Origin: Microbacterium terricola
Lineage (GTDB): Bacteria > Actinomycetota > Actinomycetes > Actinomycetales > Microbacteriaceae
NCBI RefSeq assembly: GCF_027943945.1
Contig: NZ_AP027141.1
Span: 124,001-188,000, forward strand
DNA length: 64,000 bases
Direction: 5' to 3'
Shown one piece after another: positions 1 to 64,000 of the stretch. A program made the translations under genes and the position numbers. The notes under the pieces were generated by a model. It was not told the DNA's origin. It was given only the letters and a program-made list of their open reading frames with translations, and did not search any database. Each line of letters starts with the position of its first letter. The stretch's first letter is position 1.

Positions 1-1677
1 GATCGCGAGGTCGACGTGCTCATCGCCGGCACGGGCGCAGCGGGAATGGTCGCGGCCATCACCGCCGCCGATGCGGGGCTCGAGACGCTGATCGTCGAGA
101 GCACCGGACGCTGGGGCGGCACCACGATGCGATCGGGCGGGGGACTGTGGCTGCCCGACAACCCGGTGATGCGACGGCGCGGCATCGCCGATTCGCGCGC
201 GGAGGCACTGACCTACCTGGAGGCCGCGATCGGCCCCGTCGACGGTGTCGGCCCCGCATCCTCGCAGGCGCGTCGCGAGGCATTCGTCGACAACGTCGCG
301 CCGTTCGTCGAGCTGACCGAGCGCCTCGGCGTGCGATGGTCGGTCGGCAAGGACTACCCGGACTACTATCCCGATCGTCCAGGCGGCAAGATCGGCCGCT
401 CCATCGAGGTCGTCCCGATCGACGCCCACAAGCTCGGCGACTGGCAGAAGACCAGCCGCATCGGCGACGCCATCCCGGTTCCGCTGAAGAACGACGACGT
501 GTGGCTGCTCTCACGCGCCTGGTCGACCGCATCCGGCTTCGTCCGCGGCGCGCAGTTCGTCTTCCGCACCCTGGCCGGACTGCTGACAGGGCGCAAGCTC
601 GTCGGGATGGGCGGCGGGCTCATGCTCAGCCTCGGCCTCATCGTGAAGAACCAGGGCACCGAGCTGCTGCTCGACGCTCCGCTCACAAGGCTCGTGAAGG
701 ATGCGGACGGCACCGTGGTCGGCGCCGTCGTGGCCACGGCCCACGGCGACCTCCGGGTGCGCGCCCGCCGCGGCGTGATCCTGGGCGCGGGCGGCTTCGC
801 CCACCACACCGCCTGGCGCGAAGAGCACCACGGCATCTCCGGCTTCACCTCTGCCGCGGAGGGAGACCTCGGCACGGCGATCGCGGCCGGTGCGGAGGCG
901 GGCGGCGCGCTCGCGCTGATGGACGACGCCTGGTGGGGGGCGTCCGTGCCGATCCCCGGCAAGCAGGCGCTGTTCGTGCTCAACGAGCGCAGCGACCCGT
1001 TCAGCATCGTCGTCGACCAGACCGGCGCCAGGTACCTGAACGAGTCGGAGAGCTACATCGACTTCGGGCACCACCTGCACGAGCGCAACGAGACCGTGCC
1101 CGCGAACCCGTCGTGGCTGATCACCGACCGCCGGCACAAGCAGCGCTACATGTTCGCGGGCGCGCTGATGGGAGGCAAGGCGATGAAGGAGCAGGGCATC
1201 ATCGTCGAGGCGCCCACGCTCGACGCGCTCGCCGAGCGCATCGGACTGGACCGCGACATCTTCCGCGCCACCGTCGCTCGCTTCAACGGGTTCGCTGCGA
1301 CCGGCGTCGATGAGGACTTCGGCCGCGGGCGCACCGCCTACGACCGCTACTACAGCGACCCGCGCGTCAAGCCCAACCCGAACCTCGGGCCGATCGAGAA
1401 GGGTCCCTTCCGCGCCATCCAGCTCGTGCCGGGCGATCTCGGCACGAAGGGCGGCCTTCTCACCGATGAGCACGGGCGCGTCCTCGACGACGCGGGCGAG
1501 GTGATCGCCGGGCTGTACGCCGCCGGCAACACGACCGCGAGCGTGATGGGCCGCACCTACCCCGGCCCCGGCTCCACGATCGGGCCCGCCGCCGTCTTCG
1601 GCTACCTCGCCGCGCGGCATGCGGCAGCGGCGGCGGAACCGGTGGCTGCGGCCGACGACGCCTTCAGCGCGGGGTGA
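1..1677 (+). CDS. KstD-like FAD-dependent oxidoreductase (5' end outside window)
   Basis: The frame is open from the first base, so the start codon lies upstream and 558 residues are visible. A dinucleotide-binding motif GTGAAGMVAA near residue 10 binds the ADP part of FAD. It is followed by WGGTTMRSGGG, and the C-terminal flavin motif MGRTYPGPGSTIGPA closes the fold. This arrangement is typical of 3-ketosteroid delta-1-dehydrogenase/fumarate-reductase-type flavoproteins, which desaturate a ring carbon next to a keto group. No neighbouring steroid-degradation genes are visible, so the substrate is unknown and only the family is assigned. The gene ends just before a leaderless promoter for the next gene. 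Confidence 0.85.
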   Translation, partial: DREVDVLIAGTGAAGMVAAITAADAGLETLIVESTGRWGGTTMRSGGGLWLPDNPVMRRRGIADSRAEALTYLEAAIGPVDGVGPASSQARREAFVDNVAPFVELTERLGVRWSVGKDYPDYYPDRPGGKIGRSIEVVPIDAHKLGDWQKTSRIGDAIPVPLKNDDVWLLSRAWSTASGFVRGAQFVFRTLAGLLTGRKLVGMGGGLMLSLGLIVKNQGTELLLDAPLTRLVKDADGTVVGAVVATAHGDLRVRARRGVILGAGGFAHHTAWREEHHGISGFTSAAEGDLGTAIAAGAEAGGALALMDDAWWGASVPIPGKQALFVLNERSDPFSIVVDQTGARYLNESESYIDFGHHLHERNETVPANPSWLITDRRHKQRYMFAGALMGGKAMKEQGIIVEAPTLDALAERIGLDRDIFRATVARFNGFAATGVDEDFGRGRTAYDRYYSDPRVKPNPNLGPIEKGPFRAIQLVPGDLGTKGGLLTDEHGRVLDDAGEVIAGLYAAGNTTASVMGRTYPGPGSTIGPAAVFGYLAARHAAAAAEPVAAADDAFSAG

Positions 1678-1683
1678 GACAAT
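1678..1683 (+). promoter_or_regulatory. -10 element (GACAAT), leaderless promoter of the 112-aa membrane protein
   Basis: GACAAT stands exactly 6 nt before the GTG at 1690, directly after the upstream stop codon. There is no Shine-Dalgarno sequence, so transcription probably starts at the start codon. Confidence 0.5.
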
Positions 1684-1689
1684 AGAGAG

Positions 1690-2028
1690 GTGACCCCGCA
1701 GAACTCCGAGACCGTACGCGTGCGCCGCGCGCCGAAGCTGTCGGTGTTCCTGCTGCTCGGCGCGGCCCTCGGACTCGTCGTCGCGATGATCCTCACGTTC
1801 GCGTTCGACGGCACCGAGGCAGCCTCGCCCGGCACCGGGATGCAGTACTCCACGCTGCAGGTGTTCGGCTTCCTCGCGCTGTACTGCGTGCCGGCCGGCC
1901 TCGCGGTCATGGGACTCCTCGCGGTCTGGCTCGATCGCCGGGCGGCCCGGCACACGCGCGAGGTCGTCGTCCAGCACGATCGCATCCACATCGACCCCGC
2001 TCAGGGGACGGACAGCTCCGAGGACTGA
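1690..2028 (+). CDS. Small two-helix membrane protein, function unknown
   Basis: The 112-residue product has a short basic N-terminus and two hydrophobic stretches of about 20 residues (roughly 17-37 and 60-82). An intervening loop follows the first stretch, and the tail is charged and acidic, ending DSSED. This suggests a hairpin inner-membrane protein with a cytoplasmic tail. The GTG start is supported by a -10 box six bases upstream and by the hydrophobic profile. I do not recognise a named family. It lies convergent to the next gene, with a short CCGGC/GCCGG inverted repeat between them. Confidence 0.7.
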   Translation: MTPQNSETVRVRRAPKLSVFLLLGAALGLVVAMILTFAFDGTEAASPGTGMQYSTLQVFGFLALYCVPAGLAVMGLLAVWLDRRAARHTREVVVQHDRIHIDPAQGTDSSED

Positions 2029-2061
2029 CCGCTCCGAGGGCTGACCGGCGCGGAGTGCCGG

Positions 2062-2673
2062 CTAGGCCAGCTCGGCGATGATCGGGTTGATGGCCGAGTC
2101 GAACGCGGCCACATCCCCGCGCAGGCCGTCGGTGACCGCGATCGTGAGCGATCCGATCCACCAGACGCCGCGCTGCGTCAGCGGCAGCACCTGCACGTTC
2201 AGCTCGAACGAGTGCGCCCGCCGCCCGACCTGGCGCTCGTGCTCGGCGATCGCGCTCGCGTAGGCACGGTAGGCGCTGCCCGAGCTCGCTCCGATGTCCC
2301 TGCGGTAGCGCTTGTGTGCAGCGTCCGCGAACGCCAGCGCCTCCGGCCCGAACGGCTCGACGGCCGCGGCGAGCTCGTCCGCGCCCTCGGACGACAGTGC
2401 GACCAGCGTCTCGAATCCGTCCACGAGCATCAGCGGGACAGGTGACGGATGCGCCTGCGGCTCGACCGTCATCGCCCAGTACTCGCGCCACTGCCGTTCG
2501 AGCAGCGCCTGCTCGTCTTCGTCGCGCACAGCGGCGGCGGCGGGCACCCCGCGCAGCTGCGGCAGCTCGTCGGGAGAGCGGATGCCGAGCACCTGGCGCA
2601 GGTACAGGGCCACCAGAACGGGCTGACCCGCGTCCTCGCGGATCAGCCACTCCGGAGTCGCAGCGCCACCCAT
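2062..2673 (-). CDS. Conserved hypothetical protein next to purM
   Basis: The 203-residue soluble protein has no signal peptide or membrane segment. It contains a short N-terminal module (VLVALYLRQVLGI), a central helical region with an AHKRYRRDIG stretch, and a C-terminal part resembling a small alpha/beta domain (NVQVLPLTQRGVWWIGSLTI). I cannot assign a family. The start at 2673 is supported by a TACAAT box 6 nt upstream. A neighbouring ATG at 2681 is in another frame. It is divergent from purM, and the two promoters are back to back, which suggests co-evolution but not a purine role by itself. Confidence 0.65.
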   Translation of the reverse strand: MGGAATPEWLIREDAGQPVLVALYLRQVLGIRSPDELPQLRGVPAAAAVRDEDEQALLERQWREYWAMTVEPQAHPSPVPLMLVDGFETLVALSSEGADELAAAVEPFGPEALAFADAAHKRYRRDIGASSGSAYRAYASAIAEHERQVGRRAHSFELNVQVLPLTQRGVWWIGSLTIAVTDGLRGDVAAFDSAINPIIAELA

Positions 2674-2679
2674 GCCGCC

Positions 2680-2685
2680 ATTGTA
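2680..2685 (-). promoter_or_regulatory. -10 element (TACAAT), leaderless promoter
   Basis: Read on the minus strand, TACAAT is followed by six bases and the ATG at 2673. The match to the consensus -10 is close. Confidence 0.55.
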
Positions 2686-2727
2686 GGGCGGGGTCCGCAG
2701 GCGAGGATCGGGAGTCTCCGGCACAGG

Positions 2728-2733
2728 TAGGCT
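2728..2733 (+). promoter_or_regulatory. -10 element (TAGGCT), leaderless promoter of purM
   Basis: TAGGCT, then GGAGAC, then the GTG of purM at 2740. The six-base spacing argues for a leaderless mRNA, though GGAG could act as a weak ribosome site if transcription began earlier. Confidence 0.5.
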
Positions 2734-2739
2734 GGAGAC

Positions 2740-3891
2740 GTGGCAGCATCCTCCCGCGACGCCTCGGCGAATCCGTATACGGAGGCCGGCGTCGATACGG
2801 CGGCCGGCGATCTGGCCGTCGAACTCATGAAGTCCGCCGTGCGTCGCACCCACGGTCCAGAGGTCCTCGGCGGGGTGGGCGGTTTCGCCGGGCTCTTCGA
2901 CGCGTCGGCGCTGCGCGCGTACCGACACCCGCTCCTGGCGACCAGCACCGACGGCGTCGGCACGAAGGTCGCGATCGCGCAGGCCATCGACAAGCACGAC
3001 ACCATCGGGCAGGACCTCGTCGGCATGGTCGTCGACGACATCGTCGTGGTCGGGGCCAAGCCCCTGTTCATGACCGACTACATCGCGTGCGGCAAGGTCT
3101 ACCCCGAGCGCATCGCCGACATCGTGCGCGGCATCGCGGCCGGCTGCTCGGCCACCGGCACGGCGCTCGTGGGCGGCGAGACCGCCGAACACCCCGGACT
3201 GCTCGGTCTCAACGACTACGACGTGGCCGGCGCCGCGACGGGCGTCGTCGAAGCCTCGCGGATCCTCGGCGCCGACCGCGTGCAGCCGGGCGACGTCGTC
3301 CTCGCGCTCGCCTCGAGCGGTCTGCACTCCAACGGCTACTCGCTCGTGCGCCACATCGTCTCCGGAGCGGGCGTCTCGTACGGCGACACCGCCGCAGACT
3401 TCGGCACCACCTGGGGTGAGGCGCTGCTCGAGCCGACCCGCCTGTACACGTCGCCGCTGCTGCGCCTGATCACCGAGCTCGCCGACGGCGACCGCGACGG
3501 CGTGCACGCCCTCAGCCACGTCACCGGCGGAGGCATCGCGGCCAACCTCGCGCGGGTGCTGCCCCGCGGCACCTGGGTCGACGTCGACCGCACCACCTGG
3601 TCGCCGCCGCCGGTCTTCCGCGTGCTCGCCGACCTCGGCGACCTCGAGCTGACCGCCACCGAGGGCACCTGGAATCTCGGCATCGGGTTCCTCGCCGTGG
3701 TCTCCCCGGAGAAGGCGGATGCCGCAGCATCCGCTCTCGCGCAGGATGGCATCGCGGCATGGCAGGTCGGCGTCGTCCGCGCTGATGCCCTGCCGGACGG
3801 CCACTTCGAGCAGGGCGCCAAGGGCGTCGACGGCGGAGCCGTCCGCCTGGTCGGCGCATACGCGGACACCACCCACAACGGAGCGAAGTAA
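2740..3891 (+). CDS. purM: Phosphoribosylformylglycinamidine cyclo-ligase (AIR synthetase)
   Basis: PurM uses ATP to cyclise FGAM to 5-aminoimidazole ribonucleotide, step five of de novo purine synthesis in the cytosol. The 383-residue protein shows family landmarks in order: N-terminal YTEAGVDTAAGD, the substrate segment STDGVGTKVAIAQ, the GGETAEHPG loop, SSGLHSNGYSLVR, and HVTGGGIAANL in the C-terminal half. Length is within the usual range, with a short Ala/Ser-rich N-terminal extension. It lies 6 nt upstream of purF and is almost certainly cotranscribed with it. Confidence 0.97.
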   Translation: MAASSRDASANPYTEAGVDTAAGDLAVELMKSAVRRTHGPEVLGGVGGFAGLFDASALRAYRHPLLATSTDGVGTKVAIAQAIDKHDTIGQDLVGMVVDDIVVVGAKPLFMTDYIACGKVYPERIADIVRGIAAGCSATGTALVGGETAEHPGLLGLNDYDVAGAATGVVEASRILGADRVQPGDVVLALASSGLHSNGYSLVRHIVSGAGVSYGDTAADFGTTWGEALLEPTRLYTSPLLRLITELADGDRDGVHALSHVTGGGIAANLARVLPRGTWVDVDRTTWSPPPVFRVLADLGDLELTATEGTWNLGIGFLAVVSPEKADAAASALAQDGIAAWQVGVVRADALPDGHFEQGAKGVDGGAVRLVGAYADTTHNGAK

Positions 3892-3897
3892 CACCAC

Positions 3898-5358
3898 ATG
3901 TGCGGCATCGTCGGAATGGTCGGCAGCGGCCTCGTGAACCAGGAGATCTACGACGCGCTGCTGCTGCTGCAGCACCGCGGTCAGGACTCCACCGGCATCT
4001 CCACCGCCGAGCGCAACGGCGTCTTCCACCTCTTCAAGGCGAAGGGGCAGGTGCGCGAGGCGTTCCGCACGCGCGACATGCGGGCCCTGCTCGGCAACAT
4101 CGGGCTCGGCCACGTCCGCTACGCCACGAAGGGCACCGCCTCGAGCGAGGAGGAGGCGCAGCCGTTCTACGTCAACGCGCCGTACGGCATCGTGCTCGTG
4201 CACAACGGCAACCTCACGAACACGCGTGAGCTCACCGACGAGCTCTTCCACAAGGACCGGCGCCACCTGAACACCAGCAGCGACACCGAGCTGCTCGTGA
4301 ACGTGCTCGCCAACGAGCTGCAGGCATCGATCTCGGGCCTGGAGCTCGACCCGGAGCAGGTCTTCGCCGCGGTCTCGCGCGTGCACGAGCGCGTCGAGGG
4401 CTCGTACGCGGCGATCTCGCTGATCGCCGGCTACGGCCTGCTCGCGTTCCGCGACCCCTTCGGCATCCGCCCCCTGATCCTCGGCACCCGGCCGTCCGCG
4501 AGCGGCGGCTACGAGTGGATCGTCGCCTCCGAGTCGCTGGTGCTCGAGAACGGCGGGTTCGAGGTCGTCCGCGACGTCATGCCCGGCGAAGCGGTCTTCA
4601 TCGACCTCGAGGGCCGCCTGCACACCAAGCAGTGCGCGAAGGACGCGAAGCTCGTGCCCTGCTCGTTCGAATACGTCTACCTCGCCCGCCCGGACTCGGA
4701 GATGAACGGCATCTCGGTGTACGAGGCGCGCCTGCGCATGGGCGACCGGCTCGCCGACACGATCGCGAAGTACACCCCGATGGGTGCGATCGACGTCGTC
4801 ATGCCGATCCCCGACTCGTCGCGCCCCGCAGCGATGCAGGTCGCCCGCAAGCTCGGAATCGAGTACCGCGAGGGCTTCTACAAGAACCGCTACATCGGCC
4901 GGACGTTCATCATGCCCGGCCAGGCGGTCCGCAAGAAGAGCGTGCGACAGAAGCTCAACGCCATGTCGAGCGAGTTCAAGGGCAAGAACGTCCTGCTCAT
5001 CGACGACTCGATCGTGCGCGGCACGACGAGCAAGGAGATCATCCAGATGGCGCGGGATGCTGGGGCCAAGACGGTGACGTTCGCGTCGGCCGCTCCGCCC
5101 GTGCGGTTCCCGCACGTCTACGGCATCAACATGCCGTCGCGCCACGAGCTCGTCGCGCACGGGAGGACGATCCCCGAGATCGCCGCGGAGCTCGGCGCGG
5201 ACTACATGGTCTACCAAGAAGTGGAAGACCTGAAGGCGGCGATCCTGGAGGGCTCGGACGTCGACGACCTCGACATGAGCTGCTTCGACGGCCGCTACGT
5301 GACCGGCACGGTCTCGGAGGAGTATCTCGCCTGGGTCGAGGACTCGCAGGAGTCCTAG
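3898..5358 (+). CDS. purF: Amidophosphoribosyltransferase
   Basis: PurF catalyses the first committed purine step, converting PRPP and glutamine to phosphoribosylamine. The 486-residue sequence begins MCGIVGMVG, so Met removal exposes Cys2, the N-terminal glutaminase nucleophile. The glutaminase half carries LLLLQHRGQDSTGI and GHVRYATKG. The phosphoribosyltransferase half contains the PRPP loop VLLIDDSIVRGTTSKEI near residue 365. The start is fixed by the catalytic Cys. It follows purM by 6 nt. A small hairpin (AGGACT/AGTCCT, 5339-5356) overlaps the stop codon but has no U-tract. Confidence 0.98.
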   Translation: MCGIVGMVGSGLVNQEIYDALLLLQHRGQDSTGISTAERNGVFHLFKAKGQVREAFRTRDMRALLGNIGLGHVRYATKGTASSEEEAQPFYVNAPYGIVLVHNGNLTNTRELTDELFHKDRRHLNTSSDTELLVNVLANELQASISGLELDPEQVFAAVSRVHERVEGSYAAISLIAGYGLLAFRDPFGIRPLILGTRPSASGGYEWIVASESLVLENGGFEVVRDVMPGEAVFIDLEGRLHTKQCAKDAKLVPCSFEYVYLARPDSEMNGISVYEARLRMGDRLADTIAKYTPMGAIDVVMPIPDSSRPAAMQVARKLGIEYREGFYKNRYIGRTFIMPGQAVRKKSVRQKLNAMSSEFKGKNVLLIDDSIVRGTTSKEIIQMARDAGAKTVTFASAAPPVRFPHVYGINMPSRHELVAHGRTIPEIAAELGADYMVYQEVEDLKAAILEGSDVDDLDMSCFDGRYVTGTVSEEYLAWVEDSQES

Positions 5359-5398
5359 TCGTCGTCGGCGACCGGCATCCGCCGGCTCACAGCCAACT

Positions 5399-5415
5399 CA
5401 CGATATATCGCGATA
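5399..5415 (+). promoter_or_regulatory. Palindromic operator (PadR-type site 1)
   Basis: The sequence is a CGATATATCG core with one-mismatch flanks, reading CACGATATATCGCGATA. It matches the two sites at 8271-8287 and 8302-8317 in front of the DUF4097-padR operon. It overlaps the first two bases of the TACGGT -10 box of the gene at 5426, a position suited to repression. That PadR binds here is inferred. Confidence 0.6.
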
Positions 5416-5419
5416 CGGT
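5414..5419 (+). promoter_or_regulatory. -10 element (TACGGT), leaderless promoter
   Basis: TACGGT lies exactly 6 nt before the ATG at 5426 and overlaps the operator at 5399-5415, so binding there would block RNA polymerase. Confidence 0.5.
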
Positions 5420-5425
5420 CACGCC

Positions 5426-5803
5426 ATGACGACCGACGACGCCACGCTCGAGAGCACGGTCCGCGCCGAGATCGCCGACGCCGAACGCTCCGACCGCCCG
5501 ATCCGGCGGCTGCTGCGCCGCGTACGCGTCTGGCTGGGCGGTCATCCGCGGCTCGAGCACGGCTACCGCATCGCCGTGGGCATGTTCGGAGGCACGCTCG
5601 CGCTCGTCGGCCTGGTGCTCGTTCCGCTGCCGGGCCCCGGCTGGCTCGTCGTCTTCCTCGGGCTCGCGGTGCTGGGCACCGAGTTCCACTGGGCGCGACG
5701 CGTGGCCGGCTGGCTGAAGCGCCAGCTCGACAGGTTCTGGACCTGGTGGCGCGCCCGCCGGGCACGTCGGCGCGCGCAGCAGAAGCCGACGACGGTCGGC
5801 TAG
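5426..5803 (+). CDS. PGPGW-family (TIGR02611-type) membrane protein
   Basis: The 125-residue protein has a charged N-terminus, two hydrophobic segments around residues 50-66 and 73-88, and the diagnostic PLPGPGW turn at residues 67-73 between them. The C-terminus is very basic (RARRARRRAQQKP) and presumably cytoplasmic. The biochemical role of this actinobacterial family is unknown. The start follows from the -10 box and the lack of an upstream alternative. Its operator is shared with the DUF4097-padR operon 2.8 kb away, which suggests coordinated envelope-related expression. It ends 10 nt from the convergent DUF3073 gene. Confidence 0.85.
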   Translation: MTTDDATLESTVRAEIADAERSDRPIRRLLRRVRVWLGGHPRLEHGYRIAVGMFGGTLALVGLVLVPLPGPGWLVVFLGLAVLGTEFHWARRVAGWLKRQLDRFWTWWRARRARRRAQQKPTTVG

Positions 5804-5813
5804 GAGAGGCCGG

Positions 5814-5996
5814 TCAGGCCTTCTCGTCCTCGTACTCGTCGGTGTACTGATCCGCCCACTTGTCGACGTACTCGGGCTCGCCCGTCTCGGGGTGACCGAG
5901 TTCGCGCTCCAGAGCCGAGTAGTTGACGCTGTAGGTGTCGTACTTGAGTTCGCGGGCGATCTTGGTGTGCTTCGCCTTTTGACGGCCACGCCCCAT
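5814..5996 (-). CDS. DUF3073-family small basic protein
   Basis: This 60-residue protein starts MGRGRQKAKHTKIAREL and continues with KYDTYSVNYSALERELG, the hallmark of DUF3073, which is conserved across Actinobacteria. The N-terminus is strongly basic and the C-terminus acidic (YTDEYEDEKA). I chose the ATG at 5996 because AGGGGG lies at good distance upstream and the family begins MGRG. An in-frame ATG at 6011 would add five residues. The molecular function is not established. It is divergent from the universal stress gene, and the 155-bp gap between them should hold both promoters (TAGCAT and TATCCT-like boxes near 6073-6095). Confidence 0.88.
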   Translation of the reverse strand: MGRGRQKAKHTKIARELKYDTYSVNYSALERELGHPETGEPEYVDKWADQYTDEYEDEKA

Positions 5997-6151
5997 GCGA
6001 GACCCCCTCATTTCGGAGTGCGGGCTGTGGATGCGAGCCCGCTGACGTCGATCCGGCTCCAGGGCCGGTAAGAGTAGCATTCAGGATAACACGGAGCCTT
6101 CAGCCCCTGGCGGCTCCGCCACGGGCGAACTGCCGGAAGGACGGGCGACTC

Positions 6152-6688
6152 ATGAGCGACGAAGCTGCGGAGAACACGTCCCAGGACGCCGATGCGCCGC
6201 GCGGCGCTGTCATCGTCGGCACCGTGCCCGGACTTCCCTCTCGGGTGGTCAAGGAGGCGGCGCGCTACGCGAAGCTCCTCTCGGCCCCGCTCCTCGTGGT
6301 GCACGTCGACGTGACGCGCTTCGTCACCTACGAAGACCCGGACGGCTACGTCCACTCCGCGCCGATCGACATGAACATCGCCGCCGGCGAGAGCGACCTG
6401 GCCCTGGTGACCGCCGAGGCCGCCGCCCTCCTCGAGGGGCACGGCGTGGACTGGACGGTGCGTCAGCTCGTCGGCGACCCCGCCCTCGCGATCAAGCACC
6501 TCGCCGAGCAGACCGACGCGAAGCTGATCGTCGTCGGCACCCGCAAGCGCGGCATCGGGGAATCGATCCGCGAGTTCTTCACCGGCTCCGTCGCCGCGCG
6601 TCTGGCGCACCGCCAGCACCGGTCGATCCTGGTGGTCCCGCTCGGCGAGCCCGTCGCCGACGACGAGGACATCTGGCCCACCGACTGA
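6152..6688 (+). CDS. Universal stress protein (UspA domain)
   Basis: The 178-residue protein carries one Usp fold. It has an N-terminal beta strand AVIVGTVPG, the middle strand LLVVHVDVTRFVT, and a C-terminal nucleotide loop beginning GTRKRGIGESI and followed by FTGSVAARLAHR. That loop matches the G-2x-G-9x-G(S/T) pattern of ATP-binding family members. It ends with a strand ILVVPLG. Such proteins are cytosolic and often respond to growth arrest. The ATG at 6152 has a purine-rich GGAAGGACGGGCGACTC leader. It is convergent with padR across a strong inverted repeat. Confidence 0.92.
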   Translation: MSDEAAENTSQDADAPRGAVIVGTVPGLPSRVVKEAARYAKLLSAPLLVVHVDVTRFVTYEDPDGYVHSAPIDMNIAAGESDLALVTAEAAALLEGHGVDWTVRQLVGDPALAIKHLAEQTDAKLIVVGTRKRGIGESIREFFTGSVAARLAHRQHRSILVVPLGEPVADDEDIWPTD

Positions 6689-6696
6689 CCCCCGAT

Positions 6697-6760
6697 CCGT
6701 TTACGGACGGGACACGCCGCTTCCCCAGGCGGGCAAGCGGCGTGTCCCGTCCGTAAACGG
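6697..6760. terminator. 26-bp perfect inverted repeat, probable bidirectional terminator
   Basis: Positions 6697-6722 are perfectly complementary to 6735-6760 around a 12-nt loop. The arm begins CCGTTTACGGACGGGACACG. It sits between the convergent usp and padR genes. No U-tract follows, so intrinsic termination is inferred from position and stem strength. Confidence 0.6.
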
Positions 6761-6771
6761 GGTGGAGAGGG

Positions 6772-7383
6772 TCAGCCGCCGCGGAGGGCGCGGGTGAGCT
6801 CGCGCGCGGCCTCGTCGAGCCGGGTCGCGACGTCGTCCACGATGGATGCGGTCAGCTCGCCGCCGCGGGCGACGTAGGTGCGGATGTCGGTGCGCACCTG
6901 ACCGCGGAACCCGTTGACGACGGTCTCCAGCCGATGCAGTTCCTCGCGCGAGCGGGTGCGGGCGTCGTCGGCGGGCGGAGCCTGGGTGGTGTGGGTGCGG
7001 TCGGCCTGCGCGGCTGCCGCGAGGTCGGCGCGAAGGCTCTTCATCGCCTCACGCACGCCCGCGCGCACCTCATCCGCGATGAGCCGCACGCTGTCGGCGA
7101 GCCCCGCCTCGATGCCCTCGAGGTCGGCGGCACGTGAGGCCACCTCTGCGCGGCCGGCGTCGGTGATCTCGTAGATCGTCTTGCGGCCGTCCACGGTCTT
7201 CGTCACCATGCCCTCTTCCTCGAGCTTGGCCAGCCGTGGATAGATCGTGCCCGCGCTCGGGGTGTAGGTGCCCCCGGTGCGGTCCGAGAGGGCGTGGATG
7301 ATGTCGTAGCCGTGCCGGGGCCCCTCGTCGAGCAGGTTGAGCAGGTACAGGCGCAGATCGCCGTGCGAGAAGACGGGGGTCAT
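6772..7383 (-). CDS. PadR-family transcriptional regulator
   Basis: The 203-residue protein has an N-terminal winged helix: LNLLDEGPRHGYDIIHAL, then GTYTPSAGTIYPRLAKLEEEG, then a wing VDGRKTIYEITDAG. The remaining 120 residues are largely helical and charged, suitable for dimerisation. PadR proteins usually repress and often control their own operon. Its ATG overlaps the stop of the upstream DUF4097 gene (TGATG), so both are made from one mRNA. The palindromes at 8271-8317 in front of the operon and at 5399-5415 are the best operator candidates. The C-terminal region is longer than in minimal PadR-s1 members. Confidence 0.92.
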   Translation of the reverse strand: MTPVFSHGDLRLYLLNLLDEGPRHGYDIIHALSDRTGGTYTPSAGTIYPRLAKLEEEGMVTKTVDGRKTIYEITDAGRAEVASRAADLEGIEAGLADSVRLIADEVRAGVREAMKSLRADLAAAAQADRTHTTQAPPADDARTRSREELHRLETVVNGFRGQVRTDIRTYVARGGELTASIVDDVATRLDEAARELTRALRGG

Positions 7384-8249
7384 CACCACTCCTGCTCTGC
7401 GGTGTCGGCCTCCACGGAACCCGACGGCTCCGGGGTGCTCGTCACCGCGCGGCGGAGCACGGTGACGGAGCCGGAGACGGAGTTGACCCGCACATCCGCG
7501 AACGAGCCGCTGAGCTCGCCCACCGAGCCGACCCAGTTCGTCAGTCCGGTCGAGGAGCGGACGACACCGTCGATCTGCACGCGCCCGCTGACGCTGCGCG
7601 CGACGTAGTTCGCCGGCACGCCCTCGTCGATGCGGATGGTGGCCTTTCCGCTCACGGTGTTGAGGTTCACTGCGTGGATCGAGCCGGTCGCGTCCACGAG
7701 CATGTCGCCCGAGACGGTGTCGATGTTCGCCTTCGTCAGCGCGCCGGCGATGGCGACGTCGCCCGAGACGGAGTTCGCCGTGGCAGCGCCGGACACCCCG
7801 CGCGCCTGCACGTCGCCGGAGACGGCGTTGACGCTGAGGTCGCCGCCGAGTCCGTCGACGATGATGTCGCCCGAGACGGTGTTGAGCCGGACGTCGCGGT
7901 CGAGGCCGGCGACGAGCGCGCTCGCCGAGACGACGCCGAGGGTGAGGGCGATCGAGCGGGGGACCGCGACGCTGATCTCGGCCTTCGGGCCGCTGGTGCC
8001 GAAGTTGCGGAACACCTCGAGGAAGTTGTCCCAGCGCAGCTGCGGGTGGTCGATCTCGACGAGGTCTCCGGAGACCTCGATGCGCAGGTCCTTGATGGTG
8101 ACGGCGTGCACCTCGATGCGGATGCCCGGCTCGTCGTGGGCGATCACGTCGATCTGGCCGCCGATGAGGCCGACCTTCAGCATCCGTGCGTCCTCGATGT
8201 CGATGACGCGGGTCTCGCCAGGGTGGATGAGCCACTTCTCGATAGTCAT
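7383..8249 (-). CDS. DUF4097 beta-helical (toastrack-like) protein
   Basis: The 288-residue protein is built from short repeats with the VSG signature: NTVSGD, NAVSGD, GVSGA, NSVSGD, DTVSGD, NTVSGK, RSVSGR and NSVSGS between about residues 125 and 265. This indicates a right-handed beta-helix of DUF4097 type. No signal peptide or membrane helix is visible, so it is probably cytosolic or membrane-associated through a partner. It is the first gene of a two-gene operon with padR, and its leader carries AGGAG before the ATG. Proteins of this fold often accompany envelope-stress regulators. A specific role here is not known. Confidence 0.85.
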   Translation of the reverse strand: MTIEKWLIHPGETRVIDIEDARMLKVGLIGGQIDVIAHDEPGIRIEVHAVTIKDLRIEVSGDLVEIDHPQLRWDNFLEVFRNFGTSGPKAEISVAVPRSIALTLGVVSASALVAGLDRDVRLNTVSGDIIVDGLGGDLSVNAVSGDVQARGVSGAATANSVSGDVAIAGALTKANIDTVSGDMLVDATGSIHAVNLNTVSGKATIRIDEGVPANYVARSVSGRVQIDGVVRSSTGLTNWVGSVGELSGSFADVRVNSVSGSVTVLRRAVTSTPEPSGSVEADTAEQEW

Positions 8250-8270
8250 GTGTTTCTCCTGAGGTGGTCG

Positions 8271-8287
8271 TATCGCGATATATCGCG
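8271..8287 (-). promoter_or_regulatory. Perfect 14-bp palindrome, PadR-type operator site 2
   Basis: CGCGATATATCGCG (8274-8287) is a perfect palindrome and on the minus strand continues GATACG, as at site 1. It lies 21 nt before the DUF4097 start and probably overlaps the operon promoter. Binding by the PadR product is inferred. Confidence 0.65.
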
Positions 8288-8301
8288 TTGAAGGCAGGCT
8301 A

Positions 8302-8317
8302 ACACGATATATCGCGT
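8302..8317 (+). promoter_or_regulatory. Imperfect palindrome, PadR-type operator site 3
   Basis: ACACGATATATCGCGT has the same CGATATATCG core with one mismatched pair. Its centre is 29 bp from that of site 2, close to three helical turns, so cooperative binding by two dimers is plausible. It lies upstream of the merR promoter. Confidence 0.6.
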
Positions 8318-8356
8318 CTGTGTCAAGCGAGCCCCCGAAGTTCACAGGAATCCGGC

Positions 8357-8387
8357 TTGACATTGACGCTGCGGAAAGTTCTAGCGT
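8357..8387 (+). promoter_or_regulatory. MerR-type promoter with 19-bp spacer and internal dyad
   Basis: TTGACA (8357-8362) and TAGCGT (8382-8387) are separated by 19 bp, the over-long spacing typical of promoters that MerR activators untwist. The spacer and -10 contain the dyad ACGCT-N12-AGCGT. It precedes the MerR gene itself, so autoactivation is likely. Confidence 0.6.
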
Positions 8388-8414
8388 GGTGTCTGAACAG
8401 GAAGGAGGGGTCAC

Positions 8415-9194
8415 ATGGACACCGTCGCTGACGAGACCGAGTGGTCGATCCAGCAGATCGCGCGGCTGGCGGGCACCACGAGCCGCACCCTGCGGCACTA
8501 CGACGACATCGGGCTGCTCGCGCCGTCGAGCATCGGGCGCAACGGCTACCGGTACTACGACCAGGCCGCTCTCGTGCGGCTGCAGCGGATCCTCCTGCTG
8601 CGGGAGCTCGGTCTCGGGCTGCCGCAGATCGCCGATGTCCTCGAACGCGAATCGTCCGAGGAGAGTGCCCTGGCGAGCCACCTGGCGTGGCTGCGGCAGG
8701 AGCAGCAGAGACTGGCGCGGCAGATCGCGTCGGTCGAGATCACCATCGAAGCACTGAGAGGAGGTGAACGACTCATGGCTAAGGACATGTTCGACGGCTT
8801 CGACCACACCCAGTACAAGGACGAGGTCGAGCAGCGCTGGGGCCGCGACGCGTACGCGAAGGGCGACGCGTGGTGGAGCTCGAAGAGTGCGAGCGAGAAG
8901 GCCGAGTGGAAGGAGCGCCTCGCCGCGCTCACGGGCGACTGGATCGCCGCAGCCGAGGGCGGCGTCGCCCCCGACAGCGACGAGGCGCAGCAGCTCGCCC
9001 GCCGTCACGTGGAGTGGCTCACCGGGGTGCCCGGCACTCCGGCCGCCGCGCCCGGCGGCGACGTGAAGGGCTATGTCATCGGACTCGGCGAGATGTACGT
9101 CGCAGATCCGCGCTTCGGCGCGAACTACGGCGGCACAGCCGGTGCCGAGTTCGTCCGCGACGCGCTGCGCGTGTACGCGGAGGCGCACCTGTAG
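8415..9194 (+). CDS. MerR-family regulator with TipAS-type effector domain
   Basis: The 259-residue protein has an N-terminal MerR winged helix (IQQIARLAGTTSRTLRHYD, then GRNGYRYY) and a linker coiled coil around residues 70-115. The C-terminal domain of about 140 residues starts near MAKDMFDGFDHTQYKDEVEQR. It matches the TipAS/antibiotic-recognition fold, which binds peptide-like antibiotics and triggers transcription. The ATG has GGAAGGAGG nearby. Its own promoter has the MerR-type 19-bp spacer. No obvious export gene is adjacent, so targets beyond itself are unknown. Confidence 0.92.
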   Translation: MDTVADETEWSIQQIARLAGTTSRTLRHYDDIGLLAPSSIGRNGYRYYDQAALVRLQRILLLRELGLGLPQIADVLERESSEESALASHLAWLRQEQQRLARQIASVEITIEALRGGERLMAKDMFDGFDHTQYKDEVEQRWGRDAYAKGDAWWSSKSASEKAEWKERLAALTGDWIAAAEGGVAPDSDEAQQLARRHVEWLTGVPGTPAAAPGGDVKGYVIGLGEMYVADPRFGANYGGTAGAEFVRDALRVYAEAHL

Positions 9195-9221
9195 CGGAAC
9201 CGCTCGTCCCACGGAAAAGAA

Positions 9222-9262
9222 GGATGCCGCGGCTCGACGTGTGACGTCGAGCCGCGGCATCC
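9222..9262 (+). terminator. 19-bp stem-loop terminator
   Basis: GGATGCCGCGGCTCGACGT pairs perfectly with 9244-9262 around a GTG loop, 28 nt downstream of the MerR stop. The U-tract is poor. It could act in both directions, as the next gene is convergent. Confidence 0.65.
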
Positions 9263-9320
9263 GTGCTCCTGGAGGGAGCGGGACCCGGCCCGGGGTGCGG
9301 CCGGCCGCGCCTGCTGGGGG

Positions 9321-9485
9321 TCAGGCTCGGTTGCGTCCGGAGAGAACTCGGAAGAGGAACGCGATCAGCGCGATGACTCCGACGATCAGAGCCACCCAGA
9401 GGAGGAACTGCAGACCCTCCACGAGGCCGCCGGTGATGGCGAGGATGACCGCAACGATGATGATGATGATGAGCGCAAGGTTCAT
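9321..9485 (-). CDS. Small hydrophobic membrane protein (54 aa)
   Basis: The 54-residue product starts MNLALIIIIIVAVILAITGG, continues through a loop LVEGLQFLLW into a second hydrophobic stretch VALIVGVIALIAFLF, and ends with a basic RVLSGRNRA tail. This is a two-helix hairpin. GGAG lies close to the ATG. Codon third positions are GC-rich as in neighbours, except for a run of ATC codons. Similar short two-helix proteins occur in related actinobacteria, but I know of no function. It is too short for many gene finders. Confidence 0.65.
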   Translation of the reverse strand: MNLALIIIIIVAVILAITGGLVEGLQFLLWVALIVGVIALIAFLFRVLSGRNRA

Positions 9486-9653
9486 GCTCCGACCGTGGCA
9501 GAACCCGATCGCACGCGGAAAGGGGTTGACCGACGCGGGGCGCGGTGCTAGCGGATGGGAACGCTCCCGCTAAACCAGGCGGTCCACCCTGTCAAGCCCC
9601 TCAGGCGCCTCGATCGGCGTCGATAGCCTCGCCGGGAGCGAAGGGAGAGCACC

Positions 9654-9923
9654 ATGCCTGCAGGACGAGGATCCAACAGCCTCAAGAATCCCGACATGTA
9701 TGAGGAGCTCCGCAAGGACGGCGCATCGAAGGAGAAGGCCGCGCGCATCTCCAACGCCGTCGCCCGCGACGGCCAGAAGGCGGTGTCCCGTCGCGGCGGC
9801 CGCGCCGGCGACTACGACGACTGGACCGTCGGCGACCTGCGTGCCCGTGCGAAGGAGCTCGGCATGTCCGGCTATTCGGGCAAGCGCAAGGCCGAGCTCA
9901 TCGACATGCTCAGAAATCACTGA
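9654..9923 (+). CDS. Small protein with C-terminal Rho_N/SAP-like domain
   Basis: The 89-residue protein opens MPAGRGSNSLKNPDMYEELR and contains an alpha-helical basic middle (KEKAARISNAVARDG). It ends in WTVGDLRARAKELGMSGYSG followed by KRKAELIDMLR, a typical Rho-termination-factor N-terminal/SAP-type helix-extension-helix that binds nucleic acid. Short proteins of this layout are common in Actinobacteria and are often annotated only as DUF7218/Rho_N. A GGGAGAG ribosome site precedes the ATG. It sits 5 nt upstream of topoisomerase IB, so a shared mRNA and a role in DNA binding are plausible. Confidence 0.8.
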   Translation: MPAGRGSNSLKNPDMYEELRKDGASKEKAARISNAVARDGQKAVSRRGGRAGDYDDWTVGDLRARAKELGMSGYSGKRKAELIDMLRNH

Positions 9924-9928
9924 CGCAC

Positions 9929-10894
9929 GTGGTGCGCCTGCGCCGGGTGCACCCGGACTCCGACCCCGGCTTCCGGCGCGTGCGCGCCGGCGCCGGTTTC
10001 CGCTACGTCGACGCCGACGGCGACGGTGCGGGAGAAGACGACCGTGAGCGGATCCGGGCGCTCGTGATCCCACCGGCCTGGGAGGACGTCTGGATCTCCG
10101 CTGCGGCCAACGGGCACATCCAGGCCGTCGGGACGGACGAGGCCGGGCGCCGTCAGTACCTCTATCACCCTGACTGGCGCGCGCGCCGCGACTCGGGCAA
10201 GTTCGGACGGTCGCTCGCGCTCGCCGCCGCGCTGCCGCACGCGCGGGGACGCGTCACCACCGCGCTGCACCGGGAGCGGCTCGATCGAGAGCATGTGCTC
10301 GGCGCCGCGTTCCGGATGCTCGACTCCGCCGCGCCGCGCATCGGGTCCGCCCGGTACCTCGAGCGGCACGGCAGCCGCGGCCTGACCACCCTCCAGCGCC
10401 GCGATGCGCGGGTGAACGGCCAGGAGATCACGCTCTCGTTCCCTGCCAAGAGCGGGCGTCGCGCCTTCATCGAGATCGACGACGCGGATCTGGCTGCCAC
10501 CATCGAGCAGCTGTCCGCCGGTCGCCCGCGTTCACGGCTGCTGGCGTACGAGAGCGGACGGCGGCGGGTCCCACTCACGCCCGCCGACGTGAACGCCTAT
10601 GTGCGCTCGCTCACCGGCGGCACCTTCACCGCGAAGGACTTCCGCACGCTCCGGGGCACGATCCTCGCCGCGGAGGCGCTCGCCCGCATCGGCACGGTCG
10701 ACACGAAGTCCGACCGCAAGCGTGCGGAGCAGCTGGCCGTGCGGGCGACGGCCGATGCGCTCGGCAACACCGTCGCGGTCGCACGAGGCAGCTACATCGA
10801 TCCGCGCGTCTTCGCCCTGTATGGCCGCGGCAAGCTGCTCGACCTGGGTGTGTCGCCCGAGTCGGCGATCCGCTCGCTCATCCAGGGGCCGTAG
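9929..10894 (+). CDS. DNA topoisomerase IB
   Basis: The 321-residue protein is a bacterial, poxvirus-like type IB topoisomerase that relaxes supercoils through a 3'-phosphotyrosine. It shows the N-terminal domain (LVIPPAWEDVWIS), RYLERHGSRGLTTLQRRD, and the catalytic core TAKDFRTLRGTILAAE. The ARGSYIDPRV motif has the nucleophile at about Tyr289. It starts at GTG 9929, five bases after the Rho_N-like gene. Its TAG stop is also the first part of the next gene's -10 box. Confidence 0.93.
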   Translation: MVRLRRVHPDSDPGFRRVRAGAGFRYVDADGDGAGEDDRERIRALVIPPAWEDVWISAAANGHIQAVGTDEAGRRQYLYHPDWRARRDSGKFGRSLALAAALPHARGRVTTALHRERLDREHVLGAAFRMLDSAAPRIGSARYLERHGSRGLTTLQRRDARVNGQEITLSFPAKSGRRAFIEIDDADLAATIEQLSAGRPRSRLLAYESGRRRVPLTPADVNAYVRSLTGGTFTAKDFRTLRGTILAAEALARIGTVDTKSDRKRAEQLAVRATADALGNTVAVARGSYIDPRVFALYGRGKLLDLGVSPESAIRSLIQGP

Positions 10895-10897
10895 GTT
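10892..10897 (+). promoter_or_regulatory. -10 element (TAGGTT), leaderless promoter of fluC1
   Basis: TAGGTT begins with the stop codon of the topoisomerase gene and lies exactly 6 nt before GTG 10904. No fluoride riboswitch fold fits in the ten bases available. Confidence 0.5.
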
Positions 10898-10903
10898 GGG
10901 GGC

Positions 10904-11341
10904 GTGCGCCCCCTGATCCGCCCCGCCGTGCTCGGCGTCGTCGTGCTGGGCGGGATGCTGGGGGTCGCGCTGCGGGCCGCGCTGACCCCCTGGCCGGGCG
11001 ACCTCGCGTCGGTGGTGCTCGCCACTCTGGCGATCAACGTGGCCGGGTCCGGCCTGCTCGGGATCGTGGTCGGCTGGCTGGGCGACCGCCGTCCCCTCAC
11101 GCGGGCCTTCCTCGGCACCGGCGTGCTCGGCGGCTTCACCACCTACAGCGCGTTCGCCGTGCACACCGTGGCGGTAGGCAGCGCCGTCACCCTCGACGGA
11201 TACGAGCCCTGGATGCTGTGGGCCCTCCTGCTCGTCGCGTGCTCGCTCGCCGGCGGGGCGGCGGCGGCCGCCGCCGGGCTCTGGATCGGCGACCGGCTGT
11301 CCGGCGCCCGACCCGGCGATGTCGCGGAGCCGACGACGTGA
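10904..11341 (+). CDS. crcB: Fluoride channel FluC/CrcB subunit 1
   Basis: The 145-residue membrane protein has four hydrophobic helices. It carries the family motifs INVAGSGLLGIVVG in helix 2 and GTGVLGGFTTYSAF in helix 3, where the GGFTT(Y/F)S loop binds the central Na+ and lines the F- pore. FluC dimers export cytosolic fluoride passively. Its stop overlaps the GTG of a second subunit, the tandem arrangement usual in Gram-positive bacteria. The C-terminus has a longer Ala/Arg-rich extension than subunit 2. Confidence 0.93.
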   Translation: MRPLIRPAVLGVVVLGGMLGVALRAALTPWPGDLASVVLATLAINVAGSGLLGIVVGWLGDRRPLTRAFLGTGVLGGFTTYSAFAVHTVAVGSAVTLDGYEPWMLWALLLVACSLAGGAAAAAAGLWIGDRLSGARPGDVAEPTT

Positions 11342-11733
11342 CGGGCTGGACGTTCGCGGGACTGGTGGTCGCCGGGGGTCTGGGAGCCGGCGCGCGCGCC
11401 CTGCTGGATGCGTGGGTGATGCGGCGGCGGTCCGGGCCGTTCCCGTGGGGCATCCTCGTGGTGAACGTGACGGGGTCGTTCCTGCTGGGGCTGCTCACCG
11501 GAATCGGCGCCGACACCCTCGGCGCATGGACGATCGTGCTCGGCGCCGGGCTCCTCGGCGGGTTCACCACCTTCAGCGCCGTCTCGGTCGATACGGTCCT
11601 GCTCGCGCGGCGCGGACGGGCCCGGCTCGCCTGGGCGAACCTGCTCGGCACCGCTCTGCTCTCGGTCACCGCCGCGGGGCTCGGCATCCTCGGCGGGCTC
11701 GGGCTGGCGGCGGTGACCGGCATGGGATACTGA
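11338..11733 (+). CDS. crcB: Fluoride channel FluC/CrcB subunit 2
   Basis: This 131-residue protein has four predicted helices. It shows VVNVTGSFLLGLLTG and AGLLGGFTTFSAVSVDTV, matching the pore and Na+-binding motifs of FluC. The GTG start at 11338 overlaps the stop of subunit 1 (GTGA), implying translational coupling and a fixed ratio, consistent with either a heterodimer or two homodimers. A palindrome at 11738 separates it from the RND-type exporter gene. Confidence 0.93.
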   Translation: MTGWTFAGLVVAGGLGAGARALLDAWVMRRRSGPFPWGILVVNVTGSFLLGLLTGIGADTLGAWTIVLGAGLLGGFTTFSAVSVDTVLLARRGRARLAWANLLGTALLSVTAAGLGILGGLGLAAVTGMGY

Positions 11734-11737
11734 AGCC

Positions 11738-11757
11738 CCGATACATCCGCGTATCGG
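11738..11757. promoter_or_regulatory. Palindrome CCGATAC-N6-GTATCGG before the exporter gene
   Basis: Seven-base arms separated by six bases lie five bases after the fluC stop and 48 nt before the exporter start. It could be an operator for a dimeric repressor or an mRNA hairpin. Sequence alone does not decide between them. Confidence 0.45.
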
Positions 11758-11804
11758 CGCGCCGCGGCATCCGTCTCCGGCCTCCCCTTCTCGCAAAGGC
11801 ACCC

Positions 11805-14800
11805 GTGTCGAATCTCGCCGTTCTGAGCCTGAAGAATCGCGCGCTCATCGCGCTGATCACGATCGTCGCCGCCGTCTTCGGCGGAATCGCGCTGACGAGC
11901 CTCAAGCAGGAGCTGATCCCGTCGATCGAGTTCCCGCAGCTGTCGGTCGTGACGACCTACCCCGGCGCCTCGCCGGAGGTCGTCGCCAACGACGTGTCCA
12001 CGCCGATCGAGACCGCGATCCAGGGAGTCCCCGGGCTCGAGTCGACCAGTGCGACGAGCACGACCAACGCGTCGGTCGTGCAGGCCTCCTTCACCTACGG
12101 CACCGATCTCGCGACCGCCGAGCAGAAGATGACGCAGGCGATCAACCGGATCAAGAGCCAGCTGCCCGACAGCGTCGAGCCGAACGTCATCTCGGTGAGC
12201 ATCGACGACCTTCCCGTCATCCAGATCGCCGTCACCGGCTATGACGACGCCGAGGCGGTGCAGGCGACGCTGGAGTCCACCGTCATCCCCGATCTCGAGG
12301 ATGTCGACGGCGTGAACGCGGCGCAGATCGTCGGCGGCGTGGGCCAGCGGGTCACGATCACGCCCGATCAGGATGAGCTCGCCGAGGCCGGCTACACCCA
12401 GCAGGCGATCACCGACGCGCTCGATCAGAACGGCGTGCTGTTCCCCGGCGGCGAGATCACCGAGGGCGACGAGAGCCTCACCGTGCAGACGGGCGCGAAG
12501 ATCACGTCGGTCGACGAGATCGCGGCGCTCCCGCTCGTCCCCTCCGACGCCGCGCAGTTCGCCGCGGGCGCCGTGACGATCTCGGATGTCGCAGAGGTCG
12601 AGATCGCGCAGGATCCGGTCACCTCGATCTCGCGGGTGAACGGCGAGCCCGCCCTGACGATCGCCGTCACGAAGCTGCCTGCCGCCAACACCGTCGACGT
12701 CTCGCAGGGCGTGCTCGACGTGCTGCCGGAGCTCGAGGACGACCTCGGCGGCGACGCGGAGTTCACGGTCATCTTCGACCAGGCGCCCTACATCCAGCAG
12801 TCGATCGAGGCGCTCGCACAGGAGGGCCTGCTCGGCCTGGCCTTCGCGGTGCTCGTCATCCTGCTCTTCCTCTGGTCGGTCCGCTCGACGCTCGTCACCG
12901 CGATCTCGATCCCGACCAGCGTGCTGATCACCTTCATCGGCATCCAGGCATTCGGCTACTCGCTCAACATCCTGACGCTCGGCGCCCTCACCATCGCGAT
13001 CGGCCGCGTCGTCGACGACTCGATCGTCGTGATCGAGAACATCAAGCGGCACTACGTCGGCGACGCCGACAAGATGACCGCGATCAAGCTGGCCGTGCGC
13101 GAGGTGGCCTCCGCCATCACGGCGTCGACGATCACGACGGTCGCGGTGTTCCTGCCGATCGCGTTCGTCGGCGACCTGACCGGCGAGCTGTTCCGGCCGT
13201 TCGCGATGACCGTCACCATCGCGATGGCGGCGTCGCTGTTCGTCGCACTGACGATCGTCCCGGTGCTCGCCTACTGGTTCCTCCGCCCCGGCAAGCCGCT
13301 GCTCGACGCCGACGGCAAGCAGGTCGACCCCGAGGCGCCCGAGGCGCCGCCGTCGCGCCTGCAGAAGGGATACCTGCCGATCCTGCGCTGGACGCTGCGG
13401 CACTCGTGGGTCACCCTGCTGCTGGCCGTGCTCGTGCTGGCCGGCACGGTCGCCGCCGCGCCGTTCATGAAGACCAACTTCCTCGGCGACTCGGGTCAGA
13501 ACACCTTCACCATGACGCAGGACATCGGCCCCGCGGCGAGCCTCGACGCGCAGGATGCTGCGGCCGCCGAGGTCGAGGACGTGCTCGACGGCATCGACGG
13601 CATCGAGACCGTGCAGGTCTCGATCGGCTCGAGCGGTTCCGCGATCCGCGATGCCTTCACCGGCGGCGGTGGCGGCATCACGTACTCGATCACGACCGAC
13701 GCCGACGCCGACCAGGTCGCGCTGCGCGAAGAGGTCACCCAGGCGATGGCGGACCTCGACGACGCCGGCACGATCACCGTGGCCGGCGGTGGCGGCGGGT
13801 TCGGCTCGAGCGACATCGAGATCGACGTGACGGCACCCGACCAGTCGACGCTGCAGGACGCGTCGGACGCCGTCGTCGACGCGATGGACGGCATCGACGG
13901 GGTCAGCCAGGTAAGCAGCAACCTCTCGGCCTCGCTTCCCTACATCGCCGTGGTCGTCGACCGCGAGGACGCCGCCGAGCTCGGGCTGTCGGAGGTCGCC
14001 GTCGGCGCCCTCGTCTCCCAGACGATGCAGCCGCAGTCGATCGGCACGGTCGAGATCGACGACACCACGCTGACGGTCTACCTCGCCGCATCGCAGACGC
14101 CGGCGACGATCGACGAGCTCAAGGAGCTCACCGTGCCGACCGCCACCGGGCCGGTCGAGCTCCAGGACGTCGCCACCATCGAGGAGAGCAACGGCCCCAC
14201 CTCGATCTCGACGCAGCGCGGACAGCGCACAGCGACCGTGACGGTGACGCCCTCCGGTGACGACCTCGCCACCGCGTCGGCTTCGGTCACGACCGCGCTC
14301 GAGGACGTGGATCTCCCCGACGCGGCAGATGCAGAGCTCGGCGGCGTGGTCACCCAGCAGGGTGACGCGTTCTCCCAGCTCGGGCTCGCGATGCTCGCGG
14401 CGATCCTGATCGTCTACATCGTGATGGTCGCGACCTTCAAGTCGCTGCGCCAGCCGCTGCTGCTGCTCGTCTCGGTGCCGTTCGCGGCGACCGGAGCCAT
14501 CCTGCTGCAGATCGCCACCGGGGTTCCCCTGGGCGTCGCGTCGCTGATCGGCGTGCTGATGCTCATCGGCATCGTGGTGACGAACGCCATCGTCCTCGTC
14601 GACCTGGTCAACCAGTACCGCGAGAAGGGCCTCACAGCGCACGACGCCACGATCGCCGGCGGGTCGCGACGTCTCCGCCCGATCCTCATGACGGCGCTGG
14701 CCACGATCTTCGCGCTCACGCCCATGGCGCTGGGCATCACCGGTCACGGCGGATTCATCTCGCAGCCGCTCGCGATCGTCGTGATCGGCGGTCTGATCTC

Positions 14801-15515
14801 GTCGACCTTCCTGACGCTGCTCGTGCTGCCGACCCTCTACAACCTCGTCGAGGGCGCCAAGGAGCGTCGCGCGGCCCGCCGTGCCGCCAAGGCCGGTGGC
14901 GTCGGGGAGCCCGCGCTCGCCCTCGCCGGTGCGGCGGGGGCCGCGGAGGCGGCCGAGGTGTTCGAGTCGCGACGTGAGCGTCGCCTGCGCGAGCAGGCCG
15001 AGGCGGATGCCGCTTCCGGCGTGACGGACGTCGAGACGCCGGCGATCGACGAGGGACCCGACATCGAGGTCTCCGATTCCGCTCCGGCGCCGGTGGACGC
15101 TGAGTCTCCGGTCGAGGAGTCCGAGGTCGAGGAGCCTGCGGTCGAGGAGTCCGAGGTCGACGAGTCTGCGGTCGAGGAGCCGACGGAGCTGGAGCCGCCG
15201 ATCGAGGAGCCTGCGGTCGACGAATCCGCGGAGCTTGAGGCGCCGATCGAGGAGGGACCCGACGTCGAGGTCTCCGATTCTGTTCCGGCGCCTGTGGACG
15301 CTGAGTCTGCCGTCGACGAGCCGGCCGGCGACGCCGAGCCTGCGGTTGAGGAGCCCTCGGATGAGGAGGCTTCAGGCGAGGAGCCCTCGGAGGAGGAAGC
15401 TTCAGACGAGGAGATCGCCGGGGCCGACGAGCACGGGGAGGCCGACGAGGAGGCCGCCGAGCACGACGAGCACCGCGACGACGAGCACCGCGACGACGAG
15501 CACCGCGACTCCTGA
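11805..15515 (+). CDS. RND-superfamily (AcrB/HAE1-like) exporter with long acidic C-terminal tail
   Basis: The 1236-residue protein starts MSNLAVLSLKNRALIALITI, with the first membrane helix near residue 15. Two periplasmic-type loops follow, with helices 2-6 around residues 340-490 and 8-12 around 860-1010. The hallmark RVVDDSIVVIENIKRH lies in helix 4 and a second GIVVTNAIVLVDLVNQYR later. This is the AcrB-like layout, here in a monoderm with no adaptor or outer-membrane gene nearby. Residues from about 1020 on form a Glu/Asp-rich disordered tail of some 210 residues ending in three DEHRD units. Substrate is unknown. The GTG start has AAAGG upstream. Confidence 0.88.
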   Translation: MSNLAVLSLKNRALIALITIVAAVFGGIALTSLKQELIPSIEFPQLSVVTTYPGASPEVVANDVSTPIETAIQGVPGLESTSATSTTNASVVQASFTYGTDLATAEQKMTQAINRIKSQLPDSVEPNVISVSIDDLPVIQIAVTGYDDAEAVQATLESTVIPDLEDVDGVNAAQIVGGVGQRVTITPDQDELAEAGYTQQAITDALDQNGVLFPGGEITEGDESLTVQTGAKITSVDEIAALPLVPSDAAQFAAGAVTISDVAEVEIAQDPVTSISRVNGEPALTIAVTKLPAANTVDVSQGVLDVLPELEDDLGGDAEFTVIFDQAPYIQQSIEALAQEGLLGLAFAVLVILLFLWSVRSTLVTAISIPTSVLITFIGIQAFGYSLNILTLGALTIAIGRVVDDSIVVIENIKRHYVGDADKMTAIKLAVREVASAITASTITTVAVFLPIAFVGDLTGELFRPFAMTVTIAMAASLFVALTIVPVLAYWFLRPGKPLLDADGKQVDPEAPEAPPSRLQKGYLPILRWTLRHSWVTLLLAVLVLAGTVAAAPFMKTNFLGDSGQNTFTMTQDIGPAASLDAQDAAAAEVEDVLDGIDGIETVQVSIGSSGSAIRDAFTGGGGGITYSITTDADADQVALREEVTQAMADLDDAGTITVAGGGGGFGSSDIEIDVTAPDQSTLQDASDAVVDAMDGIDGVSQVSSNLSASLPYIAVVVDREDAAELGLSEVAVGALVSQTMQPQSIGTVEIDDTTLTVYLAASQTPATIDELKELTVPTATGPVELQDVATIEESNGPTSISTQRGQRTATVTVTPSGDDLATASASVTTALEDVDLPDAADAELGGVVTQQGDAFSQLGLAMLAAILIVYIVMVATFKSLRQPLLLLVSVPFAATGAILLQIATGVPLGVASLIGVLMLIGIVVTNAIVLVDLVNQYREKGLTAHDATIAGGSRRLRPILMTALATIFALTPMALGITGHGGFISQPLAIVVIGGLISSTFLTLLVLPTLYNLVEGAKERRAARRAAKAGGVGEPALALAGAAGAAEAAEVFESRRERRLREQAEADAASGVTDVETPAIDEGPDIEVSDSAPAPVDAESPVEESEVEEPAVEESEVDESAVEEPTELEPPIEEPAVDESAELEAPIEEGPDVEVSDSVPAPVDAESAVDEPAGDAEPAVEEPSDEEASGEEPSEEEASDEEIAGADEHGEADEEAAEHDEHRDDEHRDDEHRDS
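15051..15512 (+). repeat. Acidic-tail coding repeats
   Basis: A 57-bp segment encoding EGPDIEVSDSAPAPVDAES (15051-15107) recurs with three substitutions at 15252-15308. Between them lie VEESEVEEPAVEE-type units, and the end is three near-identical GACGAGCACCGCGAC copies. The array suggests recent growth by in-frame duplication. Confidence 0.75.
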
Positions 15516-15546
15516 CGCCGGGCGGCAGCAGCCGCACGGCCGTCAG
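15512..15546. terminator. Bidirectional stem-loop between convergent genes
   Basis: Outer arms CTGACG/CGTCAG and inner arms GCGGC/GCCGC enclose an AGCA loop and overlap both stop codons. There is no U-tract. Confidence 0.5.
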
Positions 15547-16448
15547 GGCAGCGCCGGGGCGAACTCCAGCGGCACGGCGACGCCGTGCTCCACGTCGACG
15601 TCGTCGGGGAACACCGCCAACGCGTGGTGCGTCTCGCCGTCCAGGGTCAGGGTGACCTCGTACGTGAAGGGGAAGTCGCCGAGCCGTGATGCGGCCAGCG
15701 CCTCGTCGTCCGGCCCGTCGAAGGACAGGGATCCCGGCGGCAGGCAGTCGGTCACCGGCTCGGCCTCGATCGTCGTCGACGCGCCGTTCGCGGCCGTCAC
15801 GGTGATCGTCGCCGCGTACTCCTCGGGAGGCGCTGCCAGGTTGCCGACGGTCAATTCGAGGCCGTACGAGTCGGGCTCGCCGTCATGGTCGGCGATGAGC
15901 GCGAGACTCGCGACGGGTTCGGGGAGCGGCGCGTCCGCCGGAGTGGACCACCGCAGAGTCGCCGCCATGTCACCCGAACCCTCGCCCCCGGCGAACAGGT
16001 CGACGCGGTAGTCGGCGGCCTCGCCACGCGGCCGCACCGACCACCAGCCATCGCCGAGATCGACGACCTCGGCCTCCACCGAGCGGCCCGTGCAGTAGTC
16101 ATCGCCTTCGACCTGTCCGACGTGCAGCGAGTCGAACCCGGCGACCGGGACGAACACGAGCAGCTCGTCGGGAGAGCCCACCGACGGCGGATCCTCGTCG
16201 ACGCCGTCCACACACGCGTTGCCGTAGCAGTACGTGACCGGGGCGAGGTGCAGCTCAGTCCCGTCGTACCGGATCACGAACGGCCCAGGGCCGCTCATCC
16301 CCGTTCCGTACTCGGCGCCCGCCGTGACGGTCTCGGTGGGCGCGGGCAGGGCACCTGGCGGTTCGGGCATGGGGCGCGCGGTCGCGCAGGCGACCAGCAT
16401 CCCGCCCGCCATGATGATGGCGGCGGTCACGGCGATGCCTCGACGCAT
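15543..16448 (-). CDS. Secreted lipoprotein, function unknown
   Basis: The 301-residue precursor begins with MRR, a hydrophobic stretch, and the lipobox LVAC with Cys21, so it should be diacylated and anchored on the outer face of the membrane. After a Pro-rich linker (PEPPGALPAPTETV) the body is beta-rich with paired Cys residues (TYCYGNACVDG). I do not recognise a family. GAGGAG precedes the ATG at 16448, which fixes the start. An upstream in-frame start would place the signal peptide internally. It is convergent with the exporter gene. Confidence 0.78.
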   Translation of the reverse strand: MRRGIAVTAAIIMAGGMLVACATARPMPEPPGALPAPTETVTAGAEYGTGMSGPGPFVIRYDGTELHLAPVTYCYGNACVDGVDEDPPSVGSPDELLVFVPVAGFDSLHVGQVEGDDYCTGRSVEAEVVDLGDGWWSVRPRGEAADYRVDLFAGGEGSGDMAATLRWSTPADAPLPEPVASLALIADHDGEPDSYGLELTVGNLAAPPEEYAATITVTAANGASTTIEAEPVTDCLPPGSLSFDGPDDEALAASRLGDFPFTYEVTLTLDGETHHALAVFPDDVDVEHGVAVPLEFAPALP

Positions 16449-16748
16449 GGGTGCTCCTCGCTCTGTCAGTGTCGCCGGTGCGGTCATCGTCTCAGATCGG
16501 GTGGTCGGGCGACTTCACAGGCGCGTCCGCTAGGCTTGATCGGTCGGCTCTGGACACCGTGCATGCTGCACGGATGGGTTTGTGAGTCCAAGGGGCCGAT
16601 GGTGGGAGCGAATCCGCTCCGACGACCATCATCTGAATGGCCCCCGGCCGACGACAGTCCGGGTTACTCCGTGCCGCAAGAGCGGCCGCGCACGCGCGCG
16701 TTCTGAGGAGTGCTGTTCTCGCACGAGACAACCCAGAAGGACACCACC
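16449..16748 (+). promoter_or_regulatory. 300-bp gene-free leader with two hairpins before the DEAD-box helicase
   Basis: No convincing gene lies here. Two stable hairpins are visible: CCGTGCA-TGC-TGCACGG (16557-16573) and a two-tier stem, GATGGT/ACCATC outside GGAGCG/CGCTCC (16598-16630). A ribosome site AGAAGGA stands before the ATG at 16749. If transcription starts near the TAGGCT at 16531, the mRNA leader is about 200 nt. That is long for this compact region and resembles the structured leaders of cold-responsive RNA helicase genes. Confidence 0.5.
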
Positions 16749-18917
16749 ATGCCCAAGAGCAAGAAGCCGGCCGCAGGCCGCGCCCAGAACTTCGAGCCCC
16801 GCTACGCCAAGAAGGCCGGCACCGATCGCTTCCGCCAGGCCGGACCGGCCAAGGCAGGCAGCAAGAGCCCCAAGCACCGCGGCTTCCGTGCCGAGGAGAC
16901 GACGGATGCTGCGCCCAAGCGTCGCTGGACCGCGCAGGAGCGCGCCGGTCGCGACGAGGCCCGCACCATCCGCACGCACAGCCGCGACGAGCGCGGCACC
17001 CGTTCGTACGCTGACCGGCCGGCTCGTGATGACCGTCCCGCGCGTTCGTACAGCGACCGGCCCGCTCGTTCGTACGGTGACCGTCCGGCTCGCGATGACC
17101 GTCCCGCGCGTTCGTACGATGACCGTCCCCGCCGCGACGACCGCGGCACAGCCGCGGGCCGCTCAGGCGGCGCGCCGCGCTCGAACGACCGCCGCCCGGC
17201 GGGTCGAGACGGATCCCCGCAGTTCGGTCGCGATGCAGACCGACCGCGTCGTGAGTACGGCAACGACCGTCCGGCGCGGTCGTTCGACGATCGTCCCCGT
17301 CGCGAGTACGGCAACGACCGTCCGGCCCGTTCGTTCGACGACCGTCCGCGTCGCGACAACGACCGCGCTCCGCGCCGCGAGTACGGCAACGACCGTCCGT
17401 CCCGTTCGTTCGATGACCGTCCGCGCCGTGAGTACGGCAGCGACCGTCCGGCGCGTCCGTCCAACGACCGTCCGGCCCGTTCGTTCGATGACCGTCCGCG
17501 TCGCGACAATGACCGTCCGGCCCGTTCGTTCGATGACCGTCCGCGTCGCGACAACGACCGCGCTCCGCGCCGCGAGTACGGCAGCGACCGTCCGGCCCGC
17601 TCGTTCAACGACCGTGCCCCCCGCGGCAACGACCGTCCGACGCGCTCTGACTGGAACACGGCTCCGAAGCGCTCGGCCGCGCACGAGCAGCACGTCGACG
17701 TCGTGCACGAGCGCCTGCAGGCCGAGGCCATCCAGGCGACCGACGTCCAGGGCGTCGGCTTCGGCGATCTGGGTCTCGGCGACAACATCGTCCGCGTCCT
17801 GAACGAGCTGGGCGCAGCATCCCCCTTCCCGATCCAGGCCGCCACGATCCCCGAGATCCTCGCGGGCCGCGACGTGCTCGCCCGCGGGCGCACCGGCTCC
17901 GGCAAGACCATCGCGTTCGGTGCCCCGCTCGTCGAGAGCGTGCTGCGCTCGCAGGCCGGTCAGCGTCGCGAGTTCGGCCGTGCCCCCAAGGCGCTCATCC
18001 TCGCGCCGACGCGAGAGCTCGCGTTGCAGATCGACCGCACGATCCAGCCGATCGCCCGCAGCGTCGGCCTGTTCACCACGCAGATCTACGGTGGCGTCCC
18101 CCAGGGTCGTCAGGTCGGTGCGCTGAAGAAGGGCGTCGACATCATCATCGGCACGCCCGGCCGCATCGAGGACCTCGTGAACCAGGGCAAGCTCGACCTC
18201 TCGGGCGTGCAGATCGCGGTGCTCGACGAGGCCGACCACATGTGCGAGCTCGGGTTCCTCGAGCCCGTGCAGCGCATCCTGCGCTTCACCGCGGAGGGCT
18301 CGCAGAAGCTGCTCTTCTCGGCGACGCTCGACCGCGAGGTGTCGGCGCTCGTCGACGAGTTCCTCGTCGAGCCGGCCGTGCACGAGGTCGCCGGTGAGGA
18401 CCAGGCCTCCAGCACGATCGAGCACCGGGTGCTCGTGATCGACCACCGCGACAAGGCCGAGATCCTCGACTCGCTCGTCGACCGCGACGGCAAGACCCTC
18501 GTCTTCGCCCGCACCCGCGCCTACGCCGAGATGCTCGCCGAGCAGTTCGACGACGTCGGGATCAACGCGGTCGCGCTGCACGGCGACCTCAACCAGGCCA
18601 AGCGCACGCGCAACCTGGAGCGCCTCACCTCGGGCCGCGTCAGCGTTCTCGTGGCCACGGACGTCGCCGCCCGCGGCATCCACGTCGACGACATCGACCT
18701 GGTGATCCAGGCCGACGCGCCGGACGAGTACAAGACGTACCTGCACCGCTCCGGCCGCACGGGCCGTGCGGGCGCCAGTGGTCGCGTCGTGACGCTCATC
18801 ACCCGTCAGCGGCGCCGCCGGATGACCGAGATGCTCGAGCGCGCGGAGATCGACGCACCCTTCGAGGACGTCCGCCCCGGCGACGACCTCATCGAGGCGA
18901 TCCGTCAGCCCCAGTAG
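16749..18917 (+). CDS. DEAD-box RNA helicase with Arg/Asp-rich disordered N-terminus
   Basis: The 722-residue protein couples ATP hydrolysis to RNA duplex unwinding. Residues 1-80 are basic and about 90-305 form a low-complexity array of [19 protein letters not shown] units. The helicase core runs from about 335, with [18 protein letters not shown] (Q motif), [10 protein letters not shown] (Walker A), [33 protein letters not shown] and [10 protein letters not shown]. The ATG at 16749 has AGAAGGA upstream. The RNA-binding array is at the N-terminus, opposite to the usual C-terminal position. The structured leader suggests post-transcriptional or cold control. Confidence 0.93.
17016..17660 (+). 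repeat. Coding tandem repeats of the helicase N-terminus
   Basis: Units of about 30-60 bp such as GACCGTCCGGCCCGTTCGTT and CGCGAGTACGGCAACGACCG recur with small changes. They encode alternating acidic and arginine residues ([13 protein letters not shown]). Near-identical copies around 17300-17600 suggest expansion by recombination. Confidence 0.8.
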
Positions 18918-18920
18918 TCC

Positions 18921-18944
18921 GAGAGGCGCTCACAGGAGCGTCTC
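18921..18944. terminator. Stem-loop between convergent helicase and glycosyltransferase genes
   Basis: GAGAGGCGCTC and GAGCGTCTC pair with one bulge around ACAG, overlapping the glycosyltransferase stop codon. It may stop transcription from both sides. Confidence 0.45.
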
Positions 18945-20192
18945 GACGAGTTCGGCCGCGCGCGTGGCGCCGCCCAGCGATCTCAGCTGAGCGCCCACGC
19001 GCGCGGCCGATTCACGGTACCCGGCTCCGTCCGTGACGCGGTCGAACCCCGCTGCGATCTTGGCGACGGTCGGTGTTCCGGTGCGCAGATTGACCCCCGC
19101 GCCCGCCCAGGCCACCCGCGCGGCGATCTCCGGCTTGTCGAGATCGCCGCCGGCGATGACGAGCGGGATGCTGTGGGCCAGCGCCGCGAGTGTGCCGCCC
19201 CAGCCGCCGTTGCTGATCATCAGGTCCACCCGCGGCAGCAGGGCCGCGTAGGGCAGGAAGCCCGCGACCCTGGCATTCGCCGGCACGGGGAACGGCAGCT
19301 CGTCGCGCCCGCGAGCACCCGTCGACACGACGACGAGCAGATCACGGTGCGCGAGCGCCTCGAGGGCAGGTCGGATCAGGTCGGACGGGGTGGTGTTCAG
19401 CGTGCCCTGGGTCACATGGACCACCGTGCGATCGTCGAGGTCGTCCCACCAGGGCGGCAGGTCGTCCTCTGCGGTGATGCGGGCGTGCAGCTCGCCCACG
19501 AACTGCAGGTGCGCGGGCCGGTCGCTGCGCGCGAAGTCGAGCAGGGGCGCGCCGCTCGCGACGACGAGCTGCGGCGAGAGGATCGCGGCATCGAACGACC
19601 GGGTGGCCGAGGGCAGTCCTGCGGACTCGCGCGCGCGGACCAGCGGTTTCATCAGCGGCCGCGACAGGAGCGGCATCGCCGCGCGCAGCATCGCGTCGCG
19701 CGCCCGCGTGACCGGATTGCGACCAGGGGCGAGGCCCATCCCACCCGGCGGCCCCTGCGGGCCGGGGAGATGGAGCGGCAGCACCGCGACGGTGGCCCAC
19801 GGGCAGCCGCTGCGCTCTGCGAAGAAGGCGGTGCCGATCGACAGCTCGTCTCCGGCGATGACGTCCCAGGGTTCGTCCTCCCACGCGGCGGCGAGGTCGT
19901 CGACCTGCGCAGGCGCCGTGCCGATCATGCAGTCCTGGATGTTGATGAAGACCTGGCCGAGTCCTCGCTTGCCGACCAGTCGCGGGAACGTCGCCGCCAG
20001 GTCGCCCTCGTCGAAGTCCGGCGCAGCGCGCCAGCCGACGAATCGGGCGCCGGTGGCCTCCACCCGGGTGCGGAATGCCCCGCCGGTGTAGAACCGCACG
20101 TCGTGCCCGCGGGCGACGAGGCCCTGCGCGACCGCGAGCAGCGGTGTCACGTGGCCGGTGAAGGGCATCGCCGCGAGCATGATCTTCGCCAT
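18930..20192 (-). CDS. MGT/EryCIII-type GT1 glycosyltransferase
   Basis: The 420-residue protein begins MAKIMLAAMPFTGHVTPLLA, the N-terminal acceptor-side strand and loop of NDP-sugar-dependent macrolide-type glycosyltransferases. The C-terminal donor domain shows VVHVTQGTLNTT, FLPYAALLPRVDLMISNGGW and the GGTLAALAHSIPLV segment. The usual His-Gly-Gly is replaced by Asn-Gly-Gly, so donor contacts may differ. Such enzymes decorate lipids, carotenoids or antibiotics. No biosynthetic cluster is adjacent. The ribosome site is weak. Confidence 0.87.
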   Translation of the reverse strand: MAKIMLAAMPFTGHVTPLLAVAQGLVARGHDVRFYTGGAFRTRVEATGARFVGWRAAPDFDEGDLAATFPRLVGKRGLGQVFINIQDCMIGTAPAQVDDLAAAWEDEPWDVIAGDELSIGTAFFAERSGCPWATVAVLPLHLPGPQGPPGGMGLAPGRNPVTRARDAMLRAAMPLLSRPLMKPLVRARESAGLPSATRSFDAAILSPQLVVASGAPLLDFARSDRPAHLQFVGELHARITAEDDLPPWWDDLDDRTVVHVTQGTLNTTPSDLIRPALEALAHRDLLVVVSTGARGRDELPFPVPANARVAGFLPYAALLPRVDLMISNGGWGGTLAALAHSIPLVIAGGDLDKPEIAARVAWAGAGVNLRTGTPTVAKIAAGFDRVTDGAGYRESAARVGAQLRSLGGATRAAELVETLL

Positions 20193-20244
20193 CCCGTCAT
20201 GGTGGCCGAGATCGGTCGCCGGCGGAACCCGTCAGGGCGCCGCG

Positions 20245-22359
20245 TCAGAACAGTCGGCCCGGATCGGCCGCGAAGGCGACACCCGCGCGCCGCCCCCTCG
20301 TGGTCGTGACGACGGCCGCGCGCGCCGCGGCCCCCGCTGCCGTCGCGCGTGGGGGAGCGTCGTCCTCCGCCTCGCCGTTGAGGCGGTAGACCCGCAGCAG
20401 CGGTCGCACCCGCTTCGCGAGCCACACCCGGTACGCCTTGGGTGCGGTCGCGGTGACGCCGGGGTACAGGCCGCGGTAGCTCGACACCAGTTCGGGATGC
20501 TCTCGCTCGAGCCACTGCAGGAACCACTGCTTCGCTCCCGGGCGCAGATGCAGGGCGCCGAACACGACGCGTGCGGCGCCGGCATCCTTGATCCGTGACA
20601 GTGCGTGGTCGAGCGCCGCGATCGAATCGGTCAGGTGCGGCAGGATCGGCATCAGGAAGACCGTCACGCGGAACCCCGCCGCCGTGGCGGCCCGCACCGT
20701 CTCGAGTCGTGCCGCCGCGCTCGGCGTGCCCGGCTCCACGAGCTTCTGCAGGGTGTCATCGAAGACCGCGATCGACATCGCGAGCGACACCTCGACGGAT
20801 GCTGACGCCTCCTGCAGCAGCGGCAGATCGCGCCGCAGCAGAGTGCCCTTCGTCAGCAGCGAGAACGGCGTGCCCGAGTCGGTGAGTGCGCCGATGATCT
20901 CCGGCATGAGCCGATAACGGCCCTCCGCGCGCTGGTAGGGGTCGGTGTTCGTGCCGAGCGCGACGGTCTCCCTGCGCCACGCCGGCTTGGCGAGTTCGCG
21001 CCGCAGCACGTCTGCGACGTTGACCTTCACGACGATCTGCGAGTCGAAGTCGTGCCCCGCGTCGAGCTCGAGGTACTCGTGCGTGCCGCGGGCGAAGCAG
21101 TTGTGGCTGATCACCCCGTTCGCGATGAAGTCGCCCGTACCGGTTGTGATGTCGACCATGTCGATCTCGACGCCGAGATCCTCGATCGTGACGATACGGA
21201 GGTCGACCGCCGTCTTGACGGCGGTGCCCGCGATCAGGCGTTTCCGGGTGATCGCCGGGTCGCCGAACGTGAAGACCCGCTGGCGCGCCGGGAGCCCGCC
21301 GGTGACGCGGATCGCCCGCACGCCGTTCGGACGCGGGGGCTCGACCACATACGTGACACCGCACGCGTCGAGCGCCTCGCAGGTGAGTCTGATGATGTCC
21401 TCGTCCTTGTTCGAGATGCGCAGGATGCCGCGGGAGCAGGACCCTTCCGCGTCGAAGATTCCGCCCAGGAATCCTGCGTGCCAGTCGGTCGTCCGGGCAA
21501 CCGGTTCGGCGATGATCGCCTCGATCGTGGTGACGTCGCTGGCGCGCGCTGTGTGGATCGCGGTCATCTCGCGTCGATGCGGCGTCGCAGCGCTGAAGGG
21601 GCGGGTGTGGGTGACGACACCGGAGGATGCCAGATACTGACGGGTCCGGTCGAGCGCCTCCTCGTCTGCGAGTGCGAGCCGGAAGCGGTGGATCCGTCGC
21701 GTGCGACGGCCGTCGGCGTAGGCCTTGTGGAGGATCATCCTGTCGCCGCGGATCATCCCCGACAGGTAGCCGGACTGATAGTCCGTGGTCTCGGACGCGA
21801 CACTGACCGCACTCCCGGCACCGAACCCGAGCAGCCGGTTGTTCAGTGTCAGGTGGGGGCGCTGAGGAACCCCGCCCGATGCGCCGATGACGTACTTCCA
21901 GCCGCGCTCCGTGAGGAACCGGTGGTCACCGCTCGCGACGAGTTCGGTCCCGTCGGCAAGCGTGACGCGGTACGCGCGTTTGCGTGTTCGCCAGGCGGCC
22001 CTCACCGTCGTCGGCACATAGCGCCGGTACGCCCCGCTCTCCTGTGTTCCGATGATCTGGTCGCCAGGGGTGAGGGACGAGATCGGCACCTGTCGCCCGT
22101 CGGACTTCAGGACGAGAGTGTCGGGCGCCAGGCAGTACGAGCACGCATGAGAGCAGCCTCGGTAGGGGTTCACCGTCCAGTCGAACGGCATCGCCGAGAC
22201 CGAGGGCACATGGTTGAGCGCACTCTTGGCCATCACCTCGTGGAAGGTCATCCCCGCGAACTCAGGGGTCGTGACCGACCGCACGAATCCGCCGTAGCTC
22301 TCCAGGCCGGGCAGGGCGGCAGCATCCGTCGCATCCAGCTGCTGTCCCTGCCACCTCAT
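20245..22359 (-). CDS. Radical SAM protein (Rv2578c-like) interrupted by an intein
   Basis: The 704-residue precursor contains 359 extein residues. The N-extein (1-75) ends NPYRGCSHACSY and the C-extein resumes CFARGTHEYLEL. Splicing therefore completes the CxxxCxxC motif for the SAM-binding [4Fe-4S] cluster. Downstream are RVTVFLMPILPHLTDS and AARVVFGALHLRPGAKQW, typical of the Rv2578c-like/SplB-related family. The reaction of this family is not established to my knowledge. The start at 22359 is supported by a TACTGT box five bases upstream. Activity must depend on splicing because the third cluster Cys is the splice-site residue. Confidence 0.9.
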   Translation of the reverse strand: MRWQGQQLDATDAAALPGLESYGGFVRSVTTPEFAGMTFHEVMAKSALNHVPSVSAMPFDWTVNPYRGCSHACSYCLAPDTLVLKSDGRQVPISSLTPGDQIIGTQESGAYRRYVPTTVRAAWRTRKRAYRVTLADGTELVASGDHRFLTERGWKYVIGASGGVPQRPHLTLNNRLLGFGAGSAVSVASETTDYQSGYLSGMIRGDRMILHKAYADGRRTRRIHRFRLALADEEALDRTRQYLASSGVVTHTRPFSAATPHRREMTAIHTARASDVTTIEAIIAEPVARTTDWHAGFLGGIFDAEGSCSRGILRISNKDEDIIRLTCEALDACGVTYVVEPPRPNGVRAIRVTGGLPARQRVFTFGDPAITRKRLIAGTAVKTAVDLRIVTIEDLGVEIDMVDITTGTGDFIANGVISHNCFARGTHEYLELDAGHDFDSQIVVKVNVADVLRRELAKPAWRRETVALGTNTDPYQRAEGRYRLMPEIIGALTDSGTPFSLLTKGTLLRRDLPLLQEASASVEVSLAMSIAVFDDTLQKLVEPGTPSAAARLETVRAATAAGFRVTVFLMPILPHLTDSIAALDHALSRIKDAGAARVVFGALHLRPGAKQWFLQWLEREHPELVSSYRGLYPGVTATAPKAYRVWLAKRVRPLLRVYRLNGEAEDDAPPRATAAGAAARAAVVTTTRGRRAGVAFAADPGRLF
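21100..22134 (-). mobile_element. Intein with LAGLIDADG homing endonuclease (345 aa)
   Basis: Residues 76-420 of the precursor. It starts CLAPDTLVLKSDG (block A, Cys1), has LVASGDHRFL (block B with the conserved His), and ends GDFIANGVISHN before Cys421 (blocks F-G). Between are two dodecapeptide motifs, YLSGMIRGD and FLGGIFDAEG, each retaining an acidic metal-ligand residue. The endonuclease may therefore be active and the element mobile. All residues needed for standard Cys1/His/Asn/Cys+1 splicing are present. Base composition is like its host gene, so the element has probably circulated within high-GC relatives. Confidence 0.92.
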
Positions 22360-22364
22360 GACAC

Positions 22365-22370
22365 ACAGTA
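22365..22370 (-). promoter_or_regulatory. -10 element (TACTGT), leaderless promoter of the radical SAM gene
   Basis: On the minus strand TACTGT is followed by GTGTC and the ATG at 22359 (5-nt gap). Confidence 0.45.
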
Positions 22371-22466
22371 GAACAAAGATACGAGGATGAGTCAAGATGA
22401 TGGCTGCCTCATTCGAAACCGGCGGTCGGATGCGGCGAGCCGGGCGACATGGCGCCCGCCCGGCGC

Positions 22467-22472
22467 GAGAAT
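22467..22472 (+). promoter_or_regulatory. -10 element (GAGAAT), leaderless promoter of the VanY-like gene
   Basis: GAGAAT, GGCCCG, then GTG 22479, the same six-base spacing as other genes in the window. It favours this GTG over the ATG at 22449. Confidence 0.45.
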
Positions 22473-22478
22473 GGCCCG

Positions 22479-23492
22479 GTGACGGAGTCGGCCCGACGAA
22501 GCGTCGCCCCGCGGCATCGGCGGATGCGTCGCGGGGTGCGTGCCGCGCGCGCTGCCGGACTGATGGTCGTCGGCATCCTGCTGGTCGGCGGCTCGGCCGC
22601 CGTCACGATGGCACTCACCGGCGGACCTGTGGAGGCCGGCCTGCAGCTCACTCCGTGGACCACCTCGACTGCTGCGCCGGTGGGGCCGGATCTCGCCCAG
22701 CCGGCGACGGTGCGGGTGCTGCCCGCGCCGCGTATCGAGGCGGCTCCGCAGTCAGGGCAGGCCGAGCCGGGGGCCGACATCTGCGAGCAGCCGGGTGTGC
22801 GGGACGCGCTCGACGCAGGCGACGATGCGGCAGTGATCGAAGCCGCGGGCGGGGCCGCAGCGTTCCGCGACGCGGTCGCCGGCGGCAAGGCCGACTGCAT
22901 CTCGCTGGGCGACCCTGAGCGCATCTGGCTGGTCGTCAACAAGACACGTCCCTACGACCCGCTCGACCACCGGCCGGCCGATCTCACCGCGGTCAGCGGC
23001 GTGCGCAACCTCGCCGGCGGATTCCTGCGGGCGGATGCGGGCACCGCCCTCACCGCGATGGTGACGGCCGCGCGGAGCGTGGGCGAGCTGGCGATGGAGA
23101 GCGGCTACCGCTCTTTCGCCACCCAGACCGCAACGTACGCCGGCCAGGTCTCCGCCCGGGGTGCGGAGCACGCCGACCTCGTCAGCGCCCGACCCGGCTA
23201 CAGCGAGCATCAGTCCGGCCTGACTCTCGACGTCGTCGCGTGCAACGGCGGGTGCGGAACGCTCGACGACCTCGCGGGCACGCCCCAGGGGGAGTGGGTC
23301 GCGGCGCACGCCTGGGAATACGGCTGGATCGTGCGCTACGAGGCCGATCGCACCGGCATCACCGGGTATCTGCCGGAGCCGTGGCATCTCCGCTACATCG
23401 GCACCGACCTCGCCGCCGAGTACCACGAGGGTGGATGGCACACGCTCGAGGAGTTCTTCGGGCTCCCGGCCGCCCCCGACTATCTCGGTTGA
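22479..23492 (+). CDS. VanY-type D-alanyl-D-alanine carboxypeptidase (M15B), membrane anchored
   Basis: The 337-residue product has a basic N-terminus, a single membrane segment around residues 27-50 and an external linker. The C-terminal M15 zinc peptidase domain carries SGYRSFATQTATYAGQV, PGYSEHQSGLTLDV (SxHxxGxAxD-like zinc motif) and EPWHLRYIG (the catalytic Glu and a zinc His). Such enzymes trim the terminal D-Ala of peptidoglycan stems. Cys pairs in the linker region (ICEQPG, DCISLG, CNGGCG) may form disulfides. The start could alternatively be ATG 22449 (+10 residues). It is divergent from the radical SAM gene. Confidence 0.88.
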   Translation: MTESARRSVAPRHRRMRRGVRAARAAGLMVVGILLVGGSAAVTMALTGGPVEAGLQLTPWTTSTAAPVGPDLAQPATVRVLPAPRIEAAPQSGQAEPGADICEQPGVRDALDAGDDAAVIEAAGGAAAFRDAVAGGKADCISLGDPERIWLVVNKTRPYDPLDHRPADLTAVSGVRNLAGGFLRADAGTALTAMVTAARSVGELAMESGYRSFATQTATYAGQVSARGAEHADLVSARPGYSEHQSGLTLDVVACNGGCGTLDDLAGTPQGEWVAAHAWEYGWIVRYEADRTGITGYLPEPWHLRYIGTDLAAEYHEGGWHTLEEFFGLPAAPDYLG

Positions 23493-23577
23493 GCACTGCC
23501 CCGCATCCTGAAACTGAGTACCATAAGACGTGGGATGCAATCCCAACATCTGCACTCGACGAGGAGAGGGAGCCGCG

Positions 23578-24741
23578 ATGGAACGCGACATCTACGACGA
23601 GGACCACGAGGCTTTCCGCGAGGTCGTCAAGGAGTTCATCAAGCGCTACGCGACGAATGAGAAGCGCGAGCAGTGGGACGCGGACGGCGAGATCGACCGC
23701 GAGACGATGCTCGCCGCCGGCGAGTCCGGTCTGATCGGCCTGTCCGTCCCGGAGGAGTTCGGCGGCGCCGGCATGCTGCAGGACTACCGCTTCCGCACGA
23801 TCGTGAACGAAGAGGTCATCGGCGCAGGAGCGGGATCGCTCGCCGGCGCATTCGGCATCCAGGATGACCTGGCCGTGCCGTACATCGTCCACATGGGCAC
23901 GCAGGCGCAGAAGGAGAAGTGGCTGCCCGGCATGGCCACCGGTGAGATCCTCGGGGCGCTCGCGATGACCGAGCCGGGTGCCGGCAGCGACCTGCGCGGC
24001 ATCAAGACCACCGCCAAGAAGGTCGACGGCGGCTACCTCGTCAACGGGGCGAAGACGTTCATCTCCAGCGGCAAGACCGCGGACATCGTGGTGACCTTCG
24101 TCAAGACCGGCGAGGGCAACCGCCCCGACGCCTTCAGCCTCCTCATCCTCGAGAACGGCATGGAGGGCTTCGACCACGGCAAGAAGCTGCACAAGATGGG
24201 CTCGCACGGCCACGACACCGCCGAGCTGTCGTTCAGCGACGTGTTCGTGCCCGAGGAGAACCTCATCAGCGGCAAGGAGGGTCAGGGCTTCATCCAGCTC
24301 ATGATGAACCTGCCGCTGGAGCGTCTGTCGATCGGCATCGCCGCCGCATCCGCGTCGCAGGCCGCCCTCGCCTGGACGGTCGACTACACCAAGAGCCGTG
24401 AGGCGTTCGGCGAGCGGGTCATCGACTTCCAGAACACCCGCTTCAAGCTCGCCGACGTCGCGACGACCGTCGACGTGATGTGGGCGTACCTCGACCGGGC
24501 TCTGCTCGCGTACAAGGACGGCAAGCTCACCGCCGAAGAGGCCGCGAAGGTGAAGTTCTGGACCACCGACCGCGAGTGGGAGATCCTCGACACCTGCGTG
24601 CAACTGCACGGCGGCTACGGCTACATCACCGAGTACCCGATCGCGCGTGCGTTCCTCGACGCGCGTGTGCACCGCATCTACGGCGGCACGAACGAGATCA
24701 TGCGCGAGATCGTCGGACGCCAGATCGCCGGCAAGCGATAG
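23578..24741 (+). CDS. Acyl-CoA dehydrogenase
   Basis: The 387-residue flavoenzyme catalyses alpha,beta-dehydrogenation of an acyl-CoA. Family signatures are AMTEPGAGSDLRGIKT near residue 130 and the C-terminal ITEYPIARAFLDARVHRIYG followed by GTNEIMREI, covering FAD and substrate binding. Residues LHGGYGYITEYP precede this. GAGGAGAGGG is well placed before the ATG at 23578, so the longer in-frame ATG-like starts upstream are unlikely. A TACCAT box near 23520 and a TGGGAT/ATCCCA hairpin (23531-23545) lie in the leader. Chain-length preference cannot be read. Confidence 0.95.
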   Translation: MERDIYDEDHEAFREVVKEFIKRYATNEKREQWDADGEIDRETMLAAGESGLIGLSVPEEFGGAGMLQDYRFRTIVNEEVIGAGAGSLAGAFGIQDDLAVPYIVHMGTQAQKEKWLPGMATGEILGALAMTEPGAGSDLRGIKTTAKKVDGGYLVNGAKTFISSGKTADIVVTFVKTGEGNRPDAFSLLILENGMEGFDHGKKLHKMGSHGHDTAELSFSDVFVPEENLISGKEGQGFIQLMMNLPLERLSIGIAAASASQAALAWTVDYTKSREAFGERVIDFQNTRFKLADVATTVDVMWAYLDRALLAYKDGKLTAEEAAKVKFWTTDREWEILDTCVQLHGGYGYITEYPIARAFLDARVHRIYGGTNEIMREIVGRQIAGKR

Positions 24742-24766
24742 GTCGCCGTTCGCCCTCGGTCACTGC

Positions 24767-24814
24767 CAGCCTGCCTCCGCCAGAACACCTGTTCCGGCGG
24801 AGGCAGGCTGTTTT
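24767..24814 (+). terminator. Rho-independent terminator of the acyl-CoA dehydrogenase gene
   Basis: CAGCCTGCCTCCGCC pairs with 24796-24810, extended after one mismatch by GAACA/TGTTC, and is followed by TTTT. This is one of the few classical terminators in the window. Confidence 0.85.
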
Positions 24815-24828
24815 GACCCCGGAACGTC

Positions 24829-24903
24829 CTGTGCTCGCCAGAACAGGTGTTTCGGCGGGGGCGCGCGGGGCCCTGTGCTCGCCAGAACAGGTGTTTCGGC
24901 GAG
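24829..24903. repeat. 29-bp direct repeat forming hairpins related to the terminator
   Basis: CTGTGCTCGCCAGAACAGGT and nine further bases are identical at 24829-24857 and 24873-24901, 44 bp apart. Each can fold like the terminator core (CGCC-A-GAACA-NN-TGTT-YC-GGCG). The second copy extends to CTCGCC/GGCGAG. They lie between convergent genes. Confidence 0.75.
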
Positions 24904-24919
24904 CGAGCCAGGGAGCGGG

Positions 24920-25492
24920 TCAGTGCTGGCCGGCTGGCCCGTCGCCGCGTCCGAGTCCCCGGCTCGCCAGCCCGCGGCGACGGGCGAGGCGGGCCACCCC
25001 GGCAGCGCGGAGGCGATCGGCGATGACGATGCCGAGCCAGACGCCGAAGATGCAGCCGACGATCGTGAGCGCGAAGAAGGCGATCTGCGCCCAGACCGGC
25101 ATGGTCCAGAGGTTGAACGAGGTCGCGGCCAGGATCGGATAGAGGACGCCGACGAAGACGGCGCCCGCGTAGTACTGCCAGGTCCGCCACGACCGGTAGA
25201 GCACGACGAGGAACGCGAGTTCGGCGAAGAACGCCCACCAGACGGCGGCCGCGAGCGACGGGAACGCGATGAGCCCCGAGATCACGCCGACCAGGATGCC
25301 GGCCAGCGGGCGCTCGAGCAGCCGAAGAGCGACCGTCGCCGGCAGCAGCCACAGACCCGCGAGGGCGACCGAGAAGAACGGCACGACGGCGAACAGCACC
25401 GACGACAGGGCCGTGGCGCCCCAGAGCAGCGCGCCTCCCGCCACGCCGATCGCGGCGCAGGTGAGGAGGTACGACGTGGCGATGCGGTTCAT
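24920..25492 (-). CDS. ECF transporter S component (YkoE-like), copy 1
   Basis: The 190-residue membrane protein has five to six hydrophobic helices starting at ATSYLLTCAAIGVAGGALLW. Conserved patches LYRSWRTWQYYAGAVF and TMPVWAQIAFFALTI are shared with the second S component at 29246. The C-terminus is basic. S components bind the substrate and toppled together with EcfT/EcfA carry it inward. The ATG overlaps the stop of the siderophore-interacting protein gene (ATGA), placing it last in the operon. Substrate is not established, but the context argues for an iron-related compound. Confidence 0.8.
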   Translation of the reverse strand: MNRIATSYLLTCAAIGVAGGALLWGATALSSVLFAVVPFFSVALAGLWLLPATVALRLLERPLAGILVGVISGLIAFPSLAAAVWWAFFAELAFLVVLYRSWRTWQYYAGAVFVGVLYPILAATSFNLWTMPVWAQIAFFALTIVGCIFGVWLGIVIADRLRAAGVARLARRRGLASRGLGRGDGPAGQH

Positions 25493-26373
25493 GCGCGGGC
25501 CTCGCTGTTCGCGATCTGCGACTTCGGCGTCGGCGACGCCGCACCGGTGCGCCAGTAGCCCGAGAAGCTGATCCGGTTCTTGTCGATGCCACGCTCGTTC
25601 GCGAGGTGGCGACGCGCCTCGGCGGGAAGCGACTGCTCGCCGACGATGAACGCGTGGAACGGCTGGGCGGGCAGCTCGTCCGCCCGGAGGGAGACGAGCG
25701 CGTCCAGTGCGAGGGCGCCCGCCTTCGCTTCGTGGTCGCGGACGAGCCAGCGCACGTCGATGCCCACGGGATGCGTGAACTCGAGGATGTCGTCGGCCGA
25801 CGGAACCTCGACCAGCGCGATGCCCCGGGCGTTCCCCGGCAGGGACGCGCACACGTTGGCGACGGCCGGGAGGCCGGACTCGTCCGTCACGAGCAGCACC
25901 TGATCGGTGCCGCGCTCGGGGTTGAACATCAGCCCCTCGTCGATGATGACGACGCTCTCGCCCGCCCGGCAGGTCTGCGCCCAGCGCGAGGCCGGGCCGG
26001 CGTCTCCCCCTTCGACCGTTCCGTGGATGACGAAGTCCACGTCGATCTCGGCACCCTGATCGCCCGACGCGGCGCGGTAGGCGCGCACGGAGTAGTTCCG
26101 CATCACCGGGCGCATGCCCTCCGGGATGCGCAGGTACTTGAGATAGCCGAAGATCTTGTTCGCCTTCGCGGGGATCCGCTCGAGGCCCGCATCGCCGCCG
26201 AGCGGCAGGAAGATCCGGAACCACTGGTCCCAGCCCATCGGGCGGAACCGCTCGACCTCCGCGCCGCCGAGCGTCACGCGCATGAAGTGCGGCGAGATCT
26301 GCGCCGTGCGCAGCACGGTGAGATGCACCAGGCCCTGAGTCTCTGGCTTGATCATGCGGCTGTTCTGGGCCAC
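25489..26373 (-). CDS. Siderophore-interacting (SIP/ViuB-type) flavoprotein reductase
   Basis: The 294-residue protein has the FAD-binding barrel (HFMRVTLGGAEVERF, then RPVMRNYSVRAYR, where the RxYS/T motif binds FAD) and a C-terminal SIP domain. That domain carries VLLVTDESGLPAVANV, IVGEQSLPAEARRHL and the closing FSGYWRTG. Family members reduce ferric siderophores or heme-like complexes to release iron in the cytosol. GTG 26373 is preferred because AAGGAG lies six bases upstream. It is encoded between EcfT and S component 1 and is translationally coupled to the latter. Confidence 0.92.
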   Translation of the reverse strand: MAQNSRMIKPETQGLVHLTVLRTAQISPHFMRVTLGGAEVERFRPMGWDQWFRIFLPLGGDAGLERIPAKANKIFGYLKYLRIPEGMRPVMRNYSVRAYRAASGDQGAEIDVDFVIHGTVEGGDAGPASRWAQTCRAGESVVIIDEGLMFNPERGTDQVLLVTDESGLPAVANVCASLPGNARGIALVEVPSADDILEFTHPVGIDVRWLVRDHEAKAGALALDALVSLRADELPAQPFHAFIVGEQSLPAEARRHLANERGIDKNRISFSGYWRTGAASPTPKSQIANSEARA

Positions 26374-26398
26374 GGGGTTCTCCTTCGGAGGGGACGGG

Positions 26399-27229
26399 TC
26401 AGGCGATTCCCCACGGGAATGTGAGCCAGAAGACGAGGGCGGATGCGGCGACGAACGCGACCGCGAAGACCGTGTCGCGGACGCGCCACGGGACGAGGTG
26501 CCGCTCGGTGCGATCGGGGTACGCGCCGAACGCACGCGCATCCATCGCGAGCGCGACCCGCTCGGCGTGACGGATGGCACCGGCCAGCAGCGGCACGATG
26601 TACCCCGACCAGCGGGCCACCGCCGAGAACGGGCCGCGGCCGCCGTGAGCGCCGCGCACGCGGTGCGCCTGGCGGATGACGTCGAGCTCGTGGCCGAACC
26701 GCGGCACGAACCGGAACGCCGCGAGCGCGGTGTAGCCGATGCGGTATGGCACGCGCAGCTGCTGGACGGTCGAGCGCACGAGATCGGGGCCGGTCGTGGA
26801 CAGGCCCGCGATCAGCGTGAGCGCGAGGATCGCGGCGAGTCGCAGCGCGGTCGCGAAGCCGATCGCCACGGCTCCGGCGTAGAGGGTCCACCCGCCGAGC
26901 TGGAGGACGACGGGGGTGTCATCCACGAGTGCCGCATCCGTCCAGACCGCGAAGCCGGTGCCGATCGCCAGGATCCCGACCGGGAGGGCGAGGAGGATGC
27001 CGGCGACCCGCCGGGTGAGCGAGACGCCCACGAGCAGGAGAAGGCAGCTGGCGAGCAGGAAGATCGCAGGGGTGGCGGCATCCCTGACGAAGATCAGGAG
27101 CACCATCGCCGGCAGCGGCGCGCCGAGCTTGGCCAGGGGATTGAGCCGGTAGAGGAACCGGACCGGCGAGGCCGCGCCGCGCGCCGCGTACGGGTCGAAC
27201 GTCGTGGCGGGTGCGTGGATGGCCGTCAC
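26399..27229 (-). CDS. ecfT: ECF transporter membrane subunit EcfT
   Basis: The 276-residue protein has about six membrane helices. It carries the two coupling motifs that contact the ATPases: AHRVRGAHG near residue 195 and AMDARAFGAYP near 235, matching the paired A-R-G pattern of EcfT. EcfT scaffolds the two ATPases and the S component. The GTG at 27229 overlaps the stop of the ATPase gene (GTGA). It is followed after 25 nt by the SIP gene, with a GAAGGAG ribosome site in the gap. Confidence 0.88.
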   Translation of the reverse strand: MTAIHAPATTFDPYAARGAASPVRFLYRLNPLAKLGAPLPAMVLLIFVRDAATPAIFLLASCLLLLVGVSLTRRVAGILLALPVGILAIGTGFAVWTDAALVDDTPVVLQLGGWTLYAGAVAIGFATALRLAAILALTLIAGLSTTGPDLVRSTVQQLRVPYRIGYTALAAFRFVPRFGHELDVIRQAHRVRGAHGGRGPFSAVARWSGYIVPLLAGAIRHAERVALAMDARAFGAYPDRTERHLVPWRVRDTVFAVAFVAASALVFWLTFPWGIA

Positions 27230-29154
27230 GCGCGACCACCGCCCGGCAGGTCGGCGAGCCGGACGATACCGGCCAGGTCGGGGTGGCCGGCCAGACCCTG
27301 CAGGGCCTGGCGCAGCGGCGGAAGCCGGAGCCCCGCGCGCTCGATGAGGGCGGTGTCGGCGAAGATCTCCGCGGTCTCTCCGGCAGCGACGACGCGGCCG
27401 TCCGACAGCACCACGGTGCGGTCGGAGTACTCGGTGACGAGCTGCATGTCGTGCGTCACGACGACGATGGTCGTGCCGTCGTCGTTCAGTTCGCGCAGGA
27501 GCCCGAGCAGCTCGTCGGCGCGCGCCCTGTCCTGCCCGAACGTGGGCTCGTCGAGCACGAGGATCGGTGCGCCGGTCACGAGGGCGGTTCCGACCGACAG
27601 GCGGCGCTTCTGGCCGCCCGAGAGCAGGAACGGGTGGCTGCCTGCCTTGTCGGCGAGACCGAAGCGCTCGAGCAGGGCCGTGGTGCGCTCCCGCACCTCG
27701 TCCTCCGACAGGTGGCGGCGGCGCAGGCCGTGCGCGACCTCGTCGAACACCGTGTGGGCGATGAACTGGTGCTCGGGATTCTGGAAGACGAACCCGATGC
27801 GAGCGGTGAGGGTGCGCGCATCGGCGCGGGCGACATCGATTCCGTGACCAGAGCCCGTGTCGATGCGCACGGTGCCGCGCGGCGGAGTGACGACGCCCGC
27901 GATCGCGTGGATGAGGCTTGTCTTGCCTGCCCCGTTGGCGCCGACCACCGCGACGAACTCGCCGCGATGCACGTCGAGGTCGATGTCGTGCAGCACCTCG
28001 GCGCGCCCGCGCCGCAGGGTCAGCCCTCGCACCTCGATGAGCGGAGCGATCGCGGCGCCTCCGACGGCAGGGGTGGCCGCAGCATCCCCTCCCTCCACCA
28101 TCGCGAGATAAGGAGATGGAGCGTGCGGAGGATCGGATGCTGTCGCCCCGTCCTCCTCGTGCGCACTTCTCCTTGTCTCGCGACCAGAGGCAGGGGCAGG
28201 GGCAGGGGCAGGGGCCGGGGCAGGGGCAGGGGCAGGACCCGGGGCAGGGGCCGGGGCCGGGGCCGCCTCGAGGGCGGCGTGCAGCTCGGCGGGAGTCAGG
28301 GGGAGGGGGTCGAGCGCGTATCCCGCGGCACGCAGCCGGAGGGCCGCCAGGGTCGACACCGGCAGCCACACGCCGATCGCGTGCAGCTCGTCTGCGCGCT
28401 GCCGCAGCACCGCGTCGACCGACCCGTCTGCGGCGAGCCGCCCCTCGTGGTCGAGGACGATCACGCGATCCACGAAGCCGATCGCGGCGTCGAGGTTGTG
28501 CTCGACGAGCAGGATGGCGTGGTCGCCTGCCGCGATGAGGTCGGCGAGCGCGGCATAGACCTCCTCGATCCCCTGCGGGTCGAGGTTCGCCGTCGGCTCG
28601 TCGAGCACGAGGAGCGGGGAGCCCATCGCGAGGGCGCACGCGATCGCGAGCCGCTGGCGGCCGCCGCCGGAGAGACGGTCGGGGTTCTCGGCACGGCGGT
28701 CCCACAGCCCCACCCGCCGCAGCGCGGACTCGGCGCGGGCGAGCACCTCGTCCACCGGCATGCGCAGGTTCTCGGGGCCGAAGGCCACCTCGTCGAGGAG
28801 CGTGCCCGTGACCAGCTGCGCGTCGGGGTCCTGGAACACCATCGCCACCCGCGTGCTGAGCTCCGCGACCGAGGTGGTCGCGGTGTCGAGGCCGTCGATC
28901 CGGACCGACCCGGTGATGTCGGCGGGCAGGTCGTGCGGGATGAGGCCGTTCATGGCGAGTGTGAGCGTCGACTTGCCCGAGCCGCTGGGGCCGAGCAGCA
29001 GCACGACCTCGCCGGCCGTGATGTCAAACGAGAGGGAGGAGGGGGCGGCCGCCACCGCGCCCTCGTGCGTGATCGACAGATCCGTCGCGCGTGCGAGCGG
29101 GTCGGCGGCCGGCGCCGCGAGCGCAGCAGACGGTTCGCGCTCGATGGCGGCCAT
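27226..29154 (-). CDS. ecfA: Double ECF ATPase (two fused EcfA domains)
   Basis: The 642-residue protein holds two ABC domains in one chain. Domain 1 (about 30-270) has LLGPSGSGKST, LSGGGRQRLAIA and LLVLDEPTANLD. Domain 2 (about 385-630) has VVGANGAGKTSL, LSGGQKRRLSVG and ILVLDEPTFGQD. An Ala-Pro repeat linker of about 25 residues plus a flexible acidic stretch joins them. The start MAAIEREP at 29154 has CGGAGA upstream. A DtxR/IdeR-type box precedes it. Fused EcfA pairs are common in Actinobacteria and energise uptake through EcfT. Confidence 0.92.
   Translation of the reverse strand: MAAIEREPSAALAAPAADPLARATDLSITHEGAVAAAPSSLSFDITAGEVVLLLGPSGSGKSTLTLAMNGLIPHDLPADITGSVRIDGLDTATTSVAELSTRVAMVFQDPDAQLVTGTLLDEVAFGPENLRMPVDEVLARAESALRRVGLWDRRAENPDRLSGGGRQRLAIACALAMGSPLLVLDEPTANLDPQGIEEVYAALADLIAAGDHAILLVEHNLDAAIGFVDRVIVLDHEGRLAADGSVDAVLRQRADELHAIGVWLPVSTLAALRLRAAGYALDPLPLTPAELHAALEAAPAPAPAPGPAPAPAPAPAPAPAPASGRETRRSAHEEDGATASDPPHAPSPYLAMVEGGDAAATPAVGGAAIAPLIEVRGLTLRRGRAEVLHDIDLDVHRGEFVAVVGANGAGKTSLIHAIAGVVTPPRGTVRIDTGSGHGIDVARADARTLTARIGFVFQNPEHQFIAHTVFDEVAHGLRRRHLSEDEVRERTTALLERFGLADKAGSHPFLLSGGQKRRLSVGTALVTGAPILVLDEPTFGQDRARADELLGLLRELNDDGTTIVVVTHDMQLVTEYSDRTVVLSDGRVVAAGETAEIFADTALIERAGLRLPPLRQALQGLAGHPDLAGIVRLADLPGGGRA
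28186..28265. repeat. GGGGCA/GGGGCC tandem repeat encoding the Ala-Pro linker
   Basis: About a dozen six-base units (GGGGCA with GGGGCC variants) lie on the plus strand. The minus-strand gene reads them as alternating Ala and Pro. The unit length keeps the frame when copies are gained or lost. Four or more G-runs of four permit a DNA quadruplex. Confidence 0.8.
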
Positions 29155-29177
29155 GGGGATTCTCCGGACAAGTGAAC

Positions 29178-29196
29178 TAAGGCACACCTAACCTAC
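29178..29196 (-). promoter_or_regulatory. Putative DtxR/IdeR-type iron box before ecfA
   Basis: Minus strand GTAGGTTAGGTGTGCCTTA agrees with the consensus TTAGGTTAGGCTAACCTAA at 13 of 19 positions by my alignment. It is 23 nt before the ecfA start and overlaps possible -10 boxes (TAGGTT). Repression by iron-loaded regulator is inferred. Confidence 0.55.
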
Positions 29197-29245
29197 CCGT
29201 CGCGCGTCGGACCGCGAAACGCGGGAGATGCCCGCCCGGCCGAGA

Positions 29246-29803
29246 TCAGCGCCGCAGGCGCGGCCGCGCGACGCCCGCGCGACGCAGGCCCGCACCCACC
29301 CACAGTGCGACCGCCGTCCACGCGAGCGGGCCCAGCATCGACAGCGCGAGGTACACGATCTGGGCCCAGAGCGGGAAGGTCTTCAGGTGCGCAGCGAAGT
29401 ACACTGCTGCCGCGACGACCAGGCCGATGATCGCGCCGGAGATGAAGTAGCGCCCCGCCGCCCACGAGCGATACCGCGTGACGGCGGCCACGGCCTCCTG
29501 GATGCCGCCGAAGAGCAGCGCCGTGCCGAGGAACTGCCAGGTGAAGGCGCCCAGGGTGACGGCGCTGGAGACGAGGGCCGCGATCACGTGGGTGGTGATG
29601 GCCACGAACGGCAGTCGCAGCGTCTCCTGAGCGATGATGCCCGGCAGGACATGCACACCCAGCACGAGCCCGTAGACCACCGGAGCGACGGCGAGCACCC
29701 ACGTGGTCGAGGCGCCGGCGATGCCGCCGAGAAGGCCCGTGGCGACCCCGATCGCGGCGCACACGAGGAGCTCGCGGGTCGACAGACGGAATCGGGGGGA
29801 CAC
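29246..29803 (-). CDS. ECF transporter S component (YkoE-like), copy 2
   Basis: The 185-residue membrane protein has about five or six helices. It resembles S component 1 in the segments TRYRSWAAGRYFISGAI and FPLWAQIVYLALSM and the closing GLRRAGVARPRLRR. It is the first gene in the direction of the ecfA operon but is separated from ecfA by 91 nt that contain the iron box. It has its own leaderless promoter at 29810. It may therefore be expressed when the rest is repressed. The substrate may be related to, but distinct from, that of copy 1. Confidence 0.8.
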   Translation of the reverse strand: MSPRFRLSTRELLVCAAIGVATGLLGGIAGASTTWVLAVAPVVYGLVLGVHVLPGIIAQETLRLPFVAITTHVIAALVSSAVTLGAFTWQFLGTALLFGGIQEAVAAVTRYRSWAAGRYFISGAIIGLVVAAAVYFAAHLKTFPLWAQIVYLALSMLGPLAWTAVALWVGAGLRRAGVARPRLRR

Positions 29804-29809
29804 GCGCCC

Positions 29810-29815
29810 AGCGTA
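29810..29815 (-). promoter_or_regulatory. -10 element (TACGCT), leaderless promoter
   Basis: On the minus strand TACGCT, GGGCGC, then GTG 29803. Six-base spacing, no ribosome site. Confidence 0.5.
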
Positions 29816-29849
29816 CCGGCGCCGCCGTGGGTCGCCGTCCGCGGGAGGC

Positions 29850-30854
29850 TCAGACGCGACGGCGCCGACGGGTCAGGCGCACCCCGGGCAGGGGCGGCGC
29901 GGGGATGCGCTCCGCGCCGTGGCCGACCACATGCCCGAAGCGCGCGGTCGCTGAGTCCGTCGACGGGTCCGCCTCCCACGCCTCGCGCGCCTGGACGATC
30001 TCCTCGTGGGAGCGTCCGACGAAGTTCCACCACATGACGATGTCGTCCTCGAACGGCTCGCCGCCCAGCAGGAACACCGTCGCGGACTCGTCCGCGGTCA
30101 GTTCGATGACCTCACGCCGGACGCCGAGGTACAGGAGCGCGTTGCGGGTGACCGCGGTGGCGGCATCCGGCTCCACCTGCACGTGCACGACGCCCTCGAC
30201 GCCCACGACCGCGTACTCCCATTCCGGATGCAGCGGCACGCGCACGCGTGAGCCGGCTTCCAGCCGCACCTCGGCGCCCACGATCGGCGTGTGCACGGTC
30301 GCGGGCGAGGCGACCCCGCCCAGCTCCCCGAGCACGACGGTGGCCTCGGCAGCCGCACCGTCGATCGGAGCGAGGGCCAGCGTCGGCAGGTCCGCGTGCT
30401 GCTCGAAGTCGGGCGCCCCGTGCCGCCGCGTCTCGGGCAGGGCCACCCACAGCTGCAGCGCGTCGATGGCGACCGGCCCCTCGCCGACCGAGTACTCGGA
30501 GTGCGCGATGCCGGCGCCGCTGGTCATCAGGTTCAGGGTGCCGCGCCGCACCATCACGTCGCTGCCGATGGTGTCGCGGTGGCGCACCTCTCCGACCAGC
30601 GGCCAGGTCACCGTCTGCAGGCCGATGTGCGGATGCGGTTCGACCCGCATCGTGGTCACCTGCGGCCCGAACCGGTCCAGGAAGCACCACGCCCCGACGA
30701 GCGGCAGGTCGCGCTGCGGCAGCGCGCGGTGCACCTCCATCGCGCGGACGCCGCCGAGCGGCACCTCGCGCGAGGCGAGCAGCAGGGCGCGCGGACCGTC
30801 GCACTCGGCCGCAGACTCGACCGCGGTGTCGGCCTCCGCATCCAGTCGTGTCAT
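29850..30854 (-). CDS. Pirin-family bicupin protein
   Basis: The 334-residue protein has the pirin N-terminal cupin with the metal-ligand region VEPHPHIGLQTVTWPL and GEVRHRDTIGSD, then SGAGIAHSEYS, and the C-terminal cupin from about residue 190. His residues in these stretches bind a single metal. Some members are quercetinases and others transcription cofactors, so no activity is assigned. Its ATG overlaps the stop of the upstream GNAT gene (ATGA), indicating a two-gene operon. Confidence 0.93.
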   Translation of the reverse strand: MTRLDAEADTAVESAAECDGPRALLLASREVPLGGVRAMEVHRALPQRDLPLVGAWCFLDRFGPQVTTMRVEPHPHIGLQTVTWPLVGEVRHRDTIGSDVMVRRGTLNLMTSGAGIAHSEYSVGEGPVAIDALQLWVALPETRRHGAPDFEQHADLPTLALAPIDGAAAEATVVLGELGGVASPATVHTPIVGAEVRLEAGSRVRVPLHPEWEYAVVGVEGVVHVQVEPDAATAVTRNALLYLGVRREVIELTADESATVFLLGGEPFEDDIVMWWNFVGRSHEEIVQAREAWEADPSTDSATARFGHVVGHGAERIPAPPLPGVRLTRRRRRV

Positions 30855-31183
30855 TCCCCGGCAGCCCGCCTGATCGGCCAGTCCACCTGCAGACCGTCCA
30901 CGTCGTGCCGTGACAGGTACCGCGACACGAAGGGGCAGCGCGGCACGACCGTCTCACCCCGCGCGGCGACGTCGGCCATCGCCGCGGACACGAGCTTCGA
31001 TCCGTACCCGCGGCCTTCGAAGGCCGGGTCGATCTCGGTGTGGATGAACACGAGGCGACCACGCGCGTCGATCGAGAACTCGCTGAAGCCGGCCAGCAGC
31101 TCGCCCAGGCGCAGTTCGTACCGTTCGTCCGCGCGCACCACCACGGGCTCTTCGGTGATCTCCGACGGGATGCTGTCGCTCAC
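30851..31183 (-). CDS. Small GNAT-fold acetyltransferase (YjdJ type)
   Basis: This 110-residue protein is the short single-domain GNAT type (PF14542-like). It contains a beta hairpin YELRLGELLAGFSEF, FIHTEIDPAFEGRGYGSKLV (the acetyl-CoA pyrophosphate loop QxxGxG/A variant RGYGSK) and VVPRCPFVSRYLSRH with a reactive Cys near residue 88. The GTG at 31183 has GAGGAG six bases upstream, so the extra N-terminal residues of a longer reading are unlikely. It is cotranscribed with pirin. Confidence 0.85.
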   Translation of the reverse strand: MSDSIPSEITEEPVVVRADERYELRLGELLAGFSEFSIDARGRLVFIHTEIDPAFEGRGYGSKLVSAAMADVAARGETVVPRCPFVSRYLSRHDVDGLQVDWPIRRAAGE

Positions 31184-31239
31184 GGTCGCTCCTCTGCTCG
31201 CTGTCTCCAACGTACGGCGGGCTGCCAGTGTTCCGCCAC

Positions 31240-31245
31240 GACAAT
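31240..31245 (+). promoter_or_regulatory. -10 element (GACAAT), leaderless promoter of the NagZ-like gene
   Basis: GACAAT, GGAAGG, then ATG 31252. GGAAGG might also help ribosome binding on a longer transcript. Confidence 0.5.
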
Positions 31246-31251
31246 GGAAGG

Positions 31252-32460
31252 ATGCGTTCGCGTCCGATCCTGCTCACCGCCCTGGCGGCGATGGTCCTGA
31301 TCGGCATCGCGGCGTCGGCGTCGCCTGGTCTCGCCCCGTCCGTCGCCGACGCCCCTCGGCCGGCCGACGCCCCCGCCTCGCCTGTCCCGACTGTGACGCC
31401 GACTCCCACCCCGACGCCGGTCGATCCGATCGCGACGCTCTCGCTCGAAGAGCGGGTCGGGCAGCTGTTCATGGTCGGCTCGCCCGTCGGCAAGGCCGCG
31501 GCGACCACACTGCACGCCGTGAGCGAGCGTCACGCCGGCGCGGTGTTCCTGCACGGCCGCTCGTCCAAGGGCACAGCCGCCACGGCGCGGGTCACCGCCC
31601 GCTTCATGAAGGCCGCCGCGGCGTCCGAGCTGCCGCTCTGGATCGCCACTGATCAGGAGGGCGGCGCCGTGCAGGTGCTCTCCGGTGCCGGGTTCGACGG
31701 CATCCCCGCCGCCCGCACCCAGGCGGAGTCGGGTGTCGCGCGCCTGCGATCCGACGCCGCGCGCTGGGGTGCGCAGCTGCGCAAAGCCGGTGTCACCATG
31801 AACCTCGCCCCGGTCGCCGACATCGTCAGCTCGCCCGAGGAGGCCGGGCAGAACGCGCCGATCGGCGCGCTGTGGCGTGAGTACGGATACGACGGCACGG
31901 CGGTCGCCGCGAAGGCCGGCGCATTCGCCGAGGGGATGCGCGAGGCCGGCATCCTGCCCACGTTCAAGCACTTCCCCGGCCTCGGCCGCGTCGAGGGCAA
32001 CACCGACTACACCGCGAACGTCGTCGATCACGTGGTGACCGCGGGCTCCGCGGACGTGGGGGTCTACCGCAGCCTCATCTCCGCGGGGCCATCGGTGGTG
32101 ATGGTCGGCACCGCCGTCTACGAGAAGATCGACCCCGAGCGTCCCGCCGTCTTCTCACACACGGTCGTCACCGACCTCCTGCGGGGCGAGGTCGGCTTCG
32201 ACGGGGTGGTGACCACCGACGATCTCTCGGCGACCGCGCAGGTGCAGAAGTGGAAGCCGGCGGTCCGCGCCGTCGCCGCGATCGGTGCGGGCGTGGATCT
32301 GGTGCTCGTGTCGGCCGACCCGAAGGTCTTCCCCGAGATGTACGACGCGGTGCTCGCGCGGGCGGAGGACGACCCTGGCTTCGCGGAGAAGGTGGATGCT
32401 GCCGCCCGCCGCGTCGTGGAGGCGAAGCAGCTCATCGCGGCCGACGAGGCCGAGGAGTAA
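31252..32460 (+). CDS. Secreted GH3 beta-N-acetylhexosaminidase (NagZ-like)
   Basis: The 402-residue precursor has a signal or anchor segment (RPILLTALAAMVLIGIAASA) and a Thr-Pro-rich linker (TPTPTPTPVDP). The GH3 N-terminal barrel follows: EERVGQLFMVGSP, ATDQEGGAVQVL, MNLAPVADIV, TFKHFPGLGRVEGNTDY with the Lys-His-x2-Gly and catalytic His/Asp loop, and VVTTDDLSA where Asp is the nucleophile. It should release N-acetylglucosamine from peptidoglycan-derived glycans outside the membrane. There is no GH3 C-terminal domain, as expected for NagZ. The helicase gene starts immediately after its stop. Confidence 0.92.
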   Translation: MRSRPILLTALAAMVLIGIAASASPGLAPSVADAPRPADAPASPVPTVTPTPTPTPVDPIATLSLEERVGQLFMVGSPVGKAAATTLHAVSERHAGAVFLHGRSSKGTAATARVTARFMKAAAASELPLWIATDQEGGAVQVLSGAGFDGIPAARTQAESGVARLRSDAARWGAQLRKAGVTMNLAPVADIVSSPEEAGQNAPIGALWREYGYDGTAVAAKAGAFAEGMREAGILPTFKHFPGLGRVEGNTDYTANVVDHVVTAGSADVGVYRSLISAGPSVVMVGTAVYEKIDPERPAVFSHTVVTDLLRGEVGFDGVVTTDDLSATAQVQKWKPAVRAVAAIGAGVDLVLVSADPKVFPEMYDAVLARAEDDPGFAEKVDAAARRVVEAKQLIAADEAEE

Positions 32461-35022
32461 GTGCCCGCAGCCCCGGTCGGGCAGACTCGACAGGTGGACC
32501 TCCTGACCGCCGTACGCGCCGCCTCCGCACCGGACGACGTCTACGACGCCTTCGTCGCCTGGGCGGAGAGCCGCGGACTGAGCCTCTACCCTGCCCAGGA
32601 CGAGGCGGCGATCGAGCTGGTCTCCGGTGCGAACGTGATCCTGTCCACCCCGACCGGCACCGGCAAGTCGCTCGTCGCGATCGCGGCGCACGCGGCATCC
32701 CTCGCCCGCGGCGGTCGCACCTATTACACCGCCCCGATCAAGGCGCTGGTGAGCGAGAAGTTCTTCGCGCTGGTCGAGATCTTCGGCGCGGAGAGCGTCG
32801 GGATGGTCACCGGCGACTCGTCGGTCAACCCCGACGCGCCGATCATCTGCTGCACCGCCGAGATCCTCGCGAACGTCGCGCTGCGCCAGGGGGTGGACGC
32901 GGATGTCGACCAGGTCGTGATGGACGAGTTCCACTTCTACGGCGATCCGGACCGAGGCTGGGCGTGGCAGGTCCCGCTGCTGCTGCTCCCGCGGGCGCAG
33001 TTCCTGCTCATGTCGGCGACGCTCGGGGACGTGAGCGACATCGCGGCCGACCTGCGCCGGCGCACGGGTCGCGAGACGGCGCTGGTCACCGGAGTCGAGC
33101 GACCCGTGCCGCTGCACTTCTCCTACGAGCGGCGCCCGGTGCATGAGGTGCTGACCATGCTGCTCGACGAGCGGCAGGCACCGGTCTACCTGGTGCACTT
33201 CGCGCAGGCTGCGGCGCTCGAGCGCGCCCAGGCGCTCGCGAGCGTCAAGATCACCACGCGCGAGCAGCGCGACGAGATCGCCGAGGCGATCGGCGGGTTC
33301 CGGTTCACCACGAGCTTCGGCAAGACGCTCTCGCGTCTCGTCCGCGCCGGCATCGGCGTGCATCACGCCGGCATGCTGCCTCGCTACCGCCGCCTGGTCG
33401 AGACGCTCGCACAGCGCGGGCTCCTGCGCGTCATCTGCGGGACGGACACCCTCGGCGTCGGCATCAACGTCCCCATCCGCACCGTCGTCATCACGGCGCT
33501 GTCGAAGTACGACGGCACGCGGATGCGGCAGCTCAGTGCCCGGGAGTTCCACCAGGTGGCGGGCAGGGCGGGACGGGCCGGCTACGACACCGCCGGCACC
33601 GTCGTGGTGATGGCGCCGGAGTGGGAGATCGAGAACACCGCCGCGCTCGCCAAGGCCGGCGATGACCCCGCGAAGCGCAAGAAGATCGTCCGCAAGAAGG
33701 CGCCGACCGGCGTCGTGAACTGGGGCGAGGGCTCGTACGAGCGCCTCATCGACGCCGTGCCGGAGCCCCTCACGCCCCAGCTGCAGCTGAGCGCCGCCAT
33801 GCTGATCAACGTGATCGGACGCGGCGGTGACGTGCTCGCCAACGTGCGGTCGCTCGTGTTCGACAACCACGAGCCGCGCGCCCGCCGCTACGCGCTCGCC
33901 CGCCGGGCCATCGCGATCTTCCGCACGCTGCGCGACGCGGGCATCGTGACGAGCGAGGGCGGCAGCATCCGTCTCACCGTCGACCTGCAGCCGAACTTCG
34001 CGCTGAACCAGCCGCTGTCGCCGTTCGCGCTCGCCGCCATCGAGCTGCTCGACCGCGACGTCGAACTCGGGCGGGGCCCTGGCGCGGAAGCACCAGGCGG
34101 ATCGATCGGCTCCGGCCATTACGCGCTCGATGTCGTGAGCATCATCGAGGCGACCCTGGACGACCCGCGTGCGATCCTCTCGCAGCAGGAGTACCGCGCT
34201 CGCGGCGAGGCGGTCGGGGCGATGAAGCGCGACGGCATCGAGTACGACGAGCGGATGGCGCTGCTCGAGGAGGTCAGCTACCCCAAGCCGCTGGCCGAGC
34301 TGCTGGTCCAGTCGTTCGAGGTGTTCGCGTCGAGCCAGCCGTGGGTGCGCGACTTCGAGCTGTCGCCCAAGTCGGTGGTGCGCGACATGTTCGAGCGCGC
34401 ACTGTCGTTCGGTGAGTTCGTCGCGCTCTACCAGCTCGGCCGGAGCGAGGGGCTCGTGCTGCGCTACCTCAGCGACGCGTACCGCGCGATCCGCCAGACG
34501 GTGCCGGCCGATGCCCGCACCGACGAGCTGATGGACGTGATCGAGTGGCTCGGCGAGCTCGTCCGCCAGGTGGATTCGAGCCTGGTCGACGAGTGGGCGA
34601 CACTGGTGAACCCGGTGGCCGATCCGGAGGCGCCGGTCGTCCCGCCCGCGCCCCCGTCGGTGCTGACCAATCGGCGGGCGTTCACGGTGCTCGTGCGCAA
34701 CGAGCTGTTCCGCCGTGTGCGGCTCGCCGCGCTGCAGGACGACGACGCGCTCGCCGAGCTCGACCCGGGCGTCGAGTGGTCGGAGGCGATGGACCGCTAC
34801 TACGACGACCACGACGAGATCCTCACCGGCGGCCCCGCCCGCTCGCCGCGGCTGTGCGTCATCGACGACTCGACGGCCGCCGACGGCATCTGGCGCGTCG
34901 AGCAGACGATCGACGACCCTGCCGGCGACCACGACTGGCGCATCCGCGCCGAGGTCGACCTCGCCGCCTCCGTGGAAGAGGGCGCCGCCGTCGTGCGGGT
35001 CACCGAGGTGGTCCGGCTGTAG
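32461..35022 (+). CDS. DEAD/DEAH-box helicase with DUF3516-type C-terminus
   Basis: The 853-residue protein carries a superfamily 2 core with ILSTPTGTGKSLVAIAAHA (Walker A), TAPIKALVSEKFF, MDEFHFYGD (Walker B as DEFH), LLMSATLGD, GVHHAGMLPRYR, CGTDTLGVGINVPIR and HQVAGRAGRAGYD. A long C-terminal half (from about 420) lacks recognised nuclease motifs and matches the DUF3516 region of actinobacterial Ski2-like helicases. RNA or DNA as substrate is undecided. The GTG at 32461 follows the previous stop without a gap, so translational coupling is likely. Confidence 0.92.
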   Translation: MPAAPVGQTRQVDLLTAVRAASAPDDVYDAFVAWAESRGLSLYPAQDEAAIELVSGANVILSTPTGTGKSLVAIAAHAASLARGGRTYYTAPIKALVSEKFFALVEIFGAESVGMVTGDSSVNPDAPIICCTAEILANVALRQGVDADVDQVVMDEFHFYGDPDRGWAWQVPLLLLPRAQFLLMSATLGDVSDIAADLRRRTGRETALVTGVERPVPLHFSYERRPVHEVLTMLLDERQAPVYLVHFAQAAALERAQALASVKITTREQRDEIAEAIGGFRFTTSFGKTLSRLVRAGIGVHHAGMLPRYRRLVETLAQRGLLRVICGTDTLGVGINVPIRTVVITALSKYDGTRMRQLSAREFHQVAGRAGRAGYDTAGTVVVMAPEWEIENTAALAKAGDDPAKRKKIVRKKAPTGVVNWGEGSYERLIDAVPEPLTPQLQLSAAMLINVIGRGGDVLANVRSLVFDNHEPRARRYALARRAIAIFRTLRDAGIVTSEGGSIRLTVDLQPNFALNQPLSPFALAAIELLDRDVELGRGPGAEAPGGSIGSGHYALDVVSIIEATLDDPRAILSQQEYRARGEAVGAMKRDGIEYDERMALLEEVSYPKPLAELLVQSFEVFASSQPWVRDFELSPKSVVRDMFERALSFGEFVALYQLGRSEGLVLRYLSDAYRAIRQTVPADARTDELMDVIEWLGELVRQVDSSLVDEWATLVNPVADPEAPVVPPAPPSVLTNRRAFTVLVRNELFRRVRLAALQDDDALAELDPGVEWSEAMDRYYDDHDEILTGGPARSPRLCVIDDSTAADGIWRVEQTIDDPAGDHDWRIRAEVDLAASVEEGAAVVRVTEVVRL

Positions 35023-35233
35023 AGCCTCACCTCCGCGCGTCCCACTCGCCGGGGCGGGGCTGCGCGCGTCTCGACCCTGCGTACCGGGGATCAGCAGGAC
35101 CAGCCGTGCGGCGCCGTTCAGGACCAGCGACATCGACGGCAGCGGAAGGCCGATGTGGATCCCCCTTCTGGAATGTGCGCCCAGGTTATGAGCGGCCACG
35201 GACACCGAATGGTAGACGGGTGGAAAGAGAAGG
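35023..35233. other. Gene-free stretch with possible VapB operator
   Basis: No convincing gene in either strand. A direct repeat GGTAGA occurs at 35211-35216 and 35232-35237, 21 bp apart (two helical turns). The second copy lies in the vapB -10 region, a candidate autoregulatory site. Confidence 0.45.
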
Positions 35234-35239
35234 TAGAAT
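35234..35239 (+). promoter_or_regulatory. -10 element (TAGAAT), leaderless promoter of vapBC
   Basis: TAGAAT, GGCGCC, then ATG 35246, the best consensus match among the leaderless promoters here. Confidence 0.6.
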
Positions 35240-35245
35240 GGCGCC

Positions 35246-35503
35246 ATGAGCCTCAATATCAAGAACGAGGAGGTGCACGCGGCCGTGCGTGCACTCGCCG
35301 AACGACTCGGCGTGAGTCAGACCTCCGCCGTCGAAGCAGCGGTGCGGGCGCGGTTGGCCGAGCTCGACGCCAGCGCCGCTCACGAGGCACGCGCCGCCCG
35401 CATCGCCGCGGCCGCTGCCGCAGCTCAGGAGGCCTACCGCGGCGTCGACCTGGGGGCAGCCGTCGAGGCCCTCTACGACGGTGCGACGGGACTGCCGCGG
35501 TGA
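35246..35503 (+). CDS. vapB: VapB-type antitoxin (Rv0623-like/PSK family)
   Basis: The 85-residue protein begins MSLNIKNEEVHAAVRALAER and continues GVSQTSAVEAAVRARLAEL, the ribbon-helix-helix type N-terminal DNA-binding unit of PSK_trans_fac antitoxins. A long Ala-rich helix follows, then a short C-terminal segment likely to wrap the toxin (DLGAAVEALYDGATGLPR). It should neutralise VapC and repress its own operon. Its stop overlaps the toxin start (GTGA). Confidence 0.92.
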   Translation: MSLNIKNEEVHAAVRALAERLGVSQTSAVEAAVRARLAELDASAAHEARAARIAAAAAAAQEAYRGVDLGAAVEALYDGATGLPR

Positions 35504-35901
35504 TCGTGGACAGCTCCGCGCTCATCGCGATCATCCAGGGTGAACCCGGTGCGCACGACCTCCTGGCGGCGCTCCAGGCCACGACGGCACCGGCGATCTC
35601 TTCGGCCACGCTCACCGAGGCATCGATCGTGGCGGATGGTTCGCGAGACCCGGTCAAGATCGCGCGGTTCGACGACCTCGTCGCCGCGGTGGGCTTCGAC
35701 GTCGTCCCGCTGACGGCGACGCAGGCCGCGCTGGCTCGTCAGGCCTACCGCGACTTCGGACGCGGGTCCGGCCATCCGGCTCGGCTGAATCTCGGGGACT
35801 GCTTCACATACGCGCTCGCCAAGGAACGTCGTGAGCCGGTGCTCTACGTGGGCGAGGACTTCTCGCACACCGATCTCGCATCCGCCCTCGGCGGCGGGTG
35901 A
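35500..35901 (+). CDS. vapC: VapC-type PIN-domain toxin ribonuclease
   Basis: The 133-residue PIN nuclease shows the acidic quartet: VDSSALIAIIQ (Asp4), LTEASIVADG (Glu), LNLGDCFTYALAKE (Asp) and the final VGEDFSHTDL (Asp). These bind Mg2+ for cleavage of RNA, in known cases tRNA or rRNA. It is translationally coupled to vapB. Codon use is like the neighbours, so transfer is not evident from composition. All catalytic residues are intact, so the toxin is probably functional. Confidence 0.93.
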   Translation: MIVDSSALIAIIQGEPGAHDLLAALQATTAPAISSATLTEASIVADGSRDPVKIARFDDLVAAVGFDVVPLTATQAALARQAYRDFGRGSGHPARLNLGDCFTYALAKERREPVLYVGEDFSHTDLASALGGG

Positions 35902-35935
35902 GCGGGCGCCGCAGTCCGGTGTCAGCGGCCGCGGC

Positions 35936-35941
35936 TATCGT
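35936..35941 (+). promoter_or_regulatory. -10 element (TATCGT), leaderless promoter of recQ
   Basis: TATCGT, GAGGTG, then GTG 35948. The GTG at 35945 is in frame but would start inside the spacer. Confidence 0.45.
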
Positions 35942-35947
35942 GAGGTG

Positions 35948-37948
<2,001 letters not shown>

Positions 37949-37968
37949 AAACCTAGCGCCATTCGGTT

Positions 37969-37974
37969 TAGGCT
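37969..37974 (+). promoter_or_regulatory. -10 element (TAGGCT), leaderless promoter of the GH3 gene
   Basis: TAGGCT, GTGCGC, then ATG 37981. No ribosome site is present. Confidence 0.5.
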
Positions 37975-37980
37975 GTGCGC

Positions 37981-39756
37981 ATGAGCAACGATGCCACCGA
38001 CACCGCCGTCGACACCCGCTACCGCGACGCCTCCCTCCCGATCGAGGAACGCGTCGAGATCCTTCTGAGCCAGATGACGCTCGAGGAGAAGGCCGGTCTC
38101 TTCTTCCAGACGATGATCGCCATGGGCGAGGGCGGCGAGCTCAGCGACGGGGACCCGTTCTTCGGCATCGCCTCGAACCGCGAGTACGTCGAGGCGCGGC
38201 ACATGACCCACTTCAACCTGCTCGGGGTCGCTCCGACCGCGGGTGACATCGCGCGCTGGCACAACAAGCTCCAGGAGCTTGCCGCGTCCACGCGCCTCGG
38301 GATCCCGGTGTCGATCTCGACCGACCCGCGCCACGGCTTCAATGAGAACCCCGGCGCGTCGATCATGGCCGGTCCCTTCTCGCAGTGGCCGGAGCCGCTG
38401 GGGCTCGCCGCCACCCACGACCCCGCCCTGGTCGAGCGGTTCGCCGAGATCGCCCGCCGCGAGTACACGGCGGTCGGCATCCGCGTCGCGCTGCACCCGC
38501 AGGTCGACCTCGCGAGCGAGCCGCGCTGGGCGCGGCAGCTGCAGACCTTCGGCGAAGACCCCGACCTGTCGGGCGAGCTCGGCGCCGCCTACGTCCGCGG
38601 CTTCCAGGGCGAGGCCTTCGGACCCGGTTCGGTCTCGACGATGACCAAGCACTTCCCGGGCGGCGGCCCGCAGAAGGACGGCGAGGACCCCCACTTCGAC
38701 TACGGCCGCGAGCAGGTCTACCCCGGCGGGCAGTTCGACCTGCATCTGAAGCCCTTCGAGGCCGTGTTCGCCGCCGGTGGCCGGCAGATCATGCCCTACT
38801 ACGGCATGCCGGTCGGCACCGAGTACGAAGAGGTCGGGTTCGGCTTCAACAAGGGCGTGCTCACCGGCCTGCTGCGCGAGCGCTACGGCTTCGACGGCAT
38901 CGTCTGCACCGACTGGGGACTCGTCACCGACCAGCCGATCCTCGGCACCGACTTCGCGGCACGGGCCTGGGGCGTCGAGCACCTGACGCCGGCGGAGCGG
39001 ATGCAGAAGATCCTGGATGCCGGTGCCGACCAGTTCGGCGGCGAGGACGACCCCGCACTGCTGATCGAGCTGGTCGAGTCGGGCCTGGTCGACCAGGAGC
39101 GACTGGACGTCTCGGCACGGCGCCTGCTCCGCGAGAAGTTCGCGCTCGGCCTGTTCGAGAACCCCTTCGTCGACGCCGAGGCGGCGGACGCCATCGTCGG
39201 GTCCGCCGAATTCCGCGCGGCCGGACTCGAGGCGCAGCGCGCGTCGGTCGCCGTGCTCAGCAACGGCGGATCGCTGCCGTTCGCCGCGGGCATCAAGCTC
39301 TACGTCGAGGGGATCGCCCCCGAGATCGCGGCGGCGTACGGCGAGGTCGTCGAGACCCCGGCCGAGGCGGATCTCGCGATCGTCCGGCTGCAGGCCCCGT
39401 ACGAGCAGCGGGCCTCGATGTTCGAGAACTTCTTCCACGCCGGCTCGCTGGACTTCCCGGCCGAGACCCTGGCCCACGTCGCCGAGATCGCCGCCGCCGT
39501 GCCCACGGTGGTCGACGTGTTCCTCGATCGGCCCGCGATCCTCGCGCCGATCGTCGCGAGCGCGGACGCGGTCGTCGGCACCTGGGGCGCCCACCCCGCG
39601 GCGCTCCTCGACGTGCTCAGCGGTGCGGCGCCGGCGCGCGGGCGACTCCCCTTCGACCTCCCGCGCTCGATGGCGGCGGTCGAAGCATCCCGTCCGGACG
39701 TGCCGTTCGACACCACCGACCCGCTGTTCCGGTTCGGCCACGGCCTGACCCTGTAG
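37981..39756 (+). CDS. Cytosolic GH3-family beta-glycosidase
   Basis: The 591-residue protein has the GH3 barrel: LSQMTLEEKAGLFFQTM, GIPVSISTDPRHGFNENPG, ALHPQVDLASEPRWARQLQT, TKHFPGGGPQKDGEDPHFDY and GFDGIVCTDWG, where Asp is the nucleophile. The second alpha/beta domain ends PDVPFDTTDPLFRFGHGLTL. No signal peptide, so it should act inside the cell, probably on imported oligosaccharides. The fibronectin-type C-terminal domain seen in many GH3 beta-glucosidases is absent. It is convergent with the GNAT-GH16 gene across a hairpin. Confidence 0.92.
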   Translation: MSNDATDTAVDTRYRDASLPIEERVEILLSQMTLEEKAGLFFQTMIAMGEGGELSDGDPFFGIASNREYVEARHMTHFNLLGVAPTAGDIARWHNKLQELAASTRLGIPVSISTDPRHGFNENPGASIMAGPFSQWPEPLGLAATHDPALVERFAEIARREYTAVGIRVALHPQVDLASEPRWARQLQTFGEDPDLSGELGAAYVRGFQGEAFGPGSVSTMTKHFPGGGPQKDGEDPHFDYGREQVYPGGQFDLHLKPFEAVFAAGGRQIMPYYGMPVGTEYEEVGFGFNKGVLTGLLRERYGFDGIVCTDWGLVTDQPILGTDFAARAWGVEHLTPAERMQKILDAGADQFGGEDDPALLIELVESGLVDQERLDVSARRLLREKFALGLFENPFVDAEAADAIVGSAEFRAAGLEAQRASVAVLSNGGSLPFAAGIKLYVEGIAPEIAAAYGEVVETPAEADLAIVRLQAPYEQRASMFENFFHAGSLDFPAETLAHVAEIAAAVPTVVDVFLDRPAILAPIVASADAVVGTWGAHPAALLDVLSGAAPARGRLPFDLPRSMAAVEASRPDVPFDTTDPLFRFGHGLTL

Positions 39757-39774
39757 CGCCGCGCTTCCCGGCGC
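39756..39774. terminator. Short GC stem-loop between convergent genes
   Basis: GCGCCG/CGGCGC with a 7-nt loop immediately after the GH3 stop codon. No U-tract. Confidence 0.4.
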
Positions 39775-39783
39775 AGCCGAACC

Positions 39784-41064
39784 TCACGCCGGGAAGGTGC
39801 GCACCCGCTCGACCCGGAACTCGTGCGGCAGGGCAGAGGTGTCGCGTGCCCCGTCCGACCGCGGCAGCTCGTACACGTCGAGCATCAGCTGCACCGGATA
39901 GTCGATGCTCTGGACGACGGTCTTGACCCAGCGCCCGTCGATGAAGAAGCGCAGCCGGTCCGCGGTCCACTCGACGGCGTAGTCGTGCGGCTGCGTCAGG
40001 TCGGCGTCGACGCGGATCTTCTCGAAGTCCATCTGCAGCCGCGGGTCGTTCTGGGGCTTCACGCCGACGCCCACCCAGCCGGCGCCGTCGTCATCGATCT
40101 CCGCGCCGAAGATCTCGGCGATGCAGATCTCGCCCGACCGATCCGGCGCGTCCTCGTAGCCGATGGGCCAGAACGCGACCATGGCGTCGGGATGGCGGAT
40201 CGCCGCCATGCGCACCTCGATGACGCCGAAGTGCGGCAGCCAGAGCCGGCGCTCCGGCTGCTCCTCGCGCACGACGAGACCCTCGCGGAACCGGTGCTGG
40301 CCGATGCCGCTGCCGAGTCCGCCGGAGAACTGCCCGGTCTGCAGATGCGAAGTTTGCACCGCGCCGTCCCACTCCGGCGCCCACGGCGCGGTGCCGTCGT
40401 CGATGCGCAGTGTCAGGCCGCCGTCGACGTCGTATCGCGCGGCCGTGCGCTCCTGTGACGACCAGTGCGGCGTGTAGAACGGCCACCAGCGCGTCTCGTC
40501 GAGGCGGTCTCCGCGGAAGCGCTCGTCGACGTCGGGAACGCGCCCCGACAGGTCGAGGGGCGACAGGTCGAGGGTCCAGATGTTGAAGGTGAGCTCGCCG
40601 CCGCGCCATGGCTCCGTGCCCGACCCGCGGTGCTCGAAGCCGGCCCGGCGGCACAGCGCGTTCGACGGTGGATTGTCCACGCCCGGGTAGGCGACGAGAA
40701 GGCCGCGGCCGCCGTCGGCGACGGCGTCCGCGATGAGCTGCCGCAGCGCCTCGGCCGCGATGCCCTGCCCCTGCCACCCCGGTTCGACGTGCCAGCCGGC
40801 CTCCCAGGCGGGGACTCCGTCGTGCTCGACCTGCCATCGGCCGATGCCGCCCGCCGGCACTCCGTCGATCTCGATGCGGAACATGCGCGCCTCGCCCGAG
40901 GCGTTCAGGCGCAGGTACCGCGCCTGGCGCTCGTGCAGCTCCTCCGTCGACTCCGGCCCGCCCAGGTGCGCCGTCATCAGCGGCGTGTTGGCGCGCTCGA
41001 GCAGCGGGAAGTCGTCCTCGCCCCACCGGCGGAGTCTCACCCGGTCGCGCGCGCTCGTCGTCAT
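39784..41064 (-). CDS. GNAT acetyltransferase fused to a GH16-like (laminarinase-fold) domain
   Basis: The 426-residue protein has two modules in one uninterrupted frame. Residues 1-165 form a GNAT domain (RVRLRRWGEDDFPLLERAN, then HVEPGWQGQGIAAEALRQLI with the acetyl-CoA loop GQGIAAE, and NALCRRAGFEHRG). Residues 175-426 resemble a GH16 jelly roll: FRGDRLDETRWWPFYTPHW at the front, FGVIEVRMAAI, and YAVEWTADRLRFFIDGRWVK. The GH16 active-site pattern ExDxxE appears as EICIAE, with the two Glu kept and Asp replaced by Cys. No signal peptide is visible. Catalysis by the second module is uncertain. Confidence 0.82.
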   Translation of the reverse strand: MTTSARDRVRLRRWGEDDFPLLERANTPLMTAHLGGPESTEELHERQARYLRLNASGEARMFRIEIDGVPAGGIGRWQVEHDGVPAWEAGWHVEPGWQGQGIAAEALRQLIADAVADGGRGLLVAYPGVDNPPSNALCRRAGFEHRGSGTEPWRGGELTFNIWTLDLSPLDLSGRVPDVDERFRGDRLDETRWWPFYTPHWSSQERTAARYDVDGGLTLRIDDGTAPWAPEWDGAVQTSHLQTGQFSGGLGSGIGQHRFREGLVVREEQPERRLWLPHFGVIEVRMAAIRHPDAMVAFWPIGYEDAPDRSGEICIAEIFGAEIDDDGAGWVGVGVKPQNDPRLQMDFEKIRVDADLTQPHDYAVEWTADRLRFFIDGRWVKTVVQSIDYPVQLMLDVYELPRSDGARDTSALPHEFRVERVRTFPA

Positions 41065-41246
41065 GATCCATCGTGTGCATGTCCGGCCGTCGCCGCGCAA
41101 CCCCGCGGGTGTGGGGACCGCACAACACGCCCGGGCGACGTGAACGCGGCCGTTTGTGGACAACCCTCAACCGGCTTGGCCCTGTGTTGGAGGAGTCCTA
41201 CCGTCAGAAGTGACTTATCCCCCTTCATCGCCCGAAAGGTGAGTCC

Positions 41247-43352
41247 ATGACCGACGCCGCCGTCCGTCCGAACAAGCCCGCCACCAGCAAGCGCACCCCC
41301 GCCGGCGGCGCCCCGACCGCCGCCCACACGGCGGAGGAGGCATCCGAGGCCCGCATCGATGTCGCAGCCGTCACCCGCGCCCTCCTCGGCACCTGGGCCG
41401 ACACCCGGCTCGAGGCCCGCGAGATGATCAAGGACCCCGCGTTCTGGCGCGTCGACGGCATGCCGATGCCCGAGCACCGGGAGCGGGTCCTCACGCAGCT
41501 GCACCTGCTCGTCGAGGCCGGGGGCTCACGCCGCTCCTTCCCGAAGGAGTACGGCGGCCTCGACAACAACGGTGCCAACCTCGCCGGCTTCCAGGAGCTC
41601 GTCCTGGCCGACCCCAGCCTGCAGATCAAGTCGGGCGTGCAGTGGGGACTGTTCGGCTCCGCGATCTACCAGCTCGGCACCAAGAAGCACCACGACGCGT
41701 GGCTGCCCGACGTGATCTCGCTCGCGCTGCCCGGCGCCTTCGCGATGACCGAGACCGGCCACGGCTCCGACGTCGCCGCCATCGGCACCACCGCCACGTA
41801 CGACCCGGAGACCGAGGAGTTCGTCATCCACACGCCGTTCCGCGGCGCGTGGAAGGACTACCTCGGCAACGCGGCGCTGCACGGCAAGGCCGCCACCGTC
41901 TTCGCCCAGCTGATCACCGGCGGCGTGAACTACGGGGTGCACTGCTTCTTCGTGCCGCTGCGCGACGAGGAGGGCGCGTTCCTGCCTGGTATCGGCGGCG
42001 AGGACGACGGCGTCAAGGGCGGTCTCAACGGCATCGACAACGGCAGGCTGCACTTCGACCACGTGCGCATCCCGCGCGAGAACCTGCTCAACCGCTACGG
42101 CGATGTCGCCGCGGACGGCACCTATTCGAGCGAGATCGCCAGCCCGGGCCGCCGCTTCTTCACGATGCTCGGCGCCCTCGTGCAGGGTCGCGTGTCGCTC
42201 GACGGTGCCGCCACCACGGGCACCGCCCTCGCCCTCTACATCGCGATCACCTACGCCAACCAGCGCCGCCAGTTCGACTCCGGCGCCGGCACCGACGAGG
42301 TCGTGCTGCTGGACTACGGCAAGCACCAGCGCCGGCTCCTGCCCCGCCTGGCACAGGACTACGCACAGTTCTTCGCGCACGACGAGCTGCTGAAGAAGTT
42401 CGACGGCGTGTTCAGCGGCACCGCCGACACCCCGGCGGAGCGCGAGGACCTCGAGACCCTCGCCGCGGCGCTCAAGCCGCTGTCGACCTGGAACGCACTC
42501 GACACGATCCAGGAGGCCCGCGAGGCATGCGGCGGCTCCGGCTTCCTCGCCGAGAACCGCCTCGTCGGTCTGCACCAGGACCTCGATGTGTACGTGACCT
42601 TCGAGGGCGACAACAACGTGCTGCTCCAGCTGGTCGGCAAGCGCCTGCTCAGCGACTTCGCGCGGCAGTTCAAGGGAGCGGATGCTGCGGCCCTCGCCAA
42701 GTACGCGGTCGGGCAGACGGCGGGCAAGCTCTTCCACGGTGCCGGCCTCCGCCAGCTCGGCCAGACGGTGACCGACTTCGGCTCCACCGCGCGCTCGGTC
42801 GAGCTCGGCCTGCGCGCCGAGCAGCAGCACGAGCTGCTGTCGGGGCGCGTGCAGCAGATGGTCGCCGACGTGGCCGGCGCGCTGCGCCCCGCCGCGCGGA
42901 TGTCGCCCGCCGAGGCGGCCGCGGTGTTCAACGAGAACCAGACCCAGCTGATCGAGGCGGCCCGCGCCCACGCCGAGCTGCTGCAGTGGGAGGCGTTCAC
43001 CGACGGCATCAACCGGCTGGAGGATGAGGACACCGCACACGTGCTCACCTGGCTGCGCGACCTCTTCGGGCTCTCGCTGATCGAGAAGCACCTCGCCTGG
43101 TACCTCATCAACGGGCGCCTCTCCACGCAGCGGGCGGCCTCCGTCTCGCGGTACATCGACCGGCTGTGCGCGCGGCTGCGCCCGCACGCGCAGGACCTCG
43201 TCGACGCGTTCGGCTTCGCGCCCGAGCATGTGCGCGCTCCGATCGCGTCCGGTGCCGAGCGCGCCCGCCAGGACGAGGCCCGTGCGTACTTCGCCGATCT
43301 GGCCGCCTCCGGCGAGCTGCCCACTTCCGAGAAGGCGCTCAAGAAGAAGTAG
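41247..43352 (+). CDS. Acyl-CoA oxidase/dehydrogenase (long ACOX type)
   Basis: The 701-residue flavoprotein shows the ACOX architecture: an N-terminal helical domain, the FAD/substrate motif FAMTETGHGSDVAAIGTTAT near residue 165, HFDHVRIPRENLLNRYGDV, then REACGGSGFLAENRL containing the catalytic-base region, and a long C-terminal helical domain absent from classical dehydrogenases. It introduces the 2,3-double bond into acyl-CoA, passing electrons to oxygen or to electron-transfer protein. A TACCGT box near 41199 and GAAAGGTGAG before the ATG suggest a conventional leader. Confidence 0.92.
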   Translation: MTDAAVRPNKPATSKRTPAGGAPTAAHTAEEASEARIDVAAVTRALLGTWADTRLEAREMIKDPAFWRVDGMPMPEHRERVLTQLHLLVEAGGSRRSFPKEYGGLDNNGANLAGFQELVLADPSLQIKSGVQWGLFGSAIYQLGTKKHHDAWLPDVISLALPGAFAMTETGHGSDVAAIGTTATYDPETEEFVIHTPFRGAWKDYLGNAALHGKAATVFAQLITGGVNYGVHCFFVPLRDEEGAFLPGIGGEDDGVKGGLNGIDNGRLHFDHVRIPRENLLNRYGDVAADGTYSSEIASPGRRFFTMLGALVQGRVSLDGAATTGTALALYIAITYANQRRQFDSGAGTDEVVLLDYGKHQRRLLPRLAQDYAQFFAHDELLKKFDGVFSGTADTPAEREDLETLAAALKPLSTWNALDTIQEAREACGGSGFLAENRLVGLHQDLDVYVTFEGDNNVLLQLVGKRLLSDFARQFKGADAAALAKYAVGQTAGKLFHGAGLRQLGQTVTDFGSTARSVELGLRAEQQHELLSGRVQQMVADVAGALRPAARMSPAEAAAVFNENQTQLIEAARAHAELLQWEAFTDGINRLEDEDTAHVLTWLRDLFGLSLIEKHLAWYLINGRLSTQRAASVSRYIDRLCARLRPHAQDLVDAFGFAPEHVRAPIASGAERARQDEARAYFADLAASGELPTSEKALKKK

Positions 43353-43361
43353 CCCACGGCC

Positions 43362-43367
43362 TAGGGT
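43362..43367 (+). promoter_or_regulatory. -10 element (TAGGGT), leaderless promoter of tag
   Basis: TAGGGT, GAAGT, then GTG 43373 (5-nt gap). Confidence 0.45.
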
Positions 43368-43372
43368 GAAGT

Positions 43373-43939
43373 GTGGATACCCGAGCCGGAGCAGACGGTC
43401 GCGCGCGCTGCGGCTGGGTGGGCGAGGACCCGGAGTACATCCGCTACCACGACGAAGAATGGGGCGTCCCGCTCCACGGCGACCGGGCGCTCTTCGAGAA
43501 GCTCAGCCTGGAGGGGTTCCAGGCCGGTCTGAGCTGGATCACCATCCTGCGCAAGCGTCCGCACTTCCGTGAGGTCTTCGCGGGCTTCGATCCTGCCGTG
43601 ATCGCGGCGTTCGGGCCTGACGACGTCGAGCGGCTGATGGGCGATGCCGGAATCATCCGCAACCGCGCCAAGATCGAGGCGACCATCTCGAACGCGCGAC
43701 TGATGCTCGAGACGGAGGACGGCGAGCTCGATCAGCTGCTCTGGTCGTTCGCGCCGGCGCCCGGCCGCGCACGCCCCCTCTCGTTCGCCGAGGTTCCCGC
43801 CGTGACGCCGGAGTCCACCGCGATGAGCAAGGCGCTCCGCCGCCGCGGGTTCCGTTTCGTCGGGCCCACCACGATGTACGCGCTGATGCAGTCGGCCGGC
43901 ATGGTCGACGATCACCTGGTGGGGTGCTGGCGCAGCTGA
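43373..43939 (+). CDS. tag: DNA-3-methyladenine glycosylase I
   Basis: The 188-residue base-excision enzyme removes 3-methyladenine. It has the Tag zinc-snap residues: Cys in RARCGWVGEDPEYIRYHDEE with its His, and C-terminal DHLVGCW with His and Cys. The substrate pocket motif LSLEGFQAGLSWITILRKR carries the conserved Glu and Trp. Helix-hairpin-helix segments follow (LMGDAGIIRNRAKI). It starts at GTG 43373, supported by the -10 box. The length is normal for Tag. Confidence 0.95.
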   Translation: MDTRAGADGRARCGWVGEDPEYIRYHDEEWGVPLHGDRALFEKLSLEGFQAGLSWITILRKRPHFREVFAGFDPAVIAAFGPDDVERLMGDAGIIRNRAKIEATISNARLMLETEDGELDQLLWSFAPAPGRARPLSFAEVPAVTPESTAMSKALRRRGFRFVGPTTMYALMQSAGMVDDHLVGCWRS

Positions 43940-44001
43940 CCCGCTCCGCCGTGGAATGAGCGCGGCCCGCCCGCGGTTGCCCGACAGGGAGGTTCGCACA
44001 C

Positions 44002-46227
44002 ATGGATTACGGTCACCGGCTCGAGTTCGGCGCGTTCATCACCCCGGCGGCGGCCCAGCCGCAGAACCCGGTGGTGCTCACTCAAGTGGCGGAGGACGCC
44101 GGTCTCGACCTCGTCACCTTCCAGGACCACCCGTACCAGCCCGCGTTCCTCGACACGTGGACGCTGATGTCGTACGTCGCGGCGCGCACCGAGCGCATCC
44201 GGATCTCCCCGAACGTGCTCAATGTGCCGCTGCGCCCGCCCGCAGTGATCGCCCGCGCGGCGGCCAGCCTCGATCTGCTCTCGGATGGACGCTTCGAGCT
44301 CGGCCTCGGCGCAGGCGGATTCTGGGATGCGATCGAGGCGATGGGTGCGCCCCGGCTCACCCCCGGGCAGGCGGTCACCGCGCTCGGGGAGGCGATCGAC
44401 CTCATCCGTGAGCTGTGGGACACCAGTGCCCGCGGCGGCGTGTTCACCGACGGCACCCACCATCGCGTGCACGGCGCGAAGCGCGGCCCGAGGCCGGCGC
44501 ACAGCATCCCGATCCTGATCGGCGCCTACAAGCCGCGGATGCTGGCGCTCACCGGCCGGAAGGGCGACGGGTGGCTGCCGTCGCTGGGGTACATGAAGCC
44601 CGGCGACCTCGCCAGGGGCAATGCCGCGATCGACGACGCCGCCGCCTCGGTCGGCCGCGATCCCCGTGAGGTGCGCCGCCTGCTCAACGTCGGCGCCGCG
44701 CAGGGCGATGTGGAGGCGTGGGCCGAGCAGCTCGCCGCCCTCGCGCTCGAGGACGGCATGTCCACCTTCATCGTCGCCAGCGACGACCCGCGGGTGCTGG
44801 GGCAGTTCGGCCAGGAGGTCGCGCCCGCCGTCCGCGAGCGGGTCGCGCACGAGCGTGCGGCCACCGGCATCGTCGAGGCGTCGGGCCGCTCTGCGATCGC
44901 CCTGGCGCGGCGGCGCGAGGGCATCGCCTATGACGACGTGCCCGCCGGCCTGCGGGTCGTCGAACCGGGCGACTTCGACTACGCGGACGTCAGCTCGACC
45001 TATATGCGCGGCGGCGCCCCGGGCATCGTGCTGCAGCCGAAGTCGACCGCGCAGGTGGCCGAGGCGATCCGGTTCGCCGGTCGGCACCCCGACCTGCCCC
45101 TCGCGGTCCGCAGCGGCGGCCACGGCATCTCCGGACGCAGCACGAACGACGGCGGCATCGTGATCGACCTGCGCCACCTGAACGCGATCGAGGTGCGGGA
45201 CGAGGGTCGCCGACTGGTCCGCGTCGGCCCTGGGGCGCGCTGGATGGAGGTCGCCGCGGTGCTCGGCGAGCACGGCTGGGCGCTGAGCTCGGGCGACTAC
45301 GGTGCGGTCGGCGTCGGCGGGCTGGCCACGGCCGGCGGCATCGGCTGGCTCGCGCGCGAGCACGGGCTCACCATCGACCACCTCGTGGGGGCCGAGATCG
45401 TGCTCGCCGACGGAACCGTGACCAGGGTCGATGCGTCGAGCGACCCCGAGCTGTTCTGGGCCGTGCGCGGCGCCGGCGCCAACATGGGCGTGGTGACGAG
45501 CTTCGACTTCGAGGTCGACGACGTCGGCGAGATCGGCTTCGCGCAGCTGGTCTTCGATGCGAGCGACCTCGACGGCTTCCTCACCGGCTGGGGCGCCGTG
45601 ATGGAGGCCGCGCCGCGAGACCTCACGAGCTTCCTTATCCTCGGCGCCCGCCGGCCGGGCCAGCCCCGCCTCGCGCACGTGATGGCGGTCGTCGACGCGG
45701 GCGACCCCGACGCGATCATCGAGCGCCTGCAGCCGTTCGCGCAGCTCGCTCCGCTCGCCGACCAGTCGGTGCAGCTGACCACCTACCCCCGTCTGATGGC
45801 CAACGCCGACATCGGGCCGCAGCACGGAGCGGGCGAGCCCGCGTCGCGCTCCGCGCTGGTCGACCACATCACTCCGGAGATCGCCGCGGCGGCGGAGCGG
45901 ATGCTGGAGACCGGCGCGTCGTCGTTCTTCCAGATCCGGTCGGTCGGGGGAGCAGTCGCCGATGTCCCCGAGGATGCCACCGCGTACGCGCACCGCGCGG
46001 CGAACTTCTCGATCGCCGCCATCGGTGCGCGGGCCGATCGGCTCGCCGCTGCCTGGGAGCCGATCGCCGGCCAGTCGCGCGGGCTCTATCTGAGCTTCGA
46101 GAGCTCCGATCGCCCCGAGCGGATCGGCGAGGCCTTCCCGCCGGACACCCTGGCACGGCTGCGCGCGGTCAAGCGCCGCGTGGATCCCGCCGGCCGCTTC
46201 TCCGACAACTTCGCGATCGAGCCCTAG
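44002..46227 (+). CDS. LLM-class flavin oxidoreductase fused to a BBE-type FAD oxidase
   Basis: The 741-residue chain contains a luciferase-like monooxygenase (about 1-300: GHRLEFGAFITPAAAQPQNP, LDLLSDGRFELGLGAGGFW, IPILIGAYKPRMLALTGRKG). A PCMH-type FAD domain follows (about 335-500: VRSGGHGISGRSTNDGG, where the His can bind FAD covalently, and GVGGLATAGGIGWLAREHGL), with a berberine-bridge closing segment DPAGRFSDNF. The second covalent Cys of bicovalent enzymes is not seen before VGVGG, so attachment through His alone is expected. The same frame runs through both modules without a break. A substrate channelled between FMN/F420 and FAD sites is possible but unproven. Confidence 0.88.
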   Translation: MDYGHRLEFGAFITPAAAQPQNPVVLTQVAEDAGLDLVTFQDHPYQPAFLDTWTLMSYVAARTERIRISPNVLNVPLRPPAVIARAAASLDLLSDGRFELGLGAGGFWDAIEAMGAPRLTPGQAVTALGEAIDLIRELWDTSARGGVFTDGTHHRVHGAKRGPRPAHSIPILIGAYKPRMLALTGRKGDGWLPSLGYMKPGDLARGNAAIDDAAASVGRDPREVRRLLNVGAAQGDVEAWAEQLAALALEDGMSTFIVASDDPRVLGQFGQEVAPAVRERVAHERAATGIVEASGRSAIALARRREGIAYDDVPAGLRVVEPGDFDYADVSSTYMRGGAPGIVLQPKSTAQVAEAIRFAGRHPDLPLAVRSGGHGISGRSTNDGGIVIDLRHLNAIEVRDEGRRLVRVGPGARWMEVAAVLGEHGWALSSGDYGAVGVGGLATAGGIGWLAREHGLTIDHLVGAEIVLADGTVTRVDASSDPELFWAVRGAGANMGVVTSFDFEVDDVGEIGFAQLVFDASDLDGFLTGWGAVMEAAPRDLTSFLILGARRPGQPRLAHVMAVVDAGDPDAIIERLQPFAQLAPLADQSVQLTTYPRLMANADIGPQHGAGEPASRSALVDHITPEIAAAAERMLETGASSFFQIRSVGGAVADVPEDATAYAHRAANFSIAAIGARADRLAAAWEPIAGQSRGLYLSFESSDRPERIGEAFPPDTLARLRAVKRRVDPAGRFSDNFAIEP

Positions 46228-46652
46228 ACCGTCGCGTCGTGCAGATGCCGCTCGCCGTGGTTGAGCACCTTCACCATGACGCCGCGGCGGCGCAGCTCGG
46301 CGAGGGTGCGCGTCTCCTCGTCGGTGTCGCGGCCGAGGGCGTGCACCGTCGCGACGACCAGCACGTCACCGAGCGTGAGCCGGCCGAACAGCCGCACCAG
46401 GCGCTCCTCCCACGACTCGAGGGTCTCGGGCGCGGGGTGGCGGAAGCCTTCGATCGGCACCCCGAACCGGGCGAGGTCGCGGCGCTGCTCCACGACCGAC
46501 GGCATGTCGTCGCGCGAGATCACGAGCCCGACCAACCGTGAGCCGGCCGGCCGAGCCTGCCACCAGTCGCGGTCCCGCTGCAGCTCGGTGAAGCACTTCG
46601 GGCACTCCGCGGCCGCGTGCGGCAGATCGATGGGGCTCGTCACGTCGGTCAT
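46224..46652 (-). CDS. Resolvase-N-like orphan domain protein
   Basis: The 142-residue protein has an N-terminal CPKC pair (ECPKCFTELQRD) and then a fold-length match to the serine-recombinase catalytic domain. RLVGLVISRDDMPSVVEQRR corresponds to the YARVSTDDQ..Q region with Ser and Gln kept. GDVLVVATVHALGRDTDEE corresponds to the GDxLvvxxxDRLgR region, and ELRRRGVMVKVL to the following strand. The DNA-binding helix-turn-helix is absent. It may be a domesticated domain rather than an active recombinase. A GACAAT box supports the start. Its stop shares the CTAG with the convergent LLM gene. Confidence 0.72.
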   Translation of the reverse strand: MTDVTSPIDLPHAAAECPKCFTELQRDRDWWQARPAGSRLVGLVISRDDMPSVVEQRRDLARFGVPIEGFRHPAPETLESWEERLVRLFGRLTLGDVLVVATVHALGRDTDEETRTLAELRRRGVMVKVLNHGERHLHDATV

Positions 46653-46658
46653 GCGTAC

Positions 46659-46664
46659 ATTGTC
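46659..46664 (-). promoter_or_regulatory. -10 element (GACAAT), leaderless promoter
   Basis: Minus strand GACAAT, GTACGC, then ATG 46652. Six-base spacing. Confidence 0.5.
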
Positions 46665-46681
46665 GCAGTCCGGAGCCGGTT

Positions 46682-48448
46682 TCAACCGTCCTCGTGCAGT
46701 CGGCGTTCGAGGGCGAGCTGGTCGGCGTCGAGGTCGGCCAGGGCGTGCCGCAGCGCGGCGGTGCTGTAGGTCCCGCCGGACGAGATCTCGTTGAGCCGGC
46801 CGCGCATCGCCTCGAGCGTCGCGAGGCGCAGCTCCATCATCTCGACGGCGAGGGAGCTCGCGTCGTCGCTCGGCGGAGCGGCGGCACGCTGCGCCATCTT
46901 GGTCATCATGTCGGCGGAGAACGGCTCGCCGTCCGCGCGGCGCAGATCGGGGTCCGAGAGCACGGCGGTCGCCGCATCCCGCAGCTCTTCGGCGAGTCGC
47001 TGCTGCTCGTCGTGGCTGGCCCTGTCGGCATCGGTGCGCGGAATCTGCAGCCGCCGGACCAGCCAGGGGAGGGTCAGCCCCTGCAGCAGCAGGCTGCCGG
47101 CCGCGACGAAGAACGCGATCAGGATGAGCAGCGCGCGCCCGTCGATGTCGCGGTCGAGCGTCTGCGCCGCGGCAAGGGTGACCACGCCGCGCATGCCGGC
47201 CCAGACGATCACGGCGCCGTGCTTCCAGCCGAGCGGCGCCGCCTGGTAGTAGTCCAGATCGGCGATGCTGCGCGCGACCCGGCCGCGCAGGTTGCTCATC
47301 CTGCGCCTGGCCTGCTCGGCCGTCGGCCCGCCCGGACCGCCGCGCGCTCCCCGGCGCGGACCGCCGCCCTGAGCCGACTCGAGCGGGGGGATCGCCGTCG
47401 CCTCGAACTCGTCGATGCGATCGCTGAGGGCGTCGAGACGCTCCCGCTGACGGCCGCGGGCACGCCGAGTCTGGATCCAGATGAGGATCGACACGTACAC
47501 GGCGCGGATGAGCAGGATGATCGCCAGCGCGGCCAGTGCGAGCCAGCTCGCATCGAACACGCTGTAGCCGTCGTCCACGTTCTGCCTGACCAGCTCCTTC
47601 AGCTCGAGCCCCATCATGAGGAAGACGGCGCCTTCCAGCACGAGCTCGATCGTGCGCCAGTTGAGCTGATCGCTCAGCCTCTGCTCAGGGGTGAACCATC
47701 GGGCGGCGCCCTGCCCGGTGACGAGCCCCGCGACGACCGCGGCGACGAGCCCGGACCCGCCCAGGTGCTCGGTGGGCAGGTAGGCCAGGAACGGAACGGT
47801 GAACCCGATCGCGGTGTTCGCCGCGGAGTTGTGCACCCAGGCGCGCAGTCGCAGCGTGATCCAGCCCAGCACGGCGCCCACGACGACCGCCACGACGATG
47901 CCGACGGCGAAGCTGCCGACCGCGCCCCAGAGGGAGAAGCCGCCGGCGATCGCGGCGATCGCCGTGCGCAGCAGCACGAGGGCGGTGGCGTCGTTGAGCA
48001 GGCTCTCGCCCTCGAGCATCGTGACCACGCGGGGCGTGATGCCGAGGCGTCGCACGATGGAGGTGGCGACAGCATCCGTCGGACTGAGGATGGCGCCGAG
48101 GGCGACGCCGAGGGGGAACCCGACCTCCGGGATCGCGAGGAAGAAGAAGACGCCGAGGAGCAGGGAGCTGCCGACCACCAGGACCACGGCGAGACCCGAG
48201 ATCGGACCGAAATCGCGGCGGAACTCGATCGCGGGCAGGTTCACCGCGGCCGAGTAGAGCAGGGGCGGGAGCACGCCGACCAGGATCAGCTCGGGCTCCA
48301 CCTCCACCGGCGGGACGAACGGCAGCACCGACACCGCGATGCCCAGCCCCATGAGCATGAGGGGCCCCGCCACCCCGAGCTTCTGCGCGAGGGCGGTGGT
48401 GACGGCGACGGCGATCACGCCGATCACCACCACGAGGAGCACGTCCAC
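46682..48448 (-). CDS. Na+/H+ antiporter, CPA1 (NhaP/YjcE-like) family
   Basis: The 588-residue membrane protein has about twelve helices. The transport core contains LILVGVLPPLLYSAAVNLP, ALGAILSPTDAVATSIVRRL and TMLEGESLLNDATALVL, where the ND pair binds the cation. A long cytoplasmic tail from about residue 400, with a central disordered part and later helices, may sense pH or interact. I chose GTG 48448, one base after the mdh stop, which keeps the first helix at the N-terminus. Longer reading into mdh is less likely. It exchanges Na+ or K+ for protons. Confidence 0.92.
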   Translation of the reverse strand: MDVLLVVVIGVIAVAVTTALAQKLGVAGPLMLMGLGIAVSVLPFVPPVEVEPELILVGVLPPLLYSAAVNLPAIEFRRDFGPISGLAVVLVVGSSLLLGVFFFLAIPEVGFPLGVALGAILSPTDAVATSIVRRLGITPRVVTMLEGESLLNDATALVLLRTAIAAIAGGFSLWGAVGSFAVGIVVAVVVGAVLGWITLRLRAWVHNSAANTAIGFTVPFLAYLPTEHLGGSGLVAAVVAGLVTGQGAARWFTPEQRLSDQLNWRTIELVLEGAVFLMMGLELKELVRQNVDDGYSVFDASWLALAALAIILLIRAVYVSILIWIQTRRARGRQRERLDALSDRIDEFEATAIPPLESAQGGGPRRGARGGPGGPTAEQARRRMSNLRGRVARSIADLDYYQAAPLGWKHGAVIVWAGMRGVVTLAAAQTLDRDIDGRALLILIAFFVAAGSLLLQGLTLPWLVRRLQIPRTDADRASHDEQQRLAEELRDAATAVLSDPDLRRADGEPFSADMMTKMAQRAAAPPSDDASSLAVEMMELRLATLEAMRGRLNEISSGGTYSTAALRHALADLDADQLALERRLHEDG

Positions 48449-48449
48449 G

Positions 48450-49454
48450 TCAGAGCTTCCCGATAGCCCGGACGGCGTCACGCTCGGCGACGAGCTCGTC
48501 GACGGATGCGGTGAACCGCGCGCGTCCGCGATCGTCGAGGTCGAGGCCCTCGATCACGCGATAGCCCGAACCGTCGGAGCGCACCGGGAAGGAGCACACC
48601 AGGCCCTCGGGCACGCCGTACTCGCCGTGCGAGGCGACGGCGGCGGAGGTCCAGGCCGTGCCGGCTCGCTCGTCGCGGACGTGCTCGATGACGGCATTCG
48701 CCGCGGAGGCGACCGACGACGAGCCCCGCACCTCGATGATCTCGGCGCCGCGCCGTGCCACCCGGGGGACGAACTCCTCGTCCAGCCAGATGCGCGCGGC
48801 GTCGGCGCCGCCCACCGCATCCGCGACCGCGTCGAGCGCCGGCCGGCCCGCGACGCGCGCATGGGCGATGTCGGGGAACTGGGTGGCGGAGTGGTTGCCC
48901 CAGACGGTCACCCCGGAGACCTCGCCGGGAGAGACGTCGAGGACGCTCGCGAGCTGGCCCACCGCGCGATTGTGATCGAGGCGGGTGAGCGCGCTGAAGC
49001 GCTCGGCCGGAACCCCGGCCGCGGATGCCGCCGCGATCGCCGCGTTCGTGTTGGCGGGGTTGCCCACGACGACCGCACGCACGTCGGATGCCGCGACCTC
49101 GCCGATGGCCGCGCCCTGCGGGCCGAAGATCCCCGCGTTCGCGGCCAGCAGGTCGCCCCGCTCCATGCCGGGGCCGCGCGGCCGCGCGCCGACGAGCAGG
49201 GCGATGCTCGCGCCCGCGAACGCGACGTGCGGATCGTCCGTGACCTCGACGTCGTGCAAGAGGTCGAACGCGCAGTCCTGCAGCTCGAGGGCGGCGCCCT
49301 CGGCGCCGCGCACCCCCTGCGGGATCTCCAGGAGTCGCAGCCGCACGGGCTGCGCGGAACCCAGCATGTCGCCCGCGGCGATCCGGAACAGCAGTGCGTA
49401 CCCGATCTGCCCACCGGCCCCCGTCACGGTCACGGTGATCGGCTGAGACGACAT
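48450..49454 (-). CDS. mdh: Malate dehydrogenase
   Basis: The 334-residue NAD-dependent enzyme interconverts malate and oxaloacetate in the TCA cycle. It has the Rossmann start [33 protein letters not shown], the catalytic Asp/Arg region LTRLDHNRA and the active-site His in [11 protein letters not shown]. This is the cytosolic eukaryote-like MDH type common in Actinobacteria. A leaderless TAAACT box precedes the ATG. The antiporter gene follows after one base, so the two are cotranscribed. Confidence 0.95.
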
Positions 49455-49460
49455 GGCACG

Positions 49461-49466
49461 AGTTTA
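49461..49466 (-). promoter_or_regulatory. -10 element (TAAACT), leaderless promoter of mdh
   Basis: Minus strand TAAACT, CGTGCC, then ATG 49454. Six-base spacing without a ribosome site. Confidence 0.5.
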
Positions 49467-49535
49467 GGCCCGGCCCACGATGCGCGGGCATGCCGTGCGA
49501 TCCCCGATATCCCGGTCCTCGAGGCCCGGGAAGGG

Positions 49536-49541
49536 TACCGT
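49536..49541 (+). promoter_or_regulatory. -10 element (TACCGT), leaderless promoter of the metallopeptidase gene
   Basis: TACCGT, GGCGGA, then ATG 49548. Confidence 0.5.
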
Positions 49542-49547
49542 GGCGGA

Positions 49548-50417
49548 ATGACGTTCAATGACAACGCGAACGTCGGCGGCAACAGGGCCCGGCGGCGCGG
49601 CCGGGGGGTGGCGATCGGCGGCGGTGTGGCCGGCGTCGGCGCGATCGCCGTGCTGGTGCTGAGCCTGGTCACCGGCCAGGACTTCACCGGACTGCTCGGC
49701 CTCGGCGGCGGCACCGAAGGCTCCTCCGGCGAGACCGAGGTCGCCCAGTGCGACACCGGAGCCGACGCGAACGCGCGCGACGACTGCCGGCTGGCGGCAG
49801 CATCCCTCAATATCGACCAGTACTGGGCGGGCCAGATCCAGGACTATCGCGAGCCGCAGCTGATCATCGTCGACGGGTCCACCTCGACGCAGTGCGGCAC
49901 GGCCTCGAACGCGACCGGCCCGTTCTACTGCCCGCCCGAGGAGACCGTCTACGTCGACCCGACCTTCTTCGGCGTGCTGCGCGAGCAGTTCGACGCCACC
50001 GCAGGGCCACTCGCCCAGCTGTACGTGCTCGCGCACGAATACGGCCACCACGTGCAGCAGATCACCGGGATCATGGACGAGCACCAGGACCGGGGCACCG
50101 GACCGGACAGCGACGGGGTGCGCACCGAGCTGCAGGCGGACTGCTTCGCCGGCGCATGGGTCGCCGACTCGTCGAAGCAGGTGGACGAGGATGGCGTCGC
50201 CTTCCTGAAGGAGCCCACGCCGCAGCAGGTCGCGGACGCGCTGAACGCTGCGGCGACGGTGGGCGACGACCACATCCAGGAGGAGTCCGGCGGGGTCGTG
50301 AACCCGGAGAGCTGGACGCACGGCTCGAGCGAGCAGCGGCAGCGCTGGTTCGACGTGGGCTACGACAACGGCCCGGAGGCCTGCGACACGTTCTCCGTGT
50401 CGGGGAGCGATCTGTGA
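49548..50417 (+). CDS. Neutral zinc metallopeptidase (YpfJ family), membrane anchored
   Basis: The 289-residue protein has a basic start, one membrane helix (about 22-45) and a short acidic linker. The external peptidase domain carries VLAHEYGHHVQQITG, where the HExxH variant HEYGH binds zinc, and RTELQADCFAGAWV, which supplies the third ligand. Four Cys residues (QCDTG, DDCR, TQCGT, FYCPP) may form disulfides outside the cell. Substrates of this family are not known. The stop overlaps the start of the peptidase gene pip. Confidence 0.92.
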   Translation: MTFNDNANVGGNRARRRGRGVAIGGGVAGVGAIAVLVLSLVTGQDFTGLLGLGGGTEGSSGETEVAQCDTGADANARDDCRLAAASLNIDQYWAGQIQDYREPQLIIVDGSTSTQCGTASNATGPFYCPPEETVYVDPTFFGVLREQFDATAGPLAQLYVLAHEYGHHVQQITGIMDEHQDRGTGPDSDGVRTELQADCFAGAWVADSSKQVDEDGVAFLKEPTPQQVADALNAAATVGDDHIQEESGGVVNPESWTHGSSEQRQRWFDVGYDNGPEACDTFSVSGSDL

Positions 50418-51394
50418 ACGGCCCCGCGCACCTCGACGAGATCCTCTACCCCGAGATCGAGCCGTACGAGACCGGCGAGCTGCTCGCGGGCGACGGCAAC
50501 CGCCTGTACTGGGAGCAGAGCGGCAACCCCGACGGCAAGCCGGTGGTGTTCCTGCACGGGGGACCCGGCAGCGGCACATCGCCCTGGCAGCGGCGCTTCT
50601 TCGATCCCGCCGTCTACCGGATCGTGCTGTTCGACCAGCGCGGATGCGGACGCTCCACCCCGCATGCCAGCCACCCGGACGCCGACCTCCGGCACAACAC
50701 GACGTGGCACCTCGTCGGCGACATCGAGCTGCTGCGCCGCAACCTCGGCATCGAGCGGTGGCAGGTGTTCGGCGGATCGTGGGGCAGCGCGCTCGCGCTC
50801 GCCTATGCCGAATCGCACCCCGAGGTCGTCACCGAGCTCATCGTGCGCGGCGTCTTCACCCTGCGCGCGCACGAGCTGGAGTGGTTCTACGAGGGTGGGG
50901 CGTCGGCGCTGCTGCCCGACCAGTGGGAGGACTTCATCGCGCCGATCCCGGTGCTCGAGCGCCAGCACCTGATCGAGGCGTACCACCGCCGGCTGTTCGA
51001 CCCCGACCCCGCGGTGCACGTGCCGGCCGCCCTCGCCTGGACCACGTGGGAGGCCTCGTCGCTCACCCTCCGTCCGGATCCCGCGCTGGTGGAATCGATG
51101 ACGGAGGATGCTGCCGCCACCGCCTTCGCCCGTATCGAGAACCACTACTTCGTGCACGGCGGGTGGTTCCGCGAGGACCAGCTGATCGCCGACGCCGGGG
51201 CGCTCCGCGACATCCCGGGGGTGATCGTGCAGGGACGCTACGACCTGTGCACGCCGATCATGACCGCGTGGGACCTGCACCGGGCATGGCCGGAGGCCGA
51301 GTTCGTCGTGGTGGATGACGCCGGCCACTCGGCCACCGAGCCGGGCATCGCCCGCGCGCTCCGCGCCGCCGCCGACCGCTTCGCGCACGCCTGA
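50414..51394 (+). CDS. pip: Proline iminopeptidase (S33 alpha/beta hydrolase)
   Basis: The 326-residue enzyme removes N-terminal proline from peptides. It shows the oxyanion HGGPG motif, FDQRGCGRS, the nucleophile elbow GGSWGSALALAYAESHP (Ser), GRYDLCTP (Asp) and DDAGHSATEPG (His), completing the triad. The cap domain carries the Glu-rich region typical for proline recognition. Starts at GTG 50414, overlapping the metallopeptidase stop (GTGA), so the two peptidases form an operon. Confidence 0.94.
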   Translation: MNGPAHLDEILYPEIEPYETGELLAGDGNRLYWEQSGNPDGKPVVFLHGGPGSGTSPWQRRFFDPAVYRIVLFDQRGCGRSTPHASHPDADLRHNTTWHLVGDIELLRRNLGIERWQVFGGSWGSALALAYAESHPEVVTELIVRGVFTLRAHELEWFYEGGASALLPDQWEDFIAPIPVLERQHLIEAYHRRLFDPDPAVHVPAALAWTTWEASSLTLRPDPALVESMTEDAAATAFARIENHYFVHGGWFREDQLIADAGALRDIPGVIVQGRYDLCTPIMTAWDLHRAWPEAEFVVVDDAGHSATEPGIARALRAAADRFAHA

Positions 51395-51410
51395 CCGCTG
51401 CGTGGCGCAA

Positions 51411-51428
51411 GGCGCCTGAGGCGGCGCC
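51411..51428. terminator. GGCGCC hairpin between convergent genes
   Basis: Two GGCGCC arms separated by six bases follow the pip stop and precede the convergent aldehyde dehydrogenase stop. No U-tract. Confidence 0.4.
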
Positions 51429-51431
51429 GGG

Positions 51432-53201
51432 CTAGGCCCGGAAGGCCTGCAGCAGCGTGCCGGCGAGGCGGATCCAGTTGCCGTCCATGCGGAAGCGGGT
51501 GAAGCCCTCGCTCACGACGGCGCCGGTGCGCGAGGTCGCGAACCACGGCGGCTTCGGCAGCACCGAGAACCGGCCACGGCCGAGGACCGTGACCGAGCGC
51601 GGGAACGGGCGGAACGGCCCCCGCGCGATCGAGCGCTCCACGCGGTCGATCAGCAGCGCGTTGTGGACCACGCCGATGCCGCTCTCGACCCGGTCGATCG
51701 TGGCGCCGGGGAACCCGCCCCACGTCATGGTCGGGGTGAGGAAGCCGAAGGCGGTCCAGGTGTTGACGGCGATGTTGCCGTAGCGGAGGTCGGCCAGAGC
51801 GCGCTCGAAGCCCGCCCCGAGCGACTTCTGCGTCGCGGGGTCGATCAGCACGTTCGCGCCGAGCGTGCCGGCGAGCCGGTCGTTCGCGTGCGCCACGGCG
51901 GTGTCGAGGAACGCCTGCCCGCGCCCCGGCAGCTCGACCACGCCGAGGACGGGGGAGAAGTACTCGGTGCGCTCCAGGTCGGCGGCGCCCTCCGAGCCCA
52001 GGCCCACCTCGACGATCGCCCTGGTGCCGTCGGCGATCCAGGTCGCGTCGGGATGCTGCGCGGTCGCGGCCGCGAGCTTCTCGGCGCTGCGGGGGTACCA
52101 GACCGGCCGCTCCGGCACGGCGGCGTAAGCGGTCTTCAGTGCGGCGAGGAAGGCGGCGCGCTGCGGCCACTCCGCGCTCACCAGCACGACCTGCCCGGCG
52201 ATGCAGTTGTGCCCGCTGTTCTGCAGGCGCATCGTCGCGATGTGCTCCGCGTGGAACCGCAGATCGGCGTCGCTCCAGACACCGGGCACCACGATGATCG
52301 GCGAGACCCCGCCGAGCTCCGCGGTGATGGGCTTGTCGAGGACCGGCTTCCGGGTCGATCGCTCCTCCGCGCCGGCCGCCGGCCCCGACGGGCCCCAGAC
52401 GATCGCGTCGAAGGTCGGGGCGGCGCCGGTGATGTGCACGTGCGCGATGCCCGGGTGCTGCGTGAGGTACGCGCCGACGTCGCCGCCGCCGGTCACGATG
52501 CGCACCAGGCCGAGCTCGATGAGCGGCGCCAGTGCGCGCTCGAACACCGGCACCAGTGCGTCCTGCGTGGGGTTGACCTTCAGCAGCGCGACCCGGTTGT
52601 GGGCGAGCAGCTCGTACATGACGTCGAGCACGGGGATGGAGGTGACGTTGCCCGCGCCGAGCACGAGTCCGACGCCCCCTGGGTCACCCGGGGTGAGCTG
52701 GCCGAGCCCCGCCTCCCGGCGGGCGGCCTCGGCGGTGACGCCCGGCTCCAGCCAGATCTCGCCGGTGTACCCGGACAGCAGCACCCCGTCGACGGGGGAC
52801 AGCGGGAACACGTGGAGTCGCGTGCGGCCGCCGGGCGCCGCATCTGTCCGCACCTTCGCCGCCGGGCTCGTGCCCTTGGCGAGCGCGCGCAGGCTGTCGC
52901 GGTACGCGTCGAGGGAGACGAGCGTCGCGTAGGGCCCGGCGAGCCACTCCTCGCCGCGCAGCGGGTGCCCCGGCCGCAGGCCCTTCGAGGTCGCGGCGGT
53001 GTCGGCCCACTCCTCGGCGACGGCCGACACGGTGCGGTGCAGGCGCTGGAGCAGCCGCGCACGCTGACCAAGGGTCAGGTGCGTCCAGGTGCGGGAGCCG
53101 GCGGTGAGGTCGGCGATCGCGGCGTCGAGCGCGGCGCGCACCTCGGTGTCGAGGGGGTTCGCGGCGGCGGGCGCAGGCGCGATGGTGGGGGTGTCGGTCA
53201 C
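51432..53201 (-). CDS. Aldehyde dehydrogenase family protein (long form)
   Basis: The 589-residue protein has the NAD(P) fold and catalytic residues. The general base Glu lies in ITAELGGVSPI and the nucleophile Cys in QNSGHNCIAGQV. Cofactor contacts include LLAHNRVALLKVNP. The protein is about 90 residues longer than classical ALDHs, with an N-terminal helical extension (RTWTHLTLGQRARLLQRLHR). Substrate is not assigned. GTG 53201 has GAAGGAG upstream. It follows an MFS gene on the same strand. Confidence 0.9.
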   Translation of the reverse strand: MTDTPTIAPAPAAANPLDTEVRAALDAAIADLTAGSRTWTHLTLGQRARLLQRLHRTVSAVAEEWADTAATSKGLRPGHPLRGEEWLAGPYATLVSLDAYRDSLRALAKGTSPAAKVRTDAAPGGRTRLHVFPLSPVDGVLLSGYTGEIWLEPGVTAEAARREAGLGQLTPGDPGGVGLVLGAGNVTSIPVLDVMYELLAHNRVALLKVNPTQDALVPVFERALAPLIELGLVRIVTGGGDVGAYLTQHPGIAHVHITGAAPTFDAIVWGPSGPAAGAEERSTRKPVLDKPITAELGGVSPIIVVPGVWSDADLRFHAEHIATMRLQNSGHNCIAGQVVLVSAEWPQRAAFLAALKTAYAAVPERPVWYPRSAEKLAAATAQHPDATWIADGTRAIVEVGLGSEGAADLERTEYFSPVLGVVELPGRGQAFLDTAVAHANDRLAGTLGANVLIDPATQKSLGAGFERALADLRYGNIAVNTWTAFGFLTPTMTWGGFPGATIDRVESGIGVVHNALLIDRVERSIARGPFRPFPRSVTVLGRGRFSVLPKPPWFATSRTGAVVSEGFTRFRMDGNWIRLAGTLLQAFRA

Positions 53202-53238
53202 GACGCTCTCCTTCGGGCGGGTGGCACAAGCCTAAGTG

Positions 53239-54633
53239 TCAGGCCGAGATGTCGACGCGACGCAGTCGGTAGCGCGCCAGGGTCGCGAGGCTCGCCGCGA
53301 TGAGCAGGGCCGGAGCGACGCTGAAGCTGATCACGATGCCGGCGACCGCCGCGTCCGGCTGCACGACCTCCTCCGCCGCGGTGGAGGAGATGTATCCGGT
53401 CGAGGCGAGGATGATCGAGAGCACCGTCGCGCCGAGTGCGAAGCCGATGGTCTCGCCCGCGGTCCACACCCCGCTGAACGCGCCGGCCCGGCCGGGGCCG
53501 CTGACCCGTTCGTCGTGCGAGATGACGTCGGGCAGCATCGCCATCGGCAGCGACTGCATGCCGGCGTACGCGATGCCCGCGATGCCGACCGGCAGGTAGA
53601 TCCACTCGCCCGGCACCCAGAGGGCACCCGCGATCGACAGGGAGGCGAGCGCGAAGACGACACTCGCGATGGCGAAGGCCCGCTCCTTGCCGATGCGGCG
53701 CGCGAGCGCACCCCAGGCGGGCGCGGCGAGGAGGGCGGGGGCGATCAGCGCGATGAAGAGCAGCTCGATCGCCGCTTCGGAGTGCAGCACCCAGGTCGCG
53801 ACGTACTGCGCGCCGGCGAGCATCAGCCCGGTCGCGAGCGCCTGGAGCACGAACGTGCCGAGCAGGGCGCGGAACGGGATGCTGCGGCGCAGCGCCGCGA
53901 GCCCTTCGGTGTAGTGCTCCTTGAGGCCGGCGGACGGTCGCGGCTCGGCGGCGTCCGCCTGGGCGGCCGGAGTCGCGGGCTTCGCGACGGCGACGGCCAC
54001 CAGCATCCCGATCGCGATGACCAGCCCAGCGACGATGCCCATCACGAGATAGCCGGTCACCGGGTCGCCGGTCACCCGGCGCAGCGCGGGGCCGCCGGCG
54101 CCGAACAGCAGGATCGCGACGGTCAGCACGACCACGCGCCAGGTGAGCAGCCGGGTGCGCTCGTCGTAGTCGGGGGTGAGCTCCGCCGGCAGCGCGATGT
54201 AGGGCACCTGGAACAGGCTGAAGGCGGTGGCGGTCGCCGTGAACGCGATCAGCACCCAGATGGCACCGACGACCGGACCGAGCGACGGCGGGACCGCGAA
54301 GGTCAGCGCGAACAGCACGGGCAGCGCCAGCGCGCCGATGAGCATGAGGCGACGGCGGCTGCCGTGCCGCGCGAGGTCACGGTCGGTGAGCGCGCCGATG
54401 ACCGGGTCGATGATGACGTCCCACACCTTGGCCACCGCGATGACGATGCCGGCGGCCAGCGCGGCCACCCCGAGCGAGTCGGTGAGGTAGTAGGTCAGGA
54501 CGAGGCCGGGCAGGGTCGCGAACCCGCCCGTGCCGAGCGATCCGGCGGCGTAGCCCCAGACGGTGCGGGCGCGGAGGCGGGTGGGCGAAGCGGAGGCTGC
54601 GGGCGCGGGGGGAACGGCAGCGTTCGAGGTCAT
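53239..54633 (-). CDS. MFS transporter, GPH (glycoside-pentoside-hexuronide:cation) type
   Basis: The 464-residue membrane protein has about twelve helices. Signature elements are DPVIGALTDR after helix 2 (the GPH cation-site region DxxxGxxxDR), GRAGAFSGVWTAGETIGFALG in the second half, and a Pro/Ala-rich cytoplasmic loop. Members cotransport sugars or glycosides with Na+ or H+. A leaderless TACGCT box precedes the ATG at 54633. It is 38 nt upstream of the aldehyde dehydrogenase gene in the same direction, so a shared transcript is possible. Confidence 0.9.
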   Translation of the reverse strand: MTSNAAVPPAPAASASPTRLRARTVWGYAAGSLGTGGFATLPGLVLTYYLTDSLGVAALAAGIVIAVAKVWDVIIDPVIGALTDRDLARHGSRRRLMLIGALALPVLFALTFAVPPSLGPVVGAIWVLIAFTATATAFSLFQVPYIALPAELTPDYDERTRLLTWRVVVLTVAILLFGAGGPALRRVTGDPVTGYLVMGIVAGLVIAIGMLVAVAVAKPATPAAQADAAEPRPSAGLKEHYTEGLAALRRSIPFRALLGTFVLQALATGLMLAGAQYVATWVLHSEAAIELLFIALIAPALLAAPAWGALARRIGKERAFAIASVVFALASLSIAGALWVPGEWIYLPVGIAGIAYAGMQSLPMAMLPDVISHDERVSGPGRAGAFSGVWTAGETIGFALGATVLSIILASTGYISSTAAEEVVQPDAAVAGIVISFSVAPALLIAASLATLARYRLRRVDISA

Positions 54634-54639
54634 CCGCTC

Positions 54640-54645
54640 AGCGTA
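54640..54645 (-). promoter_or_regulatory. -10 element (TACGCT), leaderless promoter of the MFS gene
   Basis: Minus strand TACGCT, GAGCGG, then ATG 54633. Six-base spacing. Confidence 0.5.
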
Positions 54646-54658
54646 GCCAGCCCGTGCC

Positions 54659-54916
54659 TCAGATCAGCGACAGCTCGCGCAGCTTGGTCTCGACGTCCGC
54701 GTTCGACGGCTCGACGTGGTGGCTGGAGTCCGGGTACACCACGACGGGGATGTTCGTGCGGCCGCTGATCTCTCGGGCGACGTCCGCCGCGGCGGGGTCG
54801 GCGACGAGGTCGACGTAGGTGTAGGTGACACCGAAGTCGTCGAGCTGGCGCTTGGTGCGGATGCAGTCGCGGCACCAGTCGGCGCCGAACATCGTGAGGG
54901 AGGAGGGGGAGGTCAT
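54659..54916 (-). CDS. Mycoredoxin-like glutaredoxin
   Basis: The 85-residue thioredoxin-fold protein has LTMFGADWCRDCIRTKRQLD with the redox pair Cys15-Cys18 as CRDC, then the cis-Pro segment NIPVVVYPDSSH and a C-terminal helix. In Actinobacteria such proteins use mycothiol or thioredoxin reductase instead of glutathione. AGGAGG stands before the ATG and GAGAAT seven bases upstream. It ends 25 nt before the MFS start, so readthrough is possible. Confidence 0.92.
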   Translation of the reverse strand: MTSPSSLTMFGADWCRDCIRTKRQLDDFGVTYTYVDLVADPAAADVAREISGRTNIPVVVYPDSSHHVEPSNADVETKLRELSLI

Positions 54917-54959
54917 GCCTCCTATTCTCCCGCATGCAGATTGGGCGGAGGCTGTGCGC

Positions 54960-56111
54960 CTATTCCTCCACTGCCACGGCGAGCGGGTGCCTGGTCGCCT
55001 CGCCCGGTGCGGTCGCGGGCACCACCTCGGCCTCCGGCGCGGGGCGCTTCGGCCCGTAGACGACGATCGCGTGGAACACGAACCGGACGACGAACGCGGC
55101 GATCAGCGTCAGCGCGGCCGCCAGGACGACCGGCAGGTGGCCGCCTTCGACGAGCACCGACATGACCGGGATGCGGATGAGCGCCTCGGCGTTGTTGAAG
55201 GCGAACGACTTCGCGAAGCGCGTCCGCATGCGCCCGGACTCCTCGCGCATGTCGGCGAAGACGAGGTACTCCAGCAGGAGGAAGTTGCCCACGATCGTCA
55301 CTTCGCTGGCGATGATCGCCGCGGCGATGTAGCCGAGCCCCCAGCTGGTGAGCACGCCCAGGATGAGCAGATTGACGACCGCGCCCGCACCGCCGACGAG
55401 CGCGAAAGCCGACATGCGCCCGAACCGCAGCATCGTCAGCTGCGTGAGGAACCGGATGCCCTGTCGCAGCGACGCCTTCGAGCGGCCCGCGTGCCGTGGC
55501 GCGAACTCGAAGGGCACCTCGGCGGTGCGCATCTGGCGGCGCGCGAGGATCTCGAGGAGGATCTTGAACCCGCGCGGACGCAGCGTGGCCGTGTCGACAG
55601 CATCCCGATCGATCAGGAAGAAACCCGTCATGGGGTCGGAGCAGCCGGCGAGCTTGCGGGGGAACATGGCCTTCGTCAGCAGGGTGGACGCCCGTGACAC
55701 GTTCGTGCGCGTCGCGTTCGCGAGACCCTTCGAGTTGCCGCCTGCCGCATACCGGGACGCGATGACCACGTCCACGTCGCCTGCTGCCGCGCGGGTGAGC
55801 AGCCGGGGGATGTCCTCGGGTGGATGCTGCAGGTCGCCGTCCATCACGAGGCACCAGCGCGCCTGCGCGGCGTGGAAGCCGGCGACCACGGCGCCGCCCA
55901 GCCCCGACACCGGGTCGTCACGGTGGATGAGCCGAACCGGGAAGGCGGATGCCGCGGCCGCCGCAGCGACGATCTCCGGGGTGTCGTCGGTCGAGTCGTC
56001 GACGAAGATCACCTCGAACGAGCGGCCGTCCAGTGCGACGCCGATGCGCCGGAGCAGCTCGTCGACGTTCGGACCTTCGTTGAAGGTCGGAACGATGATG
56101 GACAGATCCAT
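54960..56111 (-). CDS. Polyprenol-phosphate GT2 transferase fused to GtrA domain
   Basis: The 383-residue protein begins MDLSIIVPTFNEGPNVDELL, with FVDDSTDDT and the metal motif VMDGDLQHPPED. This is the fold of dolichol/polyprenol-phosphate mannose or glucose synthases that charge a lipid carrier with a sugar. After about residue 235 a GtrA-type module with four helices follows (FGRMSAFALVGGAGAVVNLL to VRFVFHAIVVYG), which is thought to help flip the lipid-sugar. A TAGTCT box lies upstream near 56150. It closes the glycan locus on its left side. Confidence 0.9.
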   Translation of the reverse strand: MDLSIIVPTFNEGPNVDELLRRIGVALDGRSFEVIFVDDSTDDTPEIVAAAAAASAFPVRLIHRDDPVSGLGGAVVAGFHAAQARWCLVMDGDLQHPPEDIPRLLTRAAAGDVDVVIASRYAAGGNSKGLANATRTNVSRASTLLTKAMFPRKLAGCSDPMTGFFLIDRDAVDTATLRPRGFKILLEILARRQMRTAEVPFEFAPRHAGRSKASLRQGIRFLTQLTMLRFGRMSAFALVGGAGAVVNLLILGVLTSWGLGYIAAAIIASEVTIVGNFLLLEYLVFADMREESGRMRTRFAKSFAFNNAEALIRIPVMSVLVEGGHLPVVLAAALTLIAAFVVRFVFHAIVVYGPKRPAPEAEVVPATAPGEATRHPLAVAVEE

Positions 56112-56221
56112 GGGTGGAGCTCGCGTATCGTCGGCGGGCGCGGAGTGAGATCAGACTACCCGGCGGCACCCGGCCGAGGCTGTGGATCCGATCAGTCTCG
56201 ACGCCGCCGGATCGAGGCCGA

Positions 56222-56563
56222 CTACTCGACGACGCCGGTCACGCGGATCGCGCGTCCGGCGACGGCGACGACGCGGAACACCGTCGCCTCCGGGGGCGTG
56301 GCGAGATCGAGGGGCAGGATGTCGACCGCGATCTCGGTCTGACGGACCGTGAGGATCCCGTGTCCTGCGCCGTCGGTGATGACCGAGTACGTCTTCGGCC
56401 GCACCGTCCTCTCGTCGTCGTCATCGGCCGGCAGCGCGATGTTGCGCGGGAAGATGCGCGGACCGTCCGGCGCCCCGCCGCGGCCGTCCTGCGTTCCCTG
56501 TCGCGGGATCAGGGCGACCATCTGCCCCACGAACAGGTCGGGTGTCGGCGAGTCGGCGGTCAC
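56222..56563 (-). CDS. Hypothetical protein in the glycan locus
   Basis: The 113-residue protein starts MTADSPTPDLFVGQMVALIP. It has a charged middle (PADDDDERTVRPKTYSV) and a beta-rich C-terminus (TDGAGHGILTVRQTEIAVDI). No signal or membrane segment and no recognised domain. GC-rich third codon positions support coding. It follows the cytidylyltransferase gene by 32 nt on the same strand, suggesting a shared transcript. The start codon is GTG 56563. Confidence 0.6.
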   Translation of the reverse strand: MTADSPTPDLFVGQMVALIPRQGTQDGRGGAPDGPRIFPRNIALPADDDDERTVRPKTYSVITDGAGHGILTVRQTEIAVDILPLDLATPPEATVFRVVAVAGRAIRVTGVVE

Positions 56564-56595
56564 GGGCGCGGGGCCGACGATCGTGCCGGTTCCGG

Positions 56596-57057
56596 TCAGG
56601 CCGACTCTGTGCGCTCGCTGAAGTCGTGCAGCGTCTCCGCCGTCACCACCTCCAGCGCTCGCCGGAGCTGGCTGCTCGACGTGTGCGCGGTGTAGGGGAA
56701 GTACACGACCTCCACGCCGACCTGGGCGAACTCCTGCTCGAGGTGGATGCCCTTATCGGTCCCGCGCCAGTCGTCACCCTTGAAGAAGTGGGTGAATCCC
56801 ACCTGCCGCCAGACGTCGAGCTTGTCGGGCACCGTCTCGATGTAGACGTGGTCGACGTACCGGACGCCGCGGACGATCTCCGCCCGCTCGGCGGTCGGAA
56901 CGAAGGGATCGACTCCCTTCACCGCGCGGAGCATCTCGTCGCTGACGACACCGGCGACGAGGATGTCGCAGTTCGCCTTGGCGTGACGAAGGATGTTCAG
57001 GTGTCCCACGTGGAACAGATCGAACGCCCCCGCGGCGTAGCCGATTCGTACGGTCAT
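56596..57057 (-). CDS. TagD-like nucleotidyltransferase (cytidylyltransferase family)
   Basis: The 153-residue protein has GYAAGAFDLFHVGHLNIL with the HxGH nucleotide motif and RAVKGVDPFVPTAERAEIV. A C-terminal SSSQLRRAL takes the place of the ISSTxIR signature. It joins CTP or ATP to a phosphorylated alcohol such as glycerol-3-phosphate. The start MTVRIGYA at 57057 places HxGH at the expected distance; the nine extra residues of the longer reading are not typical. With the CDP-alcohol phosphotransferase at 61478, it suggests an activated-alcohol step in the surface glycan pathway. Confidence 0.85.
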   Translation of the reverse strand: MTVRIGYAAGAFDLFHVGHLNILRHAKANCDILVAGVVSDEMLRAVKGVDPFVPTAERAEIVRGVRYVDHVYIETVPDKLDVWRQVGFTHFFKGDDWRGTDKGIHLEQEFAQVGVEVVYFPYTAHTSSSQLRRALEVVTAETLHDFSERTESA

Positions 57058-57081
57058 AGCGCAAGCCCCCCAGCTGCTGCC

Positions 57082-57121
57082 CACCGCATTCCTCCCCAGG
57101 GATGCGGTGCGCCCATGCTAC
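57082..57121 (-). promoter_or_regulatory. Hairpin and -10 region between double-GT and cytidylyltransferase genes
   Basis: CACCGCAT/ATGCGGTG arms around a 12-nt loop (57082-57109) follow the TAGCAT box at 57116-57121 on the minus strand. The stem could end the upstream transcript or lie in the leader of the cytidylyltransferase mRNA. Confidence 0.45.
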
Positions 57122-57131
57122 TCGCGAACGG

Positions 57132-59357
57132 TCACGAGTGTGCATCTCTTTTTCTGCGACGGGGCGCGGCCCGGAATGCCGCGGCGTGCAGCGCCCCCGC
57201 ATCGCCCCACTCCCGGTGCGAGAGGTCGGGCCGCTCATCCCGGTCGCGCGCGGCGACCCAGGCCCGCTCCAGATCCCCCGCGGACAGCGCGCCCGAGAAG
57301 AGGTGGACCCAGCCGGGCCCGCACTCCGCAGCGAGGGCGCGGTTGACGTCATTGTCCGGCACGAGGACCGGGCGGTCGAGCGACAGGGCCGCCAGTGCCG
57401 TCCCGCTGTTGTGCATGTGCCGGTAAGGCAGCACGATCAGCTCGGCCGAGGTGATGGCCGCGACGAAGTCCGGCTCCTCGAGGAACCGTGGATCGAAGGT
57501 GACGCGGTCGTCCCCGCGCGCGTCCGCACGCAGCTGCTCGATGAGCTCGGGCGTGGACGGCTTTCCGGCGACGTGCAGACTGATGCCCGGCCTCTCCCAC
57601 CCGGCGAAGGCCCCGATCAGATCCTCGACGCCCTTGTACCGGCGGATCAGCCCGACGTAGGCGACCCGGCCGGGCACCGGCGCGCGTGCGGGGAGGGGCG
57701 CGAACCACTCCCGGTAGTGGCCGTGCGGGATCACGACCTGGCCGATGCCATCGCGCGGCGGCGTGTGGTCGTTGAGCGCGATGTCGAGGGTGGTCGCCGC
57801 ATCCACGCCGTCGAGGATCCGCCGGTCGGTGCGGGAGAGGTCCGACGGTCGCTCGAGGTTGTGCCTTGTCCGCACCACCGGCGTGGCGAGCAGTCGCCAC
57901 CGCGCGATCGTCAGCAGGGCCAGGGTGCGCCGGGCTGCTCGTCCGACGCCGCGGTGCCCGCCGCCCATCAGCTCGGGCCAGTGCGTGTGCACGACGTCGT
58001 ACCGGCCGGTCAGCGCGCCTCGGTAGGTGAACGTCTGCACCTCGACGTCGGGCGCGTCCACGAGGCTGCGGTGCAGCTGCGTGATGTACGGGTTGGTCGT
58101 CGGCTTGGGCGTCCCGAACGACTCGAGGACCCGCACCCTGCGCGTCGGCGCCGCACTCGCGCCGGCCCGGCGGTACCAGTCGTCCACCAGGCCGGGCAGG
58201 CGCGCTGCGCTCCAGCGCGCGGTCGGCGTCGCTCCCGCGGCCGCGGCCGTGCTGAGCTCGCGCGCGAGCCGCGCCGGCAGGTCGGGCCCGAGCGCGGGCA
58301 CGAAGCCGTTCGGCTCGGCGAGCACAGGCGGGCCGCCGAGCGGCAGGCACACCACAGGGCACCCCATCGTGCTGGCCTCCGCGACCACCCACCCTGCCTG
58401 GTCATGCATCGACGGGAAGAGGAAGACGGCGGCGCGGGAGATGCCCTCCAGCACCTCGTCGCGGGGCCGATGCCCGGCGAACTCCACCCGCTCGCCCAGT
58501 CCGAGGCGGTGCGCCTGCCGCTCGAGACGCGCCCGCTCGTAGCCGTCGCCGTAGATCGTCAGGGTCCAGCCGGCGGCGGCGGGCGTCGCGATGGCGTCGA
58601 TCGCGACCGCCGCGCCCTTCCAGGCGACCAGGCGCCCGGCGAAGACCGCGTGCTGGGCGCGCACCGCTGAGGCGTCGCGCTGCGGCAGGTCGTCGATGCA
58701 CGCATTCGGCTCGACGACGACCGCGGCCGCGTCGCGGGCGAAGGCCGCCGCCACGTCAGGGTTCTGCGCCACGATCAGTGCCGCGCGCCGCGCCGCCGGG
58801 CGACCCCACAGGCGTCGTGCGAGACCCGTGAGCGGGCCGCGCACCAGCTCCGTGACGGTGCCCCGCGTCCCCAGCCAGCGCCGGAGCCGCCCGACCGGAA
58901 CGCGGCTGGATCCGCCCACCGGGCCCCACACGAGCGGCACGTCGTCGAGCGCGGTGAGACCGCACGGCATCCAGTCGTTCGCGAACGTCGCGTGATGCGC
59001 GACGTCGAAGCCGTGCAGGCGGTGCAGTTCGCGCGCCCGGCGGCCGAGGGCGCGCTGCCAGAGGGCGTAGTACCAGTACAGATCCCACCCGCGGCGCTTG
59101 CGGGCCACGAGACGGGGCGCCAGGTCGAGGTAGTGCGGGTGCAGGTGCTCGCGCAGCGCCGGCTGCTCGGCCAGTGCGGCGTCGATCGCCGAGCGGAAGC
59201 GCGGTCGCGTGATGACCCATACGTCGCTGGTCTCCGCCGCGGCGACCGCGATCTGCCAGCCGGCGCTCGCCTCCGGCTCGGACACGGGTCCGCACGCGTA
59301 GGCGCTGATCAGCACGCGGCGCCGCGAGCGCGGCGCGGGCAGGTCGGGACGGTCCAC
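57132..59357 (-). CDS. Bifunctional double glycosyltransferase (two GT-B domains)
   Basis: The 741-residue protein fuses two GT-B enzymes. The first (about 10-395) has SAYACGPVSEPEASAGWQIA, VVEPNACID, FAGRLVAWKGAAVAID and the GT4 donor motif HDQAGWVVAEASTMGCPVV. The second (about 415-735) starts VRVLESFGTPKPTTNPYITQ, with VAYVGLIRRYKGVEDLIGAF and YRHMHNSGTALAALSLDRPV in the donor half. Two consecutive sugars may thus be added to one growing glycan. I chose GTG 59357 because GGGGGA stands before it. It is the first gene of a leftward group. Confidence 0.85.
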   Translation of the reverse strand: MDRPDLPAPRSRRRVLISAYACGPVSEPEASAGWQIAVAAAETSDVWVITRPRFRSAIDAALAEQPALREHLHPHYLDLAPRLVARKRRGWDLYWYYALWQRALGRRARELHRLHGFDVAHHATFANDWMPCGLTALDDVPLVWGPVGGSSRVPVGRLRRWLGTRGTVTELVRGPLTGLARRLWGRPAARRAALIVAQNPDVAAAFARDAAAVVVEPNACIDDLPQRDASAVRAQHAVFAGRLVAWKGAAVAIDAIATPAAAGWTLTIYGDGYERARLERQAHRLGLGERVEFAGHRPRDEVLEGISRAAVFLFPSMHDQAGWVVAEASTMGCPVVCLPLGGPPVLAEPNGFVPALGPDLPARLARELSTAAAAGATPTARWSAARLPGLVDDWYRRAGASAAPTRRVRVLESFGTPKPTTNPYITQLHRSLVDAPDVEVQTFTYRGALTGRYDVVHTHWPELMGGGHRGVGRAARRTLALLTIARWRLLATPVVRTRHNLERPSDLSRTDRRILDGVDAATTLDIALNDHTPPRDGIGQVVIPHGHYREWFAPLPARAPVPGRVAYVGLIRRYKGVEDLIGAFAGWERPGISLHVAGKPSTPELIEQLRADARGDDRVTFDPRFLEEPDFVAAITSAELIVLPYRHMHNSGTALAALSLDRPVLVPDNDVNRALAAECGPGWVHLFSGALSAGDLERAWVAARDRDERPDLSHREWGDAGALHAAAFRAAPRRRKRDAHS

Positions 59358-59478
59358 TGATCCCCCGAATCGATGTGGATGTGCTCGCCGGCGCACCCCA
59401 GCATCCGGCAGTGTTCTGCATCCTACTCACGAGTTTCCGTTCGTGCAGGCCATACTGAGAGGGTGCGGCGCGCTGGGG

Positions 59479-60501
59479 GTGCGCCGGTCTCGAACGAGCT
59501 ACGGGGGTGGCGCGAGTTTGACGACGCAACGGGAAGACCGATCCGACGGCGAGCCGAACGGATCGGAACTGCGCGTGGTGATGCCGGTGCACAACGCGGC
59601 GAGGTATGTCGGCGCGGCCATCGACAGCGTGCTGGCGGATATGCCGCACGATGCGGAGCTGGTCATCGTCGATGACGGCTCGACGGACGGCAGCGCGGTC
59701 ATCGTGCGCGCTGCGGCGGAGCGCGACGACCGGATCACGGTGATCCGCAACGAGACGCCGACCGGGGTGTCGCGCGCGCTGAACACCGCGGTGCGCCACG
59801 GCGACTGCCCGGCGTTCGTCGCCGTGGCCGAGCACGACGACCTGGTGCTGGCCGGCCGGTTCTCGGCGCAGCTCGCCGCCCTGAGGGGCGAGCCGGCCCT
59901 GGGGGCCGTGTCGGGAGAGGGGCGGTATCTGGGCCCGAGCGGGAGGATCGCGGGCCGCGTGTCGGTCGGCCCCCGGTCGAAGGCGGAGTTCGACGAGCTG
60001 CGCTCGGCCGGCCGCGAGATCCTGATCCCGCATCCCGCGATCATGTACCGGCGCGACGCCGTCATCGCCGCCGGACTCTACGACGCGGCGTTCGATGCCG
60101 CCCAGGATCTGGAGATCGTCAACCGGCTGGTCTACGCCGCGGGCTGGGAGGTGCGGACCATCGCTCAGCCGCACGTGCTGTACCGCATCCACGACTCCTC
60201 GATGTCGTTCTCGCACATCTCCCGCCAGCGACTGATGACGCGGTACATCGTCTACCGCAACCGCGCACAGCTCGACGGCGAGGCATTCGTCTCGTTCGCC
60301 GAATGGCAGGAGGCCAACCAGCCGGATCGGCGCACCCGGTGGCGGTGGTACCGCAAGGACACGGGCGCGCTGCGCTACCGGCAGGCGGGACTGGCCTGGC
60401 TGAACCGTCGGCCGGTCGCCTTCGCGGGCAACATCGTCGCCGCCAGCGTCCTGCATCCACGGTGGGTGCTGATGAAGCTCCGAGTGGCGCGCGGGCGATG
60501 A
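59479..60501 (+). CDS. GT2-family glycosyltransferase
   Basis: The 340-residue enzyme has the GT-A fold from about residue 30: ELRVVMPVHNAARYVGAAID, VIVDDGSTDGSAV, VAEHDDLVLAGRF (DxD-like) and HPAIMYRRDAVIAAG. No membrane segment. The start is uncertain. A CATACT box at 59451 has a GTG six bases later that lies in another frame, so GTG 59479 or TTG 59518 (with GGGGGTGG before it) are the in-frame choices. Its stop overlaps the next GT start (ATGA). Confidence 0.85.
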   Translation: MRRSRTSYGGGASLTTQREDRSDGEPNGSELRVVMPVHNAARYVGAAIDSVLADMPHDAELVIVDDGSTDGSAVIVRAAAERDDRITVIRNETPTGVSRALNTAVRHGDCPAFVAVAEHDDLVLAGRFSAQLAALRGEPALGAVSGEGRYLGPSGRIAGRVSVGPRSKAEFDELRSAGREILIPHPAIMYRRDAVIAAGLYDAAFDAAQDLEIVNRLVYAAGWEVRTIAQPHVLYRIHDSSMSFSHISRQRLMTRYIVYRNRAQLDGEAFVSFAEWQEANQPDRRTRWRWYRKDTGALRYRQAGLAWLNRRPVAFAGNIVAASVLHPRWVLMKLRVARGR

Positions 60502-61481
60502 GTCGCTCCGAGCACGATCAGGCGCCCACGGTGGTGATCGGGGTGCCGACCTACCGGCGTCCGTCCGACCTGCGGCGGCTCCTCCATGCCCTCGGCCCGG
60601 TCATCGCACATGCGACGGATGCGGGCGCAGCCGCCCGCGTCGACGTGCTGGTCGTCGACAACGACCCCGACGCGTCCGCGCGCGCGGTCGTCGCCGAGGT
60701 CGATCCGACGTTCGCCTGGGTGCACGAGCCGGAGCCAGGGGTGGCCGCGGCCCGCAACAGGGTGCTCGCCGAGAGCGACGGTCGCGACGTGCTGGTCTTC
60801 ATCGACGACGACGAGTCGCCGGCCGCGGACTCGTGGCTGACGCGGCTGCTCGAGACGCGAGGGGCGTTCTCCGCGCACGTCGTCTCCGGTCCGGTCGTGA
60901 CGGTCGTGGACGGCGGCTTGGATCCCTGGATCGAGGCGGGGGGCTTCTTCGCGCGGCGCCACAGGGCGGACGTGCCCACCGGTTCGCCCATCGAGCGGGC
61001 CGCGACGAACAACCTCCTGCTCGACCTCGCGTTCGTCCGGGCCGCCGGCATCCGCTTCGACCCGCGGTTCGGCCGCACGGGCGGGGAGGACTCGCTGTTC
61101 ACCAGTCAGCTCCACCGCGCCGGAGCGCACATGGTGTGGTGCGCCGATGCGCTGGTCCGCGACCATCTGCCCGCCGCGCGCCAGACCAGGGCGCACGCGC
61201 TCGCGCGCATGCGCGGCATGGCGGCGGCCGGCGTCCGCGTCGGGATCGTGATGGCCCCCACGCGTGCGCGGCGGGCGGCCTTCCGTGCGCGAGCGACTCT
61301 GGCCGGCACCGCGCGGATCGGCGCCGGTGCCGCGCGCACCGCGGCCGGCGCGGTCGTGCGATCGGTGCGCCTCGACGCGACCGGTCGCCGCGACATCATG
61401 CGCGGCATCGGGGGCCTCGAGGGCGCGGCCGGCCACGTGCGCATCCAGTACGGCGACCTGCAGGAAGGACCACCACGATGA
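60498..61481 (+). CDS. GT2-family glycosyltransferase
   Basis: The 327-residue enzyme shows TVVIGVPTYRRPSDLRRLLH, VLVVDNDPDASARAV and VLVFIDDDESPAADSWL, the DDD metal site in a GT-A fold. RTGGEDSLFTSQLHRAGAHM holds the acceptor-side Asp. The C-terminal 90 residues are Ala/Arg-rich and basic, so the protein may sit on the membrane surface. It overlaps the genes on both sides (ATGA), which indicates translational coupling with the preceding GT2 and the CDP-alcohol transferase. Confidence 0.9.
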   Translation: MSRSEHDQAPTVVIGVPTYRRPSDLRRLLHALGPVIAHATDAGAAARVDVLVVDNDPDASARAVVAEVDPTFAWVHEPEPGVAAARNRVLAESDGRDVLVFIDDDESPAADSWLTRLLETRGAFSAHVVSGPVVTVVDGGLDPWIEAGGFFARRHRADVPTGSPIERAATNNLLLDLAFVRAAGIRFDPRFGRTGGEDSLFTSQLHRAGAHMVWCADALVRDHLPAARQTRAHALARMRGMAAAGVRVGIVMAPTRARRAAFRARATLAGTARIGAGAARTAAGAVVRSVRLDATGRRDIMRGIGGLEGAAGHVRIQYGDLQEGPPR

Positions 61482-62218
61482 CGTCCGTCGATTCAGCACG
61501 GCCCTCGCTCGCCGAGACCCTCACCCGCCTGCGGGCTGCCCAGAAGGGGCATGCCCGTGGCGCGCCCGCGTACTCGGTGTACGTCAACCGTCGCATCGGC
61601 CGCGTGCTGGCCGCCGTCGCCTACCGGTTCGGTCTGACACCGAACCAGGTGACGCTCGTCAGCGCGGCGCACACGTTCGCCGGGATCGCCCTGATCGCCA
61701 CCGTGCCGCCGAGCTGGTGGTCGGGAATCGTGATCGCCGCCCTGCTCGTGCTGGGCTACGCGTGGGATTCCGCGGACGGGCAGGTCGCCCGGCTCCGCGG
61801 CGGGGGCTCCGTGGCCGGCGAATGGCTCGACCACTTCGTCGATGCCATCAAGATCGCCGCCCTCCATCTCGCGGTGCTGATCGGGCTGTACCGCTTCGCG
61901 GGCGACGTCGACGAGCTCTGGCTGCTCGTCCCGATCGGCTATTCGATCGTCGCGACGGTGACGTTCTTCGGGATGATCCTCAACGACCTTCTGAAGGGCG
62001 CGCGCGGTGTCGCGTCGACCCATGCGCGCGGGGGCGGGACGCTCGGGCGCTCCCTGATGCTGCTGCCGACCGACTTCGGGGTGCTGTGCCTGGCGTTCCT
62101 GCTGTGGGGCGCGTCACCCCTCTTCCTCGTCGTCTACTCGGTCCTGTTCGCCGCAAACGCTCTCTTCCTGTGCGCGGCGTCGGTCAAGTGGTTCCGAGAG
62201 ATGCGTCGTGTCGGCTGA
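61478..62218 (+). CDS. CDP-alcohol phosphotransferase, membrane protein
   Basis: The 246-residue protein carries the family signature Dx2DGx2ARx8Gx3Dx3D, beginning at DSADGQVARLRGGG near residue 96, and has about five membrane helices. It transfers a phospho-alcohol group from a CDP-alcohol to an acceptor lipid or glycan. The linked TagD-like nucleotidyltransferase may make its donor. The acceptor cannot be read. The ATG overlaps the preceding stop, and the next GT starts inside its last codons. Confidence 0.9.
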   Translation: MTSVDSARPSLAETLTRLRAAQKGHARGAPAYSVYVNRRIGRVLAAVAYRFGLTPNQVTLVSAAHTFAGIALIATVPPSWWSGIVIAALLVLGYAWDSADGQVARLRGGGSVAGEWLDHFVDAIKIAALHLAVLIGLYRFAGDVDELWLLVPIGYSIVATVTFFGMILNDLLKGARGVASTHARGGGTLGRSLMLLPTDFGVLCLAFLLWGASPLFLVVYSVLFAANALFLCAASVKWFREMRRVG

Positions 62219-63170
62219 CGCCGGCCGCGAGAGGGGCCCCTGGGCGGTCGTCGTCGTCAACTACGGCTCCAGCGCGCTGCTCGCCGTGAACCTCACCGGA
62301 ACCGCAGCCGACGCCGGACCCGACATCGTCGTGGTCGTCGACAACCCCACCACGGAGGCCGAACGCGACAGTGTGCGTGCCCTGGCCGGTCGCGAGCACT
62401 GGACGGTCGTCGAGCCCGACACCAATACCGGATTCGGCGGCGGGGTCAACCGCGGGGTCGAGGCCGCGCTCGCGCAGGGCGCCACCGCGTGCCTGGTGCT
62501 CAACCCCGACGCCCGCATCGGCGCGGATGCGGTGCGCAGGCTCCGCGCGGCAGCCGACGCCGACCCGCTGGCGCTGTGCGCTCCGCGCATCCGGACGCCG
62601 TCAGGGCAGATCTGGTTCGCCGGCTCCGACCTCTACCTCGAGGACGGCCGCACGCGCGGATGGGGCAAACGGCCGCAGCATCCGGGCGAAGCCGCGTGGG
62701 AGTGGCTGACCGGCGCCTGCCTGTGGATCACCGCCGAGCTGTGGCGGGCCACCGGGGGCTTCGACGAGGAGTACTTCCTGTACTGGGAGGACGTCGACTT
62801 CTCGCGACGCGTCGTCCACGCCGGCGGCCGGCTCGTGATGGTGGACGAGGCCCTCGCCGTGCACGACGAGGGCGCCACGCACCGCACCCGCGGGCAGAGC
62901 GGCCGCAGCAAGTCGGAGACCTATTACTACTTCAACATCCGGAATCGGATGCTGTTCGCCACCCGCCACCTCGATGCCGACGGCGTCCGCCGCTGGCGCG
63001 CGGGCGTGACAGCATCCGCTCGCGAGATCATCCTGCGCGGAGGCCGTGCCCAGCTGCTCACCTCGCTGGCGCCGTGGCGGGCGTTCGTCCGGGGAACCCG
63101 CGATGCGCGCCGCATCGCGGACGGAAGCGGATCGACGAAGGACGGGGTCGATGCGGCGGTGAGCCGTTAG
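62208..63170 (+). CDS. GT2-family glycosyltransferase (rhamnosyltransferase-like)
   Basis: The 320-residue enzyme has WAVVVVNYGSSALL, DTNTGFGGGVNRGVEAAL, CLVLNPDARIGAD (the metal region of this type) and TGGFDEEYFLYWEDVDFSRR, the acceptor motif EDVD. The layout is that of WbbL/rhamnosyltransferase-type GT2 enzymes that build cell-wall glycans. The start GTG 62208 lies 11 nt inside the preceding gene. Its TAG stop forms the beginning of a TAGGAT box used by the next gene. Confidence 0.9.
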   Translation: MSADAGRERGPWAVVVVNYGSSALLAVNLTGTAADAGPDIVVVVDNPTTEAERDSVRALAGREHWTVVEPDTNTGFGGGVNRGVEAALAQGATACLVLNPDARIGADAVRRLRAAADADPLALCAPRIRTPSGQIWFAGSDLYLEDGRTRGWGKRPQHPGEAAWEWLTGACLWITAELWRATGGFDEEYFLYWEDVDFSRRVVHAGGRLVMVDEALAVHDEGATHRTRGQSGRSKSETYYYFNIRNRMLFATRHLDADGVRRWRAGVTASAREIILRGGRAQLLTSLAPWRAFVRGTRDARRIADGSGSTKDGVDAAVSR

Positions 63171-63173
63171 GAT
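63168..63173 (+). promoter_or_regulatory. Possible -10 element (TAGGAT) of the last gene
   Basis: TAGGAT overlaps the preceding stop codon, 39 nt before ATG 63213. A short leader with GGGGGA follows. Confidence 0.35.
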
Positions 63174-63212
63174 CTGTCCCACATCGCAGGGGCGTTCTTG
63201 GGGGACGAGCAC

Positions 63213-63938
63213 ATGACGAAGGACGACGAGGCTTTCGGCCGCGACAGGGACGACCTGGAGAAGGTGCTCAACGAGAATCCTCGACGCGTGCCGCGCTGGG
63301 CGATCATCGCCGGCGCGGCGGCGGTGGCCCTCGTCATCGGTGTCGGCATCGCGATCGGATTCGGTCGCGGCGAGGTGTCGGCCGCACCCACGGACAGCCC
63401 CAGCGGCAGCGCGTCGCCCTCCGCCGGAGACGCGGAGCCGAGCGCCTCGCCGACCGGGGCGAGCTCACCGAGCCCGTCGACCGGCACCGCGGAGCCCGAG
63501 CCGTCCGAGACTGCCGAGCCCGGTTCGCCCGATGCGCGGGAGACGCTGCCGCCGGCGGACCTGGACTCGCCGGTCCGCGTGGACGAGGGGCCGACGGTCG
63601 CCGTGAGCTCGATCGAGAGCGTCATGGGCGAGGCCGTGCTGCCCGGCGAGGTGAGCGGGCCGGCCGTCCGCGTCACCGTCGTCGTGCGCAACAGGACGGA
63701 CGAGCCCATCGATCTCACCACCGCGGTGGTGACCCTGTACCAGGGGGAGTCGGGGCTGCAGGCGAGCCCCGTCTCGAAGCCGGCGGGCCAGGCGTTCCCG
63801 TCCGAGGTGGCGCCGGGCAAGAGGGCGAAGGGCGTCTTCGTCTTCGAGCTGCCGGAGGACCAGCGCACCGATGTCCGGATCGAGGTCGACCTGTCCGTCT
63901 CCGATCCGCTGATCGCCTTCGAGGGCGACATCGAGTGA
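63213..63938 (+). CDS. Membrane-anchored secreted protein with Ser/Pro-rich stalk
   Basis: The 241-residue protein has a charged cytoplasmic start, one membrane helix (about 28-50: WAIIAGAAAVALVIGVGIAI) and a Ser/Pro/Thr/Glu-rich stalk of about 60 residues. The external beta-sandwich of about 110 residues (VRVTVVVRNRTDEPIDLTTA, GVFVFELPEDQRTDV) resembles DUF4352-like immunoglobulin-type domains. GGGGGA precedes ATG 63213. It follows the GT cluster in the same direction and may act on or sense the surface glycan. Confidence 0.75.
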   Translation: MTKDDEAFGRDRDDLEKVLNENPRRVPRWAIIAGAAAVALVIGVGIAIGFGRGEVSAAPTDSPSGSASPSAGDAEPSASPTGASSPSPSTGTAEPEPSETAEPGSPDARETLPPADLDSPVRVDEGPTVAVSSIESVMGEAVLPGEVSGPAVRVTVVVRNRTDEPIDLTTAVVTLYQGESGLQASPVSKPAGQAFPSEVAPGKRAKGVFVFELPEDQRTDVRIEVDLSVSDPLIAFEGDIE

Positions 63939-64000
63939 GCGCCGCGGCGCCCATTTCCGAAAAGTAGTCGCGCGCGTCGTCCGTCATGCCGTAGCATGTG

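Follow-up and report, generated by a model that had tools for sequence, protein, structure and literature searches.

Why should a radical SAM gene carry an intein exactly at the third cysteine of its putative cluster motif, and does this placement serve regulation or reflect the habits of a mobile element? The initial annotation of the window (the whole 64,000-nt stretch of Microbacterium terricola DNA analysed here) had proposed that splicing might respond to iron or redox state and so act as a switch. The reading we favor, to which we assign a probability of about three in four, is that of a mobile class 1 intein, lodged in conserved codons at the third cluster Cys, whose LAGLIDADG endonuclease is probably active.

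Anatomy of the interrupted gene

Read on the minus strand, the gene starts with an ATG at position 22359 and ends with a stop codon at 20245-20247; a plus-strand reading of 20245-22359 was ruled out by stops in the translation. The initial coordinates, 20245..22359, are correct. The features are as follows.

20245..22359, minus strand: Rv2578c-family radical SAM gene interrupted in frame by the intein, 704 aa and a stop codon (NF038136, 775.5 bits; NF038135, 496.1 bits)
22135..22359, minus strand: N-extein, 75 aa, ending in GCSHACSY (open reading frame extraction)
22153..22155, minus strand: codon of the first motif Cys, Cys69 (position -7) (invariant in 42 aligned intein-bearing proteins)
22141..22143, minus strand: codon of the second motif Cys, Cys73 (position -3), a candidate disulfide partner of Cys1 (invariant in 42 aligned intein-bearing proteins)
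21100..22134, minus strand: putative class 1 intein, 345 aa, Cys1 to Asn345 (profile matches, junction residues, genus comparison)
22132..22134, minus strand: codon of intein Cys1, at the third-Cys position of the precursor (99 of 99 extracted genus inteins)
21742..21771, minus strand: first LAGLIDADG motif, GYLSGMIRGD, acid Asp131 (sequence and genus alignment)
21442..21474, minus strand: second LAGLIDADG motif, GFLGGIFDAEG, acid Glu230 (Pfam LAGLIDADG_3 and genus alignment)
21097..21099, minus strand: codon of Cys421 (position +1), third Cys of the mature motif (99 of 99 genus inteins; invariant in 42 aligned proteins)
20248..21099, minus strand: C-extein, 284 aa, radical SAM domain (Pfam and open reading frame extraction)

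The match to NF038136, the model for intein-containing Rv2578c family radical SAM proteins, extends over model positions 1-570 of 574 (cut-off 700), and that to NF038135, which describes the Rv2578c radical SAM host family, also exceeds its cut-off (430). Host family, site and architecture are all shared with NF038136, and nothing of substance is different. NCBI already names the class by this curated model, and the window protein joins it as a new case; taken alone, the window gene is a routine addition to an annotated class. Pfam Radical_SAM (PF04055) scored 55 bits against a cut-off of 29.5, and excision of the intein joins CSHACSY to C, giving CxxxCxxC. By these two features the protein is predicted to be a radical SAM enzyme.

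The splice junctions, marked here by slashes, read GCSHACSY/CLAPDT ... GVISHN/CFARG. Scores on the window intein exceeded the cut-offs of TIGR01445 (26.7 bits; cut-off 24.5) and Pfam LAGLIDADG_3 (PF14528; 23.2 bits; cut-off 22.5), and stayed below that of Pfam Intein_splicing (PF14890; 31 bits; cut-off 35.8). Cys1, the block B His71, the C-terminal His344-Asn345 and the Cys nucleophile at +1 would place the element in class 1. The original statement that all splicing residues are intact holds for these positions; in block B, the Thr is replaced by Ser68, a replacement found in 79 of 79 full-length inteins of the genus. In class 1 inteins the Thr of the block B TxxH sequence is highly conserved, not strictly defining, and Ser68 appears to be a conservative change. 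Both LAGLIDADG motifs carry their acids, as had been noted, and point to a homing endonuclease; among full-length genus inteins, Asp131 is present in 79 of 79 and Glu230 in 75 of 79. A search of the 3.25 Mb genome for the intein N-terminal domain gave a single match, the window intein itself. Elsewhere in the window, positions 16710-18917 of the plus strand encode a protein resembling a DEAD-box helicase, whose N-terminal part contains a long series of R/D-rich repeats.

Distribution in Microbacterium and in the phylum

Sampling of the genus Microbacterium with one genome per species showed 98 of 366 genomes scoring above the NF038136 cut-off. Some match was present in 350 genomes, about 250 of which stayed below the intein cut-off, and 16 had none; no control genome (0 of 14) exceeded the cut-off. 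Matches named after NF038136 occur in many Microbacterium species. From the genus, 99 intein-bearing genes were extracted, that of the window included. This set includes two genes (L086 and L133) that are cut and score below the cut-off, yet contain the intein, and leaves out one (L034) that scores above it but has an in-frame stop.

All 99 inteins occupy the same codon and have Tyr at -1, Cys1, a His-Asn end, Cys at +1 and Phe at +2. The first description, of a 345-aa intein placed exactly at the third motif Cys of a radical SAM protein, is borne out by this uniformity. Lengths fall into two groups: 80 inteins of 283-348 aa (one of 283, the others of 343-348) and 19 of 154-228 aa. The latter lack most or all of the endonuclease and retain Cys1, the His-Asn end and Cys+1. 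Comparison with intein-free homologues at the same site showed an uninterrupted motif in 59 genus alleles; the DNA of the empty site is conserved. Within a single genus, one codon is thus found empty, filled by the full intein or filled by an endonuclease-deleted one, states that form a natural series of the homing cycle.

The nineteen endonuclease-deleted inteins (L023, L040 and L068-L084), with their varied lengths at one site, might serve as splicing tools. One of them (L081, from genus relative G160) has repeated EIIGT units within the N-terminal splicing part. In L034 (genus relative G019), the in-frame stop is a TAG in the endonuclease part, and the stretch around it is dissimilar; this may be a natural break or a sequencing error.

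Across the phylum sample, 16 of 396 genomes exceeded the NF038136 cut-off, two of them Microbacterium. Among the 28 phylum loci (L168-L195), 20 have a readable intein at the third Cys, 3 are intein-free and 5 (L170, L180, L182, L183 and L185) fall outside the regular expression used for the motif.

Inheritance, loss and probable transfer of the intein

The extein tree contained 163 rows (158 from the genus and 5 from outside) and was built by a quick method; it is a tree of the host gene, not of the species. Excluded were L001 and L087 (duplicate, partial), L005 (failing the motif expression) and L034 (stop in frame). L133 was additionally excluded from the pairwise comparisons of identity, tree conflict and synonymous divergence (pS).

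On this tree, intein presence requires at least 30 changes between intein and no intein, 18 of which are forced by starred branches. Shuffled labels required 50.4 changes on average, and none of 500 shuffles was as low as 30. Presence is both clustered and patchy, and since it is clustered, a large share of it is inherited. Loss of the endonuclease follows a different pattern: 17 changes, at least 10 of them forced, against a shuffled mean of 18.3, with 84 of 500 shuffles as low. This loss is scattered, with no clustering beyond that seen on shuffling.

With sums taken across 13 selected close pairs, pN/pS was 0.06 in the extein, 0.13 in the splicing part and 0.21 in the endonuclease, a value that indicates purifying selection on the endonuclease. 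Synonymous divergence was compared in 774 pairs of equal intein length (pairs of unequal length were excluded, and the pairs are not independent). Over all of these, inteins are more diverged than exteins, with a median pS of 0.62 against 0.47. Extein pS is below 0.45 in 280 pairs; among these, the intein has the lower synonymous divergence in 20 and not in the other 260. In 8 of the 280 it is under half as diverged as the extein (for example, 0.022 against 0.213 and 0.061 against 0.321), which suggests recent transfers between close species. At the protein level, none of 3003 pairs had an intein more than 5 percentage points closer than its extein. Conflict between the two trees is moderate, since an extein branch contradicts 4 of 34 intein branches at a support of 95, 9 of 47 at 90 and 28 of 66 at 80. 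The window intein gives no sign of recent transfer, its nearest relative being 69% identical in the intein and 89% in the extein. Among the phage and plasmid records searched, none covered 80% of the query, and a vector for the Rv2578c element was not seen.

Probable cluster cysteines in the precursor

Residues Cys69, Cys73 and Cys76, the last being Cys1 of the intein, already form a CxxxCxxC arrangement in the precursor; in the mature protein the third ligand position is taken by Cys421, in place after splicing. The original claim that no SAM cluster can form until splicing is thus too strong: as the intein itself begins with a Cys at the third position, the motif is complete beforehand and a metal or cluster might bind before splicing. 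Such a ligand, held by the Cys pair of the N-extein and Cys1, would block the first splicing step.

A profile of intein-free homologues was compared with solved structures and found spore photoproduct lyases nearest (E 0.0013), their GCxxxCxYC segment aligning weakly, at 3.7 bits. The lyase lacks an intein and aligns over short stretches alone, with the GCxxxCxYC segment in common. One intein-free homologue compared singly with the structures gave no match up to an E value of 10. Together, family membership and the weak lyase alignment make the third Cys a probable cluster ligand. Intein-free loci match the expression NP[YF]RGC...C..C in 64 of 65 cases (L005 being the exception). Twelve aligned homologues free of the intein have an invariant Cys76, with Cys69 and Cys73 conserved in at least 90%; one row lacks that part. 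As the motif cysteines are kept in relatives free of the intein, they are kept for the enzyme, and their conservation is no evidence for a switch.

Cys73, at position -3 of the window intein, reproduces by sequence the redox layout of the MoaA type. MoaA is a radical SAM enzyme, and a redox trap in the MoaA intein of Pyrococcus abyssi was reportedly described by Callahan and colleagues (Callahan et al.) in 2011. Excerpts from later sources state that a native disulfide between Cys-3 and Cys1 controls the activity of this intein (PMC3922620, PMC10663303) and that oxidation stops its first splicing step, an effect tied to the oxygen sensitivity of MoaA (PMC10663303). A radical SAM host, a Cys at -3 and Cys1 are common to the two inteins; the P. 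abyssi host is, however, archaeal and its disulfide has been reported, whereas the window intein is likened to it by layout. The MoaA proteins examined contain two CxxC places. In the family of a Thermococcus metagenome-assembled genome, matches above the cut-off occur in 88 of 94 genomes, and these matches are uninterrupted. Oxidant-responsive splicing in actinobacteria is described, in the passages available, for the Mycobacterium tuberculosis SufB intein and for M. smegmatis DnaBi1; these differ from the window intein in host and site, DnaBi1 is of class 3, and the passages on SufB say nothing of a cluster ligand at its +1 Cys. Given the published MoaA precedent, the switch proposed for the window intein is plausible but not new, and by analogy iron or redox switching is possible.

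Mobile element, relic or switch

Inheritance with occasional loss of an immobile relic, its endonuclease dead, would account for the clustering of intein presence on the extein tree, for protein identities that show no distant transfer and for the 19 of 99 inteins that have lost the endonuclease. We consider it very unlikely nonetheless: both acids are kept in the window and, nearly throughout, in the full-length inteins of the genus (Asp131 in 79 of 79, Glu230 in 75 of 79), the endonuclease shows a pN/pS of 0.21, and eight close pairs have an intein pS under half that of the extein. An error of annotation or assembly has next to no chance of being the explanation, since the frame is unbroken within a single 3.25 Mb contig and other genomes carry the same element at the same codon. 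A switch responding to redox state or iron, and retained by the host for that reason, is less improbable. Here a Cys-3/Cys1 disulfide, or a metal or cluster on Cys-7, Cys-3 and Cys1, would block the first splicing step and hold back an oxygen-sensitive enzyme until reducing conditions return. The sequence CSHACSY/C does place a Cys at -3, and the motif expression that includes this Cys matched 99 of 99 inteins; the P. abyssi disulfide provides a model, and published accounts of mycobacterial inteins describe inhibition by oxidants or zinc. Against this, the same cysteines are kept in alleles lacking the intein, some 250 genus genomes match the family model without reaching the intein cut-off, and presence is patchy, with some pairs suggesting transfer. 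We therefore regard a host-kept switch as unlikely.

Patchy presence combined with signs of mobility is what would be expected of a selfish element without a regulatory role. As a mobile intein, the element is inserted in the highly conserved Tyr-Cys-Phe-Ala codons at the third cluster Cys, and its endonuclease would be expected to cut intein-free alleles there. Retention by the host would follow from protein splicing, in which Cys1, His, Asn and Cys+1 remove the insert and restore CxxxCxxC. The site would suit an intein because its DNA is conserved, a Cys is available at +1 and imprecise deletion destroys the enzyme. Under ordinary conditions splicing would most likely be constitutive; since Cys-7, Cys-3 and Cys1 lie close together in the sequence, some sensitivity to oxidants or metals could arise incidentally. 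The clade has also come to occupy the equivalent Cys of other three-Cys proteins.

The same intein clade in other hosts

Three protein searches were made with inteins of the clade (best 120 of 7946 matches, best 120 of 984, and 112 of 112), yielding 351 proteins. The selection followed similarity to the intein, about 5-20 extein residues being included in two of the queries, and does not amount to a census. Among the 351 matches listed, 332 have the arrangement C-x(3-8)-C-x-x/Cys1 ... /Cys+1; the C-extein begins with CFA, as in the window, in 194 of these 332, so that the count leans on near relatives. Of the remaining matches listed, 9 are without the N-terminal part, 1 shows the motif but no located +1 residue, 1 has Cys-3 without the wider motif, and 8 lack the motif, one of them being cut before it. 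Helicase, RNase H-like and other motif-less hosts occur among the more distant matches listed.

Several host families are involved. Two radical SAM hosts of the PA0069 family (L190 and L192, scoring 453.5 and 455.6 bits on NF033668, cut-off 360) have the intein at the equivalent Cys, and L189 and L191 resemble them by appearance. In an IMG/VR viral contig (L196, 2871-6968), the intein lies at the last Cys of the motif, reading NPYVGCSNQCNY/C...AHN/CYL. The motif of this host is radical SAM-like, yet the protein has no Pfam Radical_SAM match and belongs to a PHROG of unknown function; a related protein (P0130) has a Radical_SAM match below the cut-off. The match figures of a further locus, L197, are identical to those of L196. 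On a Streptomyces plasmid (NZ_CP129127.1; L201, 2378-4222), a DUF5131 protein carries the intein at the last motif Cys, TGCDRVSKGCDN/C...THN/CYA. DUF1848 hosts are represented by P0327 and, by precomputed domain, P0331. Pfam lists DUF5131 and DUF1848 without known function; we infer that the motifs of these other hosts may hold clusters.

In different proteins, then, inteins of one clade interrupt three-Cys motifs at their final Cys and have a Cys at -3, as does the redox trap published for MoaA. No account of a single intein clade occupying this position in several protein families came up in the literature searched. As the Cys-3 layout is shared across hosts, redox or iron sensing can be asked of many natural precursors. 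A bolder proposal is that the lineage is specialised for the last Cys, its Cys1 substituting for the absent third ligand, and that precursors may load a metal or cluster on Cys-7, Cys-3 and Cys1, so that metal loading or oxidation would gate splicing alike across the Rv2578c, PA0069, DUF5131, DUF1848 and viral hosts; we hold this to be quite improbable.

Other candidates were set aside. The protein of Virus Rctr197k (KX853510.1; L200, 819-4088), named 'radical SAM protein-like', holds an intein and matches PHROG 62, 'DNA helicase', with 88.7 bits; it looks misannotated because of its intein. The intein of viral locus L198 lies in a protein that appears terminase-like and is not accompanied by the motif. 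The match H26, on a Natrialbaceae plasmid, showed no open frame above 150 aa with C...C..C or His-Asn/Gln-Cys.

The hosts differ in their surroundings. In P0327 and P0331 the interrupted motif, CxxxCxYC, lies close to the C-terminus, and the C-extein comprises 23-24 residues. The L196 intein gene lies directly downstream of a gene resembling, by appearance, a DNA cytosine methyltransferase. On the Streptomyces plasmid, no gene is annotated at the DUF5131 frame, and the next annotated gene encodes the three-Cys-motif partner TcmP.
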